A stretch of 64,000 bases of DNA. Source: Actinomycetota bacterium. GTDB taxonomy: Bacteria > Actinomycetota > UBA4738 > HRBIN12. The translations under genes were made by a program, and so were the position numbers. The stretch covers positions 186,001 to 250,000 of the forward strand of contig DASQWI010000011.1 of NCBI GenBank assembly GCA_035640355.1. Reading direction: 5' to 3'. How positions within the stretch are numbered: position 1 is the stretch's first letter; each line of letters starts with the position of its first letter. Under the pieces are notes generated by a model that was not told the DNA's origin, ran no database searches, and saw only the letters and a program-made list of their open reading frames with translations. Of this stretch, positions 1 through 64,000 are shown one piece after another.

Positions 1-404
1 TCCCCGATGTCGTAGTCGCCCCTGTATTCGGCTCCGTTGCCGAGGTATGCCCCGTAGGGGCCGATCGACGCGGCCACCAGGCGCTCGCCCGGTGCGTCCC
101 GCGCCGCGTCACGGGCGAGCTCGACGCTCCGGCGAAGCACGTCCGCGGCGGCGTCGCGGTCGAGTCCGCGGCGGGCGAGGCCGGCGAAGCTCGCCTGGTA
201 GCTGGCCGAGATGGCCACGTCGGCGCCGGCGGCGAAGTACTCGGTGTGGACGTCGCGGACGAGCTCCGGCGACTCGAGCAACACTCTTGCCGACCAGAGG
301 GGATCGCGGAGGTCCGCGCCGCGCCGCCCGAGCTCCGTCCCCAGACCGCCGTCGAGGACGACCACCCCGTCGCGAGCGAGGACCTCCTCGAACGGTGACC
401 GCAT
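1..404 (-). CDS. Homocysteine S-methyltransferase family protein (partial, N-terminal part)
   Basis: The N-terminal ~134 residues of a homocysteine S-methyltransferase (MmuM / Pfam S-methyl_trans) run off the left edge. The opening VLDGGLGTELGRRG and the segment EYFAAGADVAISASYQASF match the start of the family's beta-barrel, as does SIGPYGAYLGNG. The family moves a methyl group from S-methylmethionine or a similar donor to homocysteine to make methionine. The zinc-binding cysteines lie in the missing C-terminal part, so activity cannot be judged. The ATG at 404 follows a TACGCT box by six bases, which suggests a leaderless transcript and supports this start. Confidence 0.8.
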   Translation of the reverse strand, partial: MRSPFEEVLARDGVVVLDGGLGTELGRRGADLRDPLWSARVLLESPELVRDVHTEYFAAGADVAISASYQASFAGLARRGLDRDAAADVLRRSVELARDAARDAPGERLVAASIGPYGAYLGNGAEYRGDYDIG

Positions 405-410
405 GGCTTC

Positions 411-416
411 AGCGTA
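411..416 (-). promoter_or_regulatory. Candidate -10 box (TACGCT) of the homocysteine methyltransferase gene
   Basis: On the minus strand TACGCT lies exactly six bases before the ATG at 404. One of a set of similarly placed TANNNT boxes in this window; leaderless transcription is inferred. Confidence 0.5.
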
Positions 417-500
417 AAGCGCGTGACGCATCAACGGTCGAGACGTTGACCCGTCGCCGCATTCGCACCAGGATGCAGCCCGGTTCGGATAGGAGGGGTA

Positions 501-1031
501 ATGGTCTCGGCAAGCACGTACATGCTCGTCTTCCGCATCCTGCACGTCCTCGGCGCGATCGCGTGGGGCGGCGCCATCTTCCTGTTGGTGTTCTTCCTGC
601 AGCCGACGGCCAAGGCGATCGGGCCGGCGGCCGGTCCGTTCATGCGCGAACTCCTCGGGAACCGCCGTCTCACGAACGTCATCCTGTGGATCGCCGGGGT
701 GACGATCGTCGCCGGCGGCTTCCTCTATTGGCACTACGTCGACGTCGCCGGCGGCCTCGGCTCGTTCCTCGAGACGGCATTCGGGCTGTGGCTGGCCATC
801 GGAGCGATCTCGGCGCTGGTCGCGTTCTCGATCGGGTTGTTCATCACGCGCCCGACGCTGGCGCGCGCCACCACCGTCGGCGCCCAGATCGCCGCGGCGG
901 GCGACGCCCCGCCGTCCGAGCTCGTTCAGGAGCTGCAGCGGCTCCAGGCGCGTGGCCGAACGCTGGCCATCATGAACTTCACGTTCGTCGCCATCGCCGC
1001 GTTCGCCATGGCGACGGCGCGCTATTGGTAG
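501..1031 (+). CDS. Four-helix integral membrane protein, CopD/DUF2269-like
   Basis: The 176-residue protein has four hydrophobic segments: about residues 7-30 (VFRILHVLGAIAWGGAIFLL), 60-80, 95-118 and 155-173. The histidine in the first helix (RILHVLGAIAWGG) and the overall plan resemble small CopD-like or DUF2269 membrane proteins, whose role is not firmly known; heme or copper handling has been proposed for relatives. A ribosome site GGAGG lies just before the ATG. Upstream and downstream genes give no functional hint. Family placement is tentative. Confidence 0.7.
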   Translation: MVSASTYMLVFRILHVLGAIAWGGAIFLLVFFLQPTAKAIGPAAGPFMRELLGNRRLTNVILWIAGVTIVAGGFLYWHYVDVAGGLGSFLETAFGLWLAIGAISALVAFSIGLFITRPTLARATTVGAQIAAAGDAPPSELVQELQRLQARGRTLAIMNFTFVAIAAFAMATARYW

Positions 1032-1086
1032 CCGTTCGAGCAGCCGGTACCGTTGACCGCCGGGCGTGCAACGCGCCCACGAACCA

Positions 1087-2685
1087 ATGGGGTATCTCGA
1101 GCTCACCGACGTGTCGTACGCGCTGCCCGGAGGGTGGACGCTCTTCGAGGGCGTGAGCTTCCGCGTCCCCTCCGGCGAGCACGCCGCGATGGTCGGCGCG
1201 AACGGGATCGGCAAGACGACGCTCCTACGCGTCATCGGAGGGCTCGACTCGCCGAAGTCGGGCGTCGTCCACCTCGACGGCCGCCTCGGCCTGATGCAGC
1301 AGTTCATCGGCTCGGACGCTCGGCCCACGACGATCCGCGACTTCCTCCTCGCGTATGCCGAACCATCGATCGCCGATGCGGCGAAGCGGCTGACGAAGGC
1401 CGAGCGATGGATGCGCGACCACGCCGGCGAGGACGCGCAGATCCGGTACGCCGAGGCGCTCGCACACTGGGGCGAATCGGGTGGCTACGAGGCCGAGGCG
1501 ATGTTCGACCGGTGCACGAAATCAGCGTTCGGAGGCCGATACCCGCAGTCTGCCGAGCGTCACATCGAAACGCTCTCGGGCGGGGAGCGCAAGCGGCTCG
1601 CCCTCGAGGTGATGTTCAACTCGCCGTTCGACGTGCTCCTTCTGGACGAGCCGGACAACACGCTCGACATCGAGGGCAAGCGGTGGCTCGAGGAGACGGT
1701 GAACGCGAGTGACCGGACGATCCTGATGGTGACCCACGACCGAACCGTCCTTGACCGAACGGCGCAGCGCATCGTCACGCTCGAGGGGAAGGCGGCGTGG
1801 ACGCACGTGGGTCCGTTCGCGACGTACGCGGACGCGCGGGGTGCGCGCATCGAGCGGCTCCAGGAGGACCATCGTCGCTACGAGGAGGAGCGCAAACGCC
1901 TGGCCGAGATGATCAAGGAGATGAAGCGCAAGGCCGCGTACAACTCGGACTGGTCGATCAAAGCGAGGAACGTCCAGCACCGCCTCGATCGGTTCGAGGC
2001 GCGCAACGCGCCGCCGCTCCGGCCCGATGTGCAGGACGTGCGGATGCGGATCGGCGGCGGCCGGACGGGGAAGGTAGCGCTTCGCATCCACGGGCTGGCG
2101 ATCGGCGACATCGTGCGGCCGTTCGACACCGAGATCTGGTTCGGCGAGCGCGTCGGGGTGATCGGGCCGAACGGCTCGGGGAAGTCGTTCTTCCTCCGGC
2201 TGCTCTCCGGCGAGCCGGTCGCGCACCAGGGGGAGTGGCGGCTGGGCGCTCGCGTTCAGCCCGCCCTCTTCGCGCAGCTGCACGAACGCCCGGACATCGG
2301 GAACCTGGCGATCGTCGATGTTCTGCGGGCGAAGGGACTCTCGATGACGCAGGCTATGTCGGCGCTCCGTCGGTACGAGCTCGACGTCGCTGCGCGGAAC
2401 CCGTTCGAGGTGCTCTCGGGCGGTCAGCAGGCGCGGGTGCAGCTGCTGCTGATGGAGATCGACTCGCCGACGATGTTGCTGCTCGACGAGCCGACGGACA
2501 ACCTCGACGTTGCGTCGGCTGACGCGCTCGAGCTGGCGATGGACCGGTACGAGGGCACGGTGATCGCCGTGACGCACGACCGATGGTTTATGCGCCGGAT
2601 GGATCGATTCCTGTTCTTCGACGAGGACGGCTCGGTGCGCGAGTTGCTCGAGTCGCCGTACGAGGACGCGGCCGCCGTCGGATGA
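1087..2685 (+). CDS. ABC-F family ATPase
   Basis: About 532 residues with two ABC ATPase domains on one chain and no membrane segments, the ABC-F plan (EttA, Uup and antibiotic-resistance relatives). Domain 1 has Walker A GANGIGKTT, signature LSGGERKR and Walker B LLLDEPDNTLD. Domain 2 has GPNGSGKS, LSGGQQAR and LLLDEPTDNLD. A charged linker rich in Lys, Arg and Glu (around residues 265-320) fits the tRNA-contacting P-site interaction motif. These proteins usually act on the ribosome. A GTG seven codons upstream (1066) is an alternative start; the ATG is preferred because GYLELTDVSY is the usual beginning. The stop overlaps the next ATG. Confidence 0.9.
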   Translation: MGYLELTDVSYALPGGWTLFEGVSFRVPSGEHAAMVGANGIGKTTLLRVIGGLDSPKSGVVHLDGRLGLMQQFIGSDARPTTIRDFLLAYAEPSIADAAKRLTKAERWMRDHAGEDAQIRYAEALAHWGESGGYEAEAMFDRCTKSAFGGRYPQSAERHIETLSGGERKRLALEVMFNSPFDVLLLDEPDNTLDIEGKRWLEETVNASDRTILMVTHDRTVLDRTAQRIVTLEGKAAWTHVGPFATYADARGARIERLQEDHRRYEEERKRLAEMIKEMKRKAAYNSDWSIKARNVQHRLDRFEARNAPPLRPDVQDVRMRIGGGRTGKVALRIHGLAIGDIVRPFDTEIWFGERVGVIGPNGSGKSFFLRLLSGEPVAHQGEWRLGARVQPALFAQLHERPDIGNLAIVDVLRAKGLSMTQAMSALRRYELDVAARNPFEVLSGGQQARVQLLLMEIDSPTMLLLDEPTDNLDVASADALELAMDRYEGTVIAVTHDRWFMRRMDRFLFFDEDGSVRELLESPYEDAAAVG

Positions 2686-3632
2686 AGCGCCGGCTCGTTG
2701 CGCTCGCTGTGGTCTCGGTGCTGGGCGTTTCGTGCGCGGCATCCGGCGGCGTGACCGGAGCGGACGGGCCACGTATCCGTGCCGCTGGCGCGACCGGAGG
2801 GACGCGCGTCAGTCCCTCGCAGTCGCCGCTGCCTTCGCCGTCACCGGATGAACTCGCCGAGCCACTACCGGCTCCGGAAGAGCCGGTCCCCACGCGGCGG
2901 GGCGAGCTTGCGCAGGTATTCGAGCAGACGTTCACGCGGAACCGCGACGCGATCGCGGTGTGGTACCGGCGCGGCGACCCGGCGACGTGGCCGCCGCCGC
3001 GGGACGTCGTGTTGCTGACGCTGTACGAACAGCGCATCTACCGATGGCTCGCGGAGCGGCCGGCGGTCGCCGACGGCGTCATCGATCGTCTGGCGCGAAG
3101 GATCGCGCTCGAGGCCGGTCGCAACGTCGCCGCGACGCACGCGCTGTTCGAGCACTTCGGTGCGGTGAGCGTTCTCCCGGACTTCCGGATCCGCCGGCCC
3201 GAACCGGCGGACGTGCTTCGCTCGTACTTCCGGGCCGCCGAGCGACGGTTCGGCATCGACTGGGAGGTCCTCGCCGCGGTGATGCTGATCGAGACGAGGA
3301 TGGCGCGGATCCGGTCGGCGAGCTCCGCCGGCGCGCAGGGGCCGATGCAGTTCATCCCGTCGACGTGGGAGGCCTACGGGATGGGTGGCGACATCAACGA
3401 CCCCGAGGACGCGATCATGGGCGCCGCGAACTACCTGCGCGCATCCGGTGCGCCCGGGGACTACCGCCGAGCGTTACATGCGTACAACCCCGTCGACGCG
3501 TATGTGGACGCGGTGTGGTGGTACGCGCGAACGATGACGCGATTCCCGGATGCGTACTACGCCTACTACAACTGGCAGGTCTACGTGCGGACGGTCGACG
3601 GCGACGTGCGTCTCTCCGGTCCTGGGCTGTAG
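2682..3632 (+). CDS. Secreted lytic transglycosylase (SLT fold)
   Basis: A 316-residue exported protein. An N-terminal hydrophobic signal ends near LGVSCAASG, possibly a weak lipobox. A Pro/Ser-rich linker (about 45-72) leads to a C-terminal transglycosylase domain (about 175-300). The catalytic glutamate is probably E204 in VMLIETRMA, followed by the family pattern SSAGAQGPMQFIPSTWE and HAYNP. It should cleave the MurNAc-GlcNAc bond of peptidoglycan outside the membrane. The ATG overlaps the stop of the ABC-F gene (ATGA), so the two are probably co-translated. This start gives a clean signal peptide; earlier in-frame codons add only Arg-rich sequence. Confidence 0.87.
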   Translation: MKRRLVALAVVSVLGVSCAASGGVTGADGPRIRAAGATGGTRVSPSQSPLPSPSPDELAEPLPAPEEPVPTRRGELAQVFEQTFTRNRDAIAVWYRRGDPATWPPPRDVVLLTLYEQRIYRWLAERPAVADGVIDRLARRIALEAGRNVAATHALFEHFGAVSVLPDFRIRRPEPADVLRSYFRAAERRFGIDWEVLAAVMLIETRMARIRSASSAGAQGPMQFIPSTWEAYGMGGDINDPEDAIMGAANYLRASGAPGDYRRALHAYNPVDAYVDAVWWYARTMTRFPDAYYAYYNWQVYVRTVDGDVRLSGPGL

Positions 3633-3660
3633 CGCGACTTCCCGAGCTCGGCCTCCCCGC

Positions 3661-3666
3661 TACAGT
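3661..3666 (+). promoter_or_regulatory. Candidate -10 box (TACAGT) of the mannosyltransferase gene
   Basis: TACAGT ends six bases before GTG 3673, the spacing expected of a leaderless promoter. Confidence 0.5.
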
Positions 3667-3672
3667 CGGAAC

Positions 3673-5178
3673 GTGAGCATGTCGCGCCGTGGCAGGTTCG
3701 CGATCGGGGCATCGATCGTCTCGTTCGTGTTCGTCGCGACCGTGGCCGCGACCCCCGGTTCAACGTTCAGTCCGGCGCTGCCGGCCGCCGCACGGCCGAG
3801 CGGCCCGTTCCGGTGGCTTTCGAGCGTCGTCGGCGTGGACGCGGTGCATGGGAACGCGTTCGCGGCCGTGGGGGTCGTCGCGGTTGCGCTCGCGGCGGCG
3901 GCATTCGTGTTCGTGCTGTACGAGACGCGGCGCGGCGAGATCCCGTCGCGAACCGCGCTATGGCTAACCGTCGCGTATCACGTCGCGCTGCTGTTCATCC
4001 CCTTGCTGTTCTCGCGCGACGTCTACTCGTACGCGTACTACGGTCGGATCGCGGCCGTGTACCACTCGAACCCGTACGTCGCGACGCCGGCCGACTACCC
4101 GCAGGACGCCCTCGCGGCGTTCGTCGGTCCGAAGTGGCTCGACACGCCGGCGGTGTACGGCCCCCTGTGGACGCAGGCGTCGGCGCTCGTCGCGCGCGCG
4201 GTCGACGAGGTCGCTCAATTCATCGCCGTGTTCCGGGTTATCGCCATCGCCGCGAGCCTGGCGACGATCGCCGTCGTCACACGCCTGGTCCGCCGGGAGC
4301 GACCGCAGCGTGAGGCGTTCGCCGTCGCCGTCCTCGGCCTGAATCCGGTCGTGCTGTTCCAGAGCGTCGCGAGCGGACACAACGACCTGCTCGTGGCGCT
4401 GTCGATCGCCTCGGCCCTTGCTCTCGTGTACGCACGCCGGAATCTGCTGGCGACCGCCGTGCTCGCGCTCGGCACGCTCGTCAAAGTGACCGCCGTCGTT
4501 CCACTCTTTCTTCTGGTGCTCGTTGCGGTTGCCAGAGCTCCCGCGCGTGAACGCTGGCGCGTACTCGCCGCGCATGGCGGCGTTGCGCTCGCGATTGCGC
4601 TGCTCGCCGCGGCGCCGTTCCTGAACACCACCGACCCGACGCTCGGCGTCTTCGAGCTGGCGACGCACGAAGGCTGGCTCGCGCCGTCGCGCCTGTTCCA
4701 CCGGCTGTTCGACGCGGTCGGAGGGGAAACGCTGGAGCTCATTCCGCGCATCGTCTTCCCTCTCGTCTTCGTGGCGGCCATGGTCGCCATCGGTCGACGG
4801 CTGGTCGACGGCGTGATCCAGACGGCCCGCATTGGCGCCGCCTGGGGGTGGGCGCTGCTCTGCCTGACGTTGCTCGGCCCGGTGCTGTTGCCGTGGTACG
4901 TCACGTGGACGCTTCCGCTGGCGTGGCTCCTGCCGCGCGTGCCGAGGATCGCGTTGATCGGAACGAGCCTCTGTCTCATCGTCTCGCAATGGACCTCGGA
5001 GCCGGCGGCGTTCGGATCGGCGTACGACGCGAACCTGCTCTTCGGGCACTACGTGCTGACGCCGATCTTGATCGCGCTACTCGTGTGGCTTCTCGCCGAC
5101 CTGTGGGCTCGAGTTCGCGATGGCGCGCCGCTCGAGGACACGCCACAGGACGTACCCGCTCCCACCGGCAAGCACTGA
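3673..5178 (+). CDS. Polyprenol-phosphate-mannose-dependent mannosyltransferase-like GT-C protein (GT87-like)
   Basis: A 501-residue membrane protein with at least ten hydrophobic helices. After the first helices comes SRDVYSYAYYGRIAAVYHSN, the polar loop holding the acidic residue typical of GT-C enzymes. The segment SGHNDLLVALSIASALALVY followed by LATAVLALGTLVKVTAVVP closely matches the actinobacterial alpha-1,6-mannosyltransferases (MptA/MptB, GT87), which extend cell-envelope glycolipids on the outer face of the membrane using polyprenol-phosphate-mannose. The true substrate is inferred. The start is GTG 3673 (or ATG 3679), six bases after TACAGT. The last 102 bases overlap the convergent gene's 3' end. 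Confidence 0.78.
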   Translation: MSMSRRGRFAIGASIVSFVFVATVAATPGSTFSPALPAAARPSGPFRWLSSVVGVDAVHGNAFAAVGVVAVALAAAAFVFVLYETRRGEIPSRTALWLTVAYHVALLFIPLLFSRDVYSYAYYGRIAAVYHSNPYVATPADYPQDALAAFVGPKWLDTPAVYGPLWTQASALVARAVDEVAQFIAVFRVIAIAASLATIAVVTRLVRRERPQREAFAVAVLGLNPVVLFQSVASGHNDLLVALSIASALALVYARRNLLATAVLALGTLVKVTAVVPLFLLVLVAVARAPARERWRVLAAHGGVALAIALLAAAPFLNTTDPTLGVFELATHEGWLAPSRLFHRLFDAVGGETLELIPRIVFPLVFVAAMVAIGRRLVDGVIQTARIGAAWGWALLCLTLLGPVLLPWYVTWTLPLAWLLPRVPRIALIGTSLCLIVSQWTSEPAAFGSAYDANLLFGHYVLTPILIALLVWLLADLWARVRDGAPLEDTPQDVPAPTGKH

Positions 5179-6879
5179 GACCGTCCACGCGCCGGCGGTG
5201 GCGTCGAGAGGAACGCCGAGCCGTTCGAGCGCGATCGCCGAGAGCGTGACGCCGGCCGCGCCGATCGCGACCGCGGTGGCCGCCGCGGAAAGCGTATTGG
5301 TGAAGACCGTCCGCGCCCAGCCGTATCCAACGACCCACAGGAAGGCGAGGGTCAGTGCCGCGGACGCCGCCGTGGCGGCGCGCGACGCCGGCTCGAGGGG
5401 TTGGACCGGATCTCCATCGATGAGCGGACCGCTGCGGGGGTCGATCACCGTCGCTTCACGAGGAACGCCGAGCTCGTCGACGTCGTAGAACGGCGTGAGG
5501 ACGAACAGCTCCGCCTCCTGCCCCGATCGATCGACCGCGGTGTCGACGTCGCGCCCCGTCAGATCGGCCAGCGCCCGCCGTTCGACATCGCCGTTCCGAT
5601 CGCCAAGTGGTGCCCAGATGACGACGTCGCGGATCCGATCAGGCGGGACGGCCCCGCGGATGACGTTCCCCGCGCGCGTGGCGAGGAACGAGAGCGCTCC
5701 GTCCTGCTCATCGACGAGGAACACCAGTGGGACGCCCGGCTCCACACCCGAGATGAGCCTGTTCGCGGTGGTCGCCGTGGCGACCTCGGCATCCGAGAGG
5801 AACGGTCGCTGGCGGTTCCACGCGATGAACGCGCCTCCCAGCATCGCGCCGACCAGCGCAACCGCGACGACGATCCCGAGCGCTCGTCGTCGCCGCTGGT
5901 CGAACCACCGCACCACGCGAACGAGTCCGAGCGCCGCGAGTATCGGTACGACGAACCCGAAGGTCACGAAGCGGTCGGCGGGGAGCCATCCCGTTGGGAG
6001 CGCGACGATGACTCCGCCAACGAGCACGGCGCCCCACGCTCGAAGGAACGTGGCGACGAAATCGGCGCGGTCGGAAAGGCCCGCGACGGCGAGTGGTACC
6101 GAGGCCAATTGCACGTACCGCGCCCATCGGCGGATGAAGCGGTCGAGGTACGAGGCGCGAAGCTCGCCGCCGAGGCCGGCTCGTCGCAAGAACGCGTCGC
6201 GAGATGTGTCGACGTCCGGCGACGACGGCCCGATCAACACCGAAAGGAGTCCGGCTCCGACGAGGACTCCGGCACCGGCAGTCGCTCCCGCGACGCGACC
6301 CGCCTGTAGGCGGTCGTCGCGCCACGTCATCGCTGCTGCGAGCACGAGGATGACCGCGGCGAGCACCAAGAAGAGCGGGTGAGCGAGCCCGCCGGCGGCC
6401 AAGATGCCGGCGGCGAGATACGCTGCACGTCTCGTTCCGTCTGCGAGCGCGACCGCGGCGGCCAGGAACGCTGCGGCCATGGCCAGGTTCGCCAGGTAAC
6501 CGGCGGCGAGGTGAACCGCGAACGTACCGGCGAGCAGGCCAGCCAGAAACGCGACTCGCCCGCGGGTTCGGACGAGGGCCGTCGCAGCGAGGCCGATCGA
6601 GACACCGAGCGCGATCTCCAGCGCCGACGTCGCCTCGACGACCGAGCGTCCGAGCGCCCCTTGCAGCGTCAGCGTCAACGCCGGAATGCCGGGTCGCGCT
6701 CCGACGACCGACAGGCCGTCCTCACCGGCGAGTCGCGCCCACCACAGGTACACCGGTGCATCCGGCCCGAGAGGGAACCGAGCGTCGAACGCCACGAACG
6801 GCCACAGGAACCACGCGAACAAGATGAACGAGAGCCCGCCGAGCACCAGCACGTCTGTCCGTGAGCCGGAACGTTTCAT
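5077..6879 (-). CDS. Large multi-spanning membrane protein, GT-C glycosyltransferase-like
   Basis: A 600-residue protein with a hydrophobic N-terminal helix (VLVLGGLSFILFAWFLWPF) and then a loop with DARFPLGPDAPVYLWWARLA, resembling the first periplasmic loop of GT-C glycosyltransferases. It has roughly twelve further helices, a soluble stretch (about 400-520) and two C-terminal helices. The exact transferase family is not recognised, and no substrate can be assigned. It may serve the cell envelope alongside the convergent GT87-like gene, whose 3' end it overlaps by 102 bases. The ATG at 6879 is chosen because upstream sequence is charged and runs into the divergent tldD promoter; ATG 6891 is an alternative. 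Confidence 0.7.
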   Translation of the reverse strand: MKRSGSRTDVLVLGGLSFILFAWFLWPFVAFDARFPLGPDAPVYLWWARLAGEDGLSVVGARPGIPALTLTLQGALGRSVVEATSALEIALGVSIGLAATALVRTRGRVAFLAGLLAGTFAVHLAAGYLANLAMAAAFLAAAVALADGTRRAAYLAAGILAAGGLAHPLFLVLAAVILVLAAAMTWRDDRLQAGRVAGATAGAGVLVGAGLLSVLIGPSSPDVDTSRDAFLRRAGLGGELRASYLDRFIRRWARYVQLASVPLAVAGLSDRADFVATFLRAWGAVLVGGVIVALPTGWLPADRFVTFGFVVPILAALGLVRVVRWFDQRRRRALGIVVAVALVGAMLGGAFIAWNRQRPFLSDAEVATATTANRLISGVEPGVPLVFLVDEQDGALSFLATRAGNVIRGAVPPDRIRDVVIWAPLGDRNGDVERRALADLTGRDVDTAVDRSGQEAELFVLTPFYDVDELGVPREATVIDPRSGPLIDGDPVQPLEPASRAATAASAALTLAFLWVVGYGWARTVFTNTLSAAATAVAIGAAGVTLSAIALERLGVPLDATAGAWTVSVLAGGSGYVLWRVLERRAIANSSPQVGEKPHE

Positions 6880-6905
6880 CGAACGGAGCATCGCACCCTC
6901 GCTGC

Positions 6906-6911
6906 TAGCAT
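6906..6911 (+). promoter_or_regulatory. Candidate -10 box (TAGCAT) of tldD
   Basis: TAGCAT ends seven bases before the tldD ATG. It sits in the short divergent gap with the membrane protein gene. Confidence 0.45.
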
Positions 6912-6918
6912 CCCGCGG

Positions 6919-8301
6919 ATGCTCGACCGCGAGCTCGCCGAAGACGTCCTCCGCGCAGCTCGATCGCGCGGTGGCGCGTTCGCCGAGCTGTTCGTCGAGG
7001 AACGGTTCGGCGTATCGGTTCGCCTCGACGACGGCAAGGTCGAGGAGCTCACGACCGGAACGGATCGCGGTGCCGGCGTTCGCGTCGGTCACGGCACGTC
7101 GTTCGGGTACGCGTATTCGAACCGCCTCGACCGCGACTCACTGCTGCAGGCCGCGGCTGCCGCGGCGGCGTCCGTGACCGAGAACGGCGCGGGCGACGTC
7201 GTCGCCTTCCGCTCGCTCGAGCCGCCAGTCGTTCACGAAGCGACCCGCGACGCGGCGTCGACCGGATCGGCCGACAAGGTCGCGTGGGTGCGCGAGGCCG
7301 ACGACGCGGCGCGCTCGCACTCTCCAGAGGTGCGCCAGGTGACCGCCGTGTACGGCGACTCGCTCCAGCGCGTGCTGATCGCGGCGTCCGACGGACGGTG
7401 GGTCGAGGAGACCAGGCCGCGAGTCCGTCTGGTCGTCTCGGTCGTCGCCGCGCGCGACGGCAACATCCAGACCGGTTTTCACGGGCCCGCAGGCCTCGCC
7501 GGCCTCGAGTTCCTCGAAACGCACCCACCGTCGGAGACGGCGTTGGTCGCGGCCGAGCGAGCCGTGACGATGCTCGATGCGCATCCGGCGCCGGCGGGCG
7601 AGATGACCGCGGTGCTCGCGCCGGGGATGGGCGGCGTGCTGTTCCACGAGGCGGTCGGGCATCCGCTCGAGGCCGACATCGTGGACAAGGAGGCGAGCGT
7701 GTACCGCGGCCGCGTGGGGGAGCGGCTCGCTTCCGACATCGTGAACGGCCTCGACGACGCGACGGTCCCGAATGCGTGGGGGTCGTTCTCCTTCGACGAC
7801 GAGGGAGCGCCGGCGCAACGGACGCCGTTGTTCGACGACGGCGTGTTACGGGGATGGCTCTACGACCGCTTACGCGCGGAGAAGGACGGCGCGCCGTCGA
7901 GCGGGAACGGTCGGCGGCAGTCCTACGCCCACCCCCCGATCCCGCGGATGACCAACACGTACATCCTCAATGGCACGTCGAGTGCCGAGGAGCTGGTCTC
8001 CTCGACGGAACGCGGCGTCTACGTGACGGCGCTCGCGGGCGGCCAGACGAACCCGGCGACCGGCGACTTCGTGTTCGGATGCTCCGAGGCGTACCTGATC
8101 GAGAACGGCGAGAAGCGACATCCGGTTCGCGGCGCGAACCTGATCGGCCGCGCGATCGATGTCATGTCGAACGTCGACGGCCTGGCGAGCGATTTCGACA
8201 TCTGGCCCGGCATCTGCGGCAAGGACGGCCAGAGCGTCCCGGTCGGGAGCGGTTCACCCACGCTTCGCATCGCGCGGATCACGATCGGCGGCACTGGATG
8301 A
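6919..8301 (+). CDS. tldD: TldD family metalloprotease
   Basis: A 460-residue TldD protein, the catalytic half of the TldD/TldE metalloprotease that degrades unfolded peptides and matures some modified peptides. The zinc motif HEAVGH (H243, E244, H248) is intact in GVLFHEAVGHPLEADIVDKE. Further family signatures are PNAWGSFSFDDEG, SGNGRRQSYAHPPIPRMTN and NPATGDFVFGCSEAYLIENG, the last carrying the third zinc-ligand cysteine region. Length is normal for the family. The gene overlaps tldE by four bases (ATGA), so the heterodimer is probably translated as a pair. No peptide natural-product cluster is visible nearby. Confidence 0.95.
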   Translation: MLDRELAEDVLRAARSRGGAFAELFVEERFGVSVRLDDGKVEELTTGTDRGAGVRVGHGTSFGYAYSNRLDRDSLLQAAAAAAASVTENGAGDVVAFRSLEPPVVHEATRDAASTGSADKVAWVREADDAARSHSPEVRQVTAVYGDSLQRVLIAASDGRWVEETRPRVRLVVSVVAARDGNIQTGFHGPAGLAGLEFLETHPPSETALVAAERAVTMLDAHPAPAGEMTAVLAPGMGGVLFHEAVGHPLEADIVDKEASVYRGRVGERLASDIVNGLDDATVPNAWGSFSFDDEGAPAQRTPLFDDGVLRGWLYDRLRAEKDGAPSSGNGRRQSYAHPPIPRMTNTYILNGTSSAEELVSSTERGVYVTALAGGQTNPATGDFVFGCSEAYLIENGEKRHPVRGANLIGRAIDVMSNVDGLASDFDIWPGICGKDGQSVPVGSGSPTLRIARITIGGTG

Positions 8302-9638
8302 CGCGAGACCTCAACGAGCTCGCGGCCGTGGCGGTGGCGGCGGCACGCGATGGAGAGGCCGTCGAGGCCTATGCCGAGGAGTCGAGGCACACGGATGTCG
8401 AAGCGCGAAAAGGCGAGGTCGAGGGCCTTACCTCGGCCGAGAGCCGCGGCCTCGGAGTCCGGGTGATCGCCGGCGGCCGGCTCGGATTCGCGTACGTCGC
8501 CGACCCCAGTGACGACGAGATCGTGGCCGCGGTCGAGCGTGCGCGGGAGAACGCGACGCTCGGGACCGAGGACGAGAACAACGTGCTCGCGGACGCCAGC
8601 GACTACGAGCCGATCGAGGGACTGTTCTTCGACGAACAGGCCGCGATGGCGGCCGACGACAAGGTCTCGCTCGCCCTCCAGGTCGAACGCGTGGCGGTGA
8701 CGTCCCACCCCAACGTGGGCAAGGTCGAACAGTGCGGGTTCGGCGACGCGATCGGCCGTGTGGCCATCGCGTCGACAACAGGCGTGTCGGCGGAGTTCCG
8801 CAGGACGGGATGCTGGTGCGTCGCCGTCACGCTCGCAGAGCGTGACGGCGACACCCAGACGGGCTTCTCGTTTCAAGTCGCTCACCGGGCGGCGGATCTC
8901 GACCCGAACGGGGTCGCGGGCGAGGCCGCTGAGCGCGCCGCGCGGATGCTGGGCGCGGTGAAGCCGCAGACGCAGCGCGTTCCGGTGCTCCTCGATCCCT
9001 TCGCGGCGTCGTCGTTCCTCGGCGTGCTCGCCGGAGCGCTTTCCGCCGAGTCGGTGCAGAAGGGACGGTCGTTGTTCGCGAACCTCGTCGGGGAGCGCGT
9101 CGCCGCCGACGTCTTCACCCTCGTCGACGACGGCCGGCTCCTGGATGGACCCGCGGCAGCGCCGTTCGACGACGAGGGCGTTCCGGCGGGGAGGACCGAC
9201 CTCATCGGCGCCGGCGTGCTGAACGGCTTCCTCCACAACACGTATACCGCGCGCCGGGGCTCTACGACGTCGACCGGCAACGCGAGCCGCGCCGGATACC
9301 GCTCGACACCGGGCGTCGGCGCCACGAACTTCTACCTGCAGCCGGGATCGATGTCGTTCGAATCGCTGCTGGCGCAGGCGGATGGCGGTGTGCTGATCCA
9401 GGACGTCTCGGGCGTGCATTCGGGTGCGAACCCCATCAGCGGGGAGTTCTCCGTGGGCGCCACCGGACTTCGCATTGCCGGCGGTGCGCTCGGTGAGCCC
9501 GTTCGCGAGATGACCATCGCCAGCACGCTGCCCGACATGCTGAAGTCCGTGGCGGCCGTCGGCCCGGACCTTCGGTTCTTCTCGTCGGTCGGCACACCCT
9601 CGATCCTCATCGGCGAGATGACGCTCGCGGGCGTCTGA
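8298..9638 (+). CDS. pmbA: TldE/PmbA family protein, partner of TldD
   Basis: A 446-residue TldE (PmbA) homologue. It has the same fold as TldD but lacks the HExxxH zinc motif, as expected for this non-catalytic partner. Family segments include RKGEVEGLTSAESRGLGVRV near the start, DGRLLDGPAAAPFDDEGVPAG, and the ending SGVHSGANPISGEFSVGATG. The start overlaps the tldD stop (ATGA). The protein should form a heterodimer with TldD and help enclose the proteolytic chamber. Confidence 0.93.
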   Translation: MTRDLNELAAVAVAAARDGEAVEAYAEESRHTDVEARKGEVEGLTSAESRGLGVRVIAGGRLGFAYVADPSDDEIVAAVERARENATLGTEDENNVLADASDYEPIEGLFFDEQAAMAADDKVSLALQVERVAVTSHPNVGKVEQCGFGDAIGRVAIASTTGVSAEFRRTGCWCVAVTLAERDGDTQTGFSFQVAHRAADLDPNGVAGEAAERAARMLGAVKPQTQRVPVLLDPFAASSFLGVLAGALSAESVQKGRSLFANLVGERVAADVFTLVDDGRLLDGPAAAPFDDEGVPAGRTDLIGAGVLNGFLHNTYTARRGSTTSTGNASRAGYRSTPGVGATNFYLQPGSMSFESLLAQADGGVLIQDVSGVHSGANPISGEFSVGATGLRIAGGALGEPVREMTIASTLPDMLKSVAAVGPDLRFFSSVGTPSILIGEMTLAGV

Positions 9639-9665
9639 GAACACCGAGCCGCTCGAGCGGCTGGG

Positions 9666-10508
9666 TCAGACGGTCGCCGGGCGAAGTCCGGTCGCGATCA
9701 CGACCAAGCAGATCGCCGCCACGACGAGCCGGTACCAGACAAAGACGCTGAAGTCGCGCCGGCGCAGGTACGCGAGCAGGAACGCGATCACCGCGAAGCC
9801 GCTGACGGCCGAGGCGGCGATCCCGGCGATGAACGGACCGGTCATTCCGGCGGGGATCCCGTCGCTCACGAGATCGACGCCCTCGTACACGCCCGCGCCT
9901 GCGATGACCGGGAGCGACAGCAGGAACGAGAACCGAGCGGCGGTCTCGCGATCGAAGCCCATCGCGCGCGCGGCGGTGATCGTCACGCCCGAGCGCGACA
10001 CTCCCGGCTGCAACGCCACCGCCTGCGCGACGCCGAGCCACCAGCCGTTCTGGATGCCGAGATCATCCAGCTCCCGTCGGCTCGCGGCGACGCGATCGAT
10101 GACGTACAGAAGGATGCCGAACACGGCCAACATGACGGCTACGAGCCACGGCTGACCGAGGTCGTCCTCGATGACGCTCTGGAGCGCGGCCCCGACGACG
10201 ACGCCGGGGATCGTGCCGACGACAAGAGCCCACGCGAGCCGCTGGTCGACGTCGCGGATCGCCCGGGCGCGGATCGATCGAACCGCCGCGACCAGATACC
10301 GCACGACGTCACGTCGGAAGTACACGAGCGCCCCGAACAACGTGCCGATGTGCAGGGCGACGGCGAAGGTCTTGCTGAGCTCGGCGTTCTCGAGTATCGG
10401 CCAGTCGAACAGCCACGGGATGAGGATGAGGTGCCCAGAGCTCGAAACCGGCGCGAACTCCGAAAGCCCCTGCGCGATGCCGAGCACGATCGCCTGCAAG
10501 ATGGTCAG
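9666..10508 (-). CDS. uppP: Undecaprenyl-diphosphatase UppP (BacA)
   Basis: About 280 residues, an integral membrane phosphatase that recycles undecaprenyl pyrophosphate to the monophosphate carrier for peptidoglycan and glycan synthesis. The two catalytic signatures are present: GLSEFAPVSSSGHLI near the start and PGVSRSGVTI in the middle. There are seven to eight membrane helices. The start matters: TTG at 10499 is possible, but CTG at 10508 gives TILQAIVLGIAQG, the normal family N-terminus, and has a ribosome site GGGAG (10516-10520) seven bases upstream. The TTG would be sixteen bases away. I therefore prefer the rare CTG. Confidence 0.93.
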   Translation of the reverse strand: MTILQAIVLGIAQGLSEFAPVSSSGHLILIPWLFDWPILENAELSKTFAVALHIGTLFGALVYFRRDVVRYLVAAVRSIRARAIRDVDQRLAWALVVGTIPGVVVGAALQSVIEDDLGQPWLVAVMLAVFGILLYVIDRVAASRRELDDLGIQNGWWLGVAQAVALQPGVSRSGVTITAARAMGFDRETAARFSFLLSLPVIAGAGVYEGVDLVSDGIPAGMTGPFIAGIAASAVSGFAVIAFLLAYLRRRDFSVFVWYRLVVAAICLVVIATGLRPATV

Positions 10509-10571
10509 CCGGGAACTCCCTGCGAGTCCGAGACGCCCGCATCGTAGCGGCGGCCGGCCGCCCGCCGAACG

Positions 10572-11231
10572 TCACACGGCGGACGAGACCGGCGGTGCCA
10601 CCGTTACAGCGAGGTCCGCGAACGCGCTGGCGTAGGCGAGCTCCTCGGCGACCTCCGGGCTGACGAGCAACACGAGGGACGGTCCGACGTCGCCGGCGCT
10701 CGCTATCGCGCCTCCCTCGGGTTCCAGGATCGACAGGACCTCGAGGCCGCTCGCGACGGTGTCGCTGTACGGTCGCGGTCCTCCGAACGTGGCGATCACG
10801 TCGACGTGATCGCCCTCGCGGACGGCGCCGGGCGCCAGCCCCGGCGTGATGGGGAACGCGCGCAGACCGTCCGGAACGAGCGCGGCGACGGCGCCGCCCT
10901 CGACGCCGAGCCTCGTCCGGGTGATCGGTTCGCCCTCGGCCACGTCCGATACCAACGAGACGCCGTCGACCTTCGCGACGTCGCCGATCCGACCGGGCGG
11001 CGCGAAGTTGGCGGGCATCCGTCGAACGGCGAGCGCGTCCTCCCCGAGGATCGCGCCTCGCGAGAGTGGCCGGGCGGCGATGACGACGGGGACGAGGTCG
11101 CCCGTAACGGGCGTCAACTCCGTGATCCGCGTCGCGTACCAGTCGACGAGGACGTACGCCGCGGCGCCGGAGATCACCGCGAGGACGGCGAAGAGCTTCG
11201 AACGCCGCGACCAGCGCCGGAGGAACACCAC
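10572..11231 (-). CDS. SAF-domain protein, CpaB/RcpC-like
   Basis: A 219-residue protein with one N-terminal membrane anchor (about 12-30) followed by an SAF domain (VPVVIAARPLSRGAILGEDA and the following LVSDVAEGEPITRTRLG). A beta-rich C-terminal part contains REGDHVDVIATFGG. This plan matches CpaB/RcpC, the periplasmic assembly proteins of Flp/Tad pili. No tad or cpa pilus genes lie next to it, so a pilus role is uncertain. GTG at 11231 follows TAGGGT (11240-11245) by eight bases. Confidence 0.75.
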   Translation of the reverse strand: MVFLRRWSRRSKLFAVLAVISGAAAYVLVDWYATRITELTPVTGDLVPVVIAARPLSRGAILGEDALAVRRMPANFAPPGRIGDVAKVDGVSLVSDVAEGEPITRTRLGVEGGAVAALVPDGLRAFPITPGLAPGAVREGDHVDVIATFGGPRPYSDTVASGLEVLSILEPEGGAIASAGDVGPSLVLLVSPEVAEELAYASAFADLAVTVAPPVSSAV

Positions 11232-11277
11232 GGCCCGCGACCCTAGCGGCCGGCGCTGCCCGCCGCAGTGAAGGAGG

Positions 11278-11460
11278 TCACACCCCGCGGGGTTTCTTGG
11301 GCGGCGTGAGCGGCAGCACGCGAACCCGGAAGTCCTCGAGGCGGTCGCGCCCCACGATCAATCCGACCGACTCGCGCACCCGCTCGGCCAGCTGCTGGGG
11401 GTCCTCGTCGGTGGTGAACCGGAGCTCGACCGTGACGAGGACGGGTTCGGTCGCCATCAC
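11278..11460 (-). CDS. Small conserved-looking hypothetical protein
   Basis: About 59-60 residues, starting at GTG 11460 or ATG 11457. The sequence VLVTVELRFTTDEDPQQLAERVRESV followed by a Lys/Pro-rich tail (LTPPKKPRG) looks like a compact beta-alpha-beta unit. I do not recognise a family. It sits four bases after the MTA phosphorylase gene's 3' end on the same strand, so it may be the last gene of that operon. Confidence 0.5.
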   Translation of the reverse strand: MMATEPVLVTVELRFTTDEDPQQLAERVRESVGLIVGRDRLEDFRVRVLPLTPPKKPRGV

Positions 11461-11464
11461 AAGA

Positions 11465-12259
11465 TCATGCGTCGAACGTCGCGCCGGAGAGCGCGGTCGC
11501 GCACGGACAGTCGCGCGGCTCCGGCAGCGCCGGGATGATCGCGAACAGCAGCTCCCGGAGCTTCGCGTTGTTCGCGTCGAACACGCGGATCACCTCTTCA
11601 TTCGTGACCGGCGGCGTACCCTCGACACCGACGTCGTAATCGGTGATCAGGGAGATATTGGCGTAGCAGAGCTCGAGCTCGCGCGCCAGGACCGACTCGG
11701 GGTAGCCGGTCATGCCGATCACGTCCCAGCCCTCCGAGGAGAACCACGCCGACTCGGCACGGGTGGAGAACCGAGGTCCCTCGATGACGACCGCGGTCCC
11801 CCGGTCATGGATCGCGATCCCCAACTCTCGAGCCCGGTCGATCGCCACCGACCGAACGACGGGGCAGTACGGGTCGGCGAACGAGATGTGCGTCGTGGAG
11901 GGTCCGTCGTAGAAGGTGTGCAGCCGCGACCGCGTTCGATCCACCATCTGGTCGCACACCACGAAGTGGCCGGGCTCGATGTGCCGCTGCAACGAGCCCG
12001 ACGCGTTCGGCCCGATCACTCGTTGCACGCCGAGCTCCTTCATCGCCCAGACGTTCGCTCGGTAGTTGATGCGGTGTGGGGGGAACTCGTGCTTGACGCC
12101 GTGTCGCGGGATGAACGCCACAGATTCCCCGCCGACGGTCCCCACGACCGGGGGCGCTGACGGTTCCCCGTACGGCGTCTCGACGGGAACGGTCTCGGTG
12201 TCCTCGAGGAACGAGTAGAACCCCGACCCGCCGAACACCCCGATCCGGGCGACCGTCAC
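11465..12259 (-). CDS. mtnP: S-methyl-5'-thioadenosine phosphorylase family
   Basis: A 264-residue purine nucleoside phosphorylase of the MTAP group, which splits methylthioadenosine with phosphate for methionine salvage. Signatures include the phosphate-binding GVFGGSGFYSF at the N-terminus, IPRHGVKHEFPPHRINYRAN, GPNASGSLQ and EGPRFSTRAES. DVIGMTGYPESVLARELELCY provides the base-binding region. A close alternative is the methylthioinosine phosphorylase. The GTG start at 12259 overlaps the stop of the FmdB-like gene (GTGA) and begins right at the conserved TVARIGVFGG. Confidence 0.9.
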   Translation of the reverse strand: MTVARIGVFGGSGFYSFLEDTETVPVETPYGEPSAPPVVGTVGGESVAFIPRHGVKHEFPPHRINYRANVWAMKELGVQRVIGPNASGSLQRHIEPGHFVVCDQMVDRTRSRLHTFYDGPSTTHISFADPYCPVVRSVAIDRARELGIAIHDRGTAVVIEGPRFSTRAESAWFSSEGWDVIGMTGYPESVLARELELCYANISLITDYDVGVEGTPPVTNEEVIRVFDANNAKLRELLFAIIPALPEPRDCPCATALSGATFDA

Positions 12260-12564
12260 GTGCCGCCGCCCTCCTTCTTGGGCGTCGAGGTCGCCGTGGA
12301 CGGCTCCTTCGACTTGGACTTGTCCGACTTCGCGCCGTCGGACGACGCCGTGCTCGAGCCGCCGTCGGCGTCCTTCTTCGCCGCCGCCGAACGGCTGTCG
12401 GTCGCGTAGAAGCCGGAGCCCTTGAAGACGATCCCCACTGGGTGGAACACCTTGCGGAGCGTTCCGCCGCAGACCCCGCAGGTCGTCAGCGGGTCCTCGA
12501 CGATCCGTTGAAAGACCTCGATGTGCTGACCGCACGAGGTGCATTCGTACTCGTAGGTGGGCAT
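12256..12564 (-). CDS. FmdB-type zinc-ribbon protein
   Basis: A 102-residue protein. Residues 1-50 form a zinc ribbon: MPTYEYECTSCGQ, then CGVCGG, giving two CxxC pairs, and the family ending GIVFKGSGFYATD. The rest is a low-complexity Ser/Lys/Asp-rich tail, about 45 residues. The FmdB family is widespread; its role is poorly defined, with some regulatory evidence. It overlaps and probably co-translates with the MTA phosphorylase. An AGTGTA on the plus strand (TACACT on the coding strand, 12573-12578) lies eight bases before the ATG. Confidence 0.88.
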   Translation of the reverse strand: MPTYEYECTSCGQHIEVFQRIVEDPLTTCGVCGGTLRKVFHPVGIVFKGSGFYATDSRSAAAKKDADGGSSTASSDGAKSDKSKSKEPSTATSTPKKEGGGT

Positions 12565-12633
12565 CGTGAAAAAGTGTAGCCGCGCCCGAACACATGTATG
12601 GCCCGGAATGTCCGCGGGTATGCTTCGAGGCCC

Positions 12634-13518
12634 ATGAGCGCGGTACGCAAAGCAGTCATCCCAGCGGCCGGACTCGGTACGCGTTTCCTTCCGGCGACGA
12701 AGGCCCAGCCGAAGGAGATGCTTCCGCTCCTGGACAAGCCGGCCATCCAGTACGTCGTGGAGGAAGCCGTTCACGCCGGCCTGACGGACATCCTGATCAT
12801 CACGGGACGCGGCAAGCGCTCGATCGAGGACCATTTCGACCGGTCGATCGAGCTCGAGCACTTCCTGGAATCGAAGGGGAAGTTCGAGGAGCTGAAACAG
12901 GTCCGCGAGATCACCGACATGGCGTCGATCCACTACATCCGTCAGCGCGATCCACTCGGGCTCGGCCACGCCGTGTCCGTCGCAGAGGACCACGTGGGTG
13001 GCGAGCCGTTCGCCGTTCTGCTCGGTGACGACATCATTGCCGAGTCGAACCCGCTGCTCTCCGAGATGCTTCGCGTGCACGAGCGCTACGGCCGAAGCGT
13101 GCTCGCCGCCATGGAGGTCTCGCGCGACGAGATCAGTCTGTATGGCTGCATCGAGCCGGAGTTCGTCGAGGACGATCGGCTCGCGCGTGTCTTGTCGGTG
13201 GTTGAGAAACCGGAGCCCGAGAACGCACCGTCGAACCTTGCCGCGATCGGGCGGTACGTCCTCACCCCCGAGATCTTCGAAGCGCTGCGCAACCTGGAAC
13301 CCGGGGTCGGGGGCGAGATTCAGCTCACCGATGCGATCAACGCACTCGCCCAGCAACAGGCGGTGTACGCGCATGTGTTCGAGGGCGGTCGCTTCGACGT
13401 GGGAAACAAGCTCGATTACATGAAGGCGATGATCGAGCTGGCGATCGACCGCGAGGACGTCGGCAAGGAGCTCAAGCGCTGGCTCGCCGACCTCGTGCAG
13501 CGCAAGAAACTGCTGTAG
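12634..13518 (+). CDS. galU: UTP-glucose-1-phosphate uridylyltransferase
   Basis: A 294-residue GalU. It makes UDP-glucose from UTP and glucose-1-phosphate for envelope polysaccharides. The nucleotidyl-transfer signature AVIPAAGLGTRFLPATKAQP is followed by KEMLPLLDKPAIQYVVEEA, the sugar-phosphate region, then LLGDDII and VEKPEPENAPSNLA, AIGRYVLTPEIF and GRFDVGNKLDYMKA near the end. Length is typical. ATG 12634 begins at the normal GalU N-terminus and follows a TATGCT box (12619-12624) by nine bases. An earlier in-frame ATG at 12598 only adds an unlikely N-terminal extension. Confidence 0.95.
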   Translation: MSAVRKAVIPAAGLGTRFLPATKAQPKEMLPLLDKPAIQYVVEEAVHAGLTDILIITGRGKRSIEDHFDRSIELEHFLESKGKFEELKQVREITDMASIHYIRQRDPLGLGHAVSVAEDHVGGEPFAVLLGDDIIAESNPLLSEMLRVHERYGRSVLAAMEVSRDEISLYGCIEPEFVEDDRLARVLSVVEKPEPENAPSNLAAIGRYVLTPEIFEALRNLEPGVGGEIQLTDAINALAQQQAVYAHVFEGGRFDVGNKLDYMKAMIELAIDREDVGKELKRWLADLVQRKKLL

Positions 13519-13566
13519 GCACCGCGAAAGCGGTCGGCGGGAATCGCGTCGATAGACTGAACGGAG

Positions 13567-14823
13567 ATGGCGACGCCGCATCACGACCACGACAGCGGCG
13601 AGGGGCTGCTCTCGGTCGAGGAGGCGCGCGAGAAGGTCCTGTCACAGATCGAGCCGCTCCAACCGCTCGAGCTCCCGCTGACCGACGCGTACGGCTGCGT
13701 CCTGGCGCAGGACGTCGTCGCCGAACGCGACCTCCCGGAGTTCGCGAGCTCGGCGATGGACGGGTACGCCGTCCGGTCTTCGGAGGTTCGCGACGCGACG
13801 CAGGCGTCGCCCGTGGAGCTCCGCGTCGTCGGCCGCGCGCTCATCGGTCACCGCCCGGAGGGAACGGTCGGCGGCGGCGAAGCCTTCCAGATCGCAACCG
13901 GCGCGCCGATCCCGGCGGGCGCCGACACGGTCGTTCCCATCGAAAACGTGGAGGTTCGCGGGAACGTCGTCCGGATCCTCTTCGGGACTGATGAGGGCAA
14001 ACACATCCGGCGCGCCGGCGAGGACGTGAAGAGCGGCGACGCGCTCGTGAATTCCGGCCGACGCCTGCAGGCGCCCGAGCTCGCGTTGCTGGCGACCGCC
14101 GGGATCTCGCATCCGCTCGTGCGGCCGAGAGCACGCGTCGTCGTGCTCTCGACGGGCGACGAGCTGATCCCGCCCTTTCAAACGCCTGAGTTCGGCCAGG
14201 TGCGCGATTCGAACGCGTACTCGTTGTTCGGCGCGATCAGGGAAGCGGGCGCGGCCCCGATCCTCGCCGGCATCGTGAAGGACGACGTTGATTCGCTGAA
14301 GGACGTCGTCCTGTCGCATCTCGGCCAGGCGGACGTGCTCGTGTCGTCCGGCGGCGTCTCGGTCGGGGAGCGCGACGTCGTGAAGGCGGCGTTCCTTCGT
14401 CGGGGTGAGTTCGACTTCTTCCGCGTGGCGATGCAGCCGGGGATGCCGCAGGGTTTCGGTCACATCGAGGGGAAGCCGTACTTTGGCCTGCCGGGGAACC
14501 CGGTAAGCGTGTTCGTCAGCTTCGAGGTCTTCATCCGCCCTTCGCTGATGAAGATGATGGGGCGGCGGAACCTGTTCCGGCCCGAGGTCACCGCACGCCT
14601 CGCCGACGACGTCACCGGTCCGAAGGGCAAGACGCAGTTCGCCCGAGTTCGGGTGAAGCGCACCCGAGAGGGCTGGGTGGCTACCCCCACCGGCGGACGT
14701 GGGTCGAACCTCATCGCGACCGTCTCTCGCGCGAACGGCCTGGCGTTGATCCCTCCCGGCGTCGCGACGGCCAGGGCGGGCAGCGACGTTCGGGTGATCC
14801 TGTTCCGCTCGATGGAGGAGTGA
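13567..14823 (+). CDS. moeA: Molybdopterin molybdenumtransferase MoeA
   Basis: A 418-residue MoeA, inserting molybdate into adenylated molybdopterin in the last step of molybdenum cofactor synthesis. Seen are SVEEAREKVLSQI, the segment FASSAMDGYAV, IATGAPIPAGADTVVPIEN, and the domain III motif VVLSTGDELIPP, SGGVSVGERDVVK and GLPGNPVSVFVSFEVF. Length is normal. The neighbour moaC overlaps by one base. This pathway supplies the CO dehydrogenases encoded 20-30 kb downstream. TAGACT (13553-13558) lies eight bases before the ATG, with GGAG in the gap. Confidence 0.95.
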   Translation: MATPHHDHDSGEGLLSVEEAREKVLSQIEPLQPLELPLTDAYGCVLAQDVVAERDLPEFASSAMDGYAVRSSEVRDATQASPVELRVVGRALIGHRPEGTVGGGEAFQIATGAPIPAGADTVVPIENVEVRGNVVRILFGTDEGKHIRRAGEDVKSGDALVNSGRRLQAPELALLATAGISHPLVRPRARVVVLSTGDELIPPFQTPEFGQVRDSNAYSLFGAIREAGAAPILAGIVKDDVDSLKDVVLSHLGQADVLVSSGGVSVGERDVVKAAFLRRGEFDFFRVAMQPGMPQGFGHIEGKPYFGLPGNPVSVFVSFEVFIRPSLMKMMGRRNLFRPEVTARLADDVTGPKGKTQFARVRVKRTREGWVATPTGGRGSNLIATVSRANGLALIPPGVATARAGSDVRVILFRSMEE

Positions 14824-15308
14824 TGGACAGCTCTCGTGCACCCGAGGAGGCACGGCCGGCGGACGTCGCGCGGATCGTCGAGGTCGGCGGGAAGGAAGTC
14901 ACCGATCGCGTAGCCGTGGCGGAGTGCGTGATCACCATGACGCCGGAGGCGTGCGAGCGTCTCGTCGCAGGCACGCCGAAGGGGAATCCACTGGAGGCTG
15001 CGAGAATCGCCGGCGTGATGGGTCTGAAGCGGACGCCCGAACTGCTGCCGTTTTGTCATCCCGTCGCGGTGACGGGCGCGGAGGTCGTCGTGACGCCAGA
15101 ACCGCAGGCTGGTCGGATCTCCATTCGAACGACGGTGCACGCTCGAGACCGGACCGGCGTCGAGATGGAGGCGCTCACGGCCGCGGCCGTCGCGGCCCTC
15201 TCCCTGTACGACACGGCGAAGGCGTACGACCGCGCTGCGCGAATCGACGGGCTTCGGTTGCTGGAGAAGCGAGGCGGGAAGTCGGGGCAGTACGTTGCCG
15301 AGGCGTAA
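14823..15308 (+). CDS. moaC: Cyclic pyranopterin monophosphate synthase MoaC
   Basis: A 161-residue MoaC, which makes cyclic pyranopterin monophosphate from the MoaA product in molybdenum cofactor synthesis. Key segments are MGLKRTPELLPFCHPVAVTG, RDRTGVEMEALTAAAVAAL and LYDTAKAYDRAARIDGLRLLEK, which carry the conserved active-site residues. GGKSG near the end is also typical. The usual Cys in YDMCKA is replaced here by Ala (YDTAKA), a tolerated variant position as far as I know. The ATG overlaps the moeA stop by one base. Confidence 0.93.
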   Translation: MDSSRAPEEARPADVARIVEVGGKEVTDRVAVAECVITMTPEACERLVAGTPKGNPLEAARIAGVMGLKRTPELLPFCHPVAVTGAEVVVTPEPQAGRISIRTTVHARDRTGVEMEALTAAAVAALSLYDTAKAYDRAARIDGLRLLEKRGGKSGQYVAEA

Positions 15309-15343
15309 GACTGAGCGTCGCCGTAGCTCCCGACTGAGCGTCG
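15309..15343. repeat. 12-bp direct repeat between moaC and the next gene
   Basis: GACTGAGCGTCG occurs at 15309-15320 and again at 15332-15343, 23 bases apart. The first copy begins at the last codon region of moaC. No function is evident. The gap to 15504 otherwise contains an AT-richer patch (about 15398-15435). Confidence 0.6.
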
Positions 15344-15504
15344 TACGAGCAACGGCTGGATGCCGTTCGCGTCGACTACCTGCGGAGCCGCTCCCCCGAA
15401 AACTTTGCCGTTGGTATTTGTGACGCTACATAACCGATGCTAGGTTGCGGCGCCAGCCCCACCATGTGGTGGCGGACCGGGGATCCGAGCATCGGGGGCT
15501 GGGC

Positions 15505-16242
15505 GTGGGTTGGCTGTTGCTGGTTGCTTTGGGCATCATCTGGGCCGCGTTCCTGGTGCCGACGCGTAGAACATCGCATAGTCGTAGCATCGAGGACTTC
15601 GAACGAAACATGGACCTCTTGGCCGATACCGAAGGAAATGGGCGCGGTCGCTGGATCGTGACGCCGCGCAAGGGCGTCGCATTCGTCGGGACGCGTGAGC
15701 GCGCTCGCGAGCGCGCGCGTGCGCGACGGCGTCGAGTGTTCGTGTTCATGATCGAGAGCACCGGCATCGCGTTCCTCATCGGTCTCGTGCCGCCGCTCCG
15801 CGCGATATGGCTCGTCGCCGGCTCGATGATGATCCTCCTCGCCCTGTACACCTGGCTGCTGGTGACGCTCAGGGAGCGAGAAGAGGCCGCGTCGGGCAGG
15901 CCGATGGCTCCAGAACGCGTGAACGGATCGGCCCACGCCGTGAACGGCTCCACTCGGCACGCGACGAACGGTCACAGGTCGAACGGTCAGGCCGTCCACA
16001 ACGGTCACGCGTCGAAAGGTCACGTCACCCTCAACGGCCAGGCCGCCCAAAATGGCCACGCGAACGGCCACGGCAGCCACAACGGTCAGGTGTCGAACGG
16101 CCACGCGTCGAACGGCCATGGGGTCCACAACGGTCAGGCGAACGGCCGTGCGTTCTTCGACGCCGACGAGTTCGTGAACATCGTGGTCCGTTCGCGCGAG
16201 CGGGAGCCCGACATCGAGCGCGCCGGCGTCGCGGGCATCTAG
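15505..16242 (+). CDS. Membrane protein with Asn-Gly-His repeat tail
   Basis: A 245-residue protein starting at GTG 15505 with a hydrophobic helix (GWLLLVALGIIWAAFLVP). A soluble part follows with EDFERNMDLLA and many Arg residues, then two further helices (about 75-120). The C-terminal third is an unusual low-complexity linker in which Asn-Gly recurs about thirteen times, followed mainly by His, Gln or Ser. It ends in an acidic segment, FFDADEFVNIVVRSRE. The N-terminal part resembles uncharacterised actinobacterial membrane proteins. The translin-family gene starts 11 bases later, so the two may be co-transcribed. Function unknown. Confidence 0.7.
   Translation: MGWLLLVALGIIWAAFLVPTRRTSHSRSIEDFERNMDLLADTEGNGRGRWIVTPRKGVAFVGTRERARERARARRRRVFVFMIESTGIAFLIGLVPPLRAIWLVAGSMMILLALYTWLLVTLREREEAASGRPMAPERVNGSAHAVNGSTRHATNGHRSNGQAVHNGHASKGHVTLNGQAAQNGHANGHGSHNGQVSNGHASNGHGVHNGQANGRAFFDADEFVNIVVRSREREPDIERAGVAGI
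15922..16149 (+). repeat. In-frame Asn-Gly-(His/Gln/Ser) codon repeat
   Basis: The codons aac-ggx recur about every 5-7 codons (for example NGHASNGHG, HNGQVSNGH). Most repeats are aacggtcac, aacggccac or aacggtcag. This is a degenerate amino-acid repeat, consistent with slipped-strand growth, not a CRISPR array. Confidence 0.85.
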
Positions 16243-16253
16243 CAAACCTCCGC

Positions 16254-16892
16254 GTGGATCTGGAACGAACGTCCGAGGCGATCGCGCGCCGCTTCGATTC
16301 CACGATGCAAGCTCGCGAACGCGCGCTTCCCGCATCGCGGGCCGCGATCAGGTCCTGCGCGAACGCGATCCGTGCGATCCACCGTGGAGAGCTGGATCTG
16401 GCGCACCGTTTGATGGATGAGGCACGTGCGTCGATCGACGCCGGACTCGACGCCGTCCGCGATCATCCCGAGATTCGCTTCGCCGGATACCTGCAGGACG
16501 CGCAGAAGGAGTTTGCCGAGGCGAAGATCACCGAGGCCGTCGTCTCGGGCGCGTCGCACGCACCGACACCGGAGGAGCTCGCCGTCGAAGACGCCCCCTA
16601 CCTCAACGGTATGGCTGAGGCGATCGGCGAGGCCCGCCGCCACGCCCTCGATCTGTTGCGGCACGGCAGGATCGCCGACGGCGAGGCCGTGCTCTCCGCG
16701 ATGGACGACATGTACGCGGTGCTCGTGACGATGGACTATCCGGACGCGATCACTGGGAACCTGCGGCGGAGCACGGACGTCGCGCGAAGCCTGATCGAGA
16801 AGACCCGCGGCGATCTGTCGGTCGCGCGCGTTTCACAGGACCTCCACGACGCCCTCGAGCGGCACACCAGGCAGATCGACGGGCCACCGTGA
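16254..16892 (+). CDS. Translin-family protein
   Basis: A 212-residue, all-helical protein. Motifs match the translin superfamily: ASRAAIRSCANAIRAIHRGE, the segment FAGYLQDAQKEFAEAKI, PTPEELAVEDAPYLNGMAEA, ARRHALDLLRHG, and VTMDYPDAITGNLRRSTDVA followed by IEKTRGDL. Translins bind single-stranded nucleic acid and form octamers; the TRAX relatives are RNases in eukaryotes and archaea. The bacterial role is unknown. The start is GTG 16254, eleven bases after the membrane protein gene. An acidic residue in QKEFAE lines up with conserved acidic positions, but catalysis cannot be judged by eye. Confidence 0.75.
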   Translation: MDLERTSEAIARRFDSTMQARERALPASRAAIRSCANAIRAIHRGELDLAHRLMDEARASIDAGLDAVRDHPEIRFAGYLQDAQKEFAEAKITEAVVSGASHAPTPEELAVEDAPYLNGMAEAIGEARRHALDLLRHGRIADGEAVLSAMDDMYAVLVTMDYPDAITGNLRRSTDVARSLIEKTRGDLSVARVSQDLHDALERHTRQIDGPP

Positions 16893-16932
16893 GCGGGCTG
16901 GAAAATCCGGGCTGCTACGCTTGTTGGCCCCA

Positions 16933-17006
16933 GGGGGTGTAGCTCAGTCCGGTAGAGCACTGCCTTCGCACGGCAGGGGTCAGGGGTTCAAATCCCCTCA
17001 CCTCCA
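16933..17006 (+). tRNA. tRNA-Ala, anticodon CGC
   Basis: A complete cloverleaf: acceptor GGGGGTG paired with CACCTCC, D arm GCTC/GAGC, anticodon stem CTGCC/GGCAG with loop TTCGCAC, T arm AGGGG/CCCCT with TTCAAAT. The anticodon CGC at 16967-16969 reads GCG, a common alanine codon in this GC-rich genome. CCA is not encoded. A terminator hairpin follows directly. Confidence 0.95.
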
Positions 17007-17012
17007 CTAGGC

Positions 17013-17046
17013 AAAGCCGCAGGTCAAAGCCCCTGCGGCTTTCTTC
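17013..17046 (+). terminator. Rho-independent terminator after tRNA-Ala
   Basis: An 11-bp perfect stem AAAGCCGCAGG (17013-17023) / CCTGCGGCTTT (17032-17042) with an 8-base loop and a short T-rich run (TTTCTT) after it. Confidence 0.85.
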
Positions 17047-17284
17047 ATGTGATGGTGTAGCCCCGGCCGGATGTAGCACTCGACGCACAGGCGATGTAGC
17101 ACTTCGCACGGTTCCCCTAAGCCGAGTCGCAAGGACTGCGGCGACGTGCACGTCGCCCTCGACGCGGTCGTGCCAGTTTATGAGGGGGGTCTCGACGCAG
17201 GCGGTCAACGCTGGGCTCAAACGGCTGACGCGCAAGGGAAAACGAGACCGTGTGGTTCCGCGCCGTCCGGGCTGTCCTGGAGGC
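17047..17284. other. Gene-free stretch downstream of the tRNA
   Basis: About 240 bases in which I see no convincing gene. GATGTAGCAC occurs twice (around 17070 and 17093). A translated open frame antisense to the tRNA reads through here but is a known type of artefact. No att site or integrase is visible. Confidence 0.5.
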
Positions 17285-17536
17285 CTACGCGTTAGGGCAC
17301 ACGCCAGCGCCCGAGTTGCCGTTCAAAGCAGCTCCGCCACTTGCTGGGATTGCCGTGTTCGGCGCGATGGCACCCAACATAACCTGGCCCGGCGGGTCCT
17401 GCCTGTTCGCAACGGACGTCGACGAACCGGCCGCGCACTCCGACGAGGCGATCGGGTGAATCGCGGCAGCCGCCGGCAACGCCACTGCGACTGAGAAGAA
17501 GATCGCCAGGGCAACTAACAGGATGATCCGCTTCAT
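17285..17536 (-). CDS. Small secreted protein with two cysteines
   Basis: An 83-residue protein with a clear Sec signal peptide, MKRIILLVALAIFFSVAVAL followed by PAAAA, and probable cleavage near AAAA-IHP. The mature part (~58 residues) carries just two cysteines, ASSECAAG and the near-terminal GVCPNA, which could form a disulphide. A strong ribosome site (GAGGGAGGG) precedes ATG 17536, which supports a real gene. I recognise no family. Confidence 0.62.
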   Translation of the reverse strand: MKRIILLVALAIFFSVAVALPAAAAIHPIASSECAAGSSTSVANRQDPPGQVMLGAIAPNTAIPASGGAALNGNSGAGVCPNA

Positions 17537-17684
17537 GAGACCCTCCCTCGAGAGTGTGTTAGGTAAGTGATCGTCGTTGGTCGGCGAGGAGAGGCCAACC
17601 CCCAAATGAGGTAGGGCCTAATGAGCTCCGAGTCCGCCTTCGACTCAATCAGCCTCGCCCAGGTCCCGACTGCAAGCGACCGAA

Positions 17685-17690
17685 TAGTCT
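17685..17690 (+). promoter_or_regulatory. Candidate -10 box (TAGTCT) of proline dehydrogenase
   Basis: TAGTCT ends six bases before GTG 17697, giving a leaderless arrangement. Confidence 0.5.
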
Positions 17691-17696
17691 TCGAGC

Positions 17697-18611
17697 GTGA
17701 GCCTCGCGCGGAACGCGATCCTGTGGGCGGCGGACAACCCCTGGCTGCGCGAGCATCTCCCGAGCTTCCGCTTCATCCGCCGCACCGTCGGGCGGTTCAT
17801 GCCCGGCGAGACGCTCGACGCGGCACTCGGGGCCGCGGCCCGTCTGGCGAACGATGGCCTCCCGACGATCGTCACCGAGCTCGGGGAGAACGTCGCGACG
17901 CGCAAGGAGGCGGAGGACGTCGCCGATCACTACATCGACGCGTACGGCACGATCGCAGATCGCGGTCTGGACACGGAGATCTCGCTCAAGCCGACGCACC
18001 TCGGACTCGACCTCGACCCGGACCTTGCGGCCGAGAACGTCGAGCGCGTGGCGCAGGGTGCCGAACAGCGTGGGAGCTGGTTGTGGCTCGACATGGAATC
18101 GGGCCGCTACGTGCAACCGACTATCGACCTGTTTCGCAAGGTCCGCGCGACACGACCGAACACCGGGATCTGTCTCCAGGCGTACCTGAGGAGAACGCCT
18201 GTCGACATCAGCGACCTGATGCCGGATGCGTCGATCCGCCTGGTGAAGGGCGCCTACCGCGAGCACGAGAACCTGCTCGTCGGGGATCGGCAGGCGATCG
18301 ACGAGAGCTACCGACGACTCGCGCTTCGGATCCTGGAGGTCAAAGGCCCGAGCGAGCGGCTCGTCCTCGGAACGCACGACGTCGACCTGGTTTCGCGGAT
18401 CGAGGTCGACGTGGAGAGCCGCGACGGGTTCGAGATCGCGATGCTCTACGGCATCCGTTCCAACGATCAGGTTCGGCTCGCGGGCGAGGGTTACACGATC
18501 CGAACGCTGATCTCGTACGGAACGCACTGGTACCCGTGGTTCATGCGCCGGATAGCTGAGAAGCCACTCGAGAACGTTCTCCTCGCGCTGCGCAACTTCA
18601 TCGGTCGATAA
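17697..18611 (+). CDS. Proline dehydrogenase (monofunctional)
   Basis: A 304-residue FAD-dependent proline dehydrogenase, oxidising proline to pyrroline-5-carboxylate and passing electrons to quinones. The barrel signatures are ISLKPTHLGLDLD, WLDMESGRYVQPTIDLF, ICLQAYLRRTPVDI, SIRLVKGAYREHENLL and the C-terminal SYGTHWYPWFMRRIAEKP, with Arg-Arg in the substrate-binding helix. It lacks the dehydrogenase domain of PutA, as is usual in Gram-positives. No P5C dehydrogenase gene is adjacent. GTG 17697 lies six bases after TAGTCT. Confidence 0.93.
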   Translation: MSLARNAILWAADNPWLREHLPSFRFIRRTVGRFMPGETLDAALGAAARLANDGLPTIVTELGENVATRKEAEDVADHYIDAYGTIADRGLDTEISLKPTHLGLDLDPDLAAENVERVAQGAEQRGSWLWLDMESGRYVQPTIDLFRKVRATRPNTGICLQAYLRRTPVDISDLMPDASIRLVKGAYREHENLLVGDRQAIDESYRRLALRILEVKGPSERLVLGTHDVDLVSRIEVDVESRDGFEIAMLYGIRSNDQVRLAGEGYTIRTLISYGTHWYPWFMRRIAEKPLENVLLALRNFIGR

Positions 18612-18623
18612 CGAGTCCTGCTT

Positions 18624-19313
18624 ATGGCCGAAGACCTCAACGCCGAGATCGCAAGAGCTCTCAACGAGAGCAAGGGCGCGCACACTCAACCCGCGAAGTC
18701 ACGCTGGGAGGATCTCGTCGAGATCCTGGAGGCGCTGTTGCTCGCGGTCGTTGCCGTCGCCACTGCGTGGAGTGGTTACCAGGCGGCCAAATGGGACGGG
18801 CGTCAAGCAGAGCTCTATGGAGACGCATCGACGATCAGGATCGACGCCGACCAGCAACTGACGCTCGGGGGACAGCAGCGTCTGCTCGACGTGTCTACGT
18901 TCAACACGTGGATCGAAGCGCGGGCCCAAGGGCGCCAGGAGCTCGCCGCGCTGTACGAGCGTCGGTTCAGCCCGGAGTTCAAGGTTGCCTTCGACGCGTG
19001 GCTGGCCACCCGACCGTTTGCGAGCCCAGACGCGCCGCCGGGGCCAAGCTTCATGCCCGAGTACATCAACCCGCAGATCGAGAAGGGTTTGGAGCTGAAC
19101 GAACGTGGCGACCGCGTGTTCGACGAGGGAACTGCCGCACGCAGGCACGCCGACGATTACATCCGAACGACGGTCGTGCTCGCGACGGTTCTGTTCATGC
19201 TTGCGCTGTCACAGCGGTTCAAGGTGTTGAAGATCCGGGTCGGCGTCCTCGTGGTGGCCGGTGGATTGATGATCTACGGACTGGTCACGATCGCGACTTT
19301 TCCGCGGCTGTAA
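18624..19313 (+). CDS. DUF4337-like membrane protein
   Basis: A 229-residue protein with a predicted membrane helix at about 33-52 (LVEILEALLLAVVAVATAWS) and two more near the C-terminus (about 180-225). Between them lies a long soluble domain containing WSGYQAAKWDGRQAELYGDA. The plan matches DUF4337-type proteins of unknown function. It starts twelve bases after proline dehydrogenase on the same strand, so it may be in the same transcript. Confidence 0.7.
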   Translation: MAEDLNAEIARALNESKGAHTQPAKSRWEDLVEILEALLLAVVAVATAWSGYQAAKWDGRQAELYGDASTIRIDADQQLTLGGQQRLLDVSTFNTWIEARAQGRQELAALYERRFSPEFKVAFDAWLATRPFASPDAPPGPSFMPEYINPQIEKGLELNERGDRVFDEGTAARRHADDYIRTTVVLATVLFMLALSQRFKVLKIRVGVLVVAGGLMIYGLVTIATFPRL

Positions 19314-19329
19314 CCGGCGGAATCGTGCC

Positions 19330-19662
19330 TCACTGACGCTGCCGAACCTCGACGAGCTCACCGGTCACGCGCGCCTCGTACGAGGGCAGCCAGATCGTCG
19401 CCGGACCGCGGAGTACCCGGCCGTCGGTAAGCGAAAACAGGCTTCCATGCAACGGACAGGTGATCGTCACCACGTTCCCGGCGGTGTGGAGGCGGCCTCG
19501 GTTGAGGGGTGTGCCCTGATGGGTGCATCGGTTGGAGACGACGAGGACTTCCTCACCCCGCCTCAGCACGAGGAGATCGGTCTCGTCGTCGACCGGTGCC
19601 TTGACGGCTTTCCCGTCGGGGAAGTCGGACAACTTGCCGATCGGCGCCCACGCATCCTCCAT
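19330..19662 (-). CDS. Rieske [2Fe-2S] ferredoxin-type protein
   Basis: A 110-residue soluble Rieske protein. The two cluster-binding motifs are NRCTHQGTPL (CTH) and TITCPLHGSLFSLTDGRVL (CPLH), each providing one Cys and one His. DFPDGKAVKAPV and PATIWLPSYEARVTG frame the domain. Such single-domain proteins act as electron carriers for oxygenases or other enzymes; no oxygenase is adjacent. ATG 19662 follows a TAGCAT box by nine bases on the minus strand. The downstream end faces the DUF4337-like gene. Confidence 0.9.
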   Translation of the reverse strand: MEDAWAPIGKLSDFPDGKAVKAPVDDETDLLVLRRGEEVLVVSNRCTHQGTPLNRGRLHTAGNVVTITCPLHGSLFSLTDGRVLRGPATIWLPSYEARVTGELVEVRQRQ

Positions 19663-19681
19663 GACGCGCCGATGCTACGCA

Positions 19682-20005
19682 TTAGACGCTGTCTTGGCGA
19701 CGAGCAGCAAGCCAAAGCACTACATAACTCCCCACCGCGACGACGAACAGTGTGTAACCGATGCCGCTGATCACCTGAACCCACTCGTAGAACTCGGCTT
19801 CGATTTCTCCGGCGAACGCGGTTGGAGTCAGAACGCCGAAGCGAATCTGAAGGAGGCCGTTCGAGACGATCCACGCCACGCCGCTCAAGAGTGCAAGCCA
19901 CAACAGGATCCGAAGCCAGGGTCCCCTTCGGATTCGCTCTTCAAGACCCGGTCCCTCATCCCAATCGTCATCGGGCCCATCGGCGACATCTGTCTCGTCA
20001 TCCAT
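19682..20005 (-). CDS. Small two-helix membrane protein
   Basis: A 107-residue protein with an acidic N-terminus (DDETDVADGPDDDWDEGPG), then helices at about 29-50 (WLRILLWLALLSGVAWIVSN) and 78-100. No family is recognised. It lies 19 bases upstream of the Rieske gene on the same strand, so it may be its membrane partner; that is inference only. ATG 20005 follows TACGAT (20013-20018) by seven bases. Confidence 0.65.
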   Translation of the reverse strand: MDDETDVADGPDDDWDEGPGLEERIRRGPWLRILLWLALLSGVAWIVSNGLLQIRFGVLTPTAFAGEIEAEFYEWVQVISGIGYTLFVVAVGSYVVLWLAARRQDSV

Positions 20006-20064
20006 GCCGAGGATCGTATCCGCGCTTCAGGCGATTGATGGCGGGGCCGCTCGAGAGCAGCCGA

Positions 20065-20661
20065 TCATTCGACGTGCCTGTAGCTCCCGACGATCTCCTC
20101 GAACCTGAAGCAGTCTGCGACGTGGTCGTTCGCCATACCGACCGCTTGCATGAACGCGTAACACACCGTCGGCCCGACGAAGCGGAAGCCGCGGCGCTTC
20201 AGATCCTTGCTCATGGCCTTCGACTCCGCCGTCTCGGCAGGCAGGTCTGACAATCGCTTCCACTCGGCGACAATCGGATTTCCGCCGACGAACGACCACA
20301 GGTATGCGTCGAGCGAGCCGTCCTGCCCCTGCACTTCGACGACCCGCTGTGCATTGTTGATCGCCGACTCGATCTTCAGCCGGTTCCGAACGATCCCCGC
20401 GTCGAGCATCAGCCGCTCGACATCGGTAGGGGCAAACCGCGCGACGGCCGTGGCGTCGAAGTCCGCGAACGCATTCCGGTAGCCCTCGCGTTTGTTCAGG
20501 ATCGTCGACCACGACAGGCCGGCCTGCGCACCTTCGAGAACCAACATCTCAAACAGGTGGCGGTCGTCGTGCGACGGCACACCCCACTCCTCGTCGTGGT
20601 ACGCGAGGTATTTCGGCTGGTCCAGCGGCACCCACTCGCACCGCTGAACGTCGTTCGGCAC
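20065..20661 (-). CDS. tag: DNA-3-methyladenine glycosylase I
   Basis: A 198-residue Tag glycosylase, removing 3-methyladenine from alkylated DNA. Recognised segments are CEWVPLDQPKYLAYHDEEWG, DDRHLFEMLVLEGAQAGLSW, ILNKREGYRNAFADFD, and the C-terminal SKDLKRRGFRFVGPTVCYAF and MQAVGMANDHVADCF. The zinc-snap residues fit: Cys near the start (QRCEW), and His and Cys in NDHVADC. GTG 20661 lies six bases after TAGCAT, which supports this start. Confidence 0.95.
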   Translation of the reverse strand: MPNDVQRCEWVPLDQPKYLAYHDEEWGVPSHDDRHLFEMLVLEGAQAGLSWSTILNKREGYRNAFADFDATAVARFAPTDVERLMLDAGIVRNRLKIESAINNAQRVVEVQGQDGSLDAYLWSFVGGNPIVAEWKRLSDLPAETAESKAMSKDLKRRGFRFVGPTVCYAFMQAVGMANDHVADCFRFEEIVGSYRHVE

Positions 20662-20667
20662 GAGGCG

Positions 20668-20673
20668 ATGCTA
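20668..20673 (-). promoter_or_regulatory. Candidate -10 box (TAGCAT) of tag
   Basis: On the minus strand TAGCAT ends six bases before GTG 20661. Confidence 0.5.
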
Positions 20674-20698
20674 CTGGGGCCGTCCGAGCGTCTGTTTT

Positions 20699-20980
20699 CT
20701 AACCGGTGCCGCGCTCCCGCGGGCCGCGCGTCTTCGCCCAGTCCATGAACTCATCGAGGTCCTCGCCGAGATCGAGGGCGACGTACTCGTCGGCGAGCGC
20801 CCGGATCTCGTCTTCCTGCAGCCCTTGCGCCTCGAGCGCGTCTCGTGCCTGGTTGGCGAGCAGCCTGGCGCTCTCGACCTCCGCGGCCTCGGGCTGCGCA
20901 CGTCCCGGCTCCGAGGAATCGCCGAGCTTCTCCTGGGCGCGAGGGCCCGGCTCGTTGTGAACATGGTCGTTATCCGTCAT
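20699..20980 (-). CDS. Small acidic hypothetical protein
   Basis: A 93-residue, acidic, hydrophilic protein. The C-terminal half looks helical (ARLLANQARDALEAQG, then DEIRALADEYVALDLGEDL). No signal peptide or membrane segment is seen, and I do not recognise a family. ATG 20980 is used; a GTG just before it is an alternative. It lies between the tag gene and the divergent PLP enzyme. Confidence 0.55.
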   Translation of the reverse strand: MTDNDHVHNEPGPRAQEKLGDSSEPGRAQPEAAEVESARLLANQARDALEAQGLQEDEIRALADEYVALDLGEDLDEFMDWAKTRGPRERGTG

Positions 20981-21024
20981 CACGGCGTGAAGGTTCCCGA
21001 GGCGGGTGGAACGGAAACGCCCAG

Positions 21025-21030
21025 TAGCCT
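21025..21030 (+). promoter_or_regulatory. Candidate -10 box (TAGCCT) of the PLP decarboxylase-like gene
   Basis: TAGCCT ends six bases before GTG 21037. Confidence 0.5.
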
Positions 21031-21036
21031 TGGCGC

Positions 21037-22266
21037 GTGCGCGAGTGGTGGGAGCGGCCCGGTCTGGAGGTTCGTGACAGACGTCTGTATGTCGCCGGCC
21101 GCGATGCCGAAGCCGTTGCGCGTGAGCACGGCACGCCGGTGTTCGCGTACGACCTCGTGCGGATCGAGGAGCAGGCCCGGTGCTTGCTCGACGCGTTCGA
21201 TCGGGTCGGCGTGCCGTTCCGACTTCGCCTCGCCCTGAAGGCGCAGCGCGACCCCGATGTCTTGGCGTTCGTCCGTGCGCTCGGATTCGTGGGCATCGAC
21301 GCGTGCTCGCCCGGCGAGGTGCGCCATGCAATCGAGCACGGATGGACGGCCGACGAAATCAGCTACACGGGAACAAACGTCTCCGAACGCGACATGGATG
21401 TGCTCCTCGAGAGCAATGTGCACGTCAACCTCGACCTGTTGTCGCAGCTCGATCGGTGGGGACGACGCGCCCCAGGCTCCTCGGTCGGAATCCGCGTGAA
21501 CCCTCGCGCGGGCGCGACGTGGTCGGGCGCTCCCTACGCGGCCGACGGAGCGTCGCTGTACGCCGGAGCCAAACCGACGAAGTTCGGGATCCTCGACGAA
21601 CAGATCGACGACGCGCTCGCCATTTCGAACAAGCACGGACTACGCATGGATACCGTCCACTTCCACGTCGGCGATGGGTTCCTCACGGACGGGCTCGGGG
21701 CGTTCGAGACCGCGGTCGAACGCGTCGCCGCGACGACGCTCCGGCTCGGCGATGCGGGCCACGAGATCGTCGAGCTGAACGTCGGTGGCGGACTCGGCGT
21801 ACCGCAGCGCCCCGAAGACGAGCCGTTGGACGCGGATGCGTTCGCCGCGGTGCTCGCTAAGCATTTCGGACCGCCGGGTGTGACGGTGTCGTGCGAGCCG
21901 GGGGACTACCTGTGCAAGGAATCTGGCGTTCTGCTCGCCGAGGTCGTCTCGATCGATGAACGCGGCGGAGTGCCGTTCGCCGGTCTCGACGCCGGATACG
22001 TCGTCGCGCCCGAGAGGTTCATCTACGACGCCCTCGTTCCGATCGTCCTGACGCGCGCGATCGTCGCCGATTCGTCCCGCACGTACACGATCGCCGGGAA
22101 CGTCAACGAGGGCGACGACCTGTGGGGCGAGGGCGTCGCCCTGCCCGAGCTCCGTGAGGGCGACGTGCTGGCGATGCTGAACGTCGGTACCTACAACGCG
22201 TCGATGCGGCTCGAGCACTGCCTCTGTGCGCCCGCCAGGACCGCTGCGTTCGGTGACCGCCTCTGA
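21037..22266 (+). CDS. Fold-type III PLP decarboxylase-like enzyme (LysA/ornithine decarboxylase superfamily)
   Basis: A 409-residue PLP enzyme. The PLP lysine is probably K68 in LRLALKAQRDP. ACSPGEVRHAIEHG, the segment VHFHVGDGF, ELNVGGGLG and CEPGDYLCKESG follow the diaminopimelate/ornithine decarboxylase layout, and NVGTYNASM holds the conserved Tyr. However, the usual catalytic motif CESGD appears as NEGDD (GNVNEGDDLWGE), so the cysteine is Asn here. This argues against plain diaminopimelate decarboxylase; a decarboxylase or racemase with another substrate is possible. The start is GTG 21037, six bases after TAGCCT. Substrate unknown. Confidence 0.75.
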   Translation: MREWWERPGLEVRDRRLYVAGRDAEAVAREHGTPVFAYDLVRIEEQARCLLDAFDRVGVPFRLRLALKAQRDPDVLAFVRALGFVGIDACSPGEVRHAIEHGWTADEISYTGTNVSERDMDVLLESNVHVNLDLLSQLDRWGRRAPGSSVGIRVNPRAGATWSGAPYAADGASLYAGAKPTKFGILDEQIDDALAISNKHGLRMDTVHFHVGDGFLTDGLGAFETAVERVAATTLRLGDAGHEIVELNVGGGLGVPQRPEDEPLDADAFAAVLAKHFGPPGVTVSCEPGDYLCKESGVLLAEVVSIDERGGVPFAGLDAGYVVAPERFIYDALVPIVLTRAIVADSSRTYTIAGNVNEGDDLWGEGVALPELREGDVLAMLNVGTYNASMRLEHCLCAPARTAAFGDRL

Positions 22267-22343
22267 GCTCGTGTGCCGTCCAGGAGGGGTTTCGGTTCGG
22301 TACATTCTTATGGAGGTTCCGCCTTTCAAGGGAGGGTGGGCAG

Positions 22344-23003
22344 ATGAAGGCCATCAAGTTCGGCGCCGGGCTGGCCGTCTTCGTGATCGTGCTCGGGTTG
22401 GTCTCCGGGTTCTTCGGGCTTCCGTCCTGGTTGTCGCTGAAGAATCCGTTCACGGAACGTCGCGTCGAGCGCGCTCATCCGGCGATCCTCGACGAGCTCA
22501 TCTCGGTCTCGGAGTACACCGCCGCGGCCGGCACGTACAGCGTGCTCGTGGACGTCGAGCGCGACGTGCGGTTCATGCCGGCGGTGCTGGCGGGCGAGCG
22601 GGCGAAGATGCTCGCCGTCGGGTCCGTCGAGGCGGTCGTCGATTTCTCCGGGATCACCGAAGGCGACATCAGCGTCGGAGCGACCGGGAGCGACGTGACG
22701 GTGACGCTCCCGGAACCGGATCTGAGTGACGTGATGATCGATCACTCGGCGACAGAGGTGATCGACCGCGATCGCGGGGTGTTGGATCGCATCGGTGGGA
22801 TGTTCACCGACTCGCCGACCACGGATCGCGATCTCCTGATCGCGGCCGAGCGTCAGCTCGCGGATGCCGCCTCGACCAGCGAGCTCCTCACGATGGGCGA
22901 GGAAAACACGCGGACGATGCTCGACGAGCTCCTCGGCGACCTCGGGTACGACGACGTCACGGTGGTGTTCGTCGCGCCTGCCGAGACGGCAACCGCCGTC
23001 TGA
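22344..23003 (+). CDS. DUF4230-like membrane-anchored protein
   Basis: A 219-residue protein with one N-terminal helix (about 5-27, FGAGLAVFVIVLGLVSGFFG), then a soluble domain. ISVSEYTAAAGTYSVLVDVE, the segment KMLAVGSVEAVVDFSGI and VTVTLPEPDLSDVMID fit the pattern of DUF4230 proteins, whose function is unknown. A good ribosome site (GGGAGG) precedes the ATG. The gene lies downstream of the PLP enzyme on the same strand and faces the semialdehyde dehydrogenase. Confidence 0.72.
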   Translation: MKAIKFGAGLAVFVIVLGLVSGFFGLPSWLSLKNPFTERRVERAHPAILDELISVSEYTAAAGTYSVLVDVERDVRFMPAVLAGERAKMLAVGSVEAVVDFSGITEGDISVGATGSDVTVTLPEPDLSDVMIDHSATEVIDRDRGVLDRIGGMFTDSPTTDRDLLIAAERQLADAASTSELLTMGEENTRTMLDELLGDLGYDDVTVVFVAPAETATAV

Positions 23004-23006
23004 CGG

Positions 23007-24500
23007 CTACCGCGTTCGCGGGAACCCCAGGTCGACGGCGCTCTTCGCCGGGTCGGGCCAGCGCTGCGTGACGACCTTTCCGCGCGTGTAGAACCGGATC
23101 CCCTCCGGCCCATACATGTGCGAATCGCCGAACAGCGAGCCCTTCCAGCCTCCGAACGAGTAGTAGGCGACCGGAACGGGGATCGGGACGTTGATGCCGA
23201 CCATGCCCACTTCGACCTCGAAGATGAACTGCCGCGCCGCGCCGCCGTCGCGGGTGAACAGCGCCACGCCGTTCCCGTACGGGTTCCGGTTCACCAGATC
23301 GACCGCCTGGTCGTACGTGTCGGCGCGTACCACCGAGAGGACCGGCCCGAAGATCTCGTCGCGGTACGCGTCCATCTCGGGGGTTACCTGATCCATGAGC
23401 GACACGCCGAGGAAGAACCCTGGACTCTCCTTGTACAGCGCGTGCTCACGGCCGTCTGTGATCACCTGCGCGCCCTGGGCTCGGCCGCTGTCCAGGTACG
23501 ACGCCACCTTGTCGCGGTGCTCGCGCGTGACGAGCGGCCCCATCTCTGACTCGGGCTCGAGGCCCGGACCGACCTTCACCTTCGGCAGGCGGTCGGCGAT
23601 CGCCTCGACGACCCGGTCCGAGACCTTCCCGACCGAGGTGATGACGGACACAGCCATGCATCGCTCTCCTGCAGAACCGTAGCCGGCCGAGACTGCCGAG
23701 TCGGCAACCATGTCGACGTCGGCATCGGGCAGCACGATCATGTGGTTCTTCGCACCACCTAGCGCCTGCACGCGCTTCCCGTTCGCGGTGCCGTTCGCGT
23801 AGATGTATTTCGCGATCGGGGTCGAGCCGACGAAGCTCACCGCAGCGATGTCAGGGTGTTCGAGGATCGCGTCGACCGCGACCTTGTCGCCGTGCACCAC
23901 GTTGAACACGCCGTCGGGGATCCCGGCGTCCTTGAACAGCTCCGCGAGGACGAGCGCCGGGCCGGGGTCCTTCTCGGATGGCTTCAGGAGGAACGTGTTC
24001 CCGCAGGCCATCGCGTTCGCGCACATCCAGATGGGAACCATGCCCGGGAAGTTGAACGGCGTGATCCCGGCGACGACGCCGAGCGGCTGACGGATCGAGT
24101 ACACGTCGATGCCAGTGGAGACCTGCTCGCTGAAAGCGCCCTGGAGCAGGTGGGGGATGCCGGTCGCGTACTCGACGTTCTCGAGCCCGCGTTGCACCTC
24201 GCCGACGGCGTCAGAGAGCACCTTGCCGTGCTGCAACGTGATCGCGCGGGCGATGTCGGTCTTGCGCTCCTCGAGGAGCTCGCGGATGCGGAAGAACACG
24301 TCCGCGCGTTTGGAAAGCGATGTGGCGCGCCAGCCGGGGAGCGCCTCCTTCGCCGCCTCGACCGCCTTGGAGACCTCCTGCGGCGTGGCGAAATCGACTT
24401 CGTGCGTCTGCTCGCCCGTCGCCGGGTTGTAGACGGGTCCGGTTCGTCCCGACTCGCCGGGGACGATCTTGCCGCCGATCCAGAATCCGATCCGCTCCAT
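23007..24500 (-). CDS. mmsA: CoA-acylating methylmalonate-semialdehyde dehydrogenase
   Basis: A 497-residue aldehyde dehydrogenase of the MmsA/IolA group. It converts methylmalonate or malonate semialdehyde to propionyl- or acetyl-CoA in valine, beta-alanine or inositol catabolism. The catalytic cysteine is C281 in GSAGERCMAVS, and ALGGAKNHMIVLPDADVD is the diagnostic segment of the CoA-dependent type. VAGITPFNFPGMVPIWMCAN is also characteristic. The divergent class III aminotransferase may supply its semialdehyde substrate from a beta-amino acid; this is inference. A ribosome site (GGGAG) precedes ATG 24500. Confidence 0.94.
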   Translation of the reverse strand: MERIGFWIGGKIVPGESGRTGPVYNPATGEQTHEVDFATPQEVSKAVEAAKEALPGWRATSLSKRADVFFRIRELLEERKTDIARAITLQHGKVLSDAVGEVQRGLENVEYATGIPHLLQGAFSEQVSTGIDVYSIRQPLGVVAGITPFNFPGMVPIWMCANAMACGNTFLLKPSEKDPGPALVLAELFKDAGIPDGVFNVVHGDKVAVDAILEHPDIAAVSFVGSTPIAKYIYANGTANGKRVQALGGAKNHMIVLPDADVDMVADSAVSAGYGSAGERCMAVSVITSVGKVSDRVVEAIADRLPKVKVGPGLEPESEMGPLVTREHRDKVASYLDSGRAQGAQVITDGREHALYKESPGFFLGVSLMDQVTPEMDAYRDEIFGPVLSVVRADTYDQAVDLVNRNPYGNGVALFTRDGGAARQFIFEVEVGMVGINVPIPVPVAYYSFGGWKGSLFGDSHMYGPEGIRFYTRGKVVTQRWPDPAKSAVDLGFPRTR

Positions 24501-24610
24501 GGTGAGCTCCCTTCATTCGGGGAAGCGTGTTCCGATGCTAGCGCGCTTAAGCGGGGCTCAGGAAGGCGGATGGCCCGGCGTTAGACTGCACGTCCCGAAC
24601 GGAGGTCCAC

Positions 24611-25915
24611 ATGAGCGAGCTGAGCGCGCAAGAGATCGTCGATCTGAGCCTGCGACACACGCTCTATGACTGGCAGCAGCAGGGAACGACGCGACCCATC
24701 GCGGTCGCGTCGGCGCGCGGCTCGGAGTTCTTCACGGTCGACGGTAAGCGGTACCTCGACTTCAACAGCCAGCTCATGGGCGTGAACATCGGCCATGCGG
24801 ACCCGCGTGTTGCGCAGGCGATCGCCGAGCAGGCGAAGGTCCTTCCGTACATCAGCCCGTTCATGACGACCGAGGCGCGCGCGAAGCTCGGGAAGAAGCT
24901 AGCCGACCTGCTGCCCGGCGACCTCGACAAGGTGTTCTTCACCCTCGGTGGCGCCGAGGCCAACGAGAACGCGATCCGCATCGCGAAGGCCGTCACCGGC
25001 AGGCAGAAGATCCTCGCCAGGTATAGGAGCTATCACGGCGCTACGTACGCGACGATCACCCTTACGGGCGATCCGCGCAGATGGGCCAACGAGCCGGGCA
25101 TGCCCGGCGTCGTCCACGTCCTCGACCCGTACCACGGAACCGGGCGACCGGCCGACAACGCCGATGCGGCGCTCGCCTACCTCGACGAGACGATCATGCT
25201 CGAGGGCCCGTCGACGATCGCGGCGTTCATCCTCGAGCCGGTCACCGGGACGAACGGCATCCTGATCCCACCGGAGGGATATCTCCAGGGCGTCCGCGAG
25301 CTGTGCGACCGGCACGGAATCCTCCTCATCGCCGACGAGGTGATGTCCGGCTTCGGACGAACCGGCGAATGGTTCGCCGTGAACCACTGGGACGTCGTCC
25401 CCGACATCCTGACGATGGCGAAGGGATTGACGTCGAGCGCCGTTCCGCTCGGTGCCGTTGGACTCCGGCCGAAGGTGTACTCGTACTTCGACGAGCACGT
25501 CTTCGCCGGCGGGCTCACGTATAACTCCCACCCGCTCGGACTCGCCGCGGCGCTCGCCACGATCCGCGTCTATGAAGAGGATGGCCTGATCGAGAACTCC
25601 CGCAAGCTCGGCGAGGTCATGGCCGGCCATCATCGCGAGCTGCGCGACCGGCATCCCTCGGTCGGCCTCGTGCGGAACATCGGGCTGTTCGGCATCGTCG
25701 AGCTCGTCCGAGATCGAGCGACGATGGAGCCGATGGCGCCGTACAACGGCACGAGCGACGAGATGAAGGCGATCTCCAAGTTCCTTGACGAACGCGGCCT
25801 GTACACGATGGTGCGGTGGAACGGCATCATGACGAACCCGCCGCTGTGCATCACCGAGGAGCAGCTCGCGGAGGGCTTCGGCATCATCGACGAGGCGCTG
25901 TCGTCGATCGAGTAG
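24611..25915 (+). CDS. Class III aminotransferase (omega-amino acid or taurine:pyruvate type)
   Basis: A 434-residue PLP aminotransferase of subgroup III. The Schiff-base lysine is K271 in LTMAKGLTSSAVPLGAV, and the PLP aspartate lies in LLIADEVMSGFGRTGEWF. FFTLGGAEANENAIRIAK and YRSYHGATYATITLTGD are typical. It resembles taurine-pyruvate and beta-alanine-pyruvate transaminases; donor specificity cannot be fixed by eye. The divergent MmsA could oxidise malonate semialdehyde formed from beta-alanine. A ribosome site (GGAGG) lies before the ATG, and a TAGACT box lies about 30 bases upstream. Confidence 0.9.
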   Translation: MSELSAQEIVDLSLRHTLYDWQQQGTTRPIAVASARGSEFFTVDGKRYLDFNSQLMGVNIGHADPRVAQAIAEQAKVLPYISPFMTTEARAKLGKKLADLLPGDLDKVFFTLGGAEANENAIRIAKAVTGRQKILARYRSYHGATYATITLTGDPRRWANEPGMPGVVHVLDPYHGTGRPADNADAALAYLDETIMLEGPSTIAAFILEPVTGTNGILIPPEGYLQGVRELCDRHGILLIADEVMSGFGRTGEWFAVNHWDVVPDILTMAKGLTSSAVPLGAVGLRPKVYSYFDEHVFAGGLTYNSHPLGLAAALATIRVYEEDGLIENSRKLGEVMAGHHRELRDRHPSVGLVRNIGLFGIVELVRDRATMEPMAPYNGTSDEMKAISKFLDERGLYTMVRWNGIMTNPPLCITEEQLAEGFGIIDEALSSIE

Positions 25916-26521
25916 CTACGACACCGGTTGCGCGCCGCTGGCGCCGGCCTCGAACCACTCGAGCTCGTAGAGGGACTCGAACCGAACCACGACAGCGCCG
26001 GCGATCCACAGCTCGCGCGACCATCCAGTGGACAGCGCGGTGAACCGCCACCGCTGAGCGGCGAACCGGCCGACGGGCGTGTCAACATCCTCGTCCCCGG
26101 CGAGCTCATACCGCTGCCGCTCCTCGCGTGGCTCGCACGTGACCGGCTCCAGGTAGATCACGTCGATCTCGGCGCTGCCGCTCAGTCGCTTCGTCGTCAC
26201 CGCGTTGTATGCCGGCGACAAGTAGTCGAGGTGCCAGTCGGACCCCCACCTCGTTGTCACGGGTTCGTCGTCGAGGTCGCCGCGCAGCGCATGACCGTCG
26301 GCGGAGAGGAGGATGTGATGGGAGCCGGTCTCGATCCGCGTGCGCGCCGGCCGCCACGATGCGTCGACGGCGAGGTCGACGATCTCTCGATGCGGCGTGG
26401 GGGCGTTCGTGGCGATCTCGCCGAAGTATCGCCATCCCATCGGGCCTGGCGCGCACCGGAAATCTTCGGTTCCGACCGCGTTCCCGTCGCCGTCGAGCAC
26501 GGTATACCGGCCGGCGGGCAT
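25916..26521 (-). CDS. Hypothetical beta-rich protein
   Basis: A 201-residue soluble protein with no signal peptide. Repeated beta-strand-like segments (RYTVLDGDGNAVGTEDF, then GSHHILLSADGHALRGDLDD, FAAQRWRFTALSTGW, LWIAGAVVVRFESL) suggest a beta-barrel. I do not recognise the family. Its C-terminal end abuts the aminotransferase stop. ATG 26521 follows TACGAT by six bases, supporting the start. Confidence 0.62.
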   Translation of the reverse strand: MPAGRYTVLDGDGNAVGTEDFRCAPGPMGWRYFGEIATNAPTPHREIVDLAVDASWRPARTRIETGSHHILLSADGHALRGDLDDEPVTTRWGSDWHLDYLSPAYNAVTTKRLSGSAEIDVIYLEPVTCEPREERQRYELAGDEDVDTPVGRFAAQRWRFTALSTGWSRELWIAGAVVVRFESLYELEWFEAGASGAQPVS

Positions 26522-26527
26522 GCCGCG

Positions 26528-26533
26528 ATCGTA
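26528..26533 (-). promoter_or_regulatory. Candidate -10 box (TACGAT) of the 26521 gene
   Basis: On the minus strand TACGAT ends six bases before ATG 26521. Confidence 0.5.
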
Positions 26534-26569
26534 GTCGCCCCGCGCCGGCTCGTTTGAGGTGCATCGTGA

Positions 26570-27049
26570 GTGTGGAACCATGCCGACGTGGACGCATGTC
26601 GGCGCGGTCGCCACGCCTTCGCCGCCGCGCTCCTCGTTTTCCTCTCGGGCCCCGCGTGCGTCGGCCCGGCACGCACGTTCGAGACGTACGAGGGCAAGGC
26701 CGTCGCCGCCGCGGAGGAAACCGTCTCTGCGTTGCGAACAGCGATTCTCGGAGCCCGCGTCGCTGTGGGAGGACGGTCGTTTCCACCTACGACGTCCGTG
26801 CTGATCGCCGACGCCGAACGTGACGCGGTCGGCGCGCGCGGTTCGTTCGCCTCGATCCAGCCGCCCGACGGCGCGTCCGACCGGCTGCGTGACGAACTGA
26901 TCGCGATGCTCGACGATGCAGTCGATCGTCTGGCGCGTCTCCGCATCGCGGCGCGACGGACCGACCTCGAGGACTTGGCGCGGCTCGCCGATCCGCTCAC
27001 CGACCAGGCGGGTCAGCTCGAAGACTTCGCCGAGGAACTCGGCTCGTGA
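26570..27049 (+). CDS. Putative secreted or lipoprotein, first gene of the NRAMP-like operon
   Basis: A 159-residue protein (153 if GTG 26588 is the start). A positively charged N-terminus and hydrophobic segment (HAFAAALLVFLSGPACVGP) suggest export, perhaps with a weak lipobox at the Cys. The mature part is helical and charged (YEGKAVAAAEETVSALRTAI, then RDELIAMLDDAVDRLARLRI). No family is recognised. Its stop overlaps the GTG of the transporter gene (GTGA), so translation is probably coupled. It may be an accessory subunit of the transporter. Confidence 0.6.
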   Translation: MWNHADVDACRRGRHAFAAALLVFLSGPACVGPARTFETYEGKAVAAAEETVSALRTAILGARVAVGGRSFPPTTSVLIADAERDAVGARGSFASIQPPDGASDRLRDELIAMLDDAVDRLARLRIAARRTDLEDLARLADPLTDQAGQLEDFAEELGS

Positions 27050-28275
27050 GGCGCGTGTTCGAGGTCTTCCTCGGCATCCTCACCGCCTTCGGCGGCTTCG
27101 TGGACATGGGAGATCTCGTGGCGAATGCCGAGAGCGGCGCTCGATTCGGTATGCGCCTTGCATGGGTCGTCGTCGTCGGTGTCGTCGGGATTTGCATCTA
27201 CGCGGAGATGGCAGGGCGCGTCGCCACGATGTCCCGACGACCCGTCTTCGACATCATTCGCGAGCGTCTGGGCGCGCGGTGGGCAATCGTCAATCTCGGT
27301 GCATCGTTCCTCATCAACCTGTTGACGCTGGCCGCAGAGGTGGCGGGACTTGCTCTCGTGATCGAGCTCGTGACCGGTCTCAACTACATCCTGTGGGTGC
27401 CGCTGATGGCGGTTGCAGTGTGGCTGGTGCTGTGGAAAGTGAAGTTTGGCGTGATGGAGAAGGCGTTCGGGCTTTCCGGTCTGACCCTTGTGGTGACGGT
27501 GTTCGCACTGTGGCGGCTCGATCCCGGCTTCGGCGACACGCTGTCAGCCGCGACGCACATCGGGCCGCCGTCGGGTGAACCGTGGACGGCATATGCATTT
27601 TTCGGCGTCGCACTGCTAGGCGCCGCGATGACTCCCTACGAGGTGTTCTTCTTCTCCTCCGGCGCGGTCGAAGACGGTTGGACCGAGCGTGACTTGATCA
27701 CCAATCGCGCGAACGTCCTCGTCGGTTTTCCGCTCGGCGGGATCCTGAGCCTGGCGATCATGGGCATGGCCGCTGCTCTTCTCCTGCCGCGTGGGATCTC
27801 GGTGGGGCATCTGTCACAGATGGGACTTCCCGTCTCCCTCACGCTCGGTCGGATCGGTCTGGTCTTCCTGCTTTTCGGGATGTTCGCGGCGATTTTCAGT
27901 GCGGCGCTCGAGACGTCGTTGTCGGCCGGGTACACCGTCGCGCAGTTCTTCGGCTGGCAGTGGGGGAAGTTCGTGCGGCCGCGTGAGGCCGCCCGGTTCC
28001 ACGTCGTCGTGTTGCTCGCGTTGGCGGGGGGCGTTGCGCTGGCGTTCACGACGATCGATCCAGTCAAGATCACTGAATACTCGATTGTTCTGTCGGCGGC
28101 AGCGCTGCCGCTCACCTACTTCCCGATCCTCGTCGTGGCGAACGACCCAACGTATATGAGGGAGCGAACGAACTCCAAAGCGCTGAACGCGATCGCGTTC
28201 GTCTACCTCGTGATCCTGCTCTTCGTCTCGATCGTGACGATCCCACTGCTCGTGTGGACGCGAGGTGGTGCGTGA
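27046..28275 (+). CDS. NRAMP-superfamily transporter with altered metal site
   Basis: A 409-residue, roughly 11-helix protein of the NRAMP/SLC11 superfamily. It keeps the general order: helix 1 FGGFVDMGDLVANAESGARFG, then RLAWVVVVGVVG, and helix 6 LGAAMTPYEVFFFSSG. Canonical NRAMPs have DPGN in helix 1 and MPH in helix 6; here these read DMGD and TPY. The metal-binding Met and Asn are therefore lost, as in relatives reported to prefer magnesium or other hard cations. Substrate is inferred, not shown. It lies between a small exported protein and a PRC-barrel protein, with GTGA overlaps at both ends. Confidence 0.82.
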   Translation: MRRVFEVFLGILTAFGGFVDMGDLVANAESGARFGMRLAWVVVVGVVGICIYAEMAGRVATMSRRPVFDIIRERLGARWAIVNLGASFLINLLTLAAEVAGLALVIELVTGLNYILWVPLMAVAVWLVLWKVKFGVMEKAFGLSGLTLVVTVFALWRLDPGFGDTLSAATHIGPPSGEPWTAYAFFGVALLGAAMTPYEVFFFSSGAVEDGWTERDLITNRANVLVGFPLGGILSLAIMGMAAALLLPRGISVGHLSQMGLPVSLTLGRIGLVFLLFGMFAAIFSAALETSLSAGYTVAQFFGWQWGKFVRPREAARFHVVVLLALAGGVALAFTTIDPVKITEYSIVLSAAALPLTYFPILVVANDPTYMRERTNSKALNAIAFVYLVILLFVSIVTIPLLVWTRGGA

Positions 28276-29000
28276 GACTTACTGATCTCCTCGGCGCGCA
28301 CCTCGTCGATCGCGACGGAACAGACGTCGGGAAGGTTCGCGACGTCTGGCTCGTGCAGGACGGTCCCCCGATCGGGCCGTTCGGCGCTGCGTTGCGCGTG
28401 GACCGGCTGGTGATCGGGCAATTCGGCCTCGGATCGCGTTTGGGCTACGAGCGGCCGTTCATTACCGAGCCCTGGCCGCTGGCGTGGTACTTCCACAGGC
28501 GTCACGGCGGACGGGGCGCCGTCAGCTGGTCCGATGTCGCCGCGATCGAGCCGGAGCGCGTGCGCCTTCGCGTAGCCGCCGACCGGCTCGAACGTCCACG
28601 CTCGGTACAGGACCATCACGAATCGAGGGCTGCGCGTGTCCTGTCGGCGGGCTTGGAGCTGCTCGACCGCCAGCTCGTCGATCCGGACGGGCGCATGGCG
28701 GGGAAGGTGGACGACCTCGAGCTGCAGATGCGTGAGGGCGGACCGCCAATCGTCACGGGGATCCTCTCGGGTCCCGGGGCGCTTGCGCGGAGGATCGGCG
28801 GCAGGCCGGGAGCCTGGCTCGCATCGGTGCACGTGCGGCTCCGTCCGCAGGACCGTGACGGCCCCGCCAGGATCTCGTTCGGCGTCGTCGCGGCGGTTGG
28901 TGACCACGTAGACGTGACGGTGGGTCGCGAGGACCTCGACACCTACGCGTTCGAAGGCTGGGTTCGGGACCGGATCATCTCGAGGCTGCCCGGCTCGTAG
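28272..29000 (+). CDS. Protein with two PRC-barrel domains
   Basis: A 242-residue soluble protein. Two PRC-barrel units are visible, at about residues 1-60 (LLGAHLVDRDGTDVGKVRDV) and about 128-200 (LLDRQLVDPDGRMAGKVDDL). PRC barrels occur in ribosome maturation, photosynthetic reaction centre and some transporter-associated cytosolic regulators. Because the GTG overlaps the transporter stop (GTGA), a cytosolic regulatory partner for the NRAMP-like transporter is the simplest idea, but it is inference. Confidence 0.8.
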   Translation: MRLTDLLGAHLVDRDGTDVGKVRDVWLVQDGPPIGPFGAALRVDRLVIGQFGLGSRLGYERPFITEPWPLAWYFHRRHGGRGAVSWSDVAAIEPERVRLRVAADRLERPRSVQDHHESRAARVLSAGLELLDRQLVDPDGRMAGKVDDLELQMREGGPPIVTGILSGPGALARRIGGRPGAWLASVHVRLRPQDRDGPARISFGVVAAVGDHVDVTVGREDLDTYAFEGWVRDRIISRLPGS

Positions 29001-29003
29001 CAT
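28998..29003 (+). promoter_or_regulatory. Candidate -10 box (TAGCAT) of the nitrilase-family gene
   Basis: TAGCAT begins in the last codon of the PRC-barrel gene and ends six bases before GTG 29010. Confidence 0.5.
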
Positions 29004-29009
29004 CGAGGG

Positions 29010-29822
29010 GTGCGCGTCGCACTCTGTCAGTCCAATTGCGGCGAGGACGTTGCGGCGAACGAGCGACAGATCTTCGATCTGCTGGACGTCGCCGCCAGCT
29101 CTGGAGTCGATCTCGCCGCGCTTCCTGAGGTGTGGCCTTGTCAGGGGTCGGCGCAGCAAGTGCGGGCGGCGGCGGAGGCGCTCGACGGTCCGCGGGTGAT
29201 GCGACTCGCAGAGGTGGCCCTCCGGAACCGCATGTGGATCCACGGCGGGAGCGTGCTCGAGCTCGACGGCGATCGCGTGTTCAACACGAGCGTGCTGTTC
29301 GATCGTGCCGGCCGGCTCGTCGCGACGTACCGCAAGATCCATCTGTTCGACGCGGACCCGCCGGGAGGCGTCCCCAGCCGAGAGTCGTTCGTCTTTGCTC
29401 CCGGAGACGAGGTCGTGACCGCCGATACCGAATTCGGCCGGGTCGGGCTCACCATCTGCTACGACGTTCGGTTCCCCGAGTTGTTCCGTCAGCTCGTCGT
29501 CGGCGGTGCGACGATCGTGTTCGTGCCCGCAGCGTTCCGGTTCGAGACGGGGAAGGACCATTGGGACGTGCTCCTTCGCGCGCGGGCGATCGAAGATCAG
29601 GCCTTCGTCGTCGCGGCCGCCCAGTGGGGAACGTGGGGTCCTCCAGGCCGCGAGCGTAGGAACTACGGCAACAGCATGGTCGTCGACCCCTGGGGACGAG
29701 TCGTGGCTCGCGCGACCGACGGAGTCGGCGTGACCGTGGCCGACCTCGATCTGGCGGAGGTCGCAAGGGTCCGCGAAAGCCTGCCGGCGCTTCGGCATCG
29801 TCGGCTCGGGCCTTCGTGCTGA
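29010..29822 (+). CDS. Carbon-nitrogen hydrolase (nitrilase superfamily)
   Basis: A 270-residue amidase of the nitrilase superfamily, omega-amidase-like branch. The catalytic triad is visible: E40 in LPEVWP, K109 in YRKIHLFDAD and C150 in LTICYDVRFPELFR. RARAIEDQAFVVAAAQWG and NYGNSMVVDPWGRVVA are also conserved. It should hydrolyse a small amide such as 2-oxoglutaramate or a similar compound; the substrate is not certain. GTG 29010 lies ten bases after the PRC-barrel gene and six after TAGCAT. Confidence 0.92.
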   Translation: MRVALCQSNCGEDVAANERQIFDLLDVAASSGVDLAALPEVWPCQGSAQQVRAAAEALDGPRVMRLAEVALRNRMWIHGGSVLELDGDRVFNTSVLFDRAGRLVATYRKIHLFDADPPGGVPSRESFVFAPGDEVVTADTEFGRVGLTICYDVRFPELFRQLVVGGATIVFVPAAFRFETGKDHWDVLLRARAIEDQAFVVAAAQWGTWGPPGRERRNYGNSMVVDPWGRVVARATDGVGVTVADLDLAEVARVRESLPALRHRRLGPSC

Positions 29823-30190
29823 GCTTTTAAGGTCGCAGCGCGCTCGTGCCGATAACGGGTCCGAAGGTTGGCGCGGGAACGGGTCTCCACGGAGCCCGAT
29901 CTGCCGTGACCCTGATGCGCTGGAGGCCGGGTTGTCGCAGGTTCTCTCCGGGAGCAGGTCGCTTCGTGCGGCCGCTCAACCTGTCTTCCCTGGCTGCGCG
30001 CCACAGGCGTCGTGACCGACCTGCGGCGATATCGCGGTTCGCGCAACAAGCGCGCGGTCTGCGGCGTCGCCAAGTCAGACGGGAGGTTCTGAACGAGGTG
30101 ACGGTCATCTTCTACGGCTAGCCCTCCCGACCTGGCTGTAGACAGAGACGCCCCGGTCAGAAGGGCCGGGGCGTCTCGCATCTCCTGACC
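29823..30190. other. Gene-poor 368-base gap between convergent genes
   Basis: Overlapping open frames exist on both strands (29846-30121 plus, 29827-30108 minus) but both are Arg-rich, lack clear ribosome sites and match nothing I know. A strong hairpin lies at the right end. The region could hold a small gene or decayed sequence; I cannot tell which. Confidence 0.5.
30145..30177. terminator. Strong hairpin between convergent genes, possible bidirectional terminator
   Basis: A perfect 12-bp stem GAGACGCCCCGG (30145-30156) / CCGGGGCGTCTC (30166-30177) with a 9-base loop. No T-run follows on either strand, so it is not a classical rho-independent terminator, but the position 3' to both genes fits termination. 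Confidence 0.55.
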
Positions 30191-30760
30191 TCAGGCCTCG
30201 TCGAGGTCTTCGGGCGTGTCGACGTCGCGCGGCGCGTCCTCGTCGAGAGCGACCCACTGGACGCGCTCGGGTTGCGCGTCCAACAGCACACGAGCGCCGG
30301 TGTCGCCGGTCAGCGCTTCGACCTCCGGCCAGACGCTGCGAGCGAAGAGCGCCGGCCCCGGAGCATCGCGGAACCGGATACGCACGATCGGCGCTCGAGT
30401 GTCACCGTAGAGGCGCACGAGCGCGGCGACGTGGTCGCTCCTGATCCCCGGCTGGTCCGCAAGGAGCACCACCGCCGCTTCGCTCAGATCGTTCAGGGCC
30501 CGAAGCCCGACCGCGAGCGAGCTCGCCATCCCGTTCGAGTGGTCCCCGTTCACCACAGTCCGAGCCGCACTCGGCAGGCTGACGGCCGATGCCACGAGCT
30601 CCGCATCGTGTCCGAGCACCACGATGATCTCGTCGACGCCCGCCCCGGCTGCGGCGTCGACGGCGTGCTGCGCGAGTGGTTTGCCTCGCAACTTCTCGAC
30701 CTGCTTGGTGCGCCCGAATCGCGTGGCGGCTCCTGCCGCCAGAACGATCGCGGAGATCAC
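30191..30760 (-). CDS. MobA/MocA-like molybdopterin nucleotidyltransferase
   Basis: A 189-residue nucleotidyltransferase. The N-terminal motif SAIVLAAGAATRFGRTKQVE and GKPLAQHAVDAAAGAG match the MobA/MocA family, as do VVLLADQPGIRSDHV and PALFARSVWPEVEALTGDTG. In the CO dehydrogenase context it is most likely MocA, which attaches CMP to molybdopterin to make the cytosine dinucleotide cofactor of CO dehydrogenase. Specificity for CTP over GTP is inferred. GTG 30760 overlaps the stop of coxG (GTGA), so the two genes are translationally coupled. Confidence 0.85.
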   Translation of the reverse strand: MISAIVLAAGAATRFGRTKQVEKLRGKPLAQHAVDAAAGAGVDEIIVVLGHDAELVASAVSLPSAARTVVNGDHSNGMASSLAVGLRALNDLSEAAVVLLADQPGIRSDHVAALVRLYGDTRAPIVRIRFRDAPGPALFARSVWPEVEALTGDTGARVLLDAQPERVQWVALDEDAPRDVDTPEDLDEA

Positions 30761-31362
30761 GCCCGGCGTGAGCCGAACAGGCTTTGGATCCTCGCCCAGA
30801 TCGCGGACAGGCCGAGGCGGAGGCCGCTGATCGGCTTGGCCTTCATCGCGGCGGGCGTCGTCGGACCGGGCGCAGGCGCAGCCGTCGCCGTCGAGCTCGT
30901 TGTGCGCTCGGTCTCCCCGGCGAGCATGCTCGTCCGCAGGCATTCGGCGAACTCGCGGGTCAGCTTTCGGCTGACTTCCGGAAGGAGGCCGCGCGAAAGC
31001 TGGGCGACCGAGCCTGTTAGCTGAACGTCCGCGACCATCTTCACTGTCGTCTCGTTCTGGCTCGTCTCCAGCCAACTCGTGACGGACGCGTTCGCCGCGC
31101 CCTTCCCCTTCTGCTCCATCCCTTTCGCCCGGAGGACCACGCGGTGCGCGGCGTCGTCACGATCTTCCATCGTGACGATGCCCGCGAAGGATAGGGACAC
31201 CGGCCCGAGCCGCATGTTGACCTTGCCCTTCCACGTGCTCTCGTCGACCGACTCGGTGAGCTCGGCTCCCGGCATGCAGGGCGCGACGCGCTCGACGTCC
31301 AGGAGGTGCGACCAGACCTCGTCGATCGGCGCGGGAACCGTGAACTCGTTCTCGATCTGCAT
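30757..31362 (-). CDS. coxG: CoxG-like SRPBCC protein
   Basis: A 201-residue protein. Residues 1-150 form the CoxG/SRPBCC fold: QIENEFTVPAPIDEVWSHLL, the segment APCMPGAELTESV, YKGKV-like WKGKVNMRLGPVSLSFAG and the long C-terminal helix (SVAQLSRGLLPEVSRKLTRE). A Ser/Thr/Ala/Pro-rich linker and a short basic-hydrophobic tail (WARIQSLFGSRRA) follow. In Oligotropha CoxG helps anchor CO dehydrogenase to the membrane. Its coupling to a MocA-like gene places it firmly in the CO dehydrogenase system here. Confidence 0.88.
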   Translation of the reverse strand: MQIENEFTVPAPIDEVWSHLLDVERVAPCMPGAELTESVDESTWKGKVNMRLGPVSLSFAGIVTMEDRDDAAHRVVLRAKGMEQKGKGAANASVTSWLETSQNETTVKMVADVQLTGSVAQLSRGLLPEVSRKLTREFAECLRTSMLAGETERTTSSTATAAPAPGPTTPAAMKAKPISGLRLGLSAIWARIQSLFGSRRA

Positions 31363-31413
31363 GGGCGAGTCCAGCGGAGCCTACTCGTACGTGCTGGTAG
31401 CGTCCGCCGCGAG

Positions 31414-32205
31414 ATGGGGCGGTTCGACGGTCGCGTGGCGCTCGTCACGGGAGCCGGGAGCCCGACCGGTATCGGGTTCGCCACGGCGCGGTTGCTCGGA
31501 ACCGAAGGCGCGCGCGTCGCGCTCACCTCGACGACGGACCGGATCTACGGGCGTGCCTCCCGGCTGGAGGCGGAAGGGCTCGACGTCGCGGCGTTCACCG
31601 CGGACCTCACGGACGAGTCGCAGGCTGAGACCCTGGTCGACGCGGTCCTCGAGCGGTTCGGTCAGATCGACGTGCTCGTCAACAACGCCGGCCTCGCCCA
31701 GTCGGGGGTCGAAAGGGAACGCGCGCGCCCCGTCGCCGAGCTCGACGCCGGCGCGTTCGAACGTGACCTCTCGCTCAACCTGTGGACGGCGTTCCACGTC
31801 ACGAGAGCGGTGCTTCCCGGCATGCTCGAACGCCGATACGGCCGCATCGTGATGGTCGGCAGCGTCACCGGTCCGGTCGTGGTGAATCCCGAGGGTGCCG
31901 GATACGCGACCGCGAAGGCGGGGATGGACGGGCTGATGCGGTCGACCGCGATCGAGACCGGACGGAACGGCGTGACGTGCAACTCGGTACTGCCGGGATG
32001 GATCGAGACGTCGTCACAGAGTCGCGAGGAGGAGGTTGGTGCCCGCAACACCCCGATCGGCCGTGCCGGCACTTCTGATGAAGTGGCGCAGGCGATCGCG
32101 TTCCTCGCGTCCGAGGCGGCGAGCTACGTGACCGGCGCGACGCTGGTGGTGGACGGCGGCAACACGCTCCAGGAGTACAAGGGCCCTCCGGACGTCTGGT
32201 ACTGA
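31414..32205 (+). CDS. Short-chain dehydrogenase/reductase
   Basis: A 263-residue SDR. The NAD(P)-binding motif VALVTGAGSPTGIGFATARL, the NNAG motif and the catalytic Ser-Tyr-Lys set (VGSVTGP, YATAKAG) are intact. The C-terminal SYVTGATLVVDGGNTLQEYK is standard for 3-oxoacyl-reductase-like members. The substrate is unknown. It is the only plus-strand gene in this part of the cox region and may be unrelated to it. ATG 31414 follows TAGCGT (31398-31403) by ten bases. Confidence 0.9.
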   Translation: MGRFDGRVALVTGAGSPTGIGFATARLLGTEGARVALTSTTDRIYGRASRLEAEGLDVAAFTADLTDESQAETLVDAVLERFGQIDVLVNNAGLAQSGVERERARPVAELDAGAFERDLSLNLWTAFHVTRAVLPGMLERRYGRIVMVGSVTGPVVVNPEGAGYATAKAGMDGLMRSTAIETGRNGVTCNSVLPGWIETSSQSREEEVGARNTPIGRAGTSDEVAQAIAFLASEAASYVTGATLVVDGGNTLQEYKGPPDVWY

Positions 32206-32215
32206 GCGCGCAGGC

Positions 32216-33349
32216 CTATCGCTGCTGCGCGCGACGATCGTGGATCGGTCCCGGCCGGTCCTTGAGAAAGCCCCCCGCGCGGCCGCGCTTCGTCGCCACG
32301 ATCTCCGCGCAGATCGCTGCGGCGATCTCCTCCGGCCCCTCGGCGCCGAGGTCCAGGCCGGCCGGCCCGCGGATCCGGCGGCGGTCGGCATCGGAGAGGT
32401 CAGCGCCCTCCTCGGCGAGCTCCGTCAGCAATCGCTCCGTCCGCACCGCGGGACCGAGCATTGCGATGAACCGGGCGGGCGTCGTGAGCAACGAGCGCAC
32501 GTAGTCCTTGTCGCGAAGGAAGTTGTGCGTCATCACCACGACGTGCGTCCGTTCGTCGATCGGCGCGACCTCGCCGAGCTTGTCGGGCCGCTCCACCAGG
32601 ACGAAACCGGCCGCCTCCGGGAACCGCTCGAGGGAAAGGAACTCCGGGCGGTCGTCCGCGACGACCGGGCTCCACCCGAGCGCAGACGCCTGCCGGACGA
32701 GTGGAATCGCGTCGTGCCCGGCGCCGCAGACGACCAGGCGAAGCGGCGGCTCGAGCACCTCGAGGAACGCCCGCGCCTCGCCGGCGCCCGCCGCGAGGGA
32801 TCTGATCTCGCTCTGCTCGATCGCGAGCTGCTCGATCGCCGCCGCGCGCGCCGACGCCGCGAGCGTCTCGTCGGGGTACGGACGCTCGACGTCGCCGCCG
32901 GGACGAACGAGCATGCGGTCGCCCTGCTCCACGTTCGGAGCGGCCGATTCCAACACCGTGACCATGCAGATCGGGCGTTCCTCCTCGAGCGCCATGCGCA
33001 GTGCGCCGGCGACCTCGGCCGCCTTGTCGGCGGGCTCGACGAACAGCTCGAACGCGCCATTACAGCCGAGCCCCCATCCCCACACTGCGTCGTCGTCGGC
33101 GGTGAGATCGAACGAGACGATCCTGGCGATGCCCTCGTGCATCACGATCTTCGCTACGTCGGCAACGTCGTTCTCCAGGCATCCGCCCGAGATGTTGCCG
33201 ACGAGATCTCCATCCTCCGGTACCAGCAGCCGCGCGCCCGGCCGGCGGTAGGTCGAGCCGCGAACCGCGACGATCGTGGCCAGCGCCAATTTCTCGCCGC
33301 GAGCCGAGAGGGACTCGATCGCCTGCAGGACGTCGGTCAGCTCGCTCAC
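32216..33349 (-). CDS. XdhC/CoxF-type molybdenum enzyme maturation factor
   Basis: A 377-residue XdhC-family protein. The N-terminal XdhC/CoxI domain has TIVAVRGSTYRRPGARLLV and NISGGCLENDVADVAK. The C-terminal Rossmann domain has LRLVVCGAGHDAIPLVRQAS and GPAGLDLGAEGPEEIAAAI. XdhC proteins bind molybdenum cofactor, help insert it and protect its sulphido ligand in xanthine dehydrogenase and CO dehydrogenase. It is the last gene of the form I cox operon direction. GTG 33349 lies six bases after TACCAT, so it may also have its own promoter. Confidence 0.9.
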   Translation of the reverse strand: MSELTDVLQAIESLSARGEKLALATIVAVRGSTYRRPGARLLVPEDGDLVGNISGGCLENDVADVAKIVMHEGIARIVSFDLTADDDAVWGWGLGCNGAFELFVEPADKAAEVAGALRMALEEERPICMVTVLESAAPNVEQGDRMLVRPGGDVERPYPDETLAASARAAAIEQLAIEQSEIRSLAAGAGEARAFLEVLEPPLRLVVCGAGHDAIPLVRQASALGWSPVVADDRPEFLSLERFPEAAGFVLVERPDKLGEVAPIDERTHVVVMTHNFLRDKDYVRSLLTTPARFIAMLGPAVRTERLLTELAEEGADLSDADRRRIRGPAGLDLGAEGPEEIAAAICAEIVATKRGRAGGFLKDRPGPIHDRRAQQR

Positions 33350-33355
33350 GGCTCG

Positions 33356-33361
33356 ATGGTA
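33356..33361 (-). promoter_or_regulatory. Candidate -10 box (TACCAT) of the xdhC-type gene
   Basis: On the minus strand TACCAT ends six bases before GTG 33349, between the two XdhC genes. Confidence 0.45.
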
Positions 33362-33375
33362 GGCGCGAGCGGCGG

Positions 33376-34353
33376 CTACCGCTCCGCGCCTGCCACGACG
33401 AACCGCGCCGGATCGGCCTCGAACCGTTCGAGGCATCCCGCCGAGCAGAAGTAGTACGTCGTGCCCTCGTTGACGGAGCGATGTCGAGCCGACGCGACGT
33501 CGACGGTCATTCCGCAGACCGGGTCGATCTCCTCGTGGCGAGCGATCTCGGGTGCAGGCATCGTCGCGAGGTTGCCTGCAGCTCGCTCACGCACCAGCTC
33601 CGCGAGGATCGCCACGGCAATCTCTTCGTGCGCGATCGTGCCAAGGTCCAACCCCGCGGGAGCGTGCACCCGACCTAGCGACTCATCGGATGCGCCCCGA
33701 TCCTTGAGGTAGCCGAGAACGGATTCGGCGCGCTTCCGCGACGCGACCAAGCCGATGTACGCGGCTGGCGTGCCCAGGGCGCGTTCGAGTGCCTCCTCGT
33801 CGTAATGCCCCTGCGTCGCGACGACGACGAACGATTGGTCGGACACGCCCGCGGCCTCGAGATCCAACGTGGTGACGACCGTGCCGGCATCCGGATAGTC
33901 GTCTTCGTTTCCGCCGTCGTCCACGACCACGGTTCGCCAGCCGAGCGCGGCCGCCATCGAGGCGAGAGCCGCCACGGCGGGGGAGCGCCCGATGACGACG
34001 AGCTGCTGCTGCGGCAGGACCGGTTCCACGTACACCTCCAGCGCTCCCTCGCTCTGGCACGCGATCGGCACCGTCACGACGCCCTCCCGCCCGCGGGCGG
34101 CGAGCTCCTCGGGCGCGCCGAGGAAGAGCAGACGCGGCGTGCGTTCGTCGAGCGCCTTCAGCGCCTCCCGGATCACGGTCGGCTCGGCGCACGCACCGCC
34201 GAGCCATCCCCTGACACGGCGGTCCCGCGTGACGATCGCCGTCGAGCCCTCCTTCCCCGAGGAAGGTGATCGGCGCCACACCACCGTGGCCAGGACGAAC
34301 GGCTCGCCCGCCTCGGCGAGGTCGTTCGCGAGCGATAGGACCTCTGCCTTCAA
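33376..34353 (-). CDS. XdhC-family protein fused to a C-terminal YHS domain
   Basis: A 325-residue protein. Residues 1-270 form an XdhC-type protein: VLATVVWRRSPSSGKEG, the segment WLGGACAEPTVIREAL, QQLVVIGRSPAVAALASMAA and HAPAGLDLGTIAHEEIAVAI. Residues about 275-325 form a YHS domain (EIDPVCGMTVDV, then YYFCSAGCLERFEADPARF) with Cys residues typical of metal, often copper, binding. As CO dehydrogenase carries a Mo-S-Cu site, a role in copper delivery or sensing is attractive but unproven. It lies 48 bases after coxL on the same strand. Confidence 0.88.
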   Translation of the reverse strand: MKAEVLSLANDLAEAGEPFVLATVVWRRSPSSGKEGSTAIVTRDRRVRGWLGGACAEPTVIREALKALDERTPRLLFLGAPEELAARGREGVVTVPIACQSEGALEVYVEPVLPQQQLVVIGRSPAVAALASMAAALGWRTVVVDDGGNEDDYPDAGTVVTTLDLEAAGVSDQSFVVVATQGHYDEEALERALGTPAAYIGLVASRKRAESVLGYLKDRGASDESLGRVHAPAGLDLGTIAHEEIAVAILAELVRERAAGNLATMPAPEIARHEEIDPVCGMTVDVASARHRSVNEGTTYYFCSAGCLERFEADPARFVVAGAER

Positions 34354-34401
34354 GCGGACGCAGGTCCAGTTAGGCTCACAACGTTCGCTTCGCTCACTGT
34401 G

Positions 34402-36750
34402 CTACCCCCGCGCTTTCTGGATCGCCTCCCATACTTTCGCCGATGTGAGCGGCATGTCGATGTTCCGCACGCCGAGGTGCCACAGGGCGTCGATGACGGC
34501 GTTCACGAACGCGGCGGGGGAGCCCACGGTGGCCGACTCGCCGACTCCCTTCGCTCCGATCGGGTGGTGCGGCGACGGGGTCACGGTCGCTCCCAGCTCG
34601 AACCGAGGCGTCTCCCACGCCGTCGGAATCAGGTAATCGCTGAAGTTCGAGCCGATGCAATTGCCGTCGTCGTCGAACGCGATCTGCTCCATCGCCGCGA
34701 TCGCGTATCCCTCAGCGAGCCCGCCGTGGATCTGGCCCTCGACGATCATCGGGTTGATCCGCACGCCGCAGTCGTCGATCGCGACGACGCGGTCGACCTT
34801 CCACACGCCGGTCTCCTCGTCCACCTCGACGACGACGGCGTAGGTGCCGAACGGGAAGGTGAGGTTCGGCGGGTTGTAGTACGTGACGCCCTCGAGCCCC
34901 GGCTCCATCCCGTCCGGGAAGTTCGTGTACGCCGCGAGGGCGACGTCCTGGATCGTCTTGGCGTTCTCGGGCGCGCCGCGGATGAAGAATCGCCCCTGCT
35001 CGAACTCGACGTCCTGCTCGGATGCCTCCAGCAGGTGCGCGGCGAGCTTCATCGCCTTGTCGCGAAGCTTGCGCGAGACCACAGCCGTGGCCGCCCCGAC
35101 CGTCGGCGTTGAGCGCGACGCGTACGTCCCCAGTCCGTAGGGGGTGTTGTCCGTGTCGCCGTGCATCACCTTGATGTCTTCGGGCTGGATGCCGAGCTCG
35201 TTCGCGACGATCTGCGCGAACGTGGTCTCGTGGCCCTGGCCCTGCGTCTTGGAGCTGATCTTGAGGATCGCCTTGCCGGTCGGGTGCACGCGGAGCTCGG
35301 CGCCGTCGTTCATCTTCAGGCCGAGGATGTCGTAGTCGTGGCTGGGTCCGGCGCCGACCACCTCGGTGAAGCTGGCGAGGCCGATGCCCAGCAGCCGTCC
35401 CTCCTCGCGAGCGGCGGCCTGCTCCTTACGCAGCTGCTCGTACCCGATCCGCTCGAGCGCGAGATCCATCGCCCCGTCGTAGTCGCCGGAGTCGTACTCG
35501 AACCCGGTCGCGGAGCGATACGGGAACTGGTCCTTGCGGATGAAGTTCTTCTTGCGGAGGTCCGCGGGATCCATCTCGAGCTCGTAGGCGGCGTTCTGCA
35601 CGAGGCGCTCGATCATGTAAGACGCCTCGGTGACGCGGAACGAGCAGCGATAGGCGACGCCGCCCGGTGCCTTGTTCGTGTAGGCGCCGTCCGCGGAGAC
35701 GTGCGCGGCAGGAACGTCGTACGAGCCGGTGACGATGTGGAACAGCCCGACCTTGAACTTCGTGGGCTGCGCATCGGCGTAGAACGCGCCCTCGTCCGCG
35801 AGCAGCGACACGCGTAGCCCCTTCATCGTCCCCTCTCGCGAGAGCGCCATCTCGCCGCGCATGTGGTAGTCGCGCGCGAACCCCGTCGAGATCAGGTTCT
35901 CCGTGCGGTCCTCGATCCACTTGACGGGCTGGCCAAGCAGCAGCGAGGCCGCGGTGGCCACGACGTAGCCGGGATAGACCGGCACCTTGTTACCGAACCC
36001 ACCCCCGAGGTCCGGGGAGATGATCCGGATGCGCTCCTCGGGCAGGCCCGCCACCAACGCGAACACTGTCCGGATCGCATGTGGCGCTTGTGAGGTCATG
36101 TAGATCGTCGCTTGGCCCGTCGCCGGGTTGACGTCGGCCACGCAGCCGCACGTCTCGACAGGGGCGGGATGGGAGCGCGGGTAGAACGTGTCGAGGCTGA
36201 CGACGACGTCCGCGCTCGCGAACGCCGCGTCGGTTGCGTCCTTGTCGCCGCTCTCCCAGTGGTAGATGTGGTTGGAAGTGACTCCCTCTTTGTCGGTCCG
36301 GATGACCGGCGCATCCGCCTCCAATGCGCGCTGCGGCGTCACCACCGGCTCGAGCGGCTCGTAGTCGACCTCGATCAGCTCGAGCGCGTCCTGGGCCACA
36401 TACGGGTCCTCGGCGATGACTGCTGCGACCTCCTGCCCCTGGAACCGGACCTTGTCGGTCGCCAGCACCGCCTGAGTGTCGTAGGACATCGTCGGCATCC
36501 ACGCCAGGTTGTGCTGTGCCATGAGCTCGCCGGTGACGACGGCGACGACGCCGGGCAGCGCGCCCGCCTTGGACGTGTCGATCCCGTTGATCGTTGCGTG
36601 CGCGTATGGGCTGCGAAGGATCGCCATGTGCAGCATCCCCGGCAGCTTCACGTCGTCGACGAACGTGCCCTTGCCTCGGATCAGCCGGTCGTCTTCCTTA
36701 CGCCGGACGTTGTGTCCGATGCCACGGATCTCTTCGGTCTCGGTGGCCAT
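34402..36750 (-). CDS. coxL: Aerobic CO dehydrogenase large subunit, form I
   Basis: A 782-residue molybdoprotein subunit. The active-site loop reads AYRCSFR (residues 366-372), the diagnostic motif of form I, true CO-oxidising dehydrogenases; C369 is the copper-ligating cysteine. The Mo-cofactor segments GGGFGNKVPVYPG, QGQGHETTFAQI and KGVGESATVGSP, the last with the catalytic glutamate, are present. It oxidises CO to CO2, passing electrons via CoxS and CoxM to the respiratory chain. Gene order coxM-coxS-coxL (11-base gaps) is the form I order. Length is close to that of characterised CoxL. The genes upstream and downstream are its partners and maturation factors. Confidence 0.96.
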   Translation of the reverse strand: MATETEEIRGIGHNVRRKEDDRLIRGKGTFVDDVKLPGMLHMAILRSPYAHATINGIDTSKAGALPGVVAVVTGELMAQHNLAWMPTMSYDTQAVLATDKVRFQGQEVAAVIAEDPYVAQDALELIEVDYEPLEPVVTPQRALEADAPVIRTDKEGVTSNHIYHWESGDKDATDAAFASADVVVSLDTFYPRSHPAPVETCGCVADVNPATGQATIYMTSQAPHAIRTVFALVAGLPEERIRIISPDLGGGFGNKVPVYPGYVVATAASLLLGQPVKWIEDRTENLISTGFARDYHMRGEMALSREGTMKGLRVSLLADEGAFYADAQPTKFKVGLFHIVTGSYDVPAAHVSADGAYTNKAPGGVAYRCSFRVTEASYMIERLVQNAAYELEMDPADLRKKNFIRKDQFPYRSATGFEYDSGDYDGAMDLALERIGYEQLRKEQAAAREEGRLLGIGLASFTEVVGAGPSHDYDILGLKMNDGAELRVHPTGKAILKISSKTQGQGHETTFAQIVANELGIQPEDIKVMHGDTDNTPYGLGTYASRSTPTVGAATAVVSRKLRDKAMKLAAHLLEASEQDVEFEQGRFFIRGAPENAKTIQDVALAAYTNFPDGMEPGLEGVTYYNPPNLTFPFGTYAVVVEVDEETGVWKVDRVVAIDDCGVRINPMIVEGQIHGGLAEGYAIAAMEQIAFDDDGNCIGSNFSDYLIPTAWETPRFELGATVTPSPHHPIGAKGVGESATVGSPAAFVNAVIDALWHLGVRNIDMPLTSAKVWEAIQKARG

Positions 36751-36761
36751 GTCGAGTCCCC

Positions 36762-37220
<459 letters not shown>

Positions 37221-37231
37221 GTGTCTCTCCC

Positions 37232-38089
37232 CTAAACCATGTCCACCGCGCGGGCGAGCCCCCGTCGGACGTACACCTCGACCACGTTGCGCTTGTACTC
37301 GGACGAGCCGCGGATGTCGCTGACCGGATCGCACGCGGCCGCGGCGAGACGACCCGCTTCCGCGAACGCCGATTCGGTCGGCTCCGCGCCGGCCAGGGAA
37401 CGCTCGGCGTCGGTCGCCTGGATGTTCTTCGATCCCACGCCGGTGAGACCGATGCCGGCGCGGTCGATCGTCCCGTTCGCCATCTCGACCTGAACGGCGA
37501 CGCCGACCGTCGCGAAGTCGCCGATCTTCCGCTCGAGCTTGAGGTACGCGCCGCCGAGCTTCGCCTTCGGCAGCGGGACGCGCACCTCGGTGAGGAGCTC
37601 GTCGGGCTCGATCGAAGTGGTGAAGATGTCGACGAGGAACTCCGATACGGGGACCTCGCGCTCGCCTCGCGTGCCTCTCAACGCGACACTCGCGCCCGCG
37701 GCGAGCATCGCCGACCCCCAGTCGCCGGCCGGATCGGCGTGGGCGAGCGAGCCGCCCACGGTCCCGAGGTTCCGCACGAGCGGGTCGGAGATCTGCGGCG
37801 CCGTTGAGGAGAGGAGCGGGTGGCGGGCCTCGACGACTTCGGATCGGGCCATCTGGCCGTGACGGACGAGCGCGCCGATCCGCAACGTCCCGTCGTCGAC
37901 ATCGATCCGGTCAAGGTCCGGTAGGCGGTTGACGTCCACCAGATGTGAGGGCGCGGAGAACCGCAGCTTCATAACCGGGATGAGGCTCTGCCCGCCGGCG
38001 AGGACCTTTGCGTCGTCGAGCGAGCCGAGCAGTCCCAACGCCTCGTCGAGCGATGCGGGGCGGTGGTACTCGAACCGTGCAGGAAGCAT
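37232..38089 (-). CDS. coxM: CO dehydrogenase medium FAD subunit (form I operon)
   Basis: A 285-residue FAD-binding subunit. FAD motifs are [15 protein letters not shown] and [18 protein letters not shown], and the C-terminal cluster [20 protein letters not shown] is typical. It takes electrons from CoxS and gives them to quinone or another acceptor. It is the first gene of the minus-strand operon. GGAGG precedes ATG 38089 by a normal distance. The 290-base divergent gap upstream is shared with the form II operon. Confidence 0.95.
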
Positions 38090-38227
38090 CGCGAACCTCC
38101 TGTCAGATGGCCGAGGCGGCGAGGCCCCTCGTGGCGAGCCCGGCGGTAGCGAGGCAGCTGCCTTCCGCCGGGGACGTCGACGGGTCGTCGATGTGCGCCA
38201 AGGCTTCGAGGTACTACGCGTGCCGTG

Positions 38228-38247
38228 CGATAGCGGATCGACTATCG
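38228..38247. promoter_or_regulatory. Inverted repeat in the divergent cox intergenic region
   Basis: CGATAG (38228-38233) and CTATCG (38242-38247) form a 6-8-6 inverted repeat, about 140 bases upstream of coxM and 130 upstream of the form II coxS. It is a candidate operator for one or both operons; no regulator gene is adjacent. Confidence 0.4.
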
Positions 38248-38337
38248 AACAGCGGATTCGGCCGGTCAAATCGCCCCCCCGCGCCCCGGCCGTCAGCGCC
38301 GTAGGTTCGTCGATTCGCGCCTCGAACGGCCCAGGGC

Positions 38338-38343
38338 TACGAT
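38338..38343 (+). promoter_or_regulatory. Candidate -10 box (TACGAT) of the form II operon
   Basis: TACGAT lies 36 bases before GTG 38380. A transcript starting near 38350 would have a short leader containing the ribosome site GGAAAGGGGA. Confidence 0.4.
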
Positions 38344-38379
38344 CGAGGTCCTCACGTTCCGCGCCGGAAAGGGGAAGCC

Positions 38380-38856
38380 GTGACGCATGTCTCGGTCACC
38401 GTCAACGGGGTTGCGCGGGAAGCCGACGTCGAACCGCGCACACTGCTCGTCTATCTCCTCAGGGAGACACTGGGGCTCACGGGGACGAATGTCGGTTGCG
38501 ACACGTCCTCGTGCGGCTCATGCACTGTCTTGCTCGACGGAGAGTCAGTGAAGTCGTGCACGCTGCTGGCCGCACAGGCCGACGGCCGTGACGTCTCGAC
38601 GATCGAAGGGCTGGCCAGCGACGGTCAGCTGCATCCGATCCAGGAGGCGTTCCATCGCAACCACGGGCTGCAGTGCGGGTACTGCACGCCGGGCATGGTG
38701 ATGGCCGCGAAGGGCTATCTGGACGAGAACCCCAATCCCACGGAGGAGCAGGTGCGCGAGGCCCTCGAGGGCAACCTGTGCCGCTGCACCGGCTACCACA
38801 ACATCGTGAAGTCGATCCTCGACGCCGCTGACGAGATGAGCGGCGCGAAGGCGTAG
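38380..38856 (+). CDS. coxS: Molybdenum hydroxylase small iron-sulphur subunit (form II operon)
   Basis: A 158-residue [2Fe-2S] protein similar to the CoxS at 36762-37220. The clusters are [19 protein letters not shown] with KSCTLLAAQ, and [12 protein letters not shown] with [17 protein letters not shown] 38380 has a ribosome site GGAAAGGGGA about six bases upstream. It is the first gene of the S-L-M operon, the order known for form II CODH-like enzymes. Its substrate is set by the large subunit. Confidence 0.95.
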
Positions 38857-38868
38857 GGGGGAGCCGAG

Positions 38869-41232
38869 ATAGCAGTCACGGAGAGATCCGTCGGGAGCCC
38901 TGTCCTCCGAAAGGAGGATCCAGAGTTCCTCACCGGAAGGGCCAGGTACACCGACGACCTGAGCCTGCAGGGGATGCTGTGGATGGCCGTCGTCCGGAGC
39001 CCGTACGCGCATGCGAGGGTGAAGAGCGTCGACGTATCGAACGCCCTGGCCATGGACGGGGTTGTCGCCGCGTTCTCCGGCCGGGACTTCGAGTGGGCGG
39101 GCCCGCTGCTCATGGCCTGGCCGGTCACCGAGGACATCAACAACCCGTCGCACTACCCGCTCGCGGCGGAGAAGGCCCGCTATCAGGGCGACGGAGTCGC
39201 GGTCGTCGTCGCCGAGTCCCGGGCGCTCGCGGAAGACGCCGCCGAGATGATCGGGGTCGACTACGACCCCCTGCCGGCAGTCGTCGAGGTGGAGGCCGCG
39301 CTCGCCGAGGGGGCCCCGCTCGTGCACGATGAGTTCGGCACCAACCGCAGCTACAGCTGGAAGCTCACCAATGGCGACGTCAACAAGGTGTTCTCGGGGG
39401 CCCCCGTTGTCGTCGAGGAGCACTACCGCGTACAGCGGCAGGTGCCCAACGCCATGGAGCCGCGGGCGATCCTCGTCGAGCCGAACATGGCTTCGGGCCA
39501 GTTCACGATGTGGACCTCGACCCAGATCCCACACATCGTCAGGACGGCGATGGCGATCGCCACGGGGATTGCGGAGTCGAAACTGCGGATCATCGCGCCA
39601 CGCGTTGGAGGTGGGTTCGGCTCGAAGCTCCAGGTGTACCCGGAGGAGGCGTTGGCGCTGGAGCTCGCTCGGCGGCTCGGCCGGCCCATCAAGTGGACCG
39701 AGACCCGGTCGGAGGGCTACCTGGCCACCCATCACGGCCGCGATCAGGTCCAGAAGATCGAGCTCGCCGCGAACGAAGACGGCAAGATCCTCGGCTACCG
39801 CACGCTCGTCCTCGCCAACATGGGCGCGTACTTGCGGATCATCGCGCCGGGGACGCCGGTGCTCGGAGCCTTCTTGTACTGCGGTTGCTACCAGGGCGAG
39901 GCGTACCAGATCCAGATCGAGGGGGTCTTCACCAACACGACCCCGGTTGATGCGTACCGGGGGGCGGGGCGGCCCGAAGCAACCAACGCGATCGAACGTG
40001 CGATCGATGCGCTCGCCCGGCGTGTCAGCAAGGATCCGGTGGAGATCAGGCGCATGAACTTCGTGCCGCCGTTCACCGAGGCCACCGCGTCGGTCGGCGG
40101 GCTCACGATCGACTCCGGCAACTACCCGGCGACCCTCGACCGGGCCTTGGAGCTGTTCGACTACGACCAGCTCCGCAAGGAGCAACAGGCCCGCCGGGAC
40201 AGCGGAGACCTGAGGCAGCTCGGGATCGGCTTCTCGACCTACCTCGAGAACTGCGGGTGGGGCCCGTCCCGCGTCATCGGTGGCGTCCTCAAGTACGCCG
40301 GCGGCGGATGGGAGGCCGCAACGGTGCGCTGTCACCCCACGGGGAAGGTGGTGCTGGTCGTCGGAACCACCCCACACGGCCAAGGCAACGAGACCACGTT
40401 CGCGCAGATCGTTTCCGACGAGCTCGGCGTTCCGGTCGACGACGTCGAGGTGCTGTTCGGTGACACCGACATCGCCCCCAGCGGTTGGGACACCTACGGC
40501 AGTCGGAGCGCGGCGGTCGGGACACCCGCGGTCTCCCGCGCCTGCAAGAAGGTGATCGAGAAGGCGCGCAAGATCGCGGCGCACGAGCTCGAGGTGGCGG
40601 CGAGCGACCTCGACTACAAGGCCGGAGGGTTTCACGTGAGGGGCGCGCCGGCCGTCACGAGAACCATCGGAGAGCTCGCCTTCTCGGCGTGGCGGGGTCA
40701 TAACTTGCCCGATGAGATGGAGCCGGGACTCGAGGAGTCCGCGTTCTTCGATCCGAAGAACCTGGTGTTCCCGTTCGGGGCGCACATCTGCGCAGTCGAG
40801 GTCGACACCGAGACCGGCGATGTGGAGGTTGTGAAGTACGTCGCGGTCGACGACGTGGGTCCGATCGTGAACCCGCAGATCGTCGATGGCCAGGTGGTCG
40901 GCGGCGTCATCCAGGGGATCGCGGAGGCGCTGTACGAGGAAGCTGTCTACGACCCCAACGGGCAGCTCCTCAGCTCCAACATGAGCACATATGCGGTTCC
41001 GGCGGCCACGGAAGTTCCGTCGATCGTGACGGGGACCCACGTGACGCCCTCGACGACGAACGAGCTCGGGATCAAGGGGGTTGGCGAGACGGGGACGATA
41101 GCCTCGCCTCCGGCGGTGCTGAACGCCGTCGTCGACGCCCTGTCGCACCTCGGGGTAACGGAGATCGATCGGCCCGCTACGTCCGAGAACGTCTGGCGAG
41201 CGATCCGAGCGGCGAAGGAGGGTGGGGCATGA
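38869..41232 (+). CDS. Form II CO dehydrogenase-like molybdenum hydroxylase large subunit, ATA start
   Basis: About 787 residues. The active-site loop is AYRGAGR (codons at 39952-39972), the form II signature, so the Cu-ligating cysteine is absent and the natural substrate may not be CO. Cofactor motifs GGGFGSKLQVYPEE, HGQGNETTFAQI and KGVGETGTIASPP are intact. No ATG, GTG or TTG lies in frame before 38974, yet the conserved N-terminus (SPVLRKEDPEFLTGRARYTD) is encoded upstream. The likely start is ATA at 38869, where AVTERSVG follows and GGGGGGAG (38856-38863) lies five bases before. A sequence error (ATG to ATA) is the alternative. Confidence 0.9.
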   Translation: MAVTERSVGSPVLRKEDPEFLTGRARYTDDLSLQGMLWMAVVRSPYAHARVKSVDVSNALAMDGVVAAFSGRDFEWAGPLLMAWPVTEDINNPSHYPLAAEKARYQGDGVAVVVAESRALAEDAAEMIGVDYDPLPAVVEVEAALAEGAPLVHDEFGTNRSYSWKLTNGDVNKVFSGAPVVVEEHYRVQRQVPNAMEPRAILVEPNMASGQFTMWTSTQIPHIVRTAMAIATGIAESKLRIIAPRVGGGFGSKLQVYPEEALALELARRLGRPIKWTETRSEGYLATHHGRDQVQKIELAANEDGKILGYRTLVLANMGAYLRIIAPGTPVLGAFLYCGCYQGEAYQIQIEGVFTNTTPVDAYRGAGRPEATNAIERAIDALARRVSKDPVEIRRMNFVPPFTEATASVGGLTIDSGNYPATLDRALELFDYDQLRKEQQARRDSGDLRQLGIGFSTYLENCGWGPSRVIGGVLKYAGGGWEAATVRCHPTGKVVLVVGTTPHGQGNETTFAQIVSDELGVPVDDVEVLFGDTDIAPSGWDTYGSRSAAVGTPAVSRACKKVIEKARKIAAHELEVAASDLDYKAGGFHVRGAPAVTRTIGELAFSAWRGHNLPDEMEPGLEESAFFDPKNLVFPFGAHICAVEVDTETGDVEVVKYVAVDDVGPIVNPQIVDGQVVGGVIQGIAEALYEEAVYDPNGQLLSSNMSTYAVPAATEVPSIVTGTHVTPSTTNELGIKGVGETGTIASPPAVLNAVVDALSHLGVTEIDRPATSENVWRAIRAAKEGGA

Positions 41233-42059
41233 TCCCAGCACCGTTCGAGTACGAGCGCGCCGGATCGGTGGACGAAACGATCGCGCTGCTAGATCAGAAC
41301 GAGGGCGCCAAGATCCTCGCTGGCGGCCACTCGCTGCTGCCATTGATGCGGCTGCGTCTGGCGAGTCCGTCGATGCTGGTGGACATCACGCGGATCGGCG
41401 AGCTGAAGTACATCCGCGAGGACGGTGACAGGATCGCGATCGGCGCGTTGACCCGCCACCACGACGTGGCGAACAGCGAGCTACTCCAGCGGGTGTGCCC
41501 GATCCTCCCGTACGCCGCGAGCAAGGTCGGCGACCCGCAGGTGCGGCACGTCGGAACGATCGGCGGCTCGGTCTCGCACGGCGATCCGGCCGGCGACATG
41601 CCCGCAGTGTTGCTCGCGCTCGGCGCCGAGATGACCGTGCGCGGTCCGAACGGCGCGAACCGGACGGTGAAGGCCGACGATTTCTTCCGCGGGCTGTTCG
41701 AGCCCGATCTCGCGTCGAACGAGGTCGTCACCGAGATTCATGTGCCCACGACCGCCGGGCGAGGGTGGAGCTACGTGAAGTTCAATCGACGCGCGCAGGA
41801 CTGGGCGCTCGTCGGAGTCGCCGCGCTCGCGTCGAACGGCGCGCCAGCGGCGGTGACGCTGACGAACATGGCCGACCGGCCGATGCACGCCTCGGGCGTC
41901 GAGGAGGAGCTCGCCCGCGGCGCCGATCCAGCGAAGGCGGCCGAGCGCGCAGACGAGAACACCCGTCCTCCATCGGACGCGTTCGCAAGCGCCGAGTATC
42001 GCCACGAGCTCGTCAAAGTCCTCGTCAGGCGCGCGCTTGAGGAGGCGTTGCGCCGCTAG
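41229..42059 (+). CDS. coxM: Molybdenum hydroxylase FAD subunit (form II operon)
   Basis: A 276-residue FAD subunit. FAD motifs ILAGGHSLLPLMRLRL and HVGTIGGSVSHGDPAGDM are present, as is the C-terminal SAEYRHELVKVLVRRAL. ATG overlaps the large-subunit stop (ATGA). The final codons (GAGGAGGCGTTGCGCCGCTAG) and the following bases are duplicated in tandem just downstream. It should pass electrons from the small subunit to the electron acceptor. Confidence 0.94.
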   Translation: MIPAPFEYERAGSVDETIALLDQNEGAKILAGGHSLLPLMRLRLASPSMLVDITRIGELKYIREDGDRIAIGALTRHHDVANSELLQRVCPILPYAASKVGDPQVRHVGTIGGSVSHGDPAGDMPAVLLALGAEMTVRGPNGANRTVKADDFFRGLFEPDLASNEVVTEIHVPTTAGRGWSYVKFNRRAQDWALVGVAALASNGAPAAVTLTNMADRPMHASGVEEELARGADPAKAAERADENTRPPSDAFASAEYRHELVKVLVRRALEEALRR

Positions 42060-42107
42060 CTTTGACGCTCGGTCGAGGAGGCGTTGCGCCGCTAGCTTTG
42101 ACGCTCG
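42039..42107. repeat. 33-bp tandem repeat at the 3' end of the form II coxM
   Basis: Copies at 42039-42071 and 42075-42107 are identical over 33 bases with a 3-base spacer. The first copy includes the last codons and stop of coxM; the second lies in the gap before the mechanosensitive channel gene. A recent local duplication is the likely cause. Confidence 0.9.
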
Positions 42108-42124
42108 CTCGCTCGTCTGCCTAG

Positions 42125-43000
42125 ATGAAAGCTGTGTTGGGCCAAATCCTTCCGGACGAGCTGAGCTGGTTCGAGGAATACGGCCTCCCCCTCCTCGTCA
42201 TCGTGGGGGTCGCCATCCTCGTGACGATCGCCCTGCAGCTGGTCGTTCGCCGGTTCCGTCGCAGGCTGGAGGGCAGCCCGAGCCTCACGCAGGAGATCAA
42301 CCTCCAACGTATCGCGACGCTCACAGGCGCGCTGTCTGCCGCAGGGCTCGTGCTGATCTGGGTCCTCGCCGTTCTTCTCGTGCTCGACAAGTTCCACGTT
42401 CCGCTCGGACCTTTCTTCGCGAGCGCGGGGATCGTGGGCGTCGCGCTGGGCTTCGGGGCGCAGTCGATCGTTCGCGACACGCTGTCGGGATTCTTCATCC
42501 TGCTCGAGAACCAGTTCGGTGTGGCCGACGTCGTCGAAGTGCGCACCACCGCGAACCCGGTCTCGGGGAAGGTCGAAGCGCTCACGCTCCGTGTCACCAT
42601 GCTGCGCGACTTCGACGGAACGCTGCACATCATCCCGAACGGCAACATCCAGCTCGTCAGCAACAAGTCCCGAGGGTGGGCGCGCGCGATCGTGGACGTA
42701 CGCGTCGCGTACGGCGAGGACGTCGATCGCCTGCGTGGCACCCTCGAGGACGTCTTCCACGAGATCAAGCAGGACGAGCTCCTCGGCGATTGGATCTACG
42801 AGGGACCGAGCGTTCTTGGCATGGAGACGCTCTCGGACTACGCGAAGGTCGTGCGCGTCGTCGCCGACACGCGCCCGTCGAAACGTTGGGATGTCGAACG
42901 CGCCCTTCGCGAACGCATCACGCGTCGCCTCGACTCCGATGGGTTCCGCACCCCGATCCCGCCCACGATCGCCGAGCGCCCCGGCGAGCCCGCGCGCTGA
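42125..43000 (+). CDS. MscS-family mechanosensitive channel
   Basis: A 291-residue MscS-like channel. Three hydrophobic helices lie at about 20-45, 65-90 and 98-125. The pore helix segment GPFFASAGIVGVALGFGAQS is followed by IVRDTLSGFFILLENQFGVAD and the beta-domain (VEALTLRVTMLRDFDGTLHI, IPNGNIQLVSNKSRGWAR), all typical. It opens under membrane tension to release solutes on hypo-osmotic shock. The gene starts 18 bases after the coxM repeat, on the same strand. Confidence 0.93.
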   Translation: MKAVLGQILPDELSWFEEYGLPLLVIVGVAILVTIALQLVVRRFRRRLEGSPSLTQEINLQRIATLTGALSAAGLVLIWVLAVLLVLDKFHVPLGPFFASAGIVGVALGFGAQSIVRDTLSGFFILLENQFGVADVVEVRTTANPVSGKVEALTLRVTMLRDFDGTLHIIPNGNIQLVSNKSRGWARAIVDVRVAYGEDVDRLRGTLEDVFHEIKQDELLGDWIYEGPSVLGMETLSDYAKVVRVVADTRPSKRWDVERALRERITRRLDSDGFRTPIPPTIAERPGEPAR

Positions 43001-43066
43001 GGCCGTGTACTAGACCCGTTTGACACGATCAAGAGCGCCACCGCGCCCGCCGTCGGGTAGCGCTCG

Positions 43067-44272
43067 TCAGGGCGGCGCCCGATCCGCGGTCTCGAGCACC
43101 GTGCCGTCCGATCGGGAGAACCGCGGCAGTCCGTCCACGATCTGCACCGAGAACCGCTTGTGGTGGATCAGCCGGTGGTGTCGCCGACACAGCAGCACGA
43201 GGTTCGACAGCGCGGTCGGACCACCGTTGGTCCAGTGGACAACGTGGTGCGGGTCGCACCACGAAGGCGGTCTGCCGCAGTCGGGGAAGGCACACCCGCC
43301 GTCTCTCACCATCAGCGCCTTTCGGATCCACGGCGGGGTGATCCGGGTGGTCCGTCCCACGTCGAGCGGTCTCAATGTCGCGTCGGTGATCACCCGGCTC
43401 ACCTGGGCATCACACGCCCACATCAGCGCGTCCGCCGCGGAGATGGCGCCGACGTCTGCGAGCCGACCGCCAAGTCGCGCTCCGGCGGAGCGAGCGGTGC
43501 CCGGCCCGTTCTCCCTTCGACCGAGGCTCCCCACGTCGATGGTGACGATGACGTGGGGACGCTCCCCGGCCACGGTCGGCCGGTCCGAGGAGTCGAGCCA
43601 CTGGCGGCAGATCTCCCCCAGGGCGTCGGCCCGACGACGGGCGGGGGAGCGGGCATCGGTCCGGTCGTTCGAGCGAACCTCCGTGTCCTGCACCGCCCGG
43701 AGCGCGGTGATCATTACCTGGGTGGTCTCGGCGTTCAGATCGCCAAACACCTTGCCCCGGCCAACGAGCGTCGGTGAGAGATACAGCTCCTGGCGATCGT
43801 CCTCGGCCTCGTCGGCGTGGTCGTGGCGCCACCGCGCCACGACGTCTTTCAGCTCCTCGACGGAGAGCGTTCGGGCGGCAGCGACCAGTGACTCCTCGGC
43901 CCGGGCGAACTGCTCGGGCGCTTCCTCGCGGGCCGACGCGAGGAGCGTGATCGCCGACGATGAGAGCTCGCCAGAGGCGAGCGCGTCGGCGGCGACCGGC
44001 ATCGCCTCCAATGCCCGAGCCATCCGAACGTGACCGGCTGCGGTCAACGGCGCGACGCGATGTCTGGAGGCGAGCCACGATGCCAACGAGAGATGGCCGT
44101 CGCGCGCATGAGTGCCCCGCCGCTCCAGTTCGGCGACCCGACGGCCACGCTCGACTTCGAACACGCGGGTGGCGTGTTCGAGCTCGTCGAGGTCCGATGC
44201 GAGTTGCTCCTCACTCAGTGCGAACACGTCCGTGGACCGGAGTTCATCGAGCGCGGATCGAAGCGTGCTCAT
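43067..44272 (-). CDS. DUF222 / HNH endonuclease-domain protein
   Basis: A 401-residue protein of the actinobacterial DUF222-HNH family. Residues about 25-290 are the DUF222 region (LASWLASRHRVAPLTAAGHV, then MARALEAMPVAADALASGEL). The C-terminal HNH nuclease has GCAFPDCGRPPSWCDPHHVV, then WTNGGPTALSNLVLLCRRHH, with the zinc cysteines and metal-binding histidines present. These genes often occur in many copies per genome; their biological target is unknown. It faces mscS and is divergent from the coxD-like gene. ATG 44272 is used. Confidence 0.9.
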   Translation of the reverse strand: MSTLRSALDELRSTDVFALSEEQLASDLDELEHATRVFEVERGRRVAELERRGTHARDGHLSLASWLASRHRVAPLTAAGHVRMARALEAMPVAADALASGELSSSAITLLASAREEAPEQFARAEESLVAAARTLSVEELKDVVARWRHDHADEAEDDRQELYLSPTLVGRGKVFGDLNAETTQVMITALRAVQDTEVRSNDRTDARSPARRRADALGEICRQWLDSSDRPTVAGERPHVIVTIDVGSLGRRENGPGTARSAGARLGGRLADVGAISAADALMWACDAQVSRVITDATLRPLDVGRTTRITPPWIRKALMVRDGGCAFPDCGRPPSWCDPHHVVHWTNGGPTALSNLVLLCRRHHRLIHHKRFSVQIVDGLPRFSRSDGTVLETADRAPP

Positions 44273-44426
44273 CGCACGTACGACGATAGGCAACGCTCGT
44301 TCGCGCCGCAGTGAGGTCGGTCACACCTCCGACGAAATAGGTAGGTCCACAGAATCACGCCCCCTGCGGGTGATGGGCGAACGCGGCTCAGGGATGCCAC
44401 GTTCGAACGCAGGTGACAACACGACT

Positions 44427-44514
44427 GACGGCGGGTCACAACGCGACCGACGGCGAGGTAACGGGGCAGCAGCGGGCGATCCGGAGGGACGGCGCCTGAC
44501 GGCGAGTGACGGCG
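44427..44514 (+). promoter_or_regulatory. Five GACGGCG repeats upstream of the coxD-like promoter
   Basis: GACGGCG occurs at 44427, 44449, 44488, 44498 and 44508. The last three are spaced exactly ten bases apart and end 18 bases before the candidate -10 box at 44533. Helically phased direct repeats next to the -35 region look like activator binding sites. Confidence 0.45.
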
Positions 44515-44532
44515 CGTCAGCACGGCGGCCGC

Positions 44533-44538
44533 TACGCT
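44533..44538 (+). promoter_or_regulatory. Candidate -10 box (TACGCT) of the coxD-like gene
   Basis: TACGCT ends six bases before GTG 44545. Confidence 0.5.
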
Positions 44539-44544
44539 GACGCC

Positions 44545-45423
44545 GTGCCGAACGCCACGTTCGCATCCATTGAGGAACTTCAACAGCGGCTCGCCGCCGA
44601 GCGCTACCTCGCAGACCGTGGACTCGCGACGGCGATCTACCTCGCCGTCTCTCTCGACAAGCCGCTCCTGCTCGAGGGCGAGGCGGGCGTGGGCAAGACC
44701 GAGGTGGCCAAGGCGCTCGCATCGCTGCTCGATCGTGAGCTGATCCGGCTCCAGTGCTACGAGGGCATCGACGCCTCCCAGGCGCTGTACGAGTGGAACT
44801 ACTCGAAACAGCTCATCGCAGTGCGCGCGATGCAGGACGTGACGGCAGAGACGAACGTGCAAGACCTGTTCGGACCGGAGTTCCTGGTCGAACGTCCACT
44901 GCTGTCCGCGATCCGCGCGGGCTCGAACGCGGTGCTCCTCGTCGACGAGCTCGATCGGGCCGACGACGAGTTCGAAGCGTTCCTGCTCGAGATCCTCTCG
45001 GAGTTCGCGGTGACGATCCCCGAGATCGGACGCATTGCAGCCGAGGAGCCACCGGTCGTCGTCATCACGTCGAACCGCACCCGCGAGCTCCACGACGCGC
45101 TGAAGCGGCGCTGCCTGTACCACTGGATCGACCATCCCGCGCTCGATCGAGAGATCGAGATCATCCGCACCCGTGCGCCCGAGGTTCCCGAGGCGCTCGC
45201 GCGCGACATCGCGACCGCCGTGATGCGGATCCGCGGGTTCGACATCACGAAACGGCCCGGCGTGGCCGAGACGATCGATTGGGCGAACGCGGTGACGTTC
45301 CTCGGCATCGACCGGTTGGACGAGGAAACCGCGATGGCAACGCTCGGAGCGGTGCTGAAGGACCACGACGACCAGGAGCTCGCGACGCCGCGCCTGGCCG
45401 AGGTCGTCGGCTCGGACGAATAG
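44545..45423 (+). CDS. coxD: MoxR-family AAA+ ATPase, CoxD-like
   Basis: A 292-residue AAA+ ATPase. Walker A is LLLEGEAGVGKTEVAKAL, Walker B NAVLLVDELDRADDEFEAF, sensor 1 VVVITSNRTRELHDALKRRC. WIDHPALDREIEII and RGFDITKRPGVAETIDWA complete the MoxR-type C-terminal lid. In Oligotropha, CoxD is needed with CoxE to build the Mo-S-Cu site of CO dehydrogenase. Its next gene is a CoxE-type VWA protein three bases later, as in cox clusters. The start is GTG 44545, six bases after TACGCT. Confidence 0.92.
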   Translation: MPNATFASIEELQQRLAAERYLADRGLATAIYLAVSLDKPLLLEGEAGVGKTEVAKALASLLDRELIRLQCYEGIDASQALYEWNYSKQLIAVRAMQDVTAETNVQDLFGPEFLVERPLLSAIRAGSNAVLLVDELDRADDEFEAFLLEILSEFAVTIPEIGRIAAEEPPVVVITSNRTRELHDALKRRCLYHWIDHPALDREIEIIRTRAPEVPEALARDIATAVMRIRGFDITKRPGVAETIDWANAVTFLGIDRLDEETAMATLGAVLKDHDDQELATPRLAEVVGSDE

Positions 45424-45426
45424 CCG

Positions 45427-46584
45427 ATGGGCGTCGAGGCCGACGCGCTCGAGCGACTCATCGGGTTCGGACGGGAGCTTCGCCGCCGGGGCCTCAACGT
45501 CGGAACGGGCCGGATCGTCACGTTCTGCCGGAGCGCAGCCGCGCTCGGAGCCCTCGACCGAACCGGCCTGTATTGGGCCGGACGCTCCTCGTTGATCTCG
45601 AGGCCCGAGGATGCGCAGGCGTTCGACGCCGCCTTCGATGAGTGGTTCCGCGAGGGCATCCGGATCGAGCTCGACCTCGGCGCGCACCTGCCCGGAGCGG
45701 GGATCGAGCGCGACCTCGACGAGCTTCAAGGCCTGACGGTCGATGAAGACCCCGTGGTCGCCAAGGAGTGGCACGCGCTCGACGAGAGCGACGAGCCCGT
45801 GGGCGAGGACGCGATCCGAATCGTCGCAAGCGCGGTCGAACTCCTTCGCGAGAAGTCGTTCGCCGACCTAACCGAAGAGGAACGTTTGCGAGTGGCCCGC
45901 GTGATCCGTCGGCTCGCCGTTGCCGTCCCCAGGCGACGGACGCGACGCTTCCGACCGGCGCCGGGCGGAGCGCGGTTCGACGTGCGGCGAACGTTGCGTC
46001 GTTCGCTTCGGACCCACGGTGAGCCGTTCCATCGCGCCTGGCGCGATCGCGGCGTCAGGACGAGACCGCTCGTGCTCATCCTCGACGTCAGCGGTTCGAT
46101 GTCGCCGTACGCGCGCGCGCTGCTGCAGTTCGCCTTCGCGGCGATGGCGGCGGGACGACGCGTCGAGGTGTTCTGCTTTGGAACCCGACTCACTCGGGTG
46201 ACGCGAACACTCAAGACGAAAGACCCGGATCGCGCGATGGACGAGATCGGACGCCAGGTCGCGGACTGGGAGGGCGGAACGCGGATCGGCGCGTCGCTGA
46301 AAACCCTGCTCGACGAATGGGGGCAACGCGCGGCGCTTCGCGGCTCGGTCGCGGTGATCTGCTCGGACGGGCTCGAGCGCGGCGAGCCCGAACTGCTCCG
46401 CGACCAGATGGCGCGTCTTCGAAGGCTCGCGCACCGGGTCGTGTGGGTGAACCCGCTCAAGGGGAGCCCGAGGTACGAACCGCTCGCGCGAGGGATGGCC
46501 GCGGCGCTGCCCTCGATCGACGTGTTCCTCCCGGGTCACAACCTCGAGAGCCTCGAGGAGCTCTCCCACGCGCTCGCCGACTGA
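45427..46584 (+). CDS. coxE: VWA-domain protein, CoxE-like
   Basis: A 385-residue protein. Residues about 1-200 are the CoxE-type helical region (LIGFGRELRRRGLNVGTGRI and onward). The C-terminal von Willebrand A domain has an intact metal-ion site DVSGSMSPYARALLQF, with GTRIGASLKTLLDEWG and VAVICSDGLERGEPELL providing the other MIDAS parts. CoxE partners the CoxD ATPase in maturing CO dehydrogenase. The gap to coxD is three bases. Confidence 0.92.
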   Translation: MGVEADALERLIGFGRELRRRGLNVGTGRIVTFCRSAAALGALDRTGLYWAGRSSLISRPEDAQAFDAAFDEWFREGIRIELDLGAHLPGAGIERDLDELQGLTVDEDPVVAKEWHALDESDEPVGEDAIRIVASAVELLREKSFADLTEEERLRVARVIRRLAVAVPRRRTRRFRPAPGGARFDVRRTLRRSLRTHGEPFHRAWRDRGVRTRPLVLILDVSGSMSPYARALLQFAFAAMAAGRRVEVFCFGTRLTRVTRTLKTKDPDRAMDEIGRQVADWEGGTRIGASLKTLLDEWGQRAALRGSVAVICSDGLERGEPELLRDQMARLRRLAHRVVWVNPLKGSPRYEPLARGMAAALPSIDVFLPGHNLESLEELSHALAD

Positions 46585-46608
46585 CGCCTTCGGGCGCTGC
46601 GGCGTGAC

Positions 46609-46614
46609 TACGAT
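46609..46614 (+). promoter_or_regulatory. Candidate -10 box (TACGAT) of tryptophan dioxygenase
   Basis: TACGAT ends seven bases before ATG 46622. It lies inside the extension that would be coded if GTG 46604 were the start, so it favours the shorter protein. Confidence 0.45.
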
Positions 46615-46621
46615 GACCGAG

Positions 46622-47446
46622 ATGGATCAGTCGGAGGAACGCCCCGCATCGGTTCGGCGCATGGGGCGGCTCACCGAGTCCGCCGACGAAGGGCTCCTCA
46701 CCTATGGCGGGTACCTCGCCGTCCCGGAGCTCCTCGCGCTCCAACGCCTTCGATCCGATCCGCCCGTGCACGACGAGCTCCTGTTCATCACCGTCCACCA
46801 GGCGTACGAGCTCTGGTTCAAGCAACTGATCTTCGAGCTCGAGTCGATCCGCGACCGGTTGATCGACGGCGATGCCGAACGAGCGCGCCACTACCTCACG
46901 CGCGTGCACGCGATCGAACGCGTGCTGATCGTGCACATCGAGGTGCTCGAGACGATGACGCCGCAGGACTTCCTGGAGTTTCGCTCGCTGCTCTCACCGG
47001 CGTCGGGGTTCCAGTCGGCGCAGTTTCGAGAGGTCGAGTTCATATCCGGCCTGAAGGATCGGCGCTACCTTCGCGAGCTCGCGGCGACGCCCGAAGAGGT
47101 CGAACGACTCAAGCGTCGCATGGACGAGCCGACCGTCTGGGATGGGTTCGTCGCGCTCGTCGAGTCGAACGGCCTACCGATGCCCGAGGACGACGAGGAT
47201 GCGCGGCGCGACAGCCTTCTGCAGATAGCTCGCGAGCCGAAGCGGGCTCCGCTGTTCGCGGTCGCCGAGGGACTGCTCGATCACGACGAGGCGTTCGCGG
47301 AATGGCGCTACCGCCACGTGCTCATGGTCGAACGCGAGATCGGAGCGAAGGAAGGAACGGGGGGTTCGGCGGGGGTCGAGTACCTTCGCTCGACGCTGCA
47401 CAAGCGCTTCTTCCCGGAGCTGTGGGGACTGCGCTCGCACCTCTAG
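46622..47446 (+). CDS. kynA: Tryptophan 2,3-dioxygenase
   Basis: About 274 residues, heme enzyme opening the tryptophan ring to N-formylkynurenine, the first step of the kynurenine pathway. Conserved segments are YGGYLAVPELLALQR, LLFITVHQAYELWFKQLIFE, SLLSPASGFQSAQFREVEFI and YRHVLMVEREIGAKEGTGGS, the last holding the heme-ligand histidine. No formamidase or kynureninase gene is adjacent. ATG 46622 is chosen for the TACGAT box seven bases upstream; ATG 46613 and GTG 46604 are in frame. The stop overlaps that of the convergent gene on a CTAG palindrome. Confidence 0.94.
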   Translation: MDQSEERPASVRRMGRLTESADEGLLTYGGYLAVPELLALQRLRSDPPVHDELLFITVHQAYELWFKQLIFELESIRDRLIDGDAERARHYLTRVHAIERVLIVHIEVLETMTPQDFLEFRSLLSPASGFQSAQFREVEFISGLKDRRYLRELAATPEEVERLKRRMDEPTVWDGFVALVESNGLPMPEDDEDARRDSLLQIAREPKRAPLFAVAEGLLDHDEAFAEWRYRHVLMVEREIGAKEGTGGSAGVEYLRSTLHKRFFPELWGLRSHL

Positions 47447-48198
47447 AGAGCCCGCTTCGCGACGTACTCATCGATGAGCTCGTGGAGGCGCTCGCGTCCG
47501 AACGAGTCGTCGTGTCCACCGTGGACGATCCGAACAGGGAGATCGAGCAGCCGCCGCATGCTCCGCACGTAGTCGTCGATGTTCGACTCCGGCAACTCGT
47601 CGAGGAGTACGCCGCTCTCGTACACGCAGTCGCCCGAGAACAGCGTGCCGGTTTGCTCCTCCCACAACCCGATCTCGCCCGGCGTATGTCCGGGGAGGTG
47701 GAGGACCGTGAACCGTCGGTCGCCGAGGTCGAACACGTCACCCTCGTCGAGGACGCGCGTCGGCGCCGGGGGGTGGACCCGGTAGTCGCCGACGTCGAAC
47801 CCCTCGTGCGGAAGCGCCGTGAGCAGCGACTGACCTACGTCGTAGCCTCCGAGCTCATCGGGCGGGTAGTCCTCGATTCGAAGGCTGGCGAACCCGCCGG
47901 CATTCGCGACCGACGCGGCGTCGTTGCGGTGGACGGCGACCTCGTCGAACTCGTGCAGGCCACCGGTGTGATCGAAGTGGCGATGAGTGGCGACGGCGAC
48001 GACCGGCCGCTCGAACAGCGTGTCGAGCTGCTCGCGGAGCGAGGCGATCCCGAGACCGGTGTCGACGAGAAGGTCCCGTTCGCGCCCGCGAACGAGGTAC
48101 ATGTTCCCGCGCAGGAACGGGTCGACGTGAGGCTCGACGATGCGGATCACGCCTTCGTCGACCGTCTCGTGGTCGAACCACCGGTCGGCGACGCGCAT
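47443..48198 (-). CDS. Metallo-beta-lactamase-fold hydrolase
   Basis: A 251-residue MBL-fold hydrolase. The zinc motif appears as ATHRHFDHTGGLHEF (HxHxDH-like with H-R-H-F-D-H), then LPGHTPGEIGLWEEQTGTLF SGD region and a late VHGGHDDSF. FLRGNMYLVRGRERDLLVDTG is the usual start. The class is broad (glyoxalase II-like and others), so the substrate is unknown. It shares its stop with tryptophan dioxygenase on the opposite strand. ATG 48198 follows TACGAT by eight bases. Confidence 0.9.
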   Translation of the reverse strand: MRVADRWFDHETVDEGVIRIVEPHVDPFLRGNMYLVRGRERDLLVDTGLGIASLREQLDTLFERPVVAVATHRHFDHTGGLHEFDEVAVHRNDAASVANAGGFASLRIEDYPPDELGGYDVGQSLLTALPHEGFDVGDYRVHPPAPTRVLDEGDVFDLGDRRFTVLHLPGHTPGEIGLWEEQTGTLFSGDCVYESGVLLDELPESNIDDYVRSMRRLLDLPVRIVHGGHDDSFGRERLHELIDEYVAKRAL

Positions 48199-48275
48199 CG
48201 CGCGGGATCGTAGCGATTTGACGGGCCGCGTCGGCCCGGGATAGGACCCGCCTGTTCGGTCGAAAGGAGGTTCGC

Positions 48276-48656
48276 ATGGCCACGGATCTGTCGGTGTCGG
48301 TCAAGGACGAGCCGGGCGGGCTCGCGGGAGTCGCGAAGGCGCTGGGCGACGCTGGCGTGAACATCGAGGGACTGGCGGGACTTGGTGGCGGCGGCGCCGG
48401 TCACATCCATCTGCTCGTGGAGGACGCCGGCAAGGCGCGGTCCGCGCTCGAGGGGGCCGGTTACTCGATCGACGGCGAGCGCGAAGCGCTGGTACTGGAC
48501 GTCGCGGGTGAGGATCGTCCCGGCTCGCTCGCCATGATCGCCGGCAAGGCGTCGGACGCGGGTGTCAACCTCACGGCGTGTTACGCCGCGACTCGTTCAC
48601 GAATCGTGCTGGTCTCGGACGACGCTGCGGCACTGCGAAAGGCGGTCGGCGGGTAG
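48276..48656 (+). CDS. Tandem ACT-domain protein
   Basis: A 126-residue protein consisting of two ACT-like units: TDLSVSVKDEPGGLAGVAKA with LGDAGVNIEGLAGLG, then ALVLDVAGEDRPGSLAMIAG with ASDAGVNLTACYAAT. ACT domains bind amino acids and other small ligands to regulate enzymes. With no enzyme domain attached, it probably acts as a stand-alone sensor; its partner is not visible. A GAAAGGAGG ribosome site precedes the ATG. Confidence 0.85.
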   Translation: MATDLSVSVKDEPGGLAGVAKALGDAGVNIEGLAGLGGGGAGHIHLLVEDAGKARSALEGAGYSIDGEREALVLDVAGEDRPGSLAMIAGKASDAGVNLTACYAATRSRIVLVSDDAAALRKAVGG

Positions 48657-48664
48657 ACGTCGGT

Positions 48665-49981
48665 TCAGCTCGAGCGAGGACCGTTCCTCTCGGACTCCTG
48701 ATAGGCGCGGTCCAGCAGCTCGATGGGATGAACGACGCGGACGTCCGCGCCGAGCTCCCGCACGCCGGCCGCGATCTGCATCGTGCACCCCGGGTTCGCG
48801 CTGGCGACGACGGCGGCGCCGGTCGACACGACGGCCTCGGCCTTCCGCCTGCGGAGCTCCGACGACATCTCGGGCTCGACGACGCTGTAGAGACCGGCCG
48901 CGCCGCAACAGACGTCCCCGTTCGGCACGTCGACGACCTCGAGTCCGGGGATCGTTCGCAGCACCGACCGCGGCTGTTCGCGGATCTTCTGGACGCGGAG
49001 GGCGTGGCACGCGTCGTGATAGGCCACGCGGTCGACGCCCGCGCCCGCCGTCGGACGTTCGAAGCCCTCGTCGGCCAGCAGCTCCATCACGTCGCGTGCC
49101 TTCGCAGACAACGCGTGCGCGCCGTCGGTCCCGAGGAGCTCGCCGACGTCGGTCAGGTGCGCTCCGCAGCCCGCCGCATTCGCCGCGACGAAATCGGCGT
49201 CGGCGAAGGCCCGCACGTTGTGATCGGCGAGCCGTCGAGCGGTGTCCAGTCTGCCGTGGTGCGCCGAAAGGGCTCCGCAGCAGTGCTGCGCGCGCGGCAC
49301 CACGACATGCCATCCGTTCCGCGCGAGGACGCGGATCGTCGAGCGGTTCACCTGCCGGTACCAACGATCTTGAACGCAGCCCGACAGCAGCGCGACCGTG
49401 CCCTTCGCCTCGCCGCGTGGCCGCGTCGCTTCGGGGAGCCGCCGGAGCAGCTCGGTTCGCTTCGGGACCATCGCGCGAACGCGTTTCGGCATGAACGCCA
49501 CGCCGATCGGTTGGAGTGCGGCAGCGAGCCACAGCAACTTCTTGCGTGGCAACGTCACGTCGAGCCCGAGCCATCGGACGAACCGCGCGCGTCGGGAACG
49601 GAGCGGTTCGATCTGCGTGCGCGCGTGCTCCATCATCCGCCCGAACGGGACGTGCGATGGGCACACGTCCTCGCACGCTCGACACGCAAGGCAGAGATCC
49701 ATGAATCCGGCGAACGTGTCGTCGACGTTCGCCACGCCCTCGTTCACCGCGCGCATCGCGGCGATCCGGCCTCGTGGCGAGGCCGACTCCTCGCCGGTCA
49801 GCCGGTACGTCGGGCAGTGCGGAAGGCACAGCCCACACGCGACGCACGAGGAGAGGTCGGCCGTCGTCGGCGCGTCGGCCACGACCGGCCAGCGCGGCTC
49901 GGCGCCCGGGAGCGGACCGATGAACCGCGCGCCCTCCGGCATCTCCGCGCCGAGCGCGGTTCGTTCGTTCGCCATGTCCAT
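48665..49981 (-). CDS. glcF: Glycolate oxidase iron-sulphur subunit GlcF
   Basis: About 438 residues. Two 4Fe-4S motifs, SSCVACGLCLPHCPTYRLTG and MDLCLACRACEDVCPSHVPF, are followed by two cysteine-rich CCG-type domains (LLSGCVQDRWYRQVNRST with AQHCCGALSAHHG, and AYHDACHALRVQKI with GDVCCGAAGLY). GlcF carries electrons from the GlcD/GlcE flavoproteins to the quinone pool during glycolate oxidation. It is third in the order glcD-glcE-glcF. Starts in frame are GTG 49987, ATG 49981 and ATG 49975. A perfect palindrome covers this start region and a possible -10 box. Confidence 0.93.
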   Translation of the reverse strand: MDMANERTALGAEMPEGARFIGPLPGAEPRWPVVADAPTTADLSSCVACGLCLPHCPTYRLTGEESASPRGRIAAMRAVNEGVANVDDTFAGFMDLCLACRACEDVCPSHVPFGRMMEHARTQIEPLRSRRARFVRWLGLDVTLPRKKLLWLAAALQPIGVAFMPKRVRAMVPKRTELLRRLPEATRPRGEAKGTVALLSGCVQDRWYRQVNRSTIRVLARNGWHVVVPRAQHCCGALSAHHGRLDTARRLADHNVRAFADADFVAANAAGCGAHLTDVGELLGTDGAHALSAKARDVMELLADEGFERPTAGAGVDRVAYHDACHALRVQKIREQPRSVLRTIPGLEVVDVPNGDVCCGAAGLYSVVEPEMSSELRRRKAEAVVSTGAAVVASANPGCTMQIAAGVRELGADVRVVHPIELLDRAYQESERNGPRSS

Positions 49982-50012
49982 CTTCACGGCGATGCTATCG
50001 CCGTGAAGATGG
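49978..50012. promoter_or_regulatory. Perfect 16-bp palindrome over the glcF promoter/start
   Basis: Arms at 49978-49993 and 49997-50012 are perfect inverted copies around GCT. The centre contains TAGCAT on the coding strand (49992-49997), a -10-like box, so the palindrome is well placed as a dimer-binding operator. As RNA it could also fold over the start codon. Confidence 0.6.
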
Positions 50013-50082
50013 GAGACCCGGACGAACGCCGCTCAGCCGGTGTTCTGACGACCCGCCGCGACGCCGTTGATCGTTGTCGCGC

Positions 50083-51138
50083 TCAGACCCCGCCCCAACC
50101 CCGGCCGGGCGCCAGCACGCCGTTCGGATCAAACGCCGCCTTCAGTCGTCGCTGGACCTCCGGCGCGGGTATCGGATCCTCCCCTAGGCCGCCGGGCCCA
50201 CGGATCACCGGGCCGATCCCGCCGGCCTCGTGCACCCGCCGGCGAAGCGTGTCGAGCGGAGCGTCGGCGTGATCGAGACCCACCCAGGCGATCCCCACGC
50301 CGACGAGTGCGCTCCAGCGGTCGCCGTCGACGACGTCGCCGAGCCGCGACGGCGTGACCGCGACTTCCGCGACGACCGGAGCCTCGTCCCACGGGCTCGA
50401 CAGGGGGAACGGAGCATCGTCTGCCTCATCCACCGGTTCTGCGACATCACGCGCGGCGAGCGACTGCTCGTCCACCTCAGCGGTCCAGCCCTCCAGTCGA
50501 AGCTCCACACCGTCCGGCGTCGCGATGATGCCGGCCGCCGCCGGCACCGCGTCGAGGAGCGCGGTTGCCATCGTCAGATCGCCACCGAATCGAAGCGTCC
50601 GCCGGCGTTGTGGGAGCGGACGGACCTTGAGCGCAACCTGCGCGATGACTCCGAGCGTGCCGAGCGAGCCGGAGAGGAGCTTGTGCACGTCGTAGCCGGT
50701 GACGTTCTTCACGGTTCGCGCGCCGCTGCGAACGAACCGGCCGTCGCCCGTCACCACCTCGGCCTCGAGCACCGTATCGCGGAGGGGCCCGAGCTTGAGC
50801 CGTCGCGGGCTCGAGGCCGAGCTCGCGACGACTCCGCCGACGGTCGCGGCATCCGGCGCGTCGGCGGGCCACTCCTGTCCGCCGCCCGCCAGGAGACTCC
50901 GAAGCGTGCCGACCCTCATGCCGGCCTCGACGACGGCGATCATCTCGGCCGGCTCGTACGCGATGAGCGCATCGAGCTGCGTCGTCCACAGCTCGCCGTC
51001 GACGTCGGAAGGGTTTCCCTTGTCGAGATGCTGCCCGCCGCCGACGACGAGCACACGTCGTCCGTCGGCGTTTGCCCGACGAACCTCCTCAACGAGGTCT
51101 CGCTTCGTTTGCGGGTGGATCCGCGGAACGGGGGTCAC
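50083..51138 (-). CDS. glcE: Glycolate oxidase FAD-binding subunit GlcE
   Basis: A 351-residue FAD_binding_4 protein. RVLVVGGGQHLDKGNPSDVD, the segment AVVEAGMRVGTLRSLLAGGG and DAATVGGVVASSASSPRRLK lead to the FAD site KNVTGYDVHKLLSGSLGTLG. It partners GlcD and GlcF to oxidise glycolate to glyoxylate. GTG 51138 overlaps the glcD stop (GTGA). The C-terminal AFDPNGVLAPGRGW is the usual family ending. Confidence 0.92.
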   Translation of the reverse strand: MTPVPRIHPQTKRDLVEEVRRANADGRRVLVVGGGQHLDKGNPSDVDGELWTTQLDALIAYEPAEMIAVVEAGMRVGTLRSLLAGGGQEWPADAPDAATVGGVVASSASSPRRLKLGPLRDTVLEAEVVTGDGRFVRSGARTVKNVTGYDVHKLLSGSLGTLGVIAQVALKVRPLPQRRRTLRFGGDLTMATALLDAVPAAAGIIATPDGVELRLEGWTAEVDEQSLAARDVAEPVDEADDAPFPLSSPWDEAPVVAEVAVTPSRLGDVVDGDRWSALVGVGIAWVGLDHADAPLDTLRRRVHEAGGIGPVIRGPGGLGEDPIPAPEVQRRLKAAFDPNGVLAPGRGWGGV

Positions 51139-52598
51139 AGCCAGGCGCCTTCGGGAAGCTCGGCGGCCGCGCGCGCCGCGTCGTCCCCGCGCGCCATGGC
51201 GAAGTCACCGCATCGAGCGCCATCGGGAAGGACCTTCAGTGGGTTCATCCGGGCGTCGGGATCGAACGCCGAGCGAACGCACGCCTGCGCCGAGAGATCC
51301 TCGGCGGTGAACACGAGGGGCATGAAGTCCCGCTTCTCCAGACCGATGCCGTGCTCGCCGGAGAGCGCTCCACCGGCATCGACGCAGAGCCGGACGATCT
51401 CCTCGCTCGCGGCGAGAACGCGCTCGAGCGTTCCCGGAACGGTTCGGTCGAACGAGAGCAACGGATGGAGGTTGCCGTCGCCCGCGTGGAACACGTTCGT
51501 CACGATGAGGTCGTGACGGTCGGCGATGTCGTACACGCCGGCGAGGACGTCGACGAGCTTGGACCGCGGTACGACGCAGTCGTGGAGGTGGTAGTGCGGC
51601 GCGATCTGAGCAACCGCGCCGAACGCCGACTTCCGCCCCTTCCAGATCAGCGCCGCTTCGGCTTCGTCCGCCGCGACGCGGATCGTTCGAACGCCATTGG
51701 CGCTCGCCGCCGACTCGACCGCGGTCGCCTGCTCCTCGACCGCGGCCTCCGTGCCGTCGACCTCGACGATGAGGATCGCGGCGGCGTCGGTCGGGTAGCC
51801 GGCGTGCGCGAACCGCTCGGCGGCGACGACGATCCCATGGTCCATCATCTCGACGGCGGCAGGAACGACCCCGCTCGCGATGATCGCCGAAACCGTTGCG
51901 GCGCAGTCGCCAACGGTATCGAAGTCGAGCAGCATGGTCCGGATGGCCGGCGGCAGGGGCGTCAGCCGGACGCACACGGCGGCGACGACGCCGAGCGTTC
52001 CCTCCGACCCGACGAAGACTGCTCGAAGGTCGTAGCCGGCCGCCTCGGGGCCCTCGGAGCCGAGCCGTTCGACGGTCCCGTCGGGCAGGACGACGTCGAG
52101 CGCGAGGACGTGGTTCGACGTCACGCCGTAGGCCAGGCAGTGCGGTCCGCCGGCGTTCGTGCTGACGTTGCCGCCGATCGAGGATGTCTGCTGCGACGAC
52201 GGGTCTGGCGCGTAGGTGAACCCGTACGGGCGGAGAGCGTTCGCCAGGTCGAGGTTCGCCAACCCCGGCTCCACCCACGCGATACGATCGGCCGGACGAA
52301 CCTCGATGAGGTCGGTCATCTTCGACGTGACCACCACGAGCGCGTCCCCGATCGGCGTCGACCCCCCGGCGAGGCCGGTTCCCGAGCCGCGCGGCACGAT
52401 CGGCAGGCCGTGCTCGCCGGCGATACGAACGCACGCGACCACGTCCGATAGTCGTTGGGGGAACGCCACGAGCGCGCATCCACCCTCGACGAGCGACGCG
52501 TCGCGCGCGTACAGACGGAGGGCGAGCGGATCGGAGAGGACCTCGGATTGACCGAGCGCTCCCTCGAGTGCGCGACGTGCTGCCTCGACGTCGGCCAT
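51135..52598 (-). CDS. glcD: Glycolate oxidase FAD subunit GlcD
   Basis: A 487-residue FAD-linked oxidase (vanillyl-alcohol oxidase fold). The FAD signature VPRGSGTGLAGGSTPIGDAL, then SSIGGNVSTNAGGPHCLAYG, AVFVGSEGTLGVVAAV and the C-terminal NVFHAGDGNLHPLLSFDR, GALSGEHGIGLEKRDFM and AFDPDARMNPLKVLP all match GlcD. It is the first gene of glcDEF. ATG 52598 is the first in-frame start. Related D-lactate dehydrogenases cannot be excluded, but the E and F partners favour glycolate. Confidence 0.94.
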   Translation of the reverse strand: MADVEAARRALEGALGQSEVLSDPLALRLYARDASLVEGGCALVAFPQRLSDVVACVRIAGEHGLPIVPRGSGTGLAGGSTPIGDALVVVTSKMTDLIEVRPADRIAWVEPGLANLDLANALRPYGFTYAPDPSSQQTSSIGGNVSTNAGGPHCLAYGVTSNHVLALDVVLPDGTVERLGSEGPEAAGYDLRAVFVGSEGTLGVVAAVCVRLTPLPPAIRTMLLDFDTVGDCAATVSAIIASGVVPAAVEMMDHGIVVAAERFAHAGYPTDAAAILIVEVDGTEAAVEEQATAVESAASANGVRTIRVAADEAEAALIWKGRKSAFGAVAQIAPHYHLHDCVVPRSKLVDVLAGVYDIADRHDLIVTNVFHAGDGNLHPLLSFDRTVPGTLERVLAASEEIVRLCVDAGGALSGEHGIGLEKRDFMPLVFTAEDLSAQACVRSAFDPDARMNPLKVLPDGARCGDFAMARGDDAARAAAELPEGAWL

Positions 52599-52645
52599 GA
52601 CGCGCGTTCAGGCTAACGCGGTCCGTCGATCGGTTGAACGCTGCG

Positions 52646-52993
52646 TTAGGCGACCCGGCCGGGCTGACCCTCAGGCGTCGACAGCGGTCGGCCCTCCGCC
52701 GCCCACTCCTCGAGCCCACCATCCAGGTTGTGGGCAGTGAACCCACGCGCCTGCAGCATCAAGGCGCCGAGCTCGCTGCGGTTGCCCGAACGACACACGA
52801 CGACCGTTTCCTTGTTCGGATCGAGCTGGTCGACGGCGCCGGCCAGGATCGAGTTCAGCGGGACGTGGATCGAGCCTTCGATGCGCCCCGCCTCCCACTC
52901 GTCGGGCTCACGGCAGTCGACGATCTGCACCTCGTGGAGGCGCTCGGCCAGGCCGCTCGATGTCGTGAGATCGCTCGTGGTGTCTCCCCGCAC
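52646..52993 (-). CDS. Rhodanese-like sulphurtransferase
   Basis: A 115-residue single-domain rhodanese. VQIVDCREPDEWEAGRIEGS and the active-site loop VVVCRSGNRSELGALML with C67 indicate a persulphide-carrying sulphurtransferase; NLDGGLEEWAAEGRP closes the domain. It ends 47 bases before glcD on the same strand. A role is not certain. The sulphur donor function could serve the molybdenum cofactor sulphido ligand, but there is no direct link. GTG 52993 is the likely start. Confidence 0.9.
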   Translation of the reverse strand: MRGDTTSDLTTSSGLAERLHEVQIVDCREPDEWEAGRIEGSIHVPLNSILAGAVDQLDPNKETVVVCRSGNRSELGALMLQARGFTAHNLDGGLEEWAAEGRPLSTPEGQPGRVA

Positions 52994-53040
52994 GCGAGGG
53001 AACGGGAAAAGGCAATGCTAGCAGCGCGTCCGCGTACGAC

Positions 53041-53556
53041 TCACTCGCCGAGAGCGCGTTGGAACGCGTCGAGGGCCTCGCCATCGAACAGCACGAAGCG
53101 AACCTCGTGGACGGATGTCCGCGCGCCCCGCACGGATTGAATCGCCACGGATGCTGCCTCCTGAACCGGGTACCCGAACACGCCTGTCGAGATAGCGGGA
53201 AACGCCACCGTCTTGGCGCCGAGCTCGTCGGCCACGCGCAACGCCTCCGCGTGGCACGTTGCGAGAAGCTGAGCTGGTTCGTCTACGCGGTCGTAGACCG
53301 GCCCGACGGTGTGGATCACCCACTGCGACGGCAGCTCACCCGCCGTCGTCGCGACCGCCTGCCCCGTTGGAAGACCGTCCGGGAACCGCGTCCGCCGGAC
53401 CTCTTTGCACTCCTCGAGGATCGCCGGGCCACCTTTGCGGTGGATCGCGCCGTCGACGCCACCGCCGCCGAGCAGGGACGAGTTCGCCGCGTTCACCACC
53501 GCGTCGACCTGCTGTTCGGTGATGTCGCCTCGCGCGAGCATGATCCGTGGAGCCAC
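53041..53556 (-). CDS. Macro-domain protein (ADP-ribose or O-acetyl-ADP-ribose deacetylase type)
   Basis: A 171-residue macro domain of the YmdB/MacroD type. Signatures are RGDITEQQVDAVVNAANSSL, then LGGGGVDGAIHRKGG and AFPAISTGVFGYPVQEAASV. Members remove ADP-ribose from proteins or deacetylate O-acetyl-ADP-ribose. GTG 53556 lies six bases after TACGCT, which supports this start. The gene is divergent from the sugar ABC operon. Confidence 0.92.
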   Translation of the reverse strand: MAPRIMLARGDITEQQVDAVVNAANSSLLGGGGVDGAIHRKGGPAILEECKEVRRTRFPDGLPTGQAVATTAGELPSQWVIHTVGPVYDRVDEPAQLLATCHAEALRVADELGAKTVAFPAISTGVFGYPVQEAASVAIQSVRGARTSVHEVRFVLFDGEALDAFQRALGE

Positions 53557-53562
53557 GACGTC

Positions 53563-53568
53563 AGCGTA
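53563..53568 (-). promoter_or_regulatory. Candidate -10 box (TACGCT) of the macro-domain gene
   Basis: On the minus strand TACGCT ends six bases before GTG 53556. Confidence 0.5.
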
Positions 53569-53655
53569 GCCTGCGCCGAGCCACCGGTTCGACCTGGGAA
53601 CGCCACCTGCGGTTCAATACCCGTAGCTGAACGAACCAAGGAGACGGAGGGAAGC

Positions 53656-54870
53656 GTGGCCGAGATCGTGATGGACGACGTATCGAAGGTCTATCCAGAT
53701 GGAACCGTCGGCATCTCGGACCTCAGTCTGGACATCAAGGACGGCGAGTTCATCGTGCTCGTCGGCCCGTCGGGCTGCGGCAAGACCACCGCGCTGCGGA
53801 TGGTCGCCGGACTGGAGAGCATCACCGGCGGAACGATCAGCATCGGCGACCGGGTCGTGAACGCGGTTCCCCCGAAGGAACGCGACATCGCGATGGTGTT
53901 CCAGAACTACGCGCTGTATCCCCACATGAGCGTGTACGACAACATGGCGTTCGGGCTGAAGCTGCGGAAGCTGTCGAAGGAGGAGATCGACCGGCGAGTG
54001 AAGGAAGCCGCGACCATCCTCGGATTGGAGGACTTCCTTCAACGCAAGCCGAAGGCGCTGTCGGGCGGTCAGCGCCAGCGCGTGGCGATGGGTCGCGCGA
54101 TCGTTCGCGAGCCGAAGGCGTTCCTCATGGACGAGCCGCTGTCCAACCTGGACGCGAAGCTCCGCGTGCAGATGCGTTCCGAGATCGCCCGCATCCAGCA
54201 CGAGCTCGGCGTGACGACCCTGTACGTGACGCACGACCAGACCGAGGCGATGACGATGGGCGACCGCGTCGCGGTCATTCGCAAGGGCGTGCTGCAGCAG
54301 GCCGACACGCCGCAGTACCTGTACGACCACCCGTTGAACCTGTTCGTCGCCGGTTTCATCGGGTCCCCGGCGATGAACATGGTCGAGGCGACGGTCGCGC
54401 GAACGAACGGATCGGCGGCGATCGAGTTCGGCGGCTACAAGCTGCGCATCCCGGATCACGTGATGTCATTGCGGCCGGCGCTGAAGGGGTTCGACGGGAA
54501 GCGGGTGATCGCCGGGATCCGCCCGGAGGACATGGAAGATGCGTCGCTCGGATCGCAGGCCTCCGATGACCGGATCCGATCGACGGTCGACCTCCGCGAG
54601 GCATTGGGCTCGGACGTCGTTGTCCACTTCAAGGTGAACGCGCCGCCGGCGATCACGGAGGACGTCAAGGAGCTCGCGCACGACGTCGGCGCCGAGGCCC
54701 TCGAGGACGTGGAGCACAAGGCCGAGCAGGGCGAGTCGACGTTCGTCGCTCGGCTCAATCCGCGGACGAAGGCCCAGCAAGGCGAGCCGATCGAGCTCAC
54801 CGTCGACGTCGGCCGGATGCACTTCTTCGATCCCGACACCGGACTCGGGATCTACGAGGACGGCGCCTGA
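53656..54870 (+). CDS. Sugar ABC transporter ATP-binding protein (MsmK/UgpC type)
   Basis: A 404-residue ATPase of the CUT1 carbohydrate uptake group. Walker A GPSGCGKTTALRMVAGLE, Q-loop MVFQNYALYPHMSVYDNMAF, signature LSGGQRQRVAMGRAIV, Walker B AFLMDEPLSNLD and switch His in YVTHDQTEAMT are intact. The C-terminal TOBE-type domain (about 240-400) is longer than average, with a segment VKELAHDVGAEALEDVEH that I do not recognise. It energises the downstream permeases. GTG 53656 has a strong ribosome site (GGAGGG). Confidence 0.93.
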   Translation: MAEIVMDDVSKVYPDGTVGISDLSLDIKDGEFIVLVGPSGCGKTTALRMVAGLESITGGTISIGDRVVNAVPPKERDIAMVFQNYALYPHMSVYDNMAFGLKLRKLSKEEIDRRVKEAATILGLEDFLQRKPKALSGGQRQRVAMGRAIVREPKAFLMDEPLSNLDAKLRVQMRSEIARIQHELGVTTLYVTHDQTEAMTMGDRVAVIRKGVLQQADTPQYLYDHPLNLFVAGFIGSPAMNMVEATVARTNGSAAIEFGGYKLRIPDHVMSLRPALKGFDGKRVIAGIRPEDMEDASLGSQASDDRIRSTVDLREALGSDVVVHFKVNAPPAITEDVKELAHDVGAEALEDVEHKAEQGESTFVARLNPRTKAQQGEPIELTVDVGRMHFFDPDTGLGIYEDGA

Positions 54871-56264
54871 GCCGAGACTCCGCAATCCACGCCTTCCCCG
54901 ACGGCTTTCTCTGGGGTGTCGCCACGTCGGCGTACCAGGTCGAGGGCGCCGTTCACGAGGATGGGCGCGGAGTCTCCATCTGGGACACGTTCTGTCGGAC
55001 CCCGGGAAAGGTCCGAGGCGGCGAGACCGGGGACGTCGCCTGCGACCAGTACCACCGGTACGAACAGGACGCCGACCTCATGGCGGAGCTCGGGATCGGG
55101 GCGTACCGGTTCTCGATCGCGTGGCCGCGGATCCAGCCCGAGGGGCGCGGTGCGCCGAACCGAGCCGGGCTCGATCACTATCGCCGACTCGTCGACGCGC
55201 TGAACCGACGGGGCATCGCCCCTGTGGCGACGCTGTACCACTGGGACCTTCCCCAGGCTCTCGAGGACGCGGGCGGGTGGCCGGTTCGCGAGACCGCCGA
55301 GCGCTTCGCCGAGTACGCACGCCTCGTCCACGACGCACTCGGAGGCGAGGTGCCGTACTGGATCACGTTGAACGAGCCGTGGGTCGCGGCGTGGCTCGGG
55401 TACGGCACCGGCGTGCACGCGCCCGGCAAGAACGACGATGCGCTCGCCCTCGCAGCGACCCACCACCTGCTGCTCGCGCACGGACTCGCCCTCGATGCGC
55501 TGACAACCGGCGAGGTCGGCATCGCCCCGAACCTCGAGCCGTGCCTGCCGGAGACCGATCGGCCGGAAGACGTCCGCGCCGCGCGCCTGGCCGATCTCCA
55601 CCTCAACGCGTTGGTGCTGGATCCGCTTTTCGGCCGCGGATATCCGCGCGAGCTCATCGAGCACTTCCGCGGCGTGACCGACATGGAGTTCGTGCTGGAC
55701 GGCGATCTCGAGGCCATCTCCGGGCCGCTCGACTACCTTGGCGTGAACTACTACCGCCGGCACACCGTGAGCGCGCGTCCGCGACCCGGGCGCTCCAGCG
55801 GGGACTTCCCCGGATCGCTCGGCGCATGGTCGTACCCGCCGCCGGGCGTCGAGGTGACCGCGATGGGGTGGCCCGTGGAGCCCGAGGGCCTCGCCGTCGT
55901 CCTGACCAGGATCCATCGCGAGTACGGGCCGGCAAAGATCTTGATCACCGAGAACGGAGCGGCTTTTGAGGACGAGCCGGGAGTCGACGGTTTCGTCCAG
56001 GACGATCGTCGCGTGACGTATCTGCGTGAGCACGTGACGGCTGCGAAAGACGCGCTCGACCAGGGGGTTCCACTGGCCGGGTATTTCGCCTGGTCGCTGC
56101 TCGACAACTTCGAGTGGGCGGAGGGGTACGCGAAGCGGTTCGGCGTGGTCCGGGTTGACGTCGCCACCCAGGTCCGGACGCCGAAGGCCAGCGGGCGCTG
56201 GTTCGCCGACCTCATTGCGCGTTCGGACGACGGCGCCATGGCTCGACCCACGACCCCGGGTTGA
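54867..56264 (+). CDS. GH1 beta-glucosidase with probable CTG start
   Basis: About 465 residues, intracellular glycoside hydrolase family 1, cleaving beta-glucosides. The acid/base glutamate is E170 in WITLNEPWVAAWLGYG; the nucleophile is E362 in ILITENGAAF. The N-terminal signature FPDGFLWGVATSAYQVEGAV lies upstream of any in-frame ATG, GTG or TTG (first ATG is 55080). CTG 54867 overlaps the ATPase stop (CTGA) and has GAGGA (54856-54860) six bases before it, so translation-coupled CTG initiation is likely. No signal peptide is seen, consistent with hydrolysis after import by the flanking transporter. Confidence 0.92.
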   Translation: MSRDSAIHAFPDGFLWGVATSAYQVEGAVHEDGRGVSIWDTFCRTPGKVRGGETGDVACDQYHRYEQDADLMAELGIGAYRFSIAWPRIQPEGRGAPNRAGLDHYRRLVDALNRRGIAPVATLYHWDLPQALEDAGGWPVRETAERFAEYARLVHDALGGEVPYWITLNEPWVAAWLGYGTGVHAPGKNDDALALAATHHLLLAHGLALDALTTGEVGIAPNLEPCLPETDRPEDVRAARLADLHLNALVLDPLFGRGYPRELIEHFRGVTDMEFVLDGDLEAISGPLDYLGVNYYRRHTVSARPRPGRSSGDFPGSLGAWSYPPPGVEVTAMGWPVEPEGLAVVLTRIHREYGPAKILITENGAAFEDEPGVDGFVQDDRRVTYLREHVTAAKDALDQGVPLAGYFAWSLLDNFEWAEGYAKRFGVVRVDVATQVRTPKASGRWFADLIARSDDGAMARPTTPG

Positions 56265-56319
56265 CCGTATTAGATACGTGTGGGCGAAATAGCTTGCCCG
56301 CGAGAGAGGGGGAAGGCGT

Positions 56320-57639
56320 ATGCGTTTGCTCAGGCTGATGGCGCTAGCTGTCGTCCTCGTCCTGGTCGGAGCGGCTTGCGCCGCCGACGAGGACGGAGAC
56401 GGCGGTGGCGGCGGGGGAGGAGGTAACGAGAACACCGGCACGGTGAACGTGCTCTCGGCCGGCGACCCCGGAGAGGTCGAGGTCTACAACGGGATCATCG
56501 ACGAGCTGATCAATGCGAACGTCGACTACACGGCCGAGATCGAGGCCTCGGGCGAGGCGGAGCAGCAGGCTCAGATCCGGGCCGAGGCCGGCACCCTGGA
56601 CATCTTCCTGGCGCCGCAGCCGGGACTCGTCGCTGACCTCGCACAGGCTGGCCAGCTCACGTCGCTGGAGGACCTGGGGATGGACGTCGGCCAGCTCGAG
56701 GAGCTGTTCGGCGAGTACTTCGTGTCGCTCGGCGAGGTCGACGGCCAGCACTACGGTGTCCCCACCAACATCAACCTGAAGAGCATGGTGTGGTACCCGA
56801 AGGACGACTTCGACGCCGCGGGATACACCGAGCCCACGACGTGGGACGAGATGCTTGCCCTGTCCGATCAGATCGTCGCCGACGGCGGGACGCCGTGGTG
56901 CGTGGGCTTCCAGAGCGAGGGGTCGACCGGCTGGCCGGCCACGGACTGGATCGAGGACATCATGCTGCGCACCGCGGGGCTCGACGTGTACGAGCAGTGG
57001 TACAAGCACGAGATCCCGTTCAACGACCCTGCCGTTCTCAACGCGGCGCAGATGTTCGGCGACGTCATGTTCCACCCGGACTACGTGCTCGGCGGCGCGG
57101 AGAACACGCCGTCGGTCCAGTTCGGTGAGGCGCCGCTCCCGATGTTCGACGATCCGCCGGGATGCTGGTTGCATCGACAGGCCAGTTTCATCAACGCGTT
57201 CTTCCCGGAGGGCACCGAAGCCGGTGTCGACTACGACTGGTTCCCGCTCCCGCCGATCGACCAGGAGGGGACACTGTTCGCCGGTGAGCTCGCCGTCGTG
57301 GGGACGGGCGGGAACCGTCCGGAGGTCCGGGACTTCCTCGAGCGGTTCATGGCCGAGGACGTCCAGTGCGCGCTCTCGGGCGATCCGGCGTCGTCCCGCA
57401 TCTCCCCGAACATCAACGTCGGCGCGGACTGCTACGCGAACGACATCCTCGCCGAGTCGTCCACCGTACTGACGGACGGCCTGTCCGCGGGGACGGCCGG
57501 GTTCGACGCGTCGGACCTGATGCCGTCGGCCGTCGGGGCGGGCAGCTTCTGGACGGGGATGGTGGACTACATGCGCGACGGTCCGGACTCGATCCAGGGG
57601 ATCCTCGACGAGATCGAATCGAGCTGGCCGGCGGAGTAG
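56320..57639 (+). CDS. Sugar ABC transporter substrate-binding lipoprotein
   Basis: A 439-residue lipoprotein. The signal peptide ends in the lipobox VGAAC with C20, followed by a flexible Asp/Gly-rich spacer. The rest is a family 1 extracellular solute-binding protein (LSAGDPGEVEVYNGIIDELI, then GQHYGVPTNINLKSMVWYPK and WPATDWIEDIMLRTAGLDVY). It should capture oligosaccharides, perhaps beta-glucosides given the adjacent GH1 enzyme. A ribosome site GAGGGGGAAGG precedes the ATG. Confidence 0.92.
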   Translation: MRLLRLMALAVVLVLVGAACAADEDGDGGGGGGGGNENTGTVNVLSAGDPGEVEVYNGIIDELINANVDYTAEIEASGEAEQQAQIRAEAGTLDIFLAPQPGLVADLAQAGQLTSLEDLGMDVGQLEELFGEYFVSLGEVDGQHYGVPTNINLKSMVWYPKDDFDAAGYTEPTTWDEMLALSDQIVADGGTPWCVGFQSEGSTGWPATDWIEDIMLRTAGLDVYEQWYKHEIPFNDPAVLNAAQMFGDVMFHPDYVLGGAENTPSVQFGEAPLPMFDDPPGCWLHRQASFINAFFPEGTEAGVDYDWFPLPPIDQEGTLFAGELAVVGTGGNRPEVRDFLERFMAEDVQCALSGDPASSRISPNINVGADCYANDILAESSTVLTDGLSAGTAGFDASDLMPSAVGAGSFWTGMVDYMRDGPDSIQGILDEIESSWPAE

Positions 57640-57659
57640 AACCGAGGAGAGTTGCCGGA

Positions 57660-57692
57660 ACGAGGGGCGGCCGCACAGCGGCCGCCCCTCGT
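57660..57692 (+). terminator. Strong hairpin between the binding-protein and permease genes
   Basis: A 14-bp GC-rich stem (57661-57674 / 57678-57691) with a 3-base loop, then TGTTTG. It may partly end transcription or protect upstream mRNA, so that the binding protein is made in excess over the permeases. Confidence 0.65.
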
Positions 57693-57732
57693 GTTTGCGC
57701 GAGTGACCGAGGTCGGGAGAGGATGACCCGAC

Positions 57733-58860
57733 GTGACCGACACGACCCCTGAAGCGGTCGCACCGCCCGCGTCCGCGGGACGGGCAGGCGTCTTCGTCCT
57801 CCGGCTGCTCAGCGCGATCGTCGTCCCCATCGTCGCCTTCACCCTCCTGTGGGTGACGTTCGACTACCTGCGCGACGAGAACGCCAATCGCTTCATCGTC
57901 GTCGGGGTCGCGCTCGTCGTCGGCGTGGGCGGCGTCTTCTTCCTCTACTGGGGGGCGAACAGGGTCATCGAGTTCCTGCCCGAGCGCGTACGCGAGGGAG
58001 TACGTCCGTACGTGTTCGTCGGCCCCTGCCTGGTGATCCTCGCGGTGTTCCTGGTGTATCCGGTCATCAACACCATCCTCATCAGCTTCAAGGACGCGAG
58101 GTCGGAGAGTTTCGTCGGGCTCGCCAATTACCGGTTCGTGTTCACCGACCACGACATGCTGACGGCCATTCGCAACACGGCGGCGTGGATCGTGATCGTC
58201 CCGTTCTTCGGCGTGACCATCGGGCTCGCGTTCGCAACACTGGCCGACCGGCTCCGGCGGGGTGAGGCGATCGCCAAGTCCGCGATCTTCCTGCCGATGG
58301 CGATCTCGTTCGCCGGAGCGTCGATCACCTGGCGGCTGATCTACGACTTTCGGCCGCAGGGATTCGGAAGCAACATCGGCCTGCTGAACGGGATCTGGAT
58401 CGGGCTCGGTCAGGACCCCGTCGCGTGGCTCACGCTACAGCCGTGGAACAACCTGTTTCTCATGGTGATCTTGATCTGGATCCAGACCGGGTTCGCGATG
58501 GTCGTGCTGTCCGCGGCGATCAAGGCGATCCCGGACGAGATCATCGAGGCGGCACGCATCGACGGCGCCTCGGAGATGCAGGTCTTCCGGCGGATCATCG
58601 TGCCGTCGATCCTGCCGACCATCGTCGTCGTTACGACTTACATGGTCATCAACGCATTGAAGGTGTTCGACATCGTTTTCATCATGGGGAACGCGGAGTC
58701 CGACGGCACGGTCGTGATCGCAGAACGGATGATCGACTGGTTCTTCAGCAGCCGGAACTTCGGACGTGGAGCGGCGATCGCCGTGGTCCTGTTCATCGTG
58801 ATCGTCCCCGTGATGATCTGGAACGTCCGGCGCTTCCGCGAGGAGGAGCTGACACGATGA
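57733..58860 (+). CDS. Sugar ABC transporter permease (MalF-like)
   Basis: A 375-residue inner-membrane protein with an N-terminal two-helix extension, then the transporter core. The EAA coupling loop is EIIEAARIDGASEMQVFRRI followed by VPSILPTIV. FLVYPVINTILISFKD and AIFLPMAISFAGASITWRL are typical. It pairs with the MalG-like permease; its stop overlaps that start (ATGA). Start GTG 57733. Confidence 0.92.
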   Translation: MTDTTPEAVAPPASAGRAGVFVLRLLSAIVVPIVAFTLLWVTFDYLRDENANRFIVVGVALVVGVGGVFFLYWGANRVIEFLPERVREGVRPYVFVGPCLVILAVFLVYPVINTILISFKDARSESFVGLANYRFVFTDHDMLTAIRNTAAWIVIVPFFGVTIGLAFATLADRLRRGEAIAKSAIFLPMAISFAGASITWRLIYDFRPQGFGSNIGLLNGIWIGLGQDPVAWLTLQPWNNLFLMVILIWIQTGFAMVVLSAAIKAIPDEIIEAARIDGASEMQVFRRIIVPSILPTIVVVTTYMVINALKVFDIVFIMGNAESDGTVVIAERMIDWFFSSRNFGRGAAIAVVLFIVIVPVMIWNVRRFREEELTR

Positions 58861-59831
58861 GCTCGACCGTCCCACCGGCCGTCGCCACCGAACCGCAGCG
58901 CGGCGAGGTCGCACTCCGCGACGTGCCCGGAGAAGCCGGAAACGTCGGCGAGCCCAAGAAGGGCGGCTGGGGCGTTCGGATCGTCGTCACGGTGATCTGC
59001 GTGGTCTGGTTGGTCCCCACGGTTGGCGTGCTGATCACGTCGTTCCGTCCGGAGAACCAGGTGCTCAGCACCGGGTGGTGGACGGTGTTCGCGCACCCGT
59101 TCCGGCTGGCCGAATGGACCGTTGAGAACTACCGGACCGCGCTCGACGCCGCCGGCTTCGGCAACGCCTTCATGAACAGCCTCGCCGTGACCATCCCGGC
59201 GACCGTCATTCCCATCACCATCGCGGCGTTCGCCGCGTACGCGTTCTCGTGGATGGACTTCAAGGGACGGTATGTGATGTTCGTCATCGTGGTCGGGCTC
59301 CTCGTCGTCCCGCTGCAGATGGCCCTGATCCCGATCCTCAAGCTGTACAACGAGGGCGCTGTGCTGTTCGGCCGGCAGATCTTCCCCGATCTCGACCTGA
59401 ACGGGACGTTCCTTGGCGTGTGGCTTGCCCACGCGGGATTCGGGCTGCCGCTCGCCACGTACCTGCTCCGCAACTACATCGGTTCGCTTCCGTCATCGAT
59501 CATCGAGTCGGCGAAGATCGACGGCGCCGACCATTTCACGATCTTCTGGCGGCTGATCATTCCGCTTTCCGTTCCGGCGCTCGCGGCGTTCGCCATCTTC
59601 CAGTTCCTGTGGGTGTGGAACGACCTCCTCGTCGCGTACGTCTTCCTCGGAGGGACCAGCCAGAACCAGGTGCTCACGGTCGCCCTGCGGAATCTCCTCG
59701 GGGGACGGGGGGAGGATTGGCAGGTGCTGACGGCCGCGGCGTTCATCTCGATGTCGCTGCCGCTCGTCGTGTTCTTCTCGCTGCAGAAGTACTTCGTGCG
59801 GGGCCTCACCGCCGGCGCCGTCAAGGGATGA
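58857..59831 (+). CDS. Sugar ABC transporter permease (MalG-like)
   Basis: A 324-residue membrane protein of the CUT1 family. The first helix is VTVICVVWLVPTVGVLITSF, and the EAA-type loop SSIIESAKIDGADHFTIFWRL is followed by IPLSVPALAAFAIFQFLWVWN. The C-terminal LQKYFVRGLTAGAVKG is nearly diagnostic for MalG-type permeases. A hydrophilic N-terminal stretch of about 38 residues precedes the first helix. The start overlaps the MalF-like stop (ATGA). Confidence 0.93.
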   Translation: MSSTVPPAVATEPQRGEVALRDVPGEAGNVGEPKKGGWGVRIVVTVICVVWLVPTVGVLITSFRPENQVLSTGWWTVFAHPFRLAEWTVENYRTALDAAGFGNAFMNSLAVTIPATVIPITIAAFAAYAFSWMDFKGRYVMFVIVVGLLVVPLQMALIPILKLYNEGAVLFGRQIFPDLDLNGTFLGVWLAHAGFGLPLATYLLRNYIGSLPSSIIESAKIDGADHFTIFWRLIIPLSVPALAAFAIFQFLWVWNDLLVAYVFLGGTSQNQVLTVALRNLLGGRGEDWQVLTAAAFISMSLPLVVFFSLQKYFVRGLTAGAVKG

Positions 59832-60394
59832 TGACCTCGAGGTCACGGCGGCCGGCCTCCGCCGGAGCCGAGCCCCTTCCGGCGCAGCGCAAGTGGCGCG
59901 CGATCCTGCTGTCCACGCTCGTTCTCGCGCCCGCGTACTGGTCGATCCTGGTGGGTCTGGTCTCCGCCGCGTCGGAGGAGGCAGACGCACCCGCGGCGGG
60001 GCCGTTCATCGCGTTTGGCTTTGCGCTGATCCCGTTCGTCTTCCTCGCGCTTGCGTTCCTGTCGGAGCACCCGCGCGGTCCGGGCGCCGTCGTCGGGGCG
60101 ATGATCCTCACACTGGTCGTCGGGGTCCCGGTCTGGGCGCTCGCCGCCGACGGCGTCACCGGCTTGGTCGCCGGCATCGGCGCAGGCGGGATCGTCGCGC
60201 TTCGATCGGACCAGGACGAGAGCTGGAAGGCGCGTGCGCTCGCGGTCGCGGTCACCGCCGCGTATGTCTTCCTCAGCGTTCGCGTCGCCGGCGACGTCGT
60301 GCTCATCGTCGCGCCGGCGCTGCCGTTCAGCGCGATTGGCGTCGCCGACCACCTGTCGGAGCGGAGACGTCTGCGCGAGGCGGGGCGGAGGTAG
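59828..60394 (+). CDS. Hypothetical multi-helix membrane protein of the sugar operon
   Basis: A 188-residue protein with about five hydrophobic helices (for example LLSTLVLAPAYWSILVGLVS and FIAFGFALIPFVFLALAFLS) and a basic N-terminus. It starts at ATG 59828, overlapping the permease stop (ATGA); ATG 59831 is the alternative. No family is recognised. Co-translation with the permeases suggests a role in the same membrane complex or pathway, but that is only inference. Confidence 0.68.
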   Translation: MMTSRSRRPASAGAEPLPAQRKWRAILLSTLVLAPAYWSILVGLVSAASEEADAPAAGPFIAFGFALIPFVFLALAFLSEHPRGPGAVVGAMILTLVVGVPVWALAADGVTGLVAGIGAGGIVALRSDQDESWKARALAVAVTAAYVFLSVRVAGDVVLIVAPALPFSAIGVADHLSERRRLREAGRR

Positions 60395-60401
60395 CCGGGA
60401 T

Positions 60402-60407
60402 TAGGCT
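60402..60407 (+). promoter_or_regulatory. Candidate -10 box (TAGGCT) of the PfkB-like gene
   Basis: TAGGCT ends six bases before GTG 60414. Confidence 0.5.
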
Positions 60408-60413
60408 CTCCGT

Positions 60414-61346
60414 GTGGCTCGAGCGTTCGACCTGTTGGTTCTGGGTGACGCGAAACCGGACCTGATCGTTACCGCGGACCGGCTCCCGGAGTTCGAAGAG
60501 GGCGAGCGCCTGGTCCAACGGTCCGTGCTCACGCTTGGTGGTTCGGGCGGAATCGCGGCGTGCGGCGCGGCGACACTCGGCCTCGCCGTCGCGTTCGCCG
60601 GCATCGTCGGCGACGACGCGTTCGGGCGGTTCGTCGTCGAGTCCCTCGACGCGCACGGCGTCGACACCACCGGTGTCGTTCTCGATCCCGAGCGCACCAC
60701 AGGCCTGTCGATCGTGGTGAAGCGCGACGAGGCCGAGGCGGTCATGACCGACGTCGGCACGATCGCAGCGCTGGACGAGAGCCACGTCGACCGTGCGGTG
60801 CTGTCGTCCAGCAGGCACGTGCACGTCTCGTCTCTCTACCTTCAGCAGTCGCTCCGTCCGGACCTGCGGGAACTCTTCGAACGGGCGCATCACGCTGGTG
60901 CGTCGACATCTGTCGATCCGAACCGGGATCCGACGGGGAACTGGAACGGCGGTCTGTTCGACCTTCTGTCCGAGACCGACATGCTGTTCGCGAACTCGAT
61001 CGAGATCCGCGCCATCACCGGCGTCGACGATGTCGACGTCGCAGCCGAGGCGTTGGCCGAACGCGGCGCGGTCGTCGCCGTGAAGTTCGGGCAGGGCGGC
61101 GGCCTCGCGATGTGGGGTGATCAGGTCGTCCGCTCTGAGGCAATCCCCATCGACGTCGTCGATACGACGGGGGCCGGGGCGACCTTCGCCGCGGGGTTCA
61201 TCGCCGGACGGCTTCGCGGATGGTCGCTCGACCGGTGTCTGGCGCTCGCGGTCGCGTGTGCGTCGCTGTCGGCCCGGGCCCTCGGAGGCACCGCGGCTCA
61301 GCCGACGATGGAGGAGGCGATCGGCGCGCTCGAGCAAACGGCGTGA
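60414..61346 (+). CDS. PfkB-family sugar kinase-like protein lacking the catalytic aspartate
   Basis: A 310-residue ribokinase/PfkB fold protein. The N-terminal region FDLLVLGDAKPDLIVTADRL with LTLGGSGGIAACGAATLGLA and the nucleotide-binding VDTTGAG are recognisable. The canonical catalytic motif GAGD is GAGA here: A256 (codon 61179-61181, GCG) replaces Asp. The surrounding codons are in frame, so this is a substitution and not a frameshift. It may be a sugar-binding regulator or a kinase with another base. It sits at the end of the beta-glucoside operon, with its own TAGGCT box six bases before GTG 60414. Confidence 0.85.
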   Translation: MARAFDLLVLGDAKPDLIVTADRLPEFEEGERLVQRSVLTLGGSGGIAACGAATLGLAVAFAGIVGDDAFGRFVVESLDAHGVDTTGVVLDPERTTGLSIVVKRDEAEAVMTDVGTIAALDESHVDRAVLSSSRHVHVSSLYLQQSLRPDLRELFERAHHAGASTSVDPNRDPTGNWNGGLFDLLSETDMLFANSIEIRAITGVDDVDVAAEALAERGAVVAVKFGQGGGLAMWGDQVVRSEAIPIDVVDTTGAGATFAAGFIAGRLRGWSLDRCLALAVACASLSARALGGTAAQPTMEEAIGALEQTA

Positions 61347-61395
61347 ATCGGTTCCGAGTACGATGGCTGCCGGCCCAGCACGAGGGGGGTTCTCC

Positions 61396-61629
61396 GTGGT
61401 CAGCGCGTACATCCTGATCCAGACCGAGGTCGGCAGGGCGAACCACGTCACACGGGAGATCTCGGGCATCAAAGGCATCATGCAGGCCGACGGCGTCACG
61501 GGTCCCTACGACGTGATCGCTCGCGGCGAGGCGGCGGATCTCGACGAGCTCGCCAAAGCGATCGTCATGCCGATCCAGTCGGTCGAGGGCGTCACGCGCA
61601 CGCTGACCTGCCCCGTCTTGCAGTTCTAG
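61396..61629 (+). CDS. Stand-alone AsnC/Lrp ligand-binding domain protein
   Basis: A 77-residue protein equal to the C-terminal ligand-binding (RAM) domain of Lrp/AsnC regulators. VSAYILIQTEVGRANHV, the segment GIMQADGVTGPYDVIARGEA and VEGVTRTLTCPVLQF are typical. No DNA-binding helix-turn-helix is present. Such proteins form oligomers that bind amino acids or other effectors. GTG 61396 has a good ribosome site (GAGGGGGG). Confidence 0.88.
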   Translation: MVSAYILIQTEVGRANHVTREISGIKGIMQADGVTGPYDVIARGEAADLDELAKAIVMPIQSVEGVTRTLTCPVLQF

Positions 61630-61644
61630 CCGCGCGGACGCGCG

Positions 61645-62352
61645 ATGGCGATCAAGATTCGACGCGACAAGGAGATCTCGGACGTCGAGGGTGGTTGGTT
61701 CCGGGCGCGCTGGCACTTCTCGTTCGACACCTACTACGACCCCGAATACACGAGCTTCGGCACGATGCGCGTCTTCAACGATGATCGACTGATCCCCGGC
61801 GCGATCTGGCCACTGCATCCGCACCGCGACATCGAGGGACTGACCTACGTCGTCGAGGGCTCGTTCCGTCACGAGGACAACGTGGGCGGCGCACCCGGCC
61901 CGCTGCCGGCGGGTTCGGTGCAGCGGATGACGCTCGGCAGTGGAGCGTGGCATTCGGAGCAGAACGCGTCCGAGAGCGAGCCGATGCGGTTCATCCAGAT
62001 CTGGATCATGCCGAACGAACGCGGACTCGAGCCCGGCGTGGAGCAGAAGGCGTTCACGGTCGCGGACCGCACGAACCGGATGCTGAAAGCGATCAGCGGC
62101 GACGGTGGCGCAGCGGTTCGGGTCCACCAAGACGCGCACGTGTTCGTGTCGCGGCTGAACCATGGAGCGTCGGTCGAGCACGAGCTCGGCCGGGAACGCG
62201 GCGCGTATCTCTACGTGATCGAGGGTGACGTCGACGCCAACGGCGAGCAGTTGCAGACGGGCGACGCGGCGCAGATCAGCGACGAGTCGTCGGTTCGGAT
62301 CTCGGCGAATGACGTGTCCGAGCTGATCCTCGTGGACGTCGCGTTGCGGTAG
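61645..62352 (+). CDS. Pirin-family protein
   Basis: A 235-residue double-cupin (pirin, YhaK/YhhW type). The metal-binding N-terminal cupin shows WPLHPHRDIEGLTYVVEGSF RHED, with paired His residues; later WHSEQNASESEPMRFIQIWI and HVFVSRLNHGASVEHELG fit the family. Some pirins are quercetinases; others are regulatory. It starts 15 bases after the AsnC-type gene. Confidence 0.92.
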   Translation: MAIKIRRDKEISDVEGGWFRARWHFSFDTYYDPEYTSFGTMRVFNDDRLIPGAIWPLHPHRDIEGLTYVVEGSFRHEDNVGGAPGPLPAGSVQRMTLGSGAWHSEQNASESEPMRFIQIWIMPNERGLEPGVEQKAFTVADRTNRMLKAISGDGGAAVRVHQDAHVFVSRLNHGASVEHELGRERGAYLYVIEGDVDANGEQLQTGDAAQISDESSVRISANDVSELILVDVALR

Positions 62353-62358
62353 CGATCC

Positions 62359-63588
62359 TCACTCGTCGGGATCGTCGGACAGGTCGACCGGAAATGGCAG
62401 GGCGATGGGGTCGTACGAAGGCGACCGTCCCTGTTCGTCGAACCGGTCCAAACCGAACCCGCTCACATCGACGACGCTCGTCCGGAGTTTGACCGCCAGG
62501 TCGGCCGCAACCTTCGCGACGGCAGGTCCCCACATCATCCCGTGACCGGCCGCCGACGCGACCACCGTCCCGTCCACTTCCTGCCCGTCGCTCGTGATGA
62601 GCGGCCCGAGGATCGGCAGGTGGTCGGGCGTGTAGTCGATCGTCGCCGCCCACACCTTTCGGATGCCGAGGTTGCCCGTCACCGGAACGAATCGCTTCAA
62701 CCGTCGCTGCATCTTCCTCAGGTACGTCCAATCGATCGTTCGCGCTTGCCCCGGCCTCTCATCCGGATTGCTCATGCCCCACAGCAAGCCGCCCTCCTCG
62801 AGCCGCCAGTACAGCCCCGCGCCGACGTCGAAGACCATCGGAAGCCGATCGACACCGAACGCGTCGTGCGGCTCCGAAACGGCCACCTGGTGGCGTGCGC
62901 CCCCCGCCGGGATCGTCGCACCGGCGATCTGCCCGACCGCTCGGAGCGCGGGCCCACCGGTGAGGATCACGCGTTCGGTCGCGATCGGGCCGGCGCTCGT
63001 GTCGACGCCCACGACACGCTGACCGGAGCGACGAAGTCCGGTGAACGCCGTCCGCTCGCGCAGATCGACCTTCGAGCGCTGCATCGCGAGGGAGTACGCG
63101 CGTACGTTGCGCGGCGGATCGATGTGTCCATCGGTCGCGACGTACGAGGCGCCGCGGAACCCGTTCCGCGCCAGTGTCGGGTTGAGCTCGACGGCCTCGT
63201 CGACGCCGAGCCACCGCGCGTCGAGCTCGCCCGCGCGCTGCATCGCCACGCGCTCGCGTCCCTCGCGTTCGTCCTTTCTCGTGACGGCGAGGAGTAGGTA
63301 GCCGAGCTCGCGGAACCCGGAATCGGTCCCCAGCAACTCTTGCTGTCGGTTGTAGAAGTCGATCGACCATCGGCCGAGGGCGACCGTTTCACGCGTTCCG
63401 CCTTGCGCCCGAACGATCCCGGCGGCACGGCTGCTCGCTCCCTGCCCGGCGAGGTCGCGTTCGATAACCACAACGCGCTTGGCGCCGTTCCGCCTGGCGA
63501 ACCAGGATGCCCACCCGCCGATCGTGCCGGCGCCGACGACGACGACGTCGGCGACGTCGCGCGCGCGCCTTCCGCCGGTGGCAGTCAC
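62359..63588 (-). CDS. FAD-dependent amine/amino-acid oxidase-like protein (DAO family)
   Basis: About 409 residues. The FAD-binding motif VADVVVVGAGTIGGWASWFA near the start, ASSRAAGIVRAQGGTRETVA and the C-terminal IDYTPDHLPILGPL with VVASAAGHGMMWGPAVAKVA place it in the D-amino-acid oxidase/sarcosine oxidase superfamily. GELDARWLGVDEAVELNPTL is typical of sarcosine or dimethylglycine oxidase relatives. The amine substrate is unknown. GTG 63588 begins at the FAD motif; upstream in-frame starts would only add Arg-rich sequence. Confidence 0.9.
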   Translation of the reverse strand: MTATGGRRARDVADVVVVGAGTIGGWASWFARRNGAKRVVVIERDLAGQGASSRAAGIVRAQGGTRETVALGRWSIDFYNRQQELLGTDSGFRELGYLLLAVTRKDEREGRERVAMQRAGELDARWLGVDEAVELNPTLARNGFRGASYVATDGHIDPPRNVRAYSLAMQRSKVDLRERTAFTGLRRSGQRVVGVDTSAGPIATERVILTGGPALRAVGQIAGATIPAGGARHQVAVSEPHDAFGVDRLPMVFDVGAGLYWRLEEGGLLWGMSNPDERPGQARTIDWTYLRKMQRRLKRFVPVTGNLGIRKVWAATIDYTPDHLPILGPLITSDGQEVDGTVVASAAGHGMMWGPAVAKVAADLAVKLRTSVVDVSGFGLDRFDEQGRSPSYDPIALPFPVDLSDDPDE

Positions 63589-63665
63589 GGGAGGGCCGGC
63601 CACACGACGTTCGCTTCGTTCACCGGCCCGGCACGCACGTCGGCGCGCATCGTACGCACTCGCCG

Positions 63666-63671
63666 TACGCT
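63666..63671 (+). promoter_or_regulatory. Candidate -10 box (TACGCT) of the CPBP-like gene
   Basis: TACGCT ends six bases before ATG 63678. Confidence 0.45.
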
Positions 63672-63677
63672 TGCGCC

Positions 63678-64000
63678 ATGCGCACAGACGAGCGTCGGCG
63701 GGACGCGCCACCCCTGCCGCGGCGAACGCTCGCCGAGGAGACGCTGGTCGTGCTGTCCCTGTCGCTGCTCGCGAGCGCCGTCTTCGCGATCCTCACGCTG
63801 TTCGAGTTCCCCGTGGAGGGCGCACGCGTCGCGTCGGTCTCGCAGAGCACGATGCTCGCGCGGCAGGTGCTCGGATCGCTGTTCGGACTGGCGCCCGTGT
63901 GGCTCGTCGTGTACCTGGTGCGCCGGAGCGGCGAGGGCATTCGTGCGCTCGGCGTTCGCGCCGACCGCGTGCGCGACGACGTGCTGCACGGCGTCGCGTT
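63678..64000 (+). CDS. Membrane protein, probable CPBP-family protease (partial, N-terminal)
   Basis: The first ~107 residues of a protein that continues beyond the right edge. After a basic start come two hydrophobic helices (ETLVVLSLSLLASAVFAIL and GSLFGLAPVWLVVYLVRRSG), then GEGIRALGVRADRVRDDVLH. This layout is typical of the N-terminus of CPBP (Abi) intramembrane proteases. The catalytic EExxxR and FxxxH motifs would lie outside the window, so the assignment is tentative. ATG 63678 lies six bases after TACGCT. Confidence 0.65.
   Translation, partial: MRTDERRRDAPPLPRRTLAEETLVVLSLSLLASAVFAILTLFEFPVEGARVASVSQSTMLARQVLGSLFGLAPVWLVVYLVRRSGEGIRALGVRADRVRDDVLHGVA

Follow-up and report, generated by a model that had tools for sequence, protein, structure and literature searches.

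Perfect palindrome at the start of glcF

A perfect inverted repeat lies across the start of glcF, the gene of the iron-sulphur subunit, in the stretch of 64,000 nucleotides that was analysed here (the window). The locus raises the question of whether this symmetry serves regulation or arose in another way. An earlier note on this DNA had read it as a repressor operator that controls the iron-sulphur subunit separately from glcDE, or as an RNA switch. To answer the question, we examined the repeat within its own genome (G000), in the sister species G001, which is 67% complete and is the only other genome of the genus compared, and in wider relatives.

On recheck, the 16-base arms with a 3-base centre that had been reported at 49978-50012 were exact: CCATCTTCACGGCGAT and ATCGCCGTGAAGATGG are perfect reverse complements of each other around the centre GCT. 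The positions of the repeat and of the features around it are given in Table 1.

Table 1. Features of the glc locus in the window, in coding-strand order
Feature	Position	Strand	Basis
glcD, FAD-linked oxidase subunit	51135..52598	-	PF02913 and PF01565
glcE, FAD-binding subunit	50083..51138	-	PF01565
Deletion junction, 7 unaligned bases replacing 2,636 nt of G001 (L114 426-3061)	50075..50081	-	blastn stops at L114 3062 and resumes at 425
Remnant of ppc (PEP carboxylase), last 13 codons (TINGVAAGRQNTG) and stop	50033..50074	-	alignment to the 3' terminus of the complete G001 ppc
Conserved block CCGGGTC, 17 nt before the -10 box; may be a weak -35 region, no TTGACA match	50015..50021	-	block and 17-nt spacer length identical in G001
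5' arm of the palindrome (coding strand)	49997..50012	-	outer 9 bases differ from G001; 9 mismatches in an 11-base stretch, no length change
TAGCAT, inferred -10 box of the glcF promoter	49992..49997	-	TANNNT enrichment near starts; kept in G001
3' arm of the palindrome (coding strand), holds the glcF start codon	49978..49993	-	one substitution and one gap relative to G001
glcF, iron-sulphur subunit; start revised to ATG 49981	48665..49981	-	Pfam CCG and Fer4 domains

Judged by composition, about 0.001 repeats of this kind (arms of at least 16, loop of 0-12) would be expected in 64 kb, and 0.05 in the 2.79-Mb genome. We then studied a sample of 356,399 bases of G000, made up of the window and 17 further stretches (L117-L133); this sample contained 22 perfect inverted repeats with arms of at least 11, and among them the glcF palindrome was the longest. 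Because 12 of these 22 repeats had arms of at least 13 and five besides the glcF palindrome reached 15, while three block-shuffled copies of the sample held no perfect arms above 12, long perfect hairpins are a common class in this genome, and the glcF palindrome tops this class rather than being an isolated freak. Perfect 15-bp palindromes with a 3-base loop were also seen at 57660-57692, where the repeat begins 20 nt past a stop codon, and at 8820-8852, 29 nt past the stop of one gene and flagged by the simple gene caller as lying within a called gene.

A genome-wide search for the palindrome, which the earlier note had suggested as a check, found no second copy at up to 3 mismatches, and a repeat family or mobile element was ruled out on this ground. 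BLAST with the 201-bp region likewise gave no second match except that of the palindrome against itself on the opposite strand. Single arms at up to 2 mismatches matched 24 places in the genome, both own arms included, versus one for the reversed control pattern, and a half-site regulon built on single arms is conceivable. No description of a glcF palindrome element was recognised in the literature, as judged by titles and the beginnings of abstracts.

A probable near-leaderless promoter in the centre of the palindrome

TAGCAT is read on the coding strand (49997-49992) and covers the 3-base centre together with the innermost bases of the two arms. We examined how such boxes are placed in the genome, using gene calls from a simple custom GC-position caller, not a curated annotation, for this and for the stop-codon statistics below. 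TANNNT was found at 64 of 6,153 positions 6-12 nt before an in-frame ATG or GTG, versus 47 of 18,459 at 16-36 nt (odds ratio 4.1, P about 2e-13). TAGCAT itself occurred 18 times on both strands of the sample; eight copies, that of glcF among them, end 6-12 nt before starts, and three fall within genes, against about 15 expected if the copies followed the 81% coding share of the sample. The box of glcF stands 10 nt from ATG 49981 in the window and 9 nt in G001, within the enriched zone and off its peak of 6, and this distance predicts a leader of a few bases. The locus thus has what a near-leaderless TANNNT promoter would present, namely a box about 6-12 nt from the start at a position enriched in the genome. 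Neither a sigma-70 consensus pair nor a -35 consensus was found at the glcF promoter, and visual inspection of the 10 nt ahead of ATG 49981 showed no Shine-Dalgarno sequence.

As had been claimed, one arm overlaps possible glcF starts: the left arm covers GTG 49987 and ATG 49981, and a third in-frame ATG (49975) falls just outside it. ATG 49981 was chosen because its ATG GAC is an in-frame start common to G001, where GTG 49987 does not keep the frame and ACG stands in place of ATG 49975. Judged from this alignment, glcF probably starts at ATG 49981 and would have a near-leaderless mRNA. Based on conservation and the genome statistics, TAGCAT looks like a true -10 box, in line with the earlier suggestion, and glcF looks to have its own promoter, separate from glcDE. 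All eight start-proximal TAGCAT boxes read TAGCATC, possibly an extended -10 or discriminator preference of the lineage.

A ppc gene lost between glcE and glcF

In G001, an intact ppc gene (892 aa; PF00311, E 5e-254; contig 71, L114 387-3062), ending in TINGVAAGLQNTG, lies between glcE and glcF. Alignment with the window indicates that ppc is deleted from the glcE-glcF gap there, except for its last 13 codons and stop. No PEPcase was found elsewhere in G000 (97% complete) with either the G001 protein or the Pfam family, the Pfam control being positive in 7 of 14 known genomes; a PYC_OADA domain and a GTP-type PEPCK were both not found in G000. The genome has an ATP-type PEPCK at C17:83875-85218. 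In G016, which belongs to another genus of the family, ppc follows glcF on the same strand at a distance of about 0.9 kb (contig 5, 786846-791583), so the two genes have been neighbours more than once.

An assembly artefact behind the ppc deletion and the palindrome was considered unlikely, because the sequence is continuous in a 302-kb contig, each codon of the remnant corresponds to the end of the G001 ppc, and a fold-back artefact would be expected to be longer than a perfect 16-bp repeat. The locus offers a clean natural case of operon remodelling, in which an anaplerotic gene was lost inside a glycolate-oxidase operon and a subunit gene was kept on a putative promoter of its own.

The core is conserved and the arms are not

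The window and G001 share exactly the 17-bp core CGGCGATAGCATCGCCG, the ATG GAC start, CCGGGTC and the 17-nt length of the spacer, and a 7-bp inverted repeat centred on the -10 box (CGGCGAT-AGC-ATCGCCG) is present in both genomes. In the outer 5' arm, 9 of 9 bases pair in the window versus 0 of 9 (ungapped) in G001, with no indel, and the alignments around the palindrome have an overall identity of 85-94%. At a background divergence of 10-25%, at least 9 mismatches of 12 would arise by chance with a probability of 2e-7 to 4e-4. By this comparison, the putative promoter is conserved between the sister species and the long palindrome is not.

Among 27 genomes of the order, the exact 17-bp core was found in two, both of the window's genus. 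When one mismatch was allowed, 8 of 17 family genomes matched, with 10 matches including the two exact ones. The one-mismatch core CGGCGATCGCATCGCCG was seen at G001:C179:7042, G002:C74:2456, G003:C32:46439, G004:C43:21295 and G014:C98:738, with none for the reversed control. The regions upstream of 18 loci (14 genomes and four copies) were read by eye, and the palindrome core was seen only in G001. A similar -10 box precedes ATG in G003 (TAACATCGCC) and GTG in G004 (TAGCATCGCC), in both cases without alignable flanks, and may reflect consensus rather than homology. A scan of public genomes gave 80 loci; four of them (L008-L011, identity above 60%) were compared and the 76 below 50% identity were left out, and the upstream sequences of L008-L011 repeat those of G010, G011, G003 and G005. 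The earlier note had held that a lack of other occurrences and of conservation in relatives would speak against its reading: this is what we found for the arms, and it does not apply to the core and the promoter.

Repressor operator, RNA switch or former terminator

If the palindrome were the operator of a glycolate- or lactate-responsive repressor, the protein would cover the -10 box and so shut off glcF transcription. A palindrome centred on -10 is a classical position for a repressor, and the 17-bp core is kept in both genomes of the genus; however, the genome holds one copy only at up to 3 mismatches, the exact core is absent from the other 25 of the 27 order genomes, even the sister species does not keep the arms, and part of the symmetry of the core comes from the promoter itself, TAGCAT being followed by C in all eight start-proximal cases. 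Neither further copies at co-regulated genes nor conservation of the palindrome, by which an operator in general could be recognised, was found. The operator motif of GntR/FadR-type regulators is described in PMC4494728 as TKGT and ACMA boxes separated by 3 nt (GT-N3-AC). Of the window's 10 matches to TKGT-N3-ACMA, none lies between 48,181 and 55,826, and TGGTNNNACCA at up to 1 mismatch has no match near the palindrome, which is not what a GlcC or LldR operator would show. No regulator was recognised among the 10 proteins scanned (nine window genes from 46.6 to 54.9 kb and the G001 ppc), the window proteins beside glcDEF being ACT, metallo-beta-lactamase, rhodanese, macro, ABC ATPase and tryptophan dioxygenase proteins. 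We consider an operator highly improbable, and of the proposal that glcF is controlled separately from glcDE, the part that stands is the glcF promoter of its own, as indicated by the TANNNT statistics and its conservation in G001, while the repressor operator is not supported.

RNA folding bears on whether the glcF leader acts as an RNA switch or thermometer and in this way governs access to the start codon. AUG 49981 is predicted to be paired with a probability above 0.99 in the read-through RNA and below 0.04 in the own-promoter RNA, and the 51-nt hairpin of the window (-30.7 kcal/mol) folds far better than shuffles (z -5.6). Against such a switch, no Rfam family matched at the palindrome, the sole match in the window being a tRNA; the inferred transcript start falls inside the hairpin, so that RNA made from the own promoter is predicted to start past the 5' arm and to be unable to fold in this way; and the sequence of the stem is not conserved. 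A perfect 16-bp stem of about -31 kcal/mol would also be too stable for the easy opening that a thermometer needs. The chance that the element is an RNA switch appears very slight. Taken together, nothing supports the repressor operator or the riboswitch, and both are unlikely.

The main rival is a former ppc terminator, because in the window as well as in G001 the hairpin starts 20 nt downstream of the ppc stop. According to this explanation, a terminator without a U tract has outlasted the deletion of ppc, with the glcF -10 box in its loop and a stem that is under selection, and G001 carries a diverged version of it. Perfect stems of at least 10 bp were found within 75 nt after the stops of 7 of 307 genes, versus 6 of 1,562 coding windows (P = 0.002, in the sample), four other long perfect hairpins start 16-22 nt after a stop, and G001 has an imperfect hairpin at this place with a different arm sequence. 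Hairpin terminators without a U tract occur in high-GC bacteria. However, there is no U tract on either strand after the stem and no terminator-like site, as would mark a canonical intrinsic terminator, and a strong terminator that used the start codon of the next gene as its 3' arm would be unusual. The G001 hairpin is also only weakly exceptional (-22.2 kcal/mol, z -2.8 and 1 of 200 shuffles as good over 50 nt; z -1.1 and 23 of 200 over 66 nt), and two genomes were available for the comparison of stems. We regard a former terminator as possible, and would put it forward tentatively.

The terminator and promoter readings are not mutually exclusive. A single 35-bp element might even serve two opposing functions. 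As RNA it would terminate the upstream unit (ppc, now glcDE); as DNA it would carry, in its loop, the -10 box for near-leaderless transcription of the next gene, whose start codon lies in the descending arm. Such an element would silence read-through RNA, would be created and repaired by template switching, and would here have outlived the deleted gene; we think this combination rather unlikely. If the overlap of terminator and promoter is real, very little DNA would be needed to shield a leaderless gene from transcripts that read through from upstream.

A probable promoter within a proposed template-switch palindrome

Our preferred explanation, which we consider reasonably probable, is that the near-leaderless promoter of glcF lies inside an inverted repeat that was made perfect by a template switch, and that glcF is expressed mainly from this promoter. 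TAGCAT would direct a glcF mRNA that starts a few bases before ATG 49981. Most simply, a template switch at the 7-bp repeat during replication would have copied the 3' arm, which contains the -10 flank and the start codon, over the promoter spacer, which would be free in sequence but held to a length of 17 nt. The element lies 20 nt past the stop of the ppc remnant. Read-through RNA from glcDE would fold into the 16-bp stem and hide the glcF start, whereas the transcript from the own promoter, without the 5' arm, would stay open. In this way glcF would be expressed mainly from its own short transcript and be insulated from glcDE.

A template switch is favoured because the clustered change mirrors the other arm exactly as its reverse complement, at all nine outer positions in the window and at none in G001, which would be a further coincidence unless the arm had been copied. 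The change may have run from an imperfect to a perfect arm, as read from the two genomes of the genus, the family genomes being too diverged upstream of glcF. We counted against a template switch that G001 forms a longer imperfect hairpin at the same place, which could mean that the hairpin is selected. As the source of the perfect symmetry, a by-product of replication or an old terminator is more likely than a repressor site. The locus shows that a perfect palindrome over a promoter, however striking, is not necessarily an operator: what is conserved here is the -10 box, the length of the spacer and the start codon, while the arms have changed wholesale between sister species.

Comparison with known systems

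Like the U-tract-less terminators of high-GC bacteria, the glcF hairpin has a GC-rich stem and a tiny loop and lies 20 nt past a stop codon; unlike them, it has lost its upstream gene by deletion and holds the start codon of the next gene in its 3' arm. It also differs from the operators of GlcC and other FadR-type regulators, which carry the TKGT and ACMA boxes that the glcF palindrome lacks.

Leaderless genes in Actinobacteria and Deinococcus-Thermus are described in PMC3160421 as having a TANNNT box whose first T lies about 12 nt before the start. The glcF gene resembles the genes described there in its high-GC genome, a TANNNT near the start, and the lack of a recognisable -35 and of a Shine-Dalgarno sequence. 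It departs from them in its wider spacing: counted from its first T, TAGCAT lies 16 nt ahead of ATG 49981, so glcF probably has a short leader of a few bases instead of none.

In E. coli, it is established that a template switch can convert a quasipalindrome into a perfect palindrome (PMC7202029), and template switches have been proposed as a source of RNA hairpins (PMC8794818). Unlike the E. coli mutations described in PMC7202029, the glcF case is deduced from two sequences and is not an observed mutation. It is like the quasipalindrome template switches described in both reports in its clustered change of several bases, the lack of any change in length, and a perfect repeat beside a pre-existing short stem.
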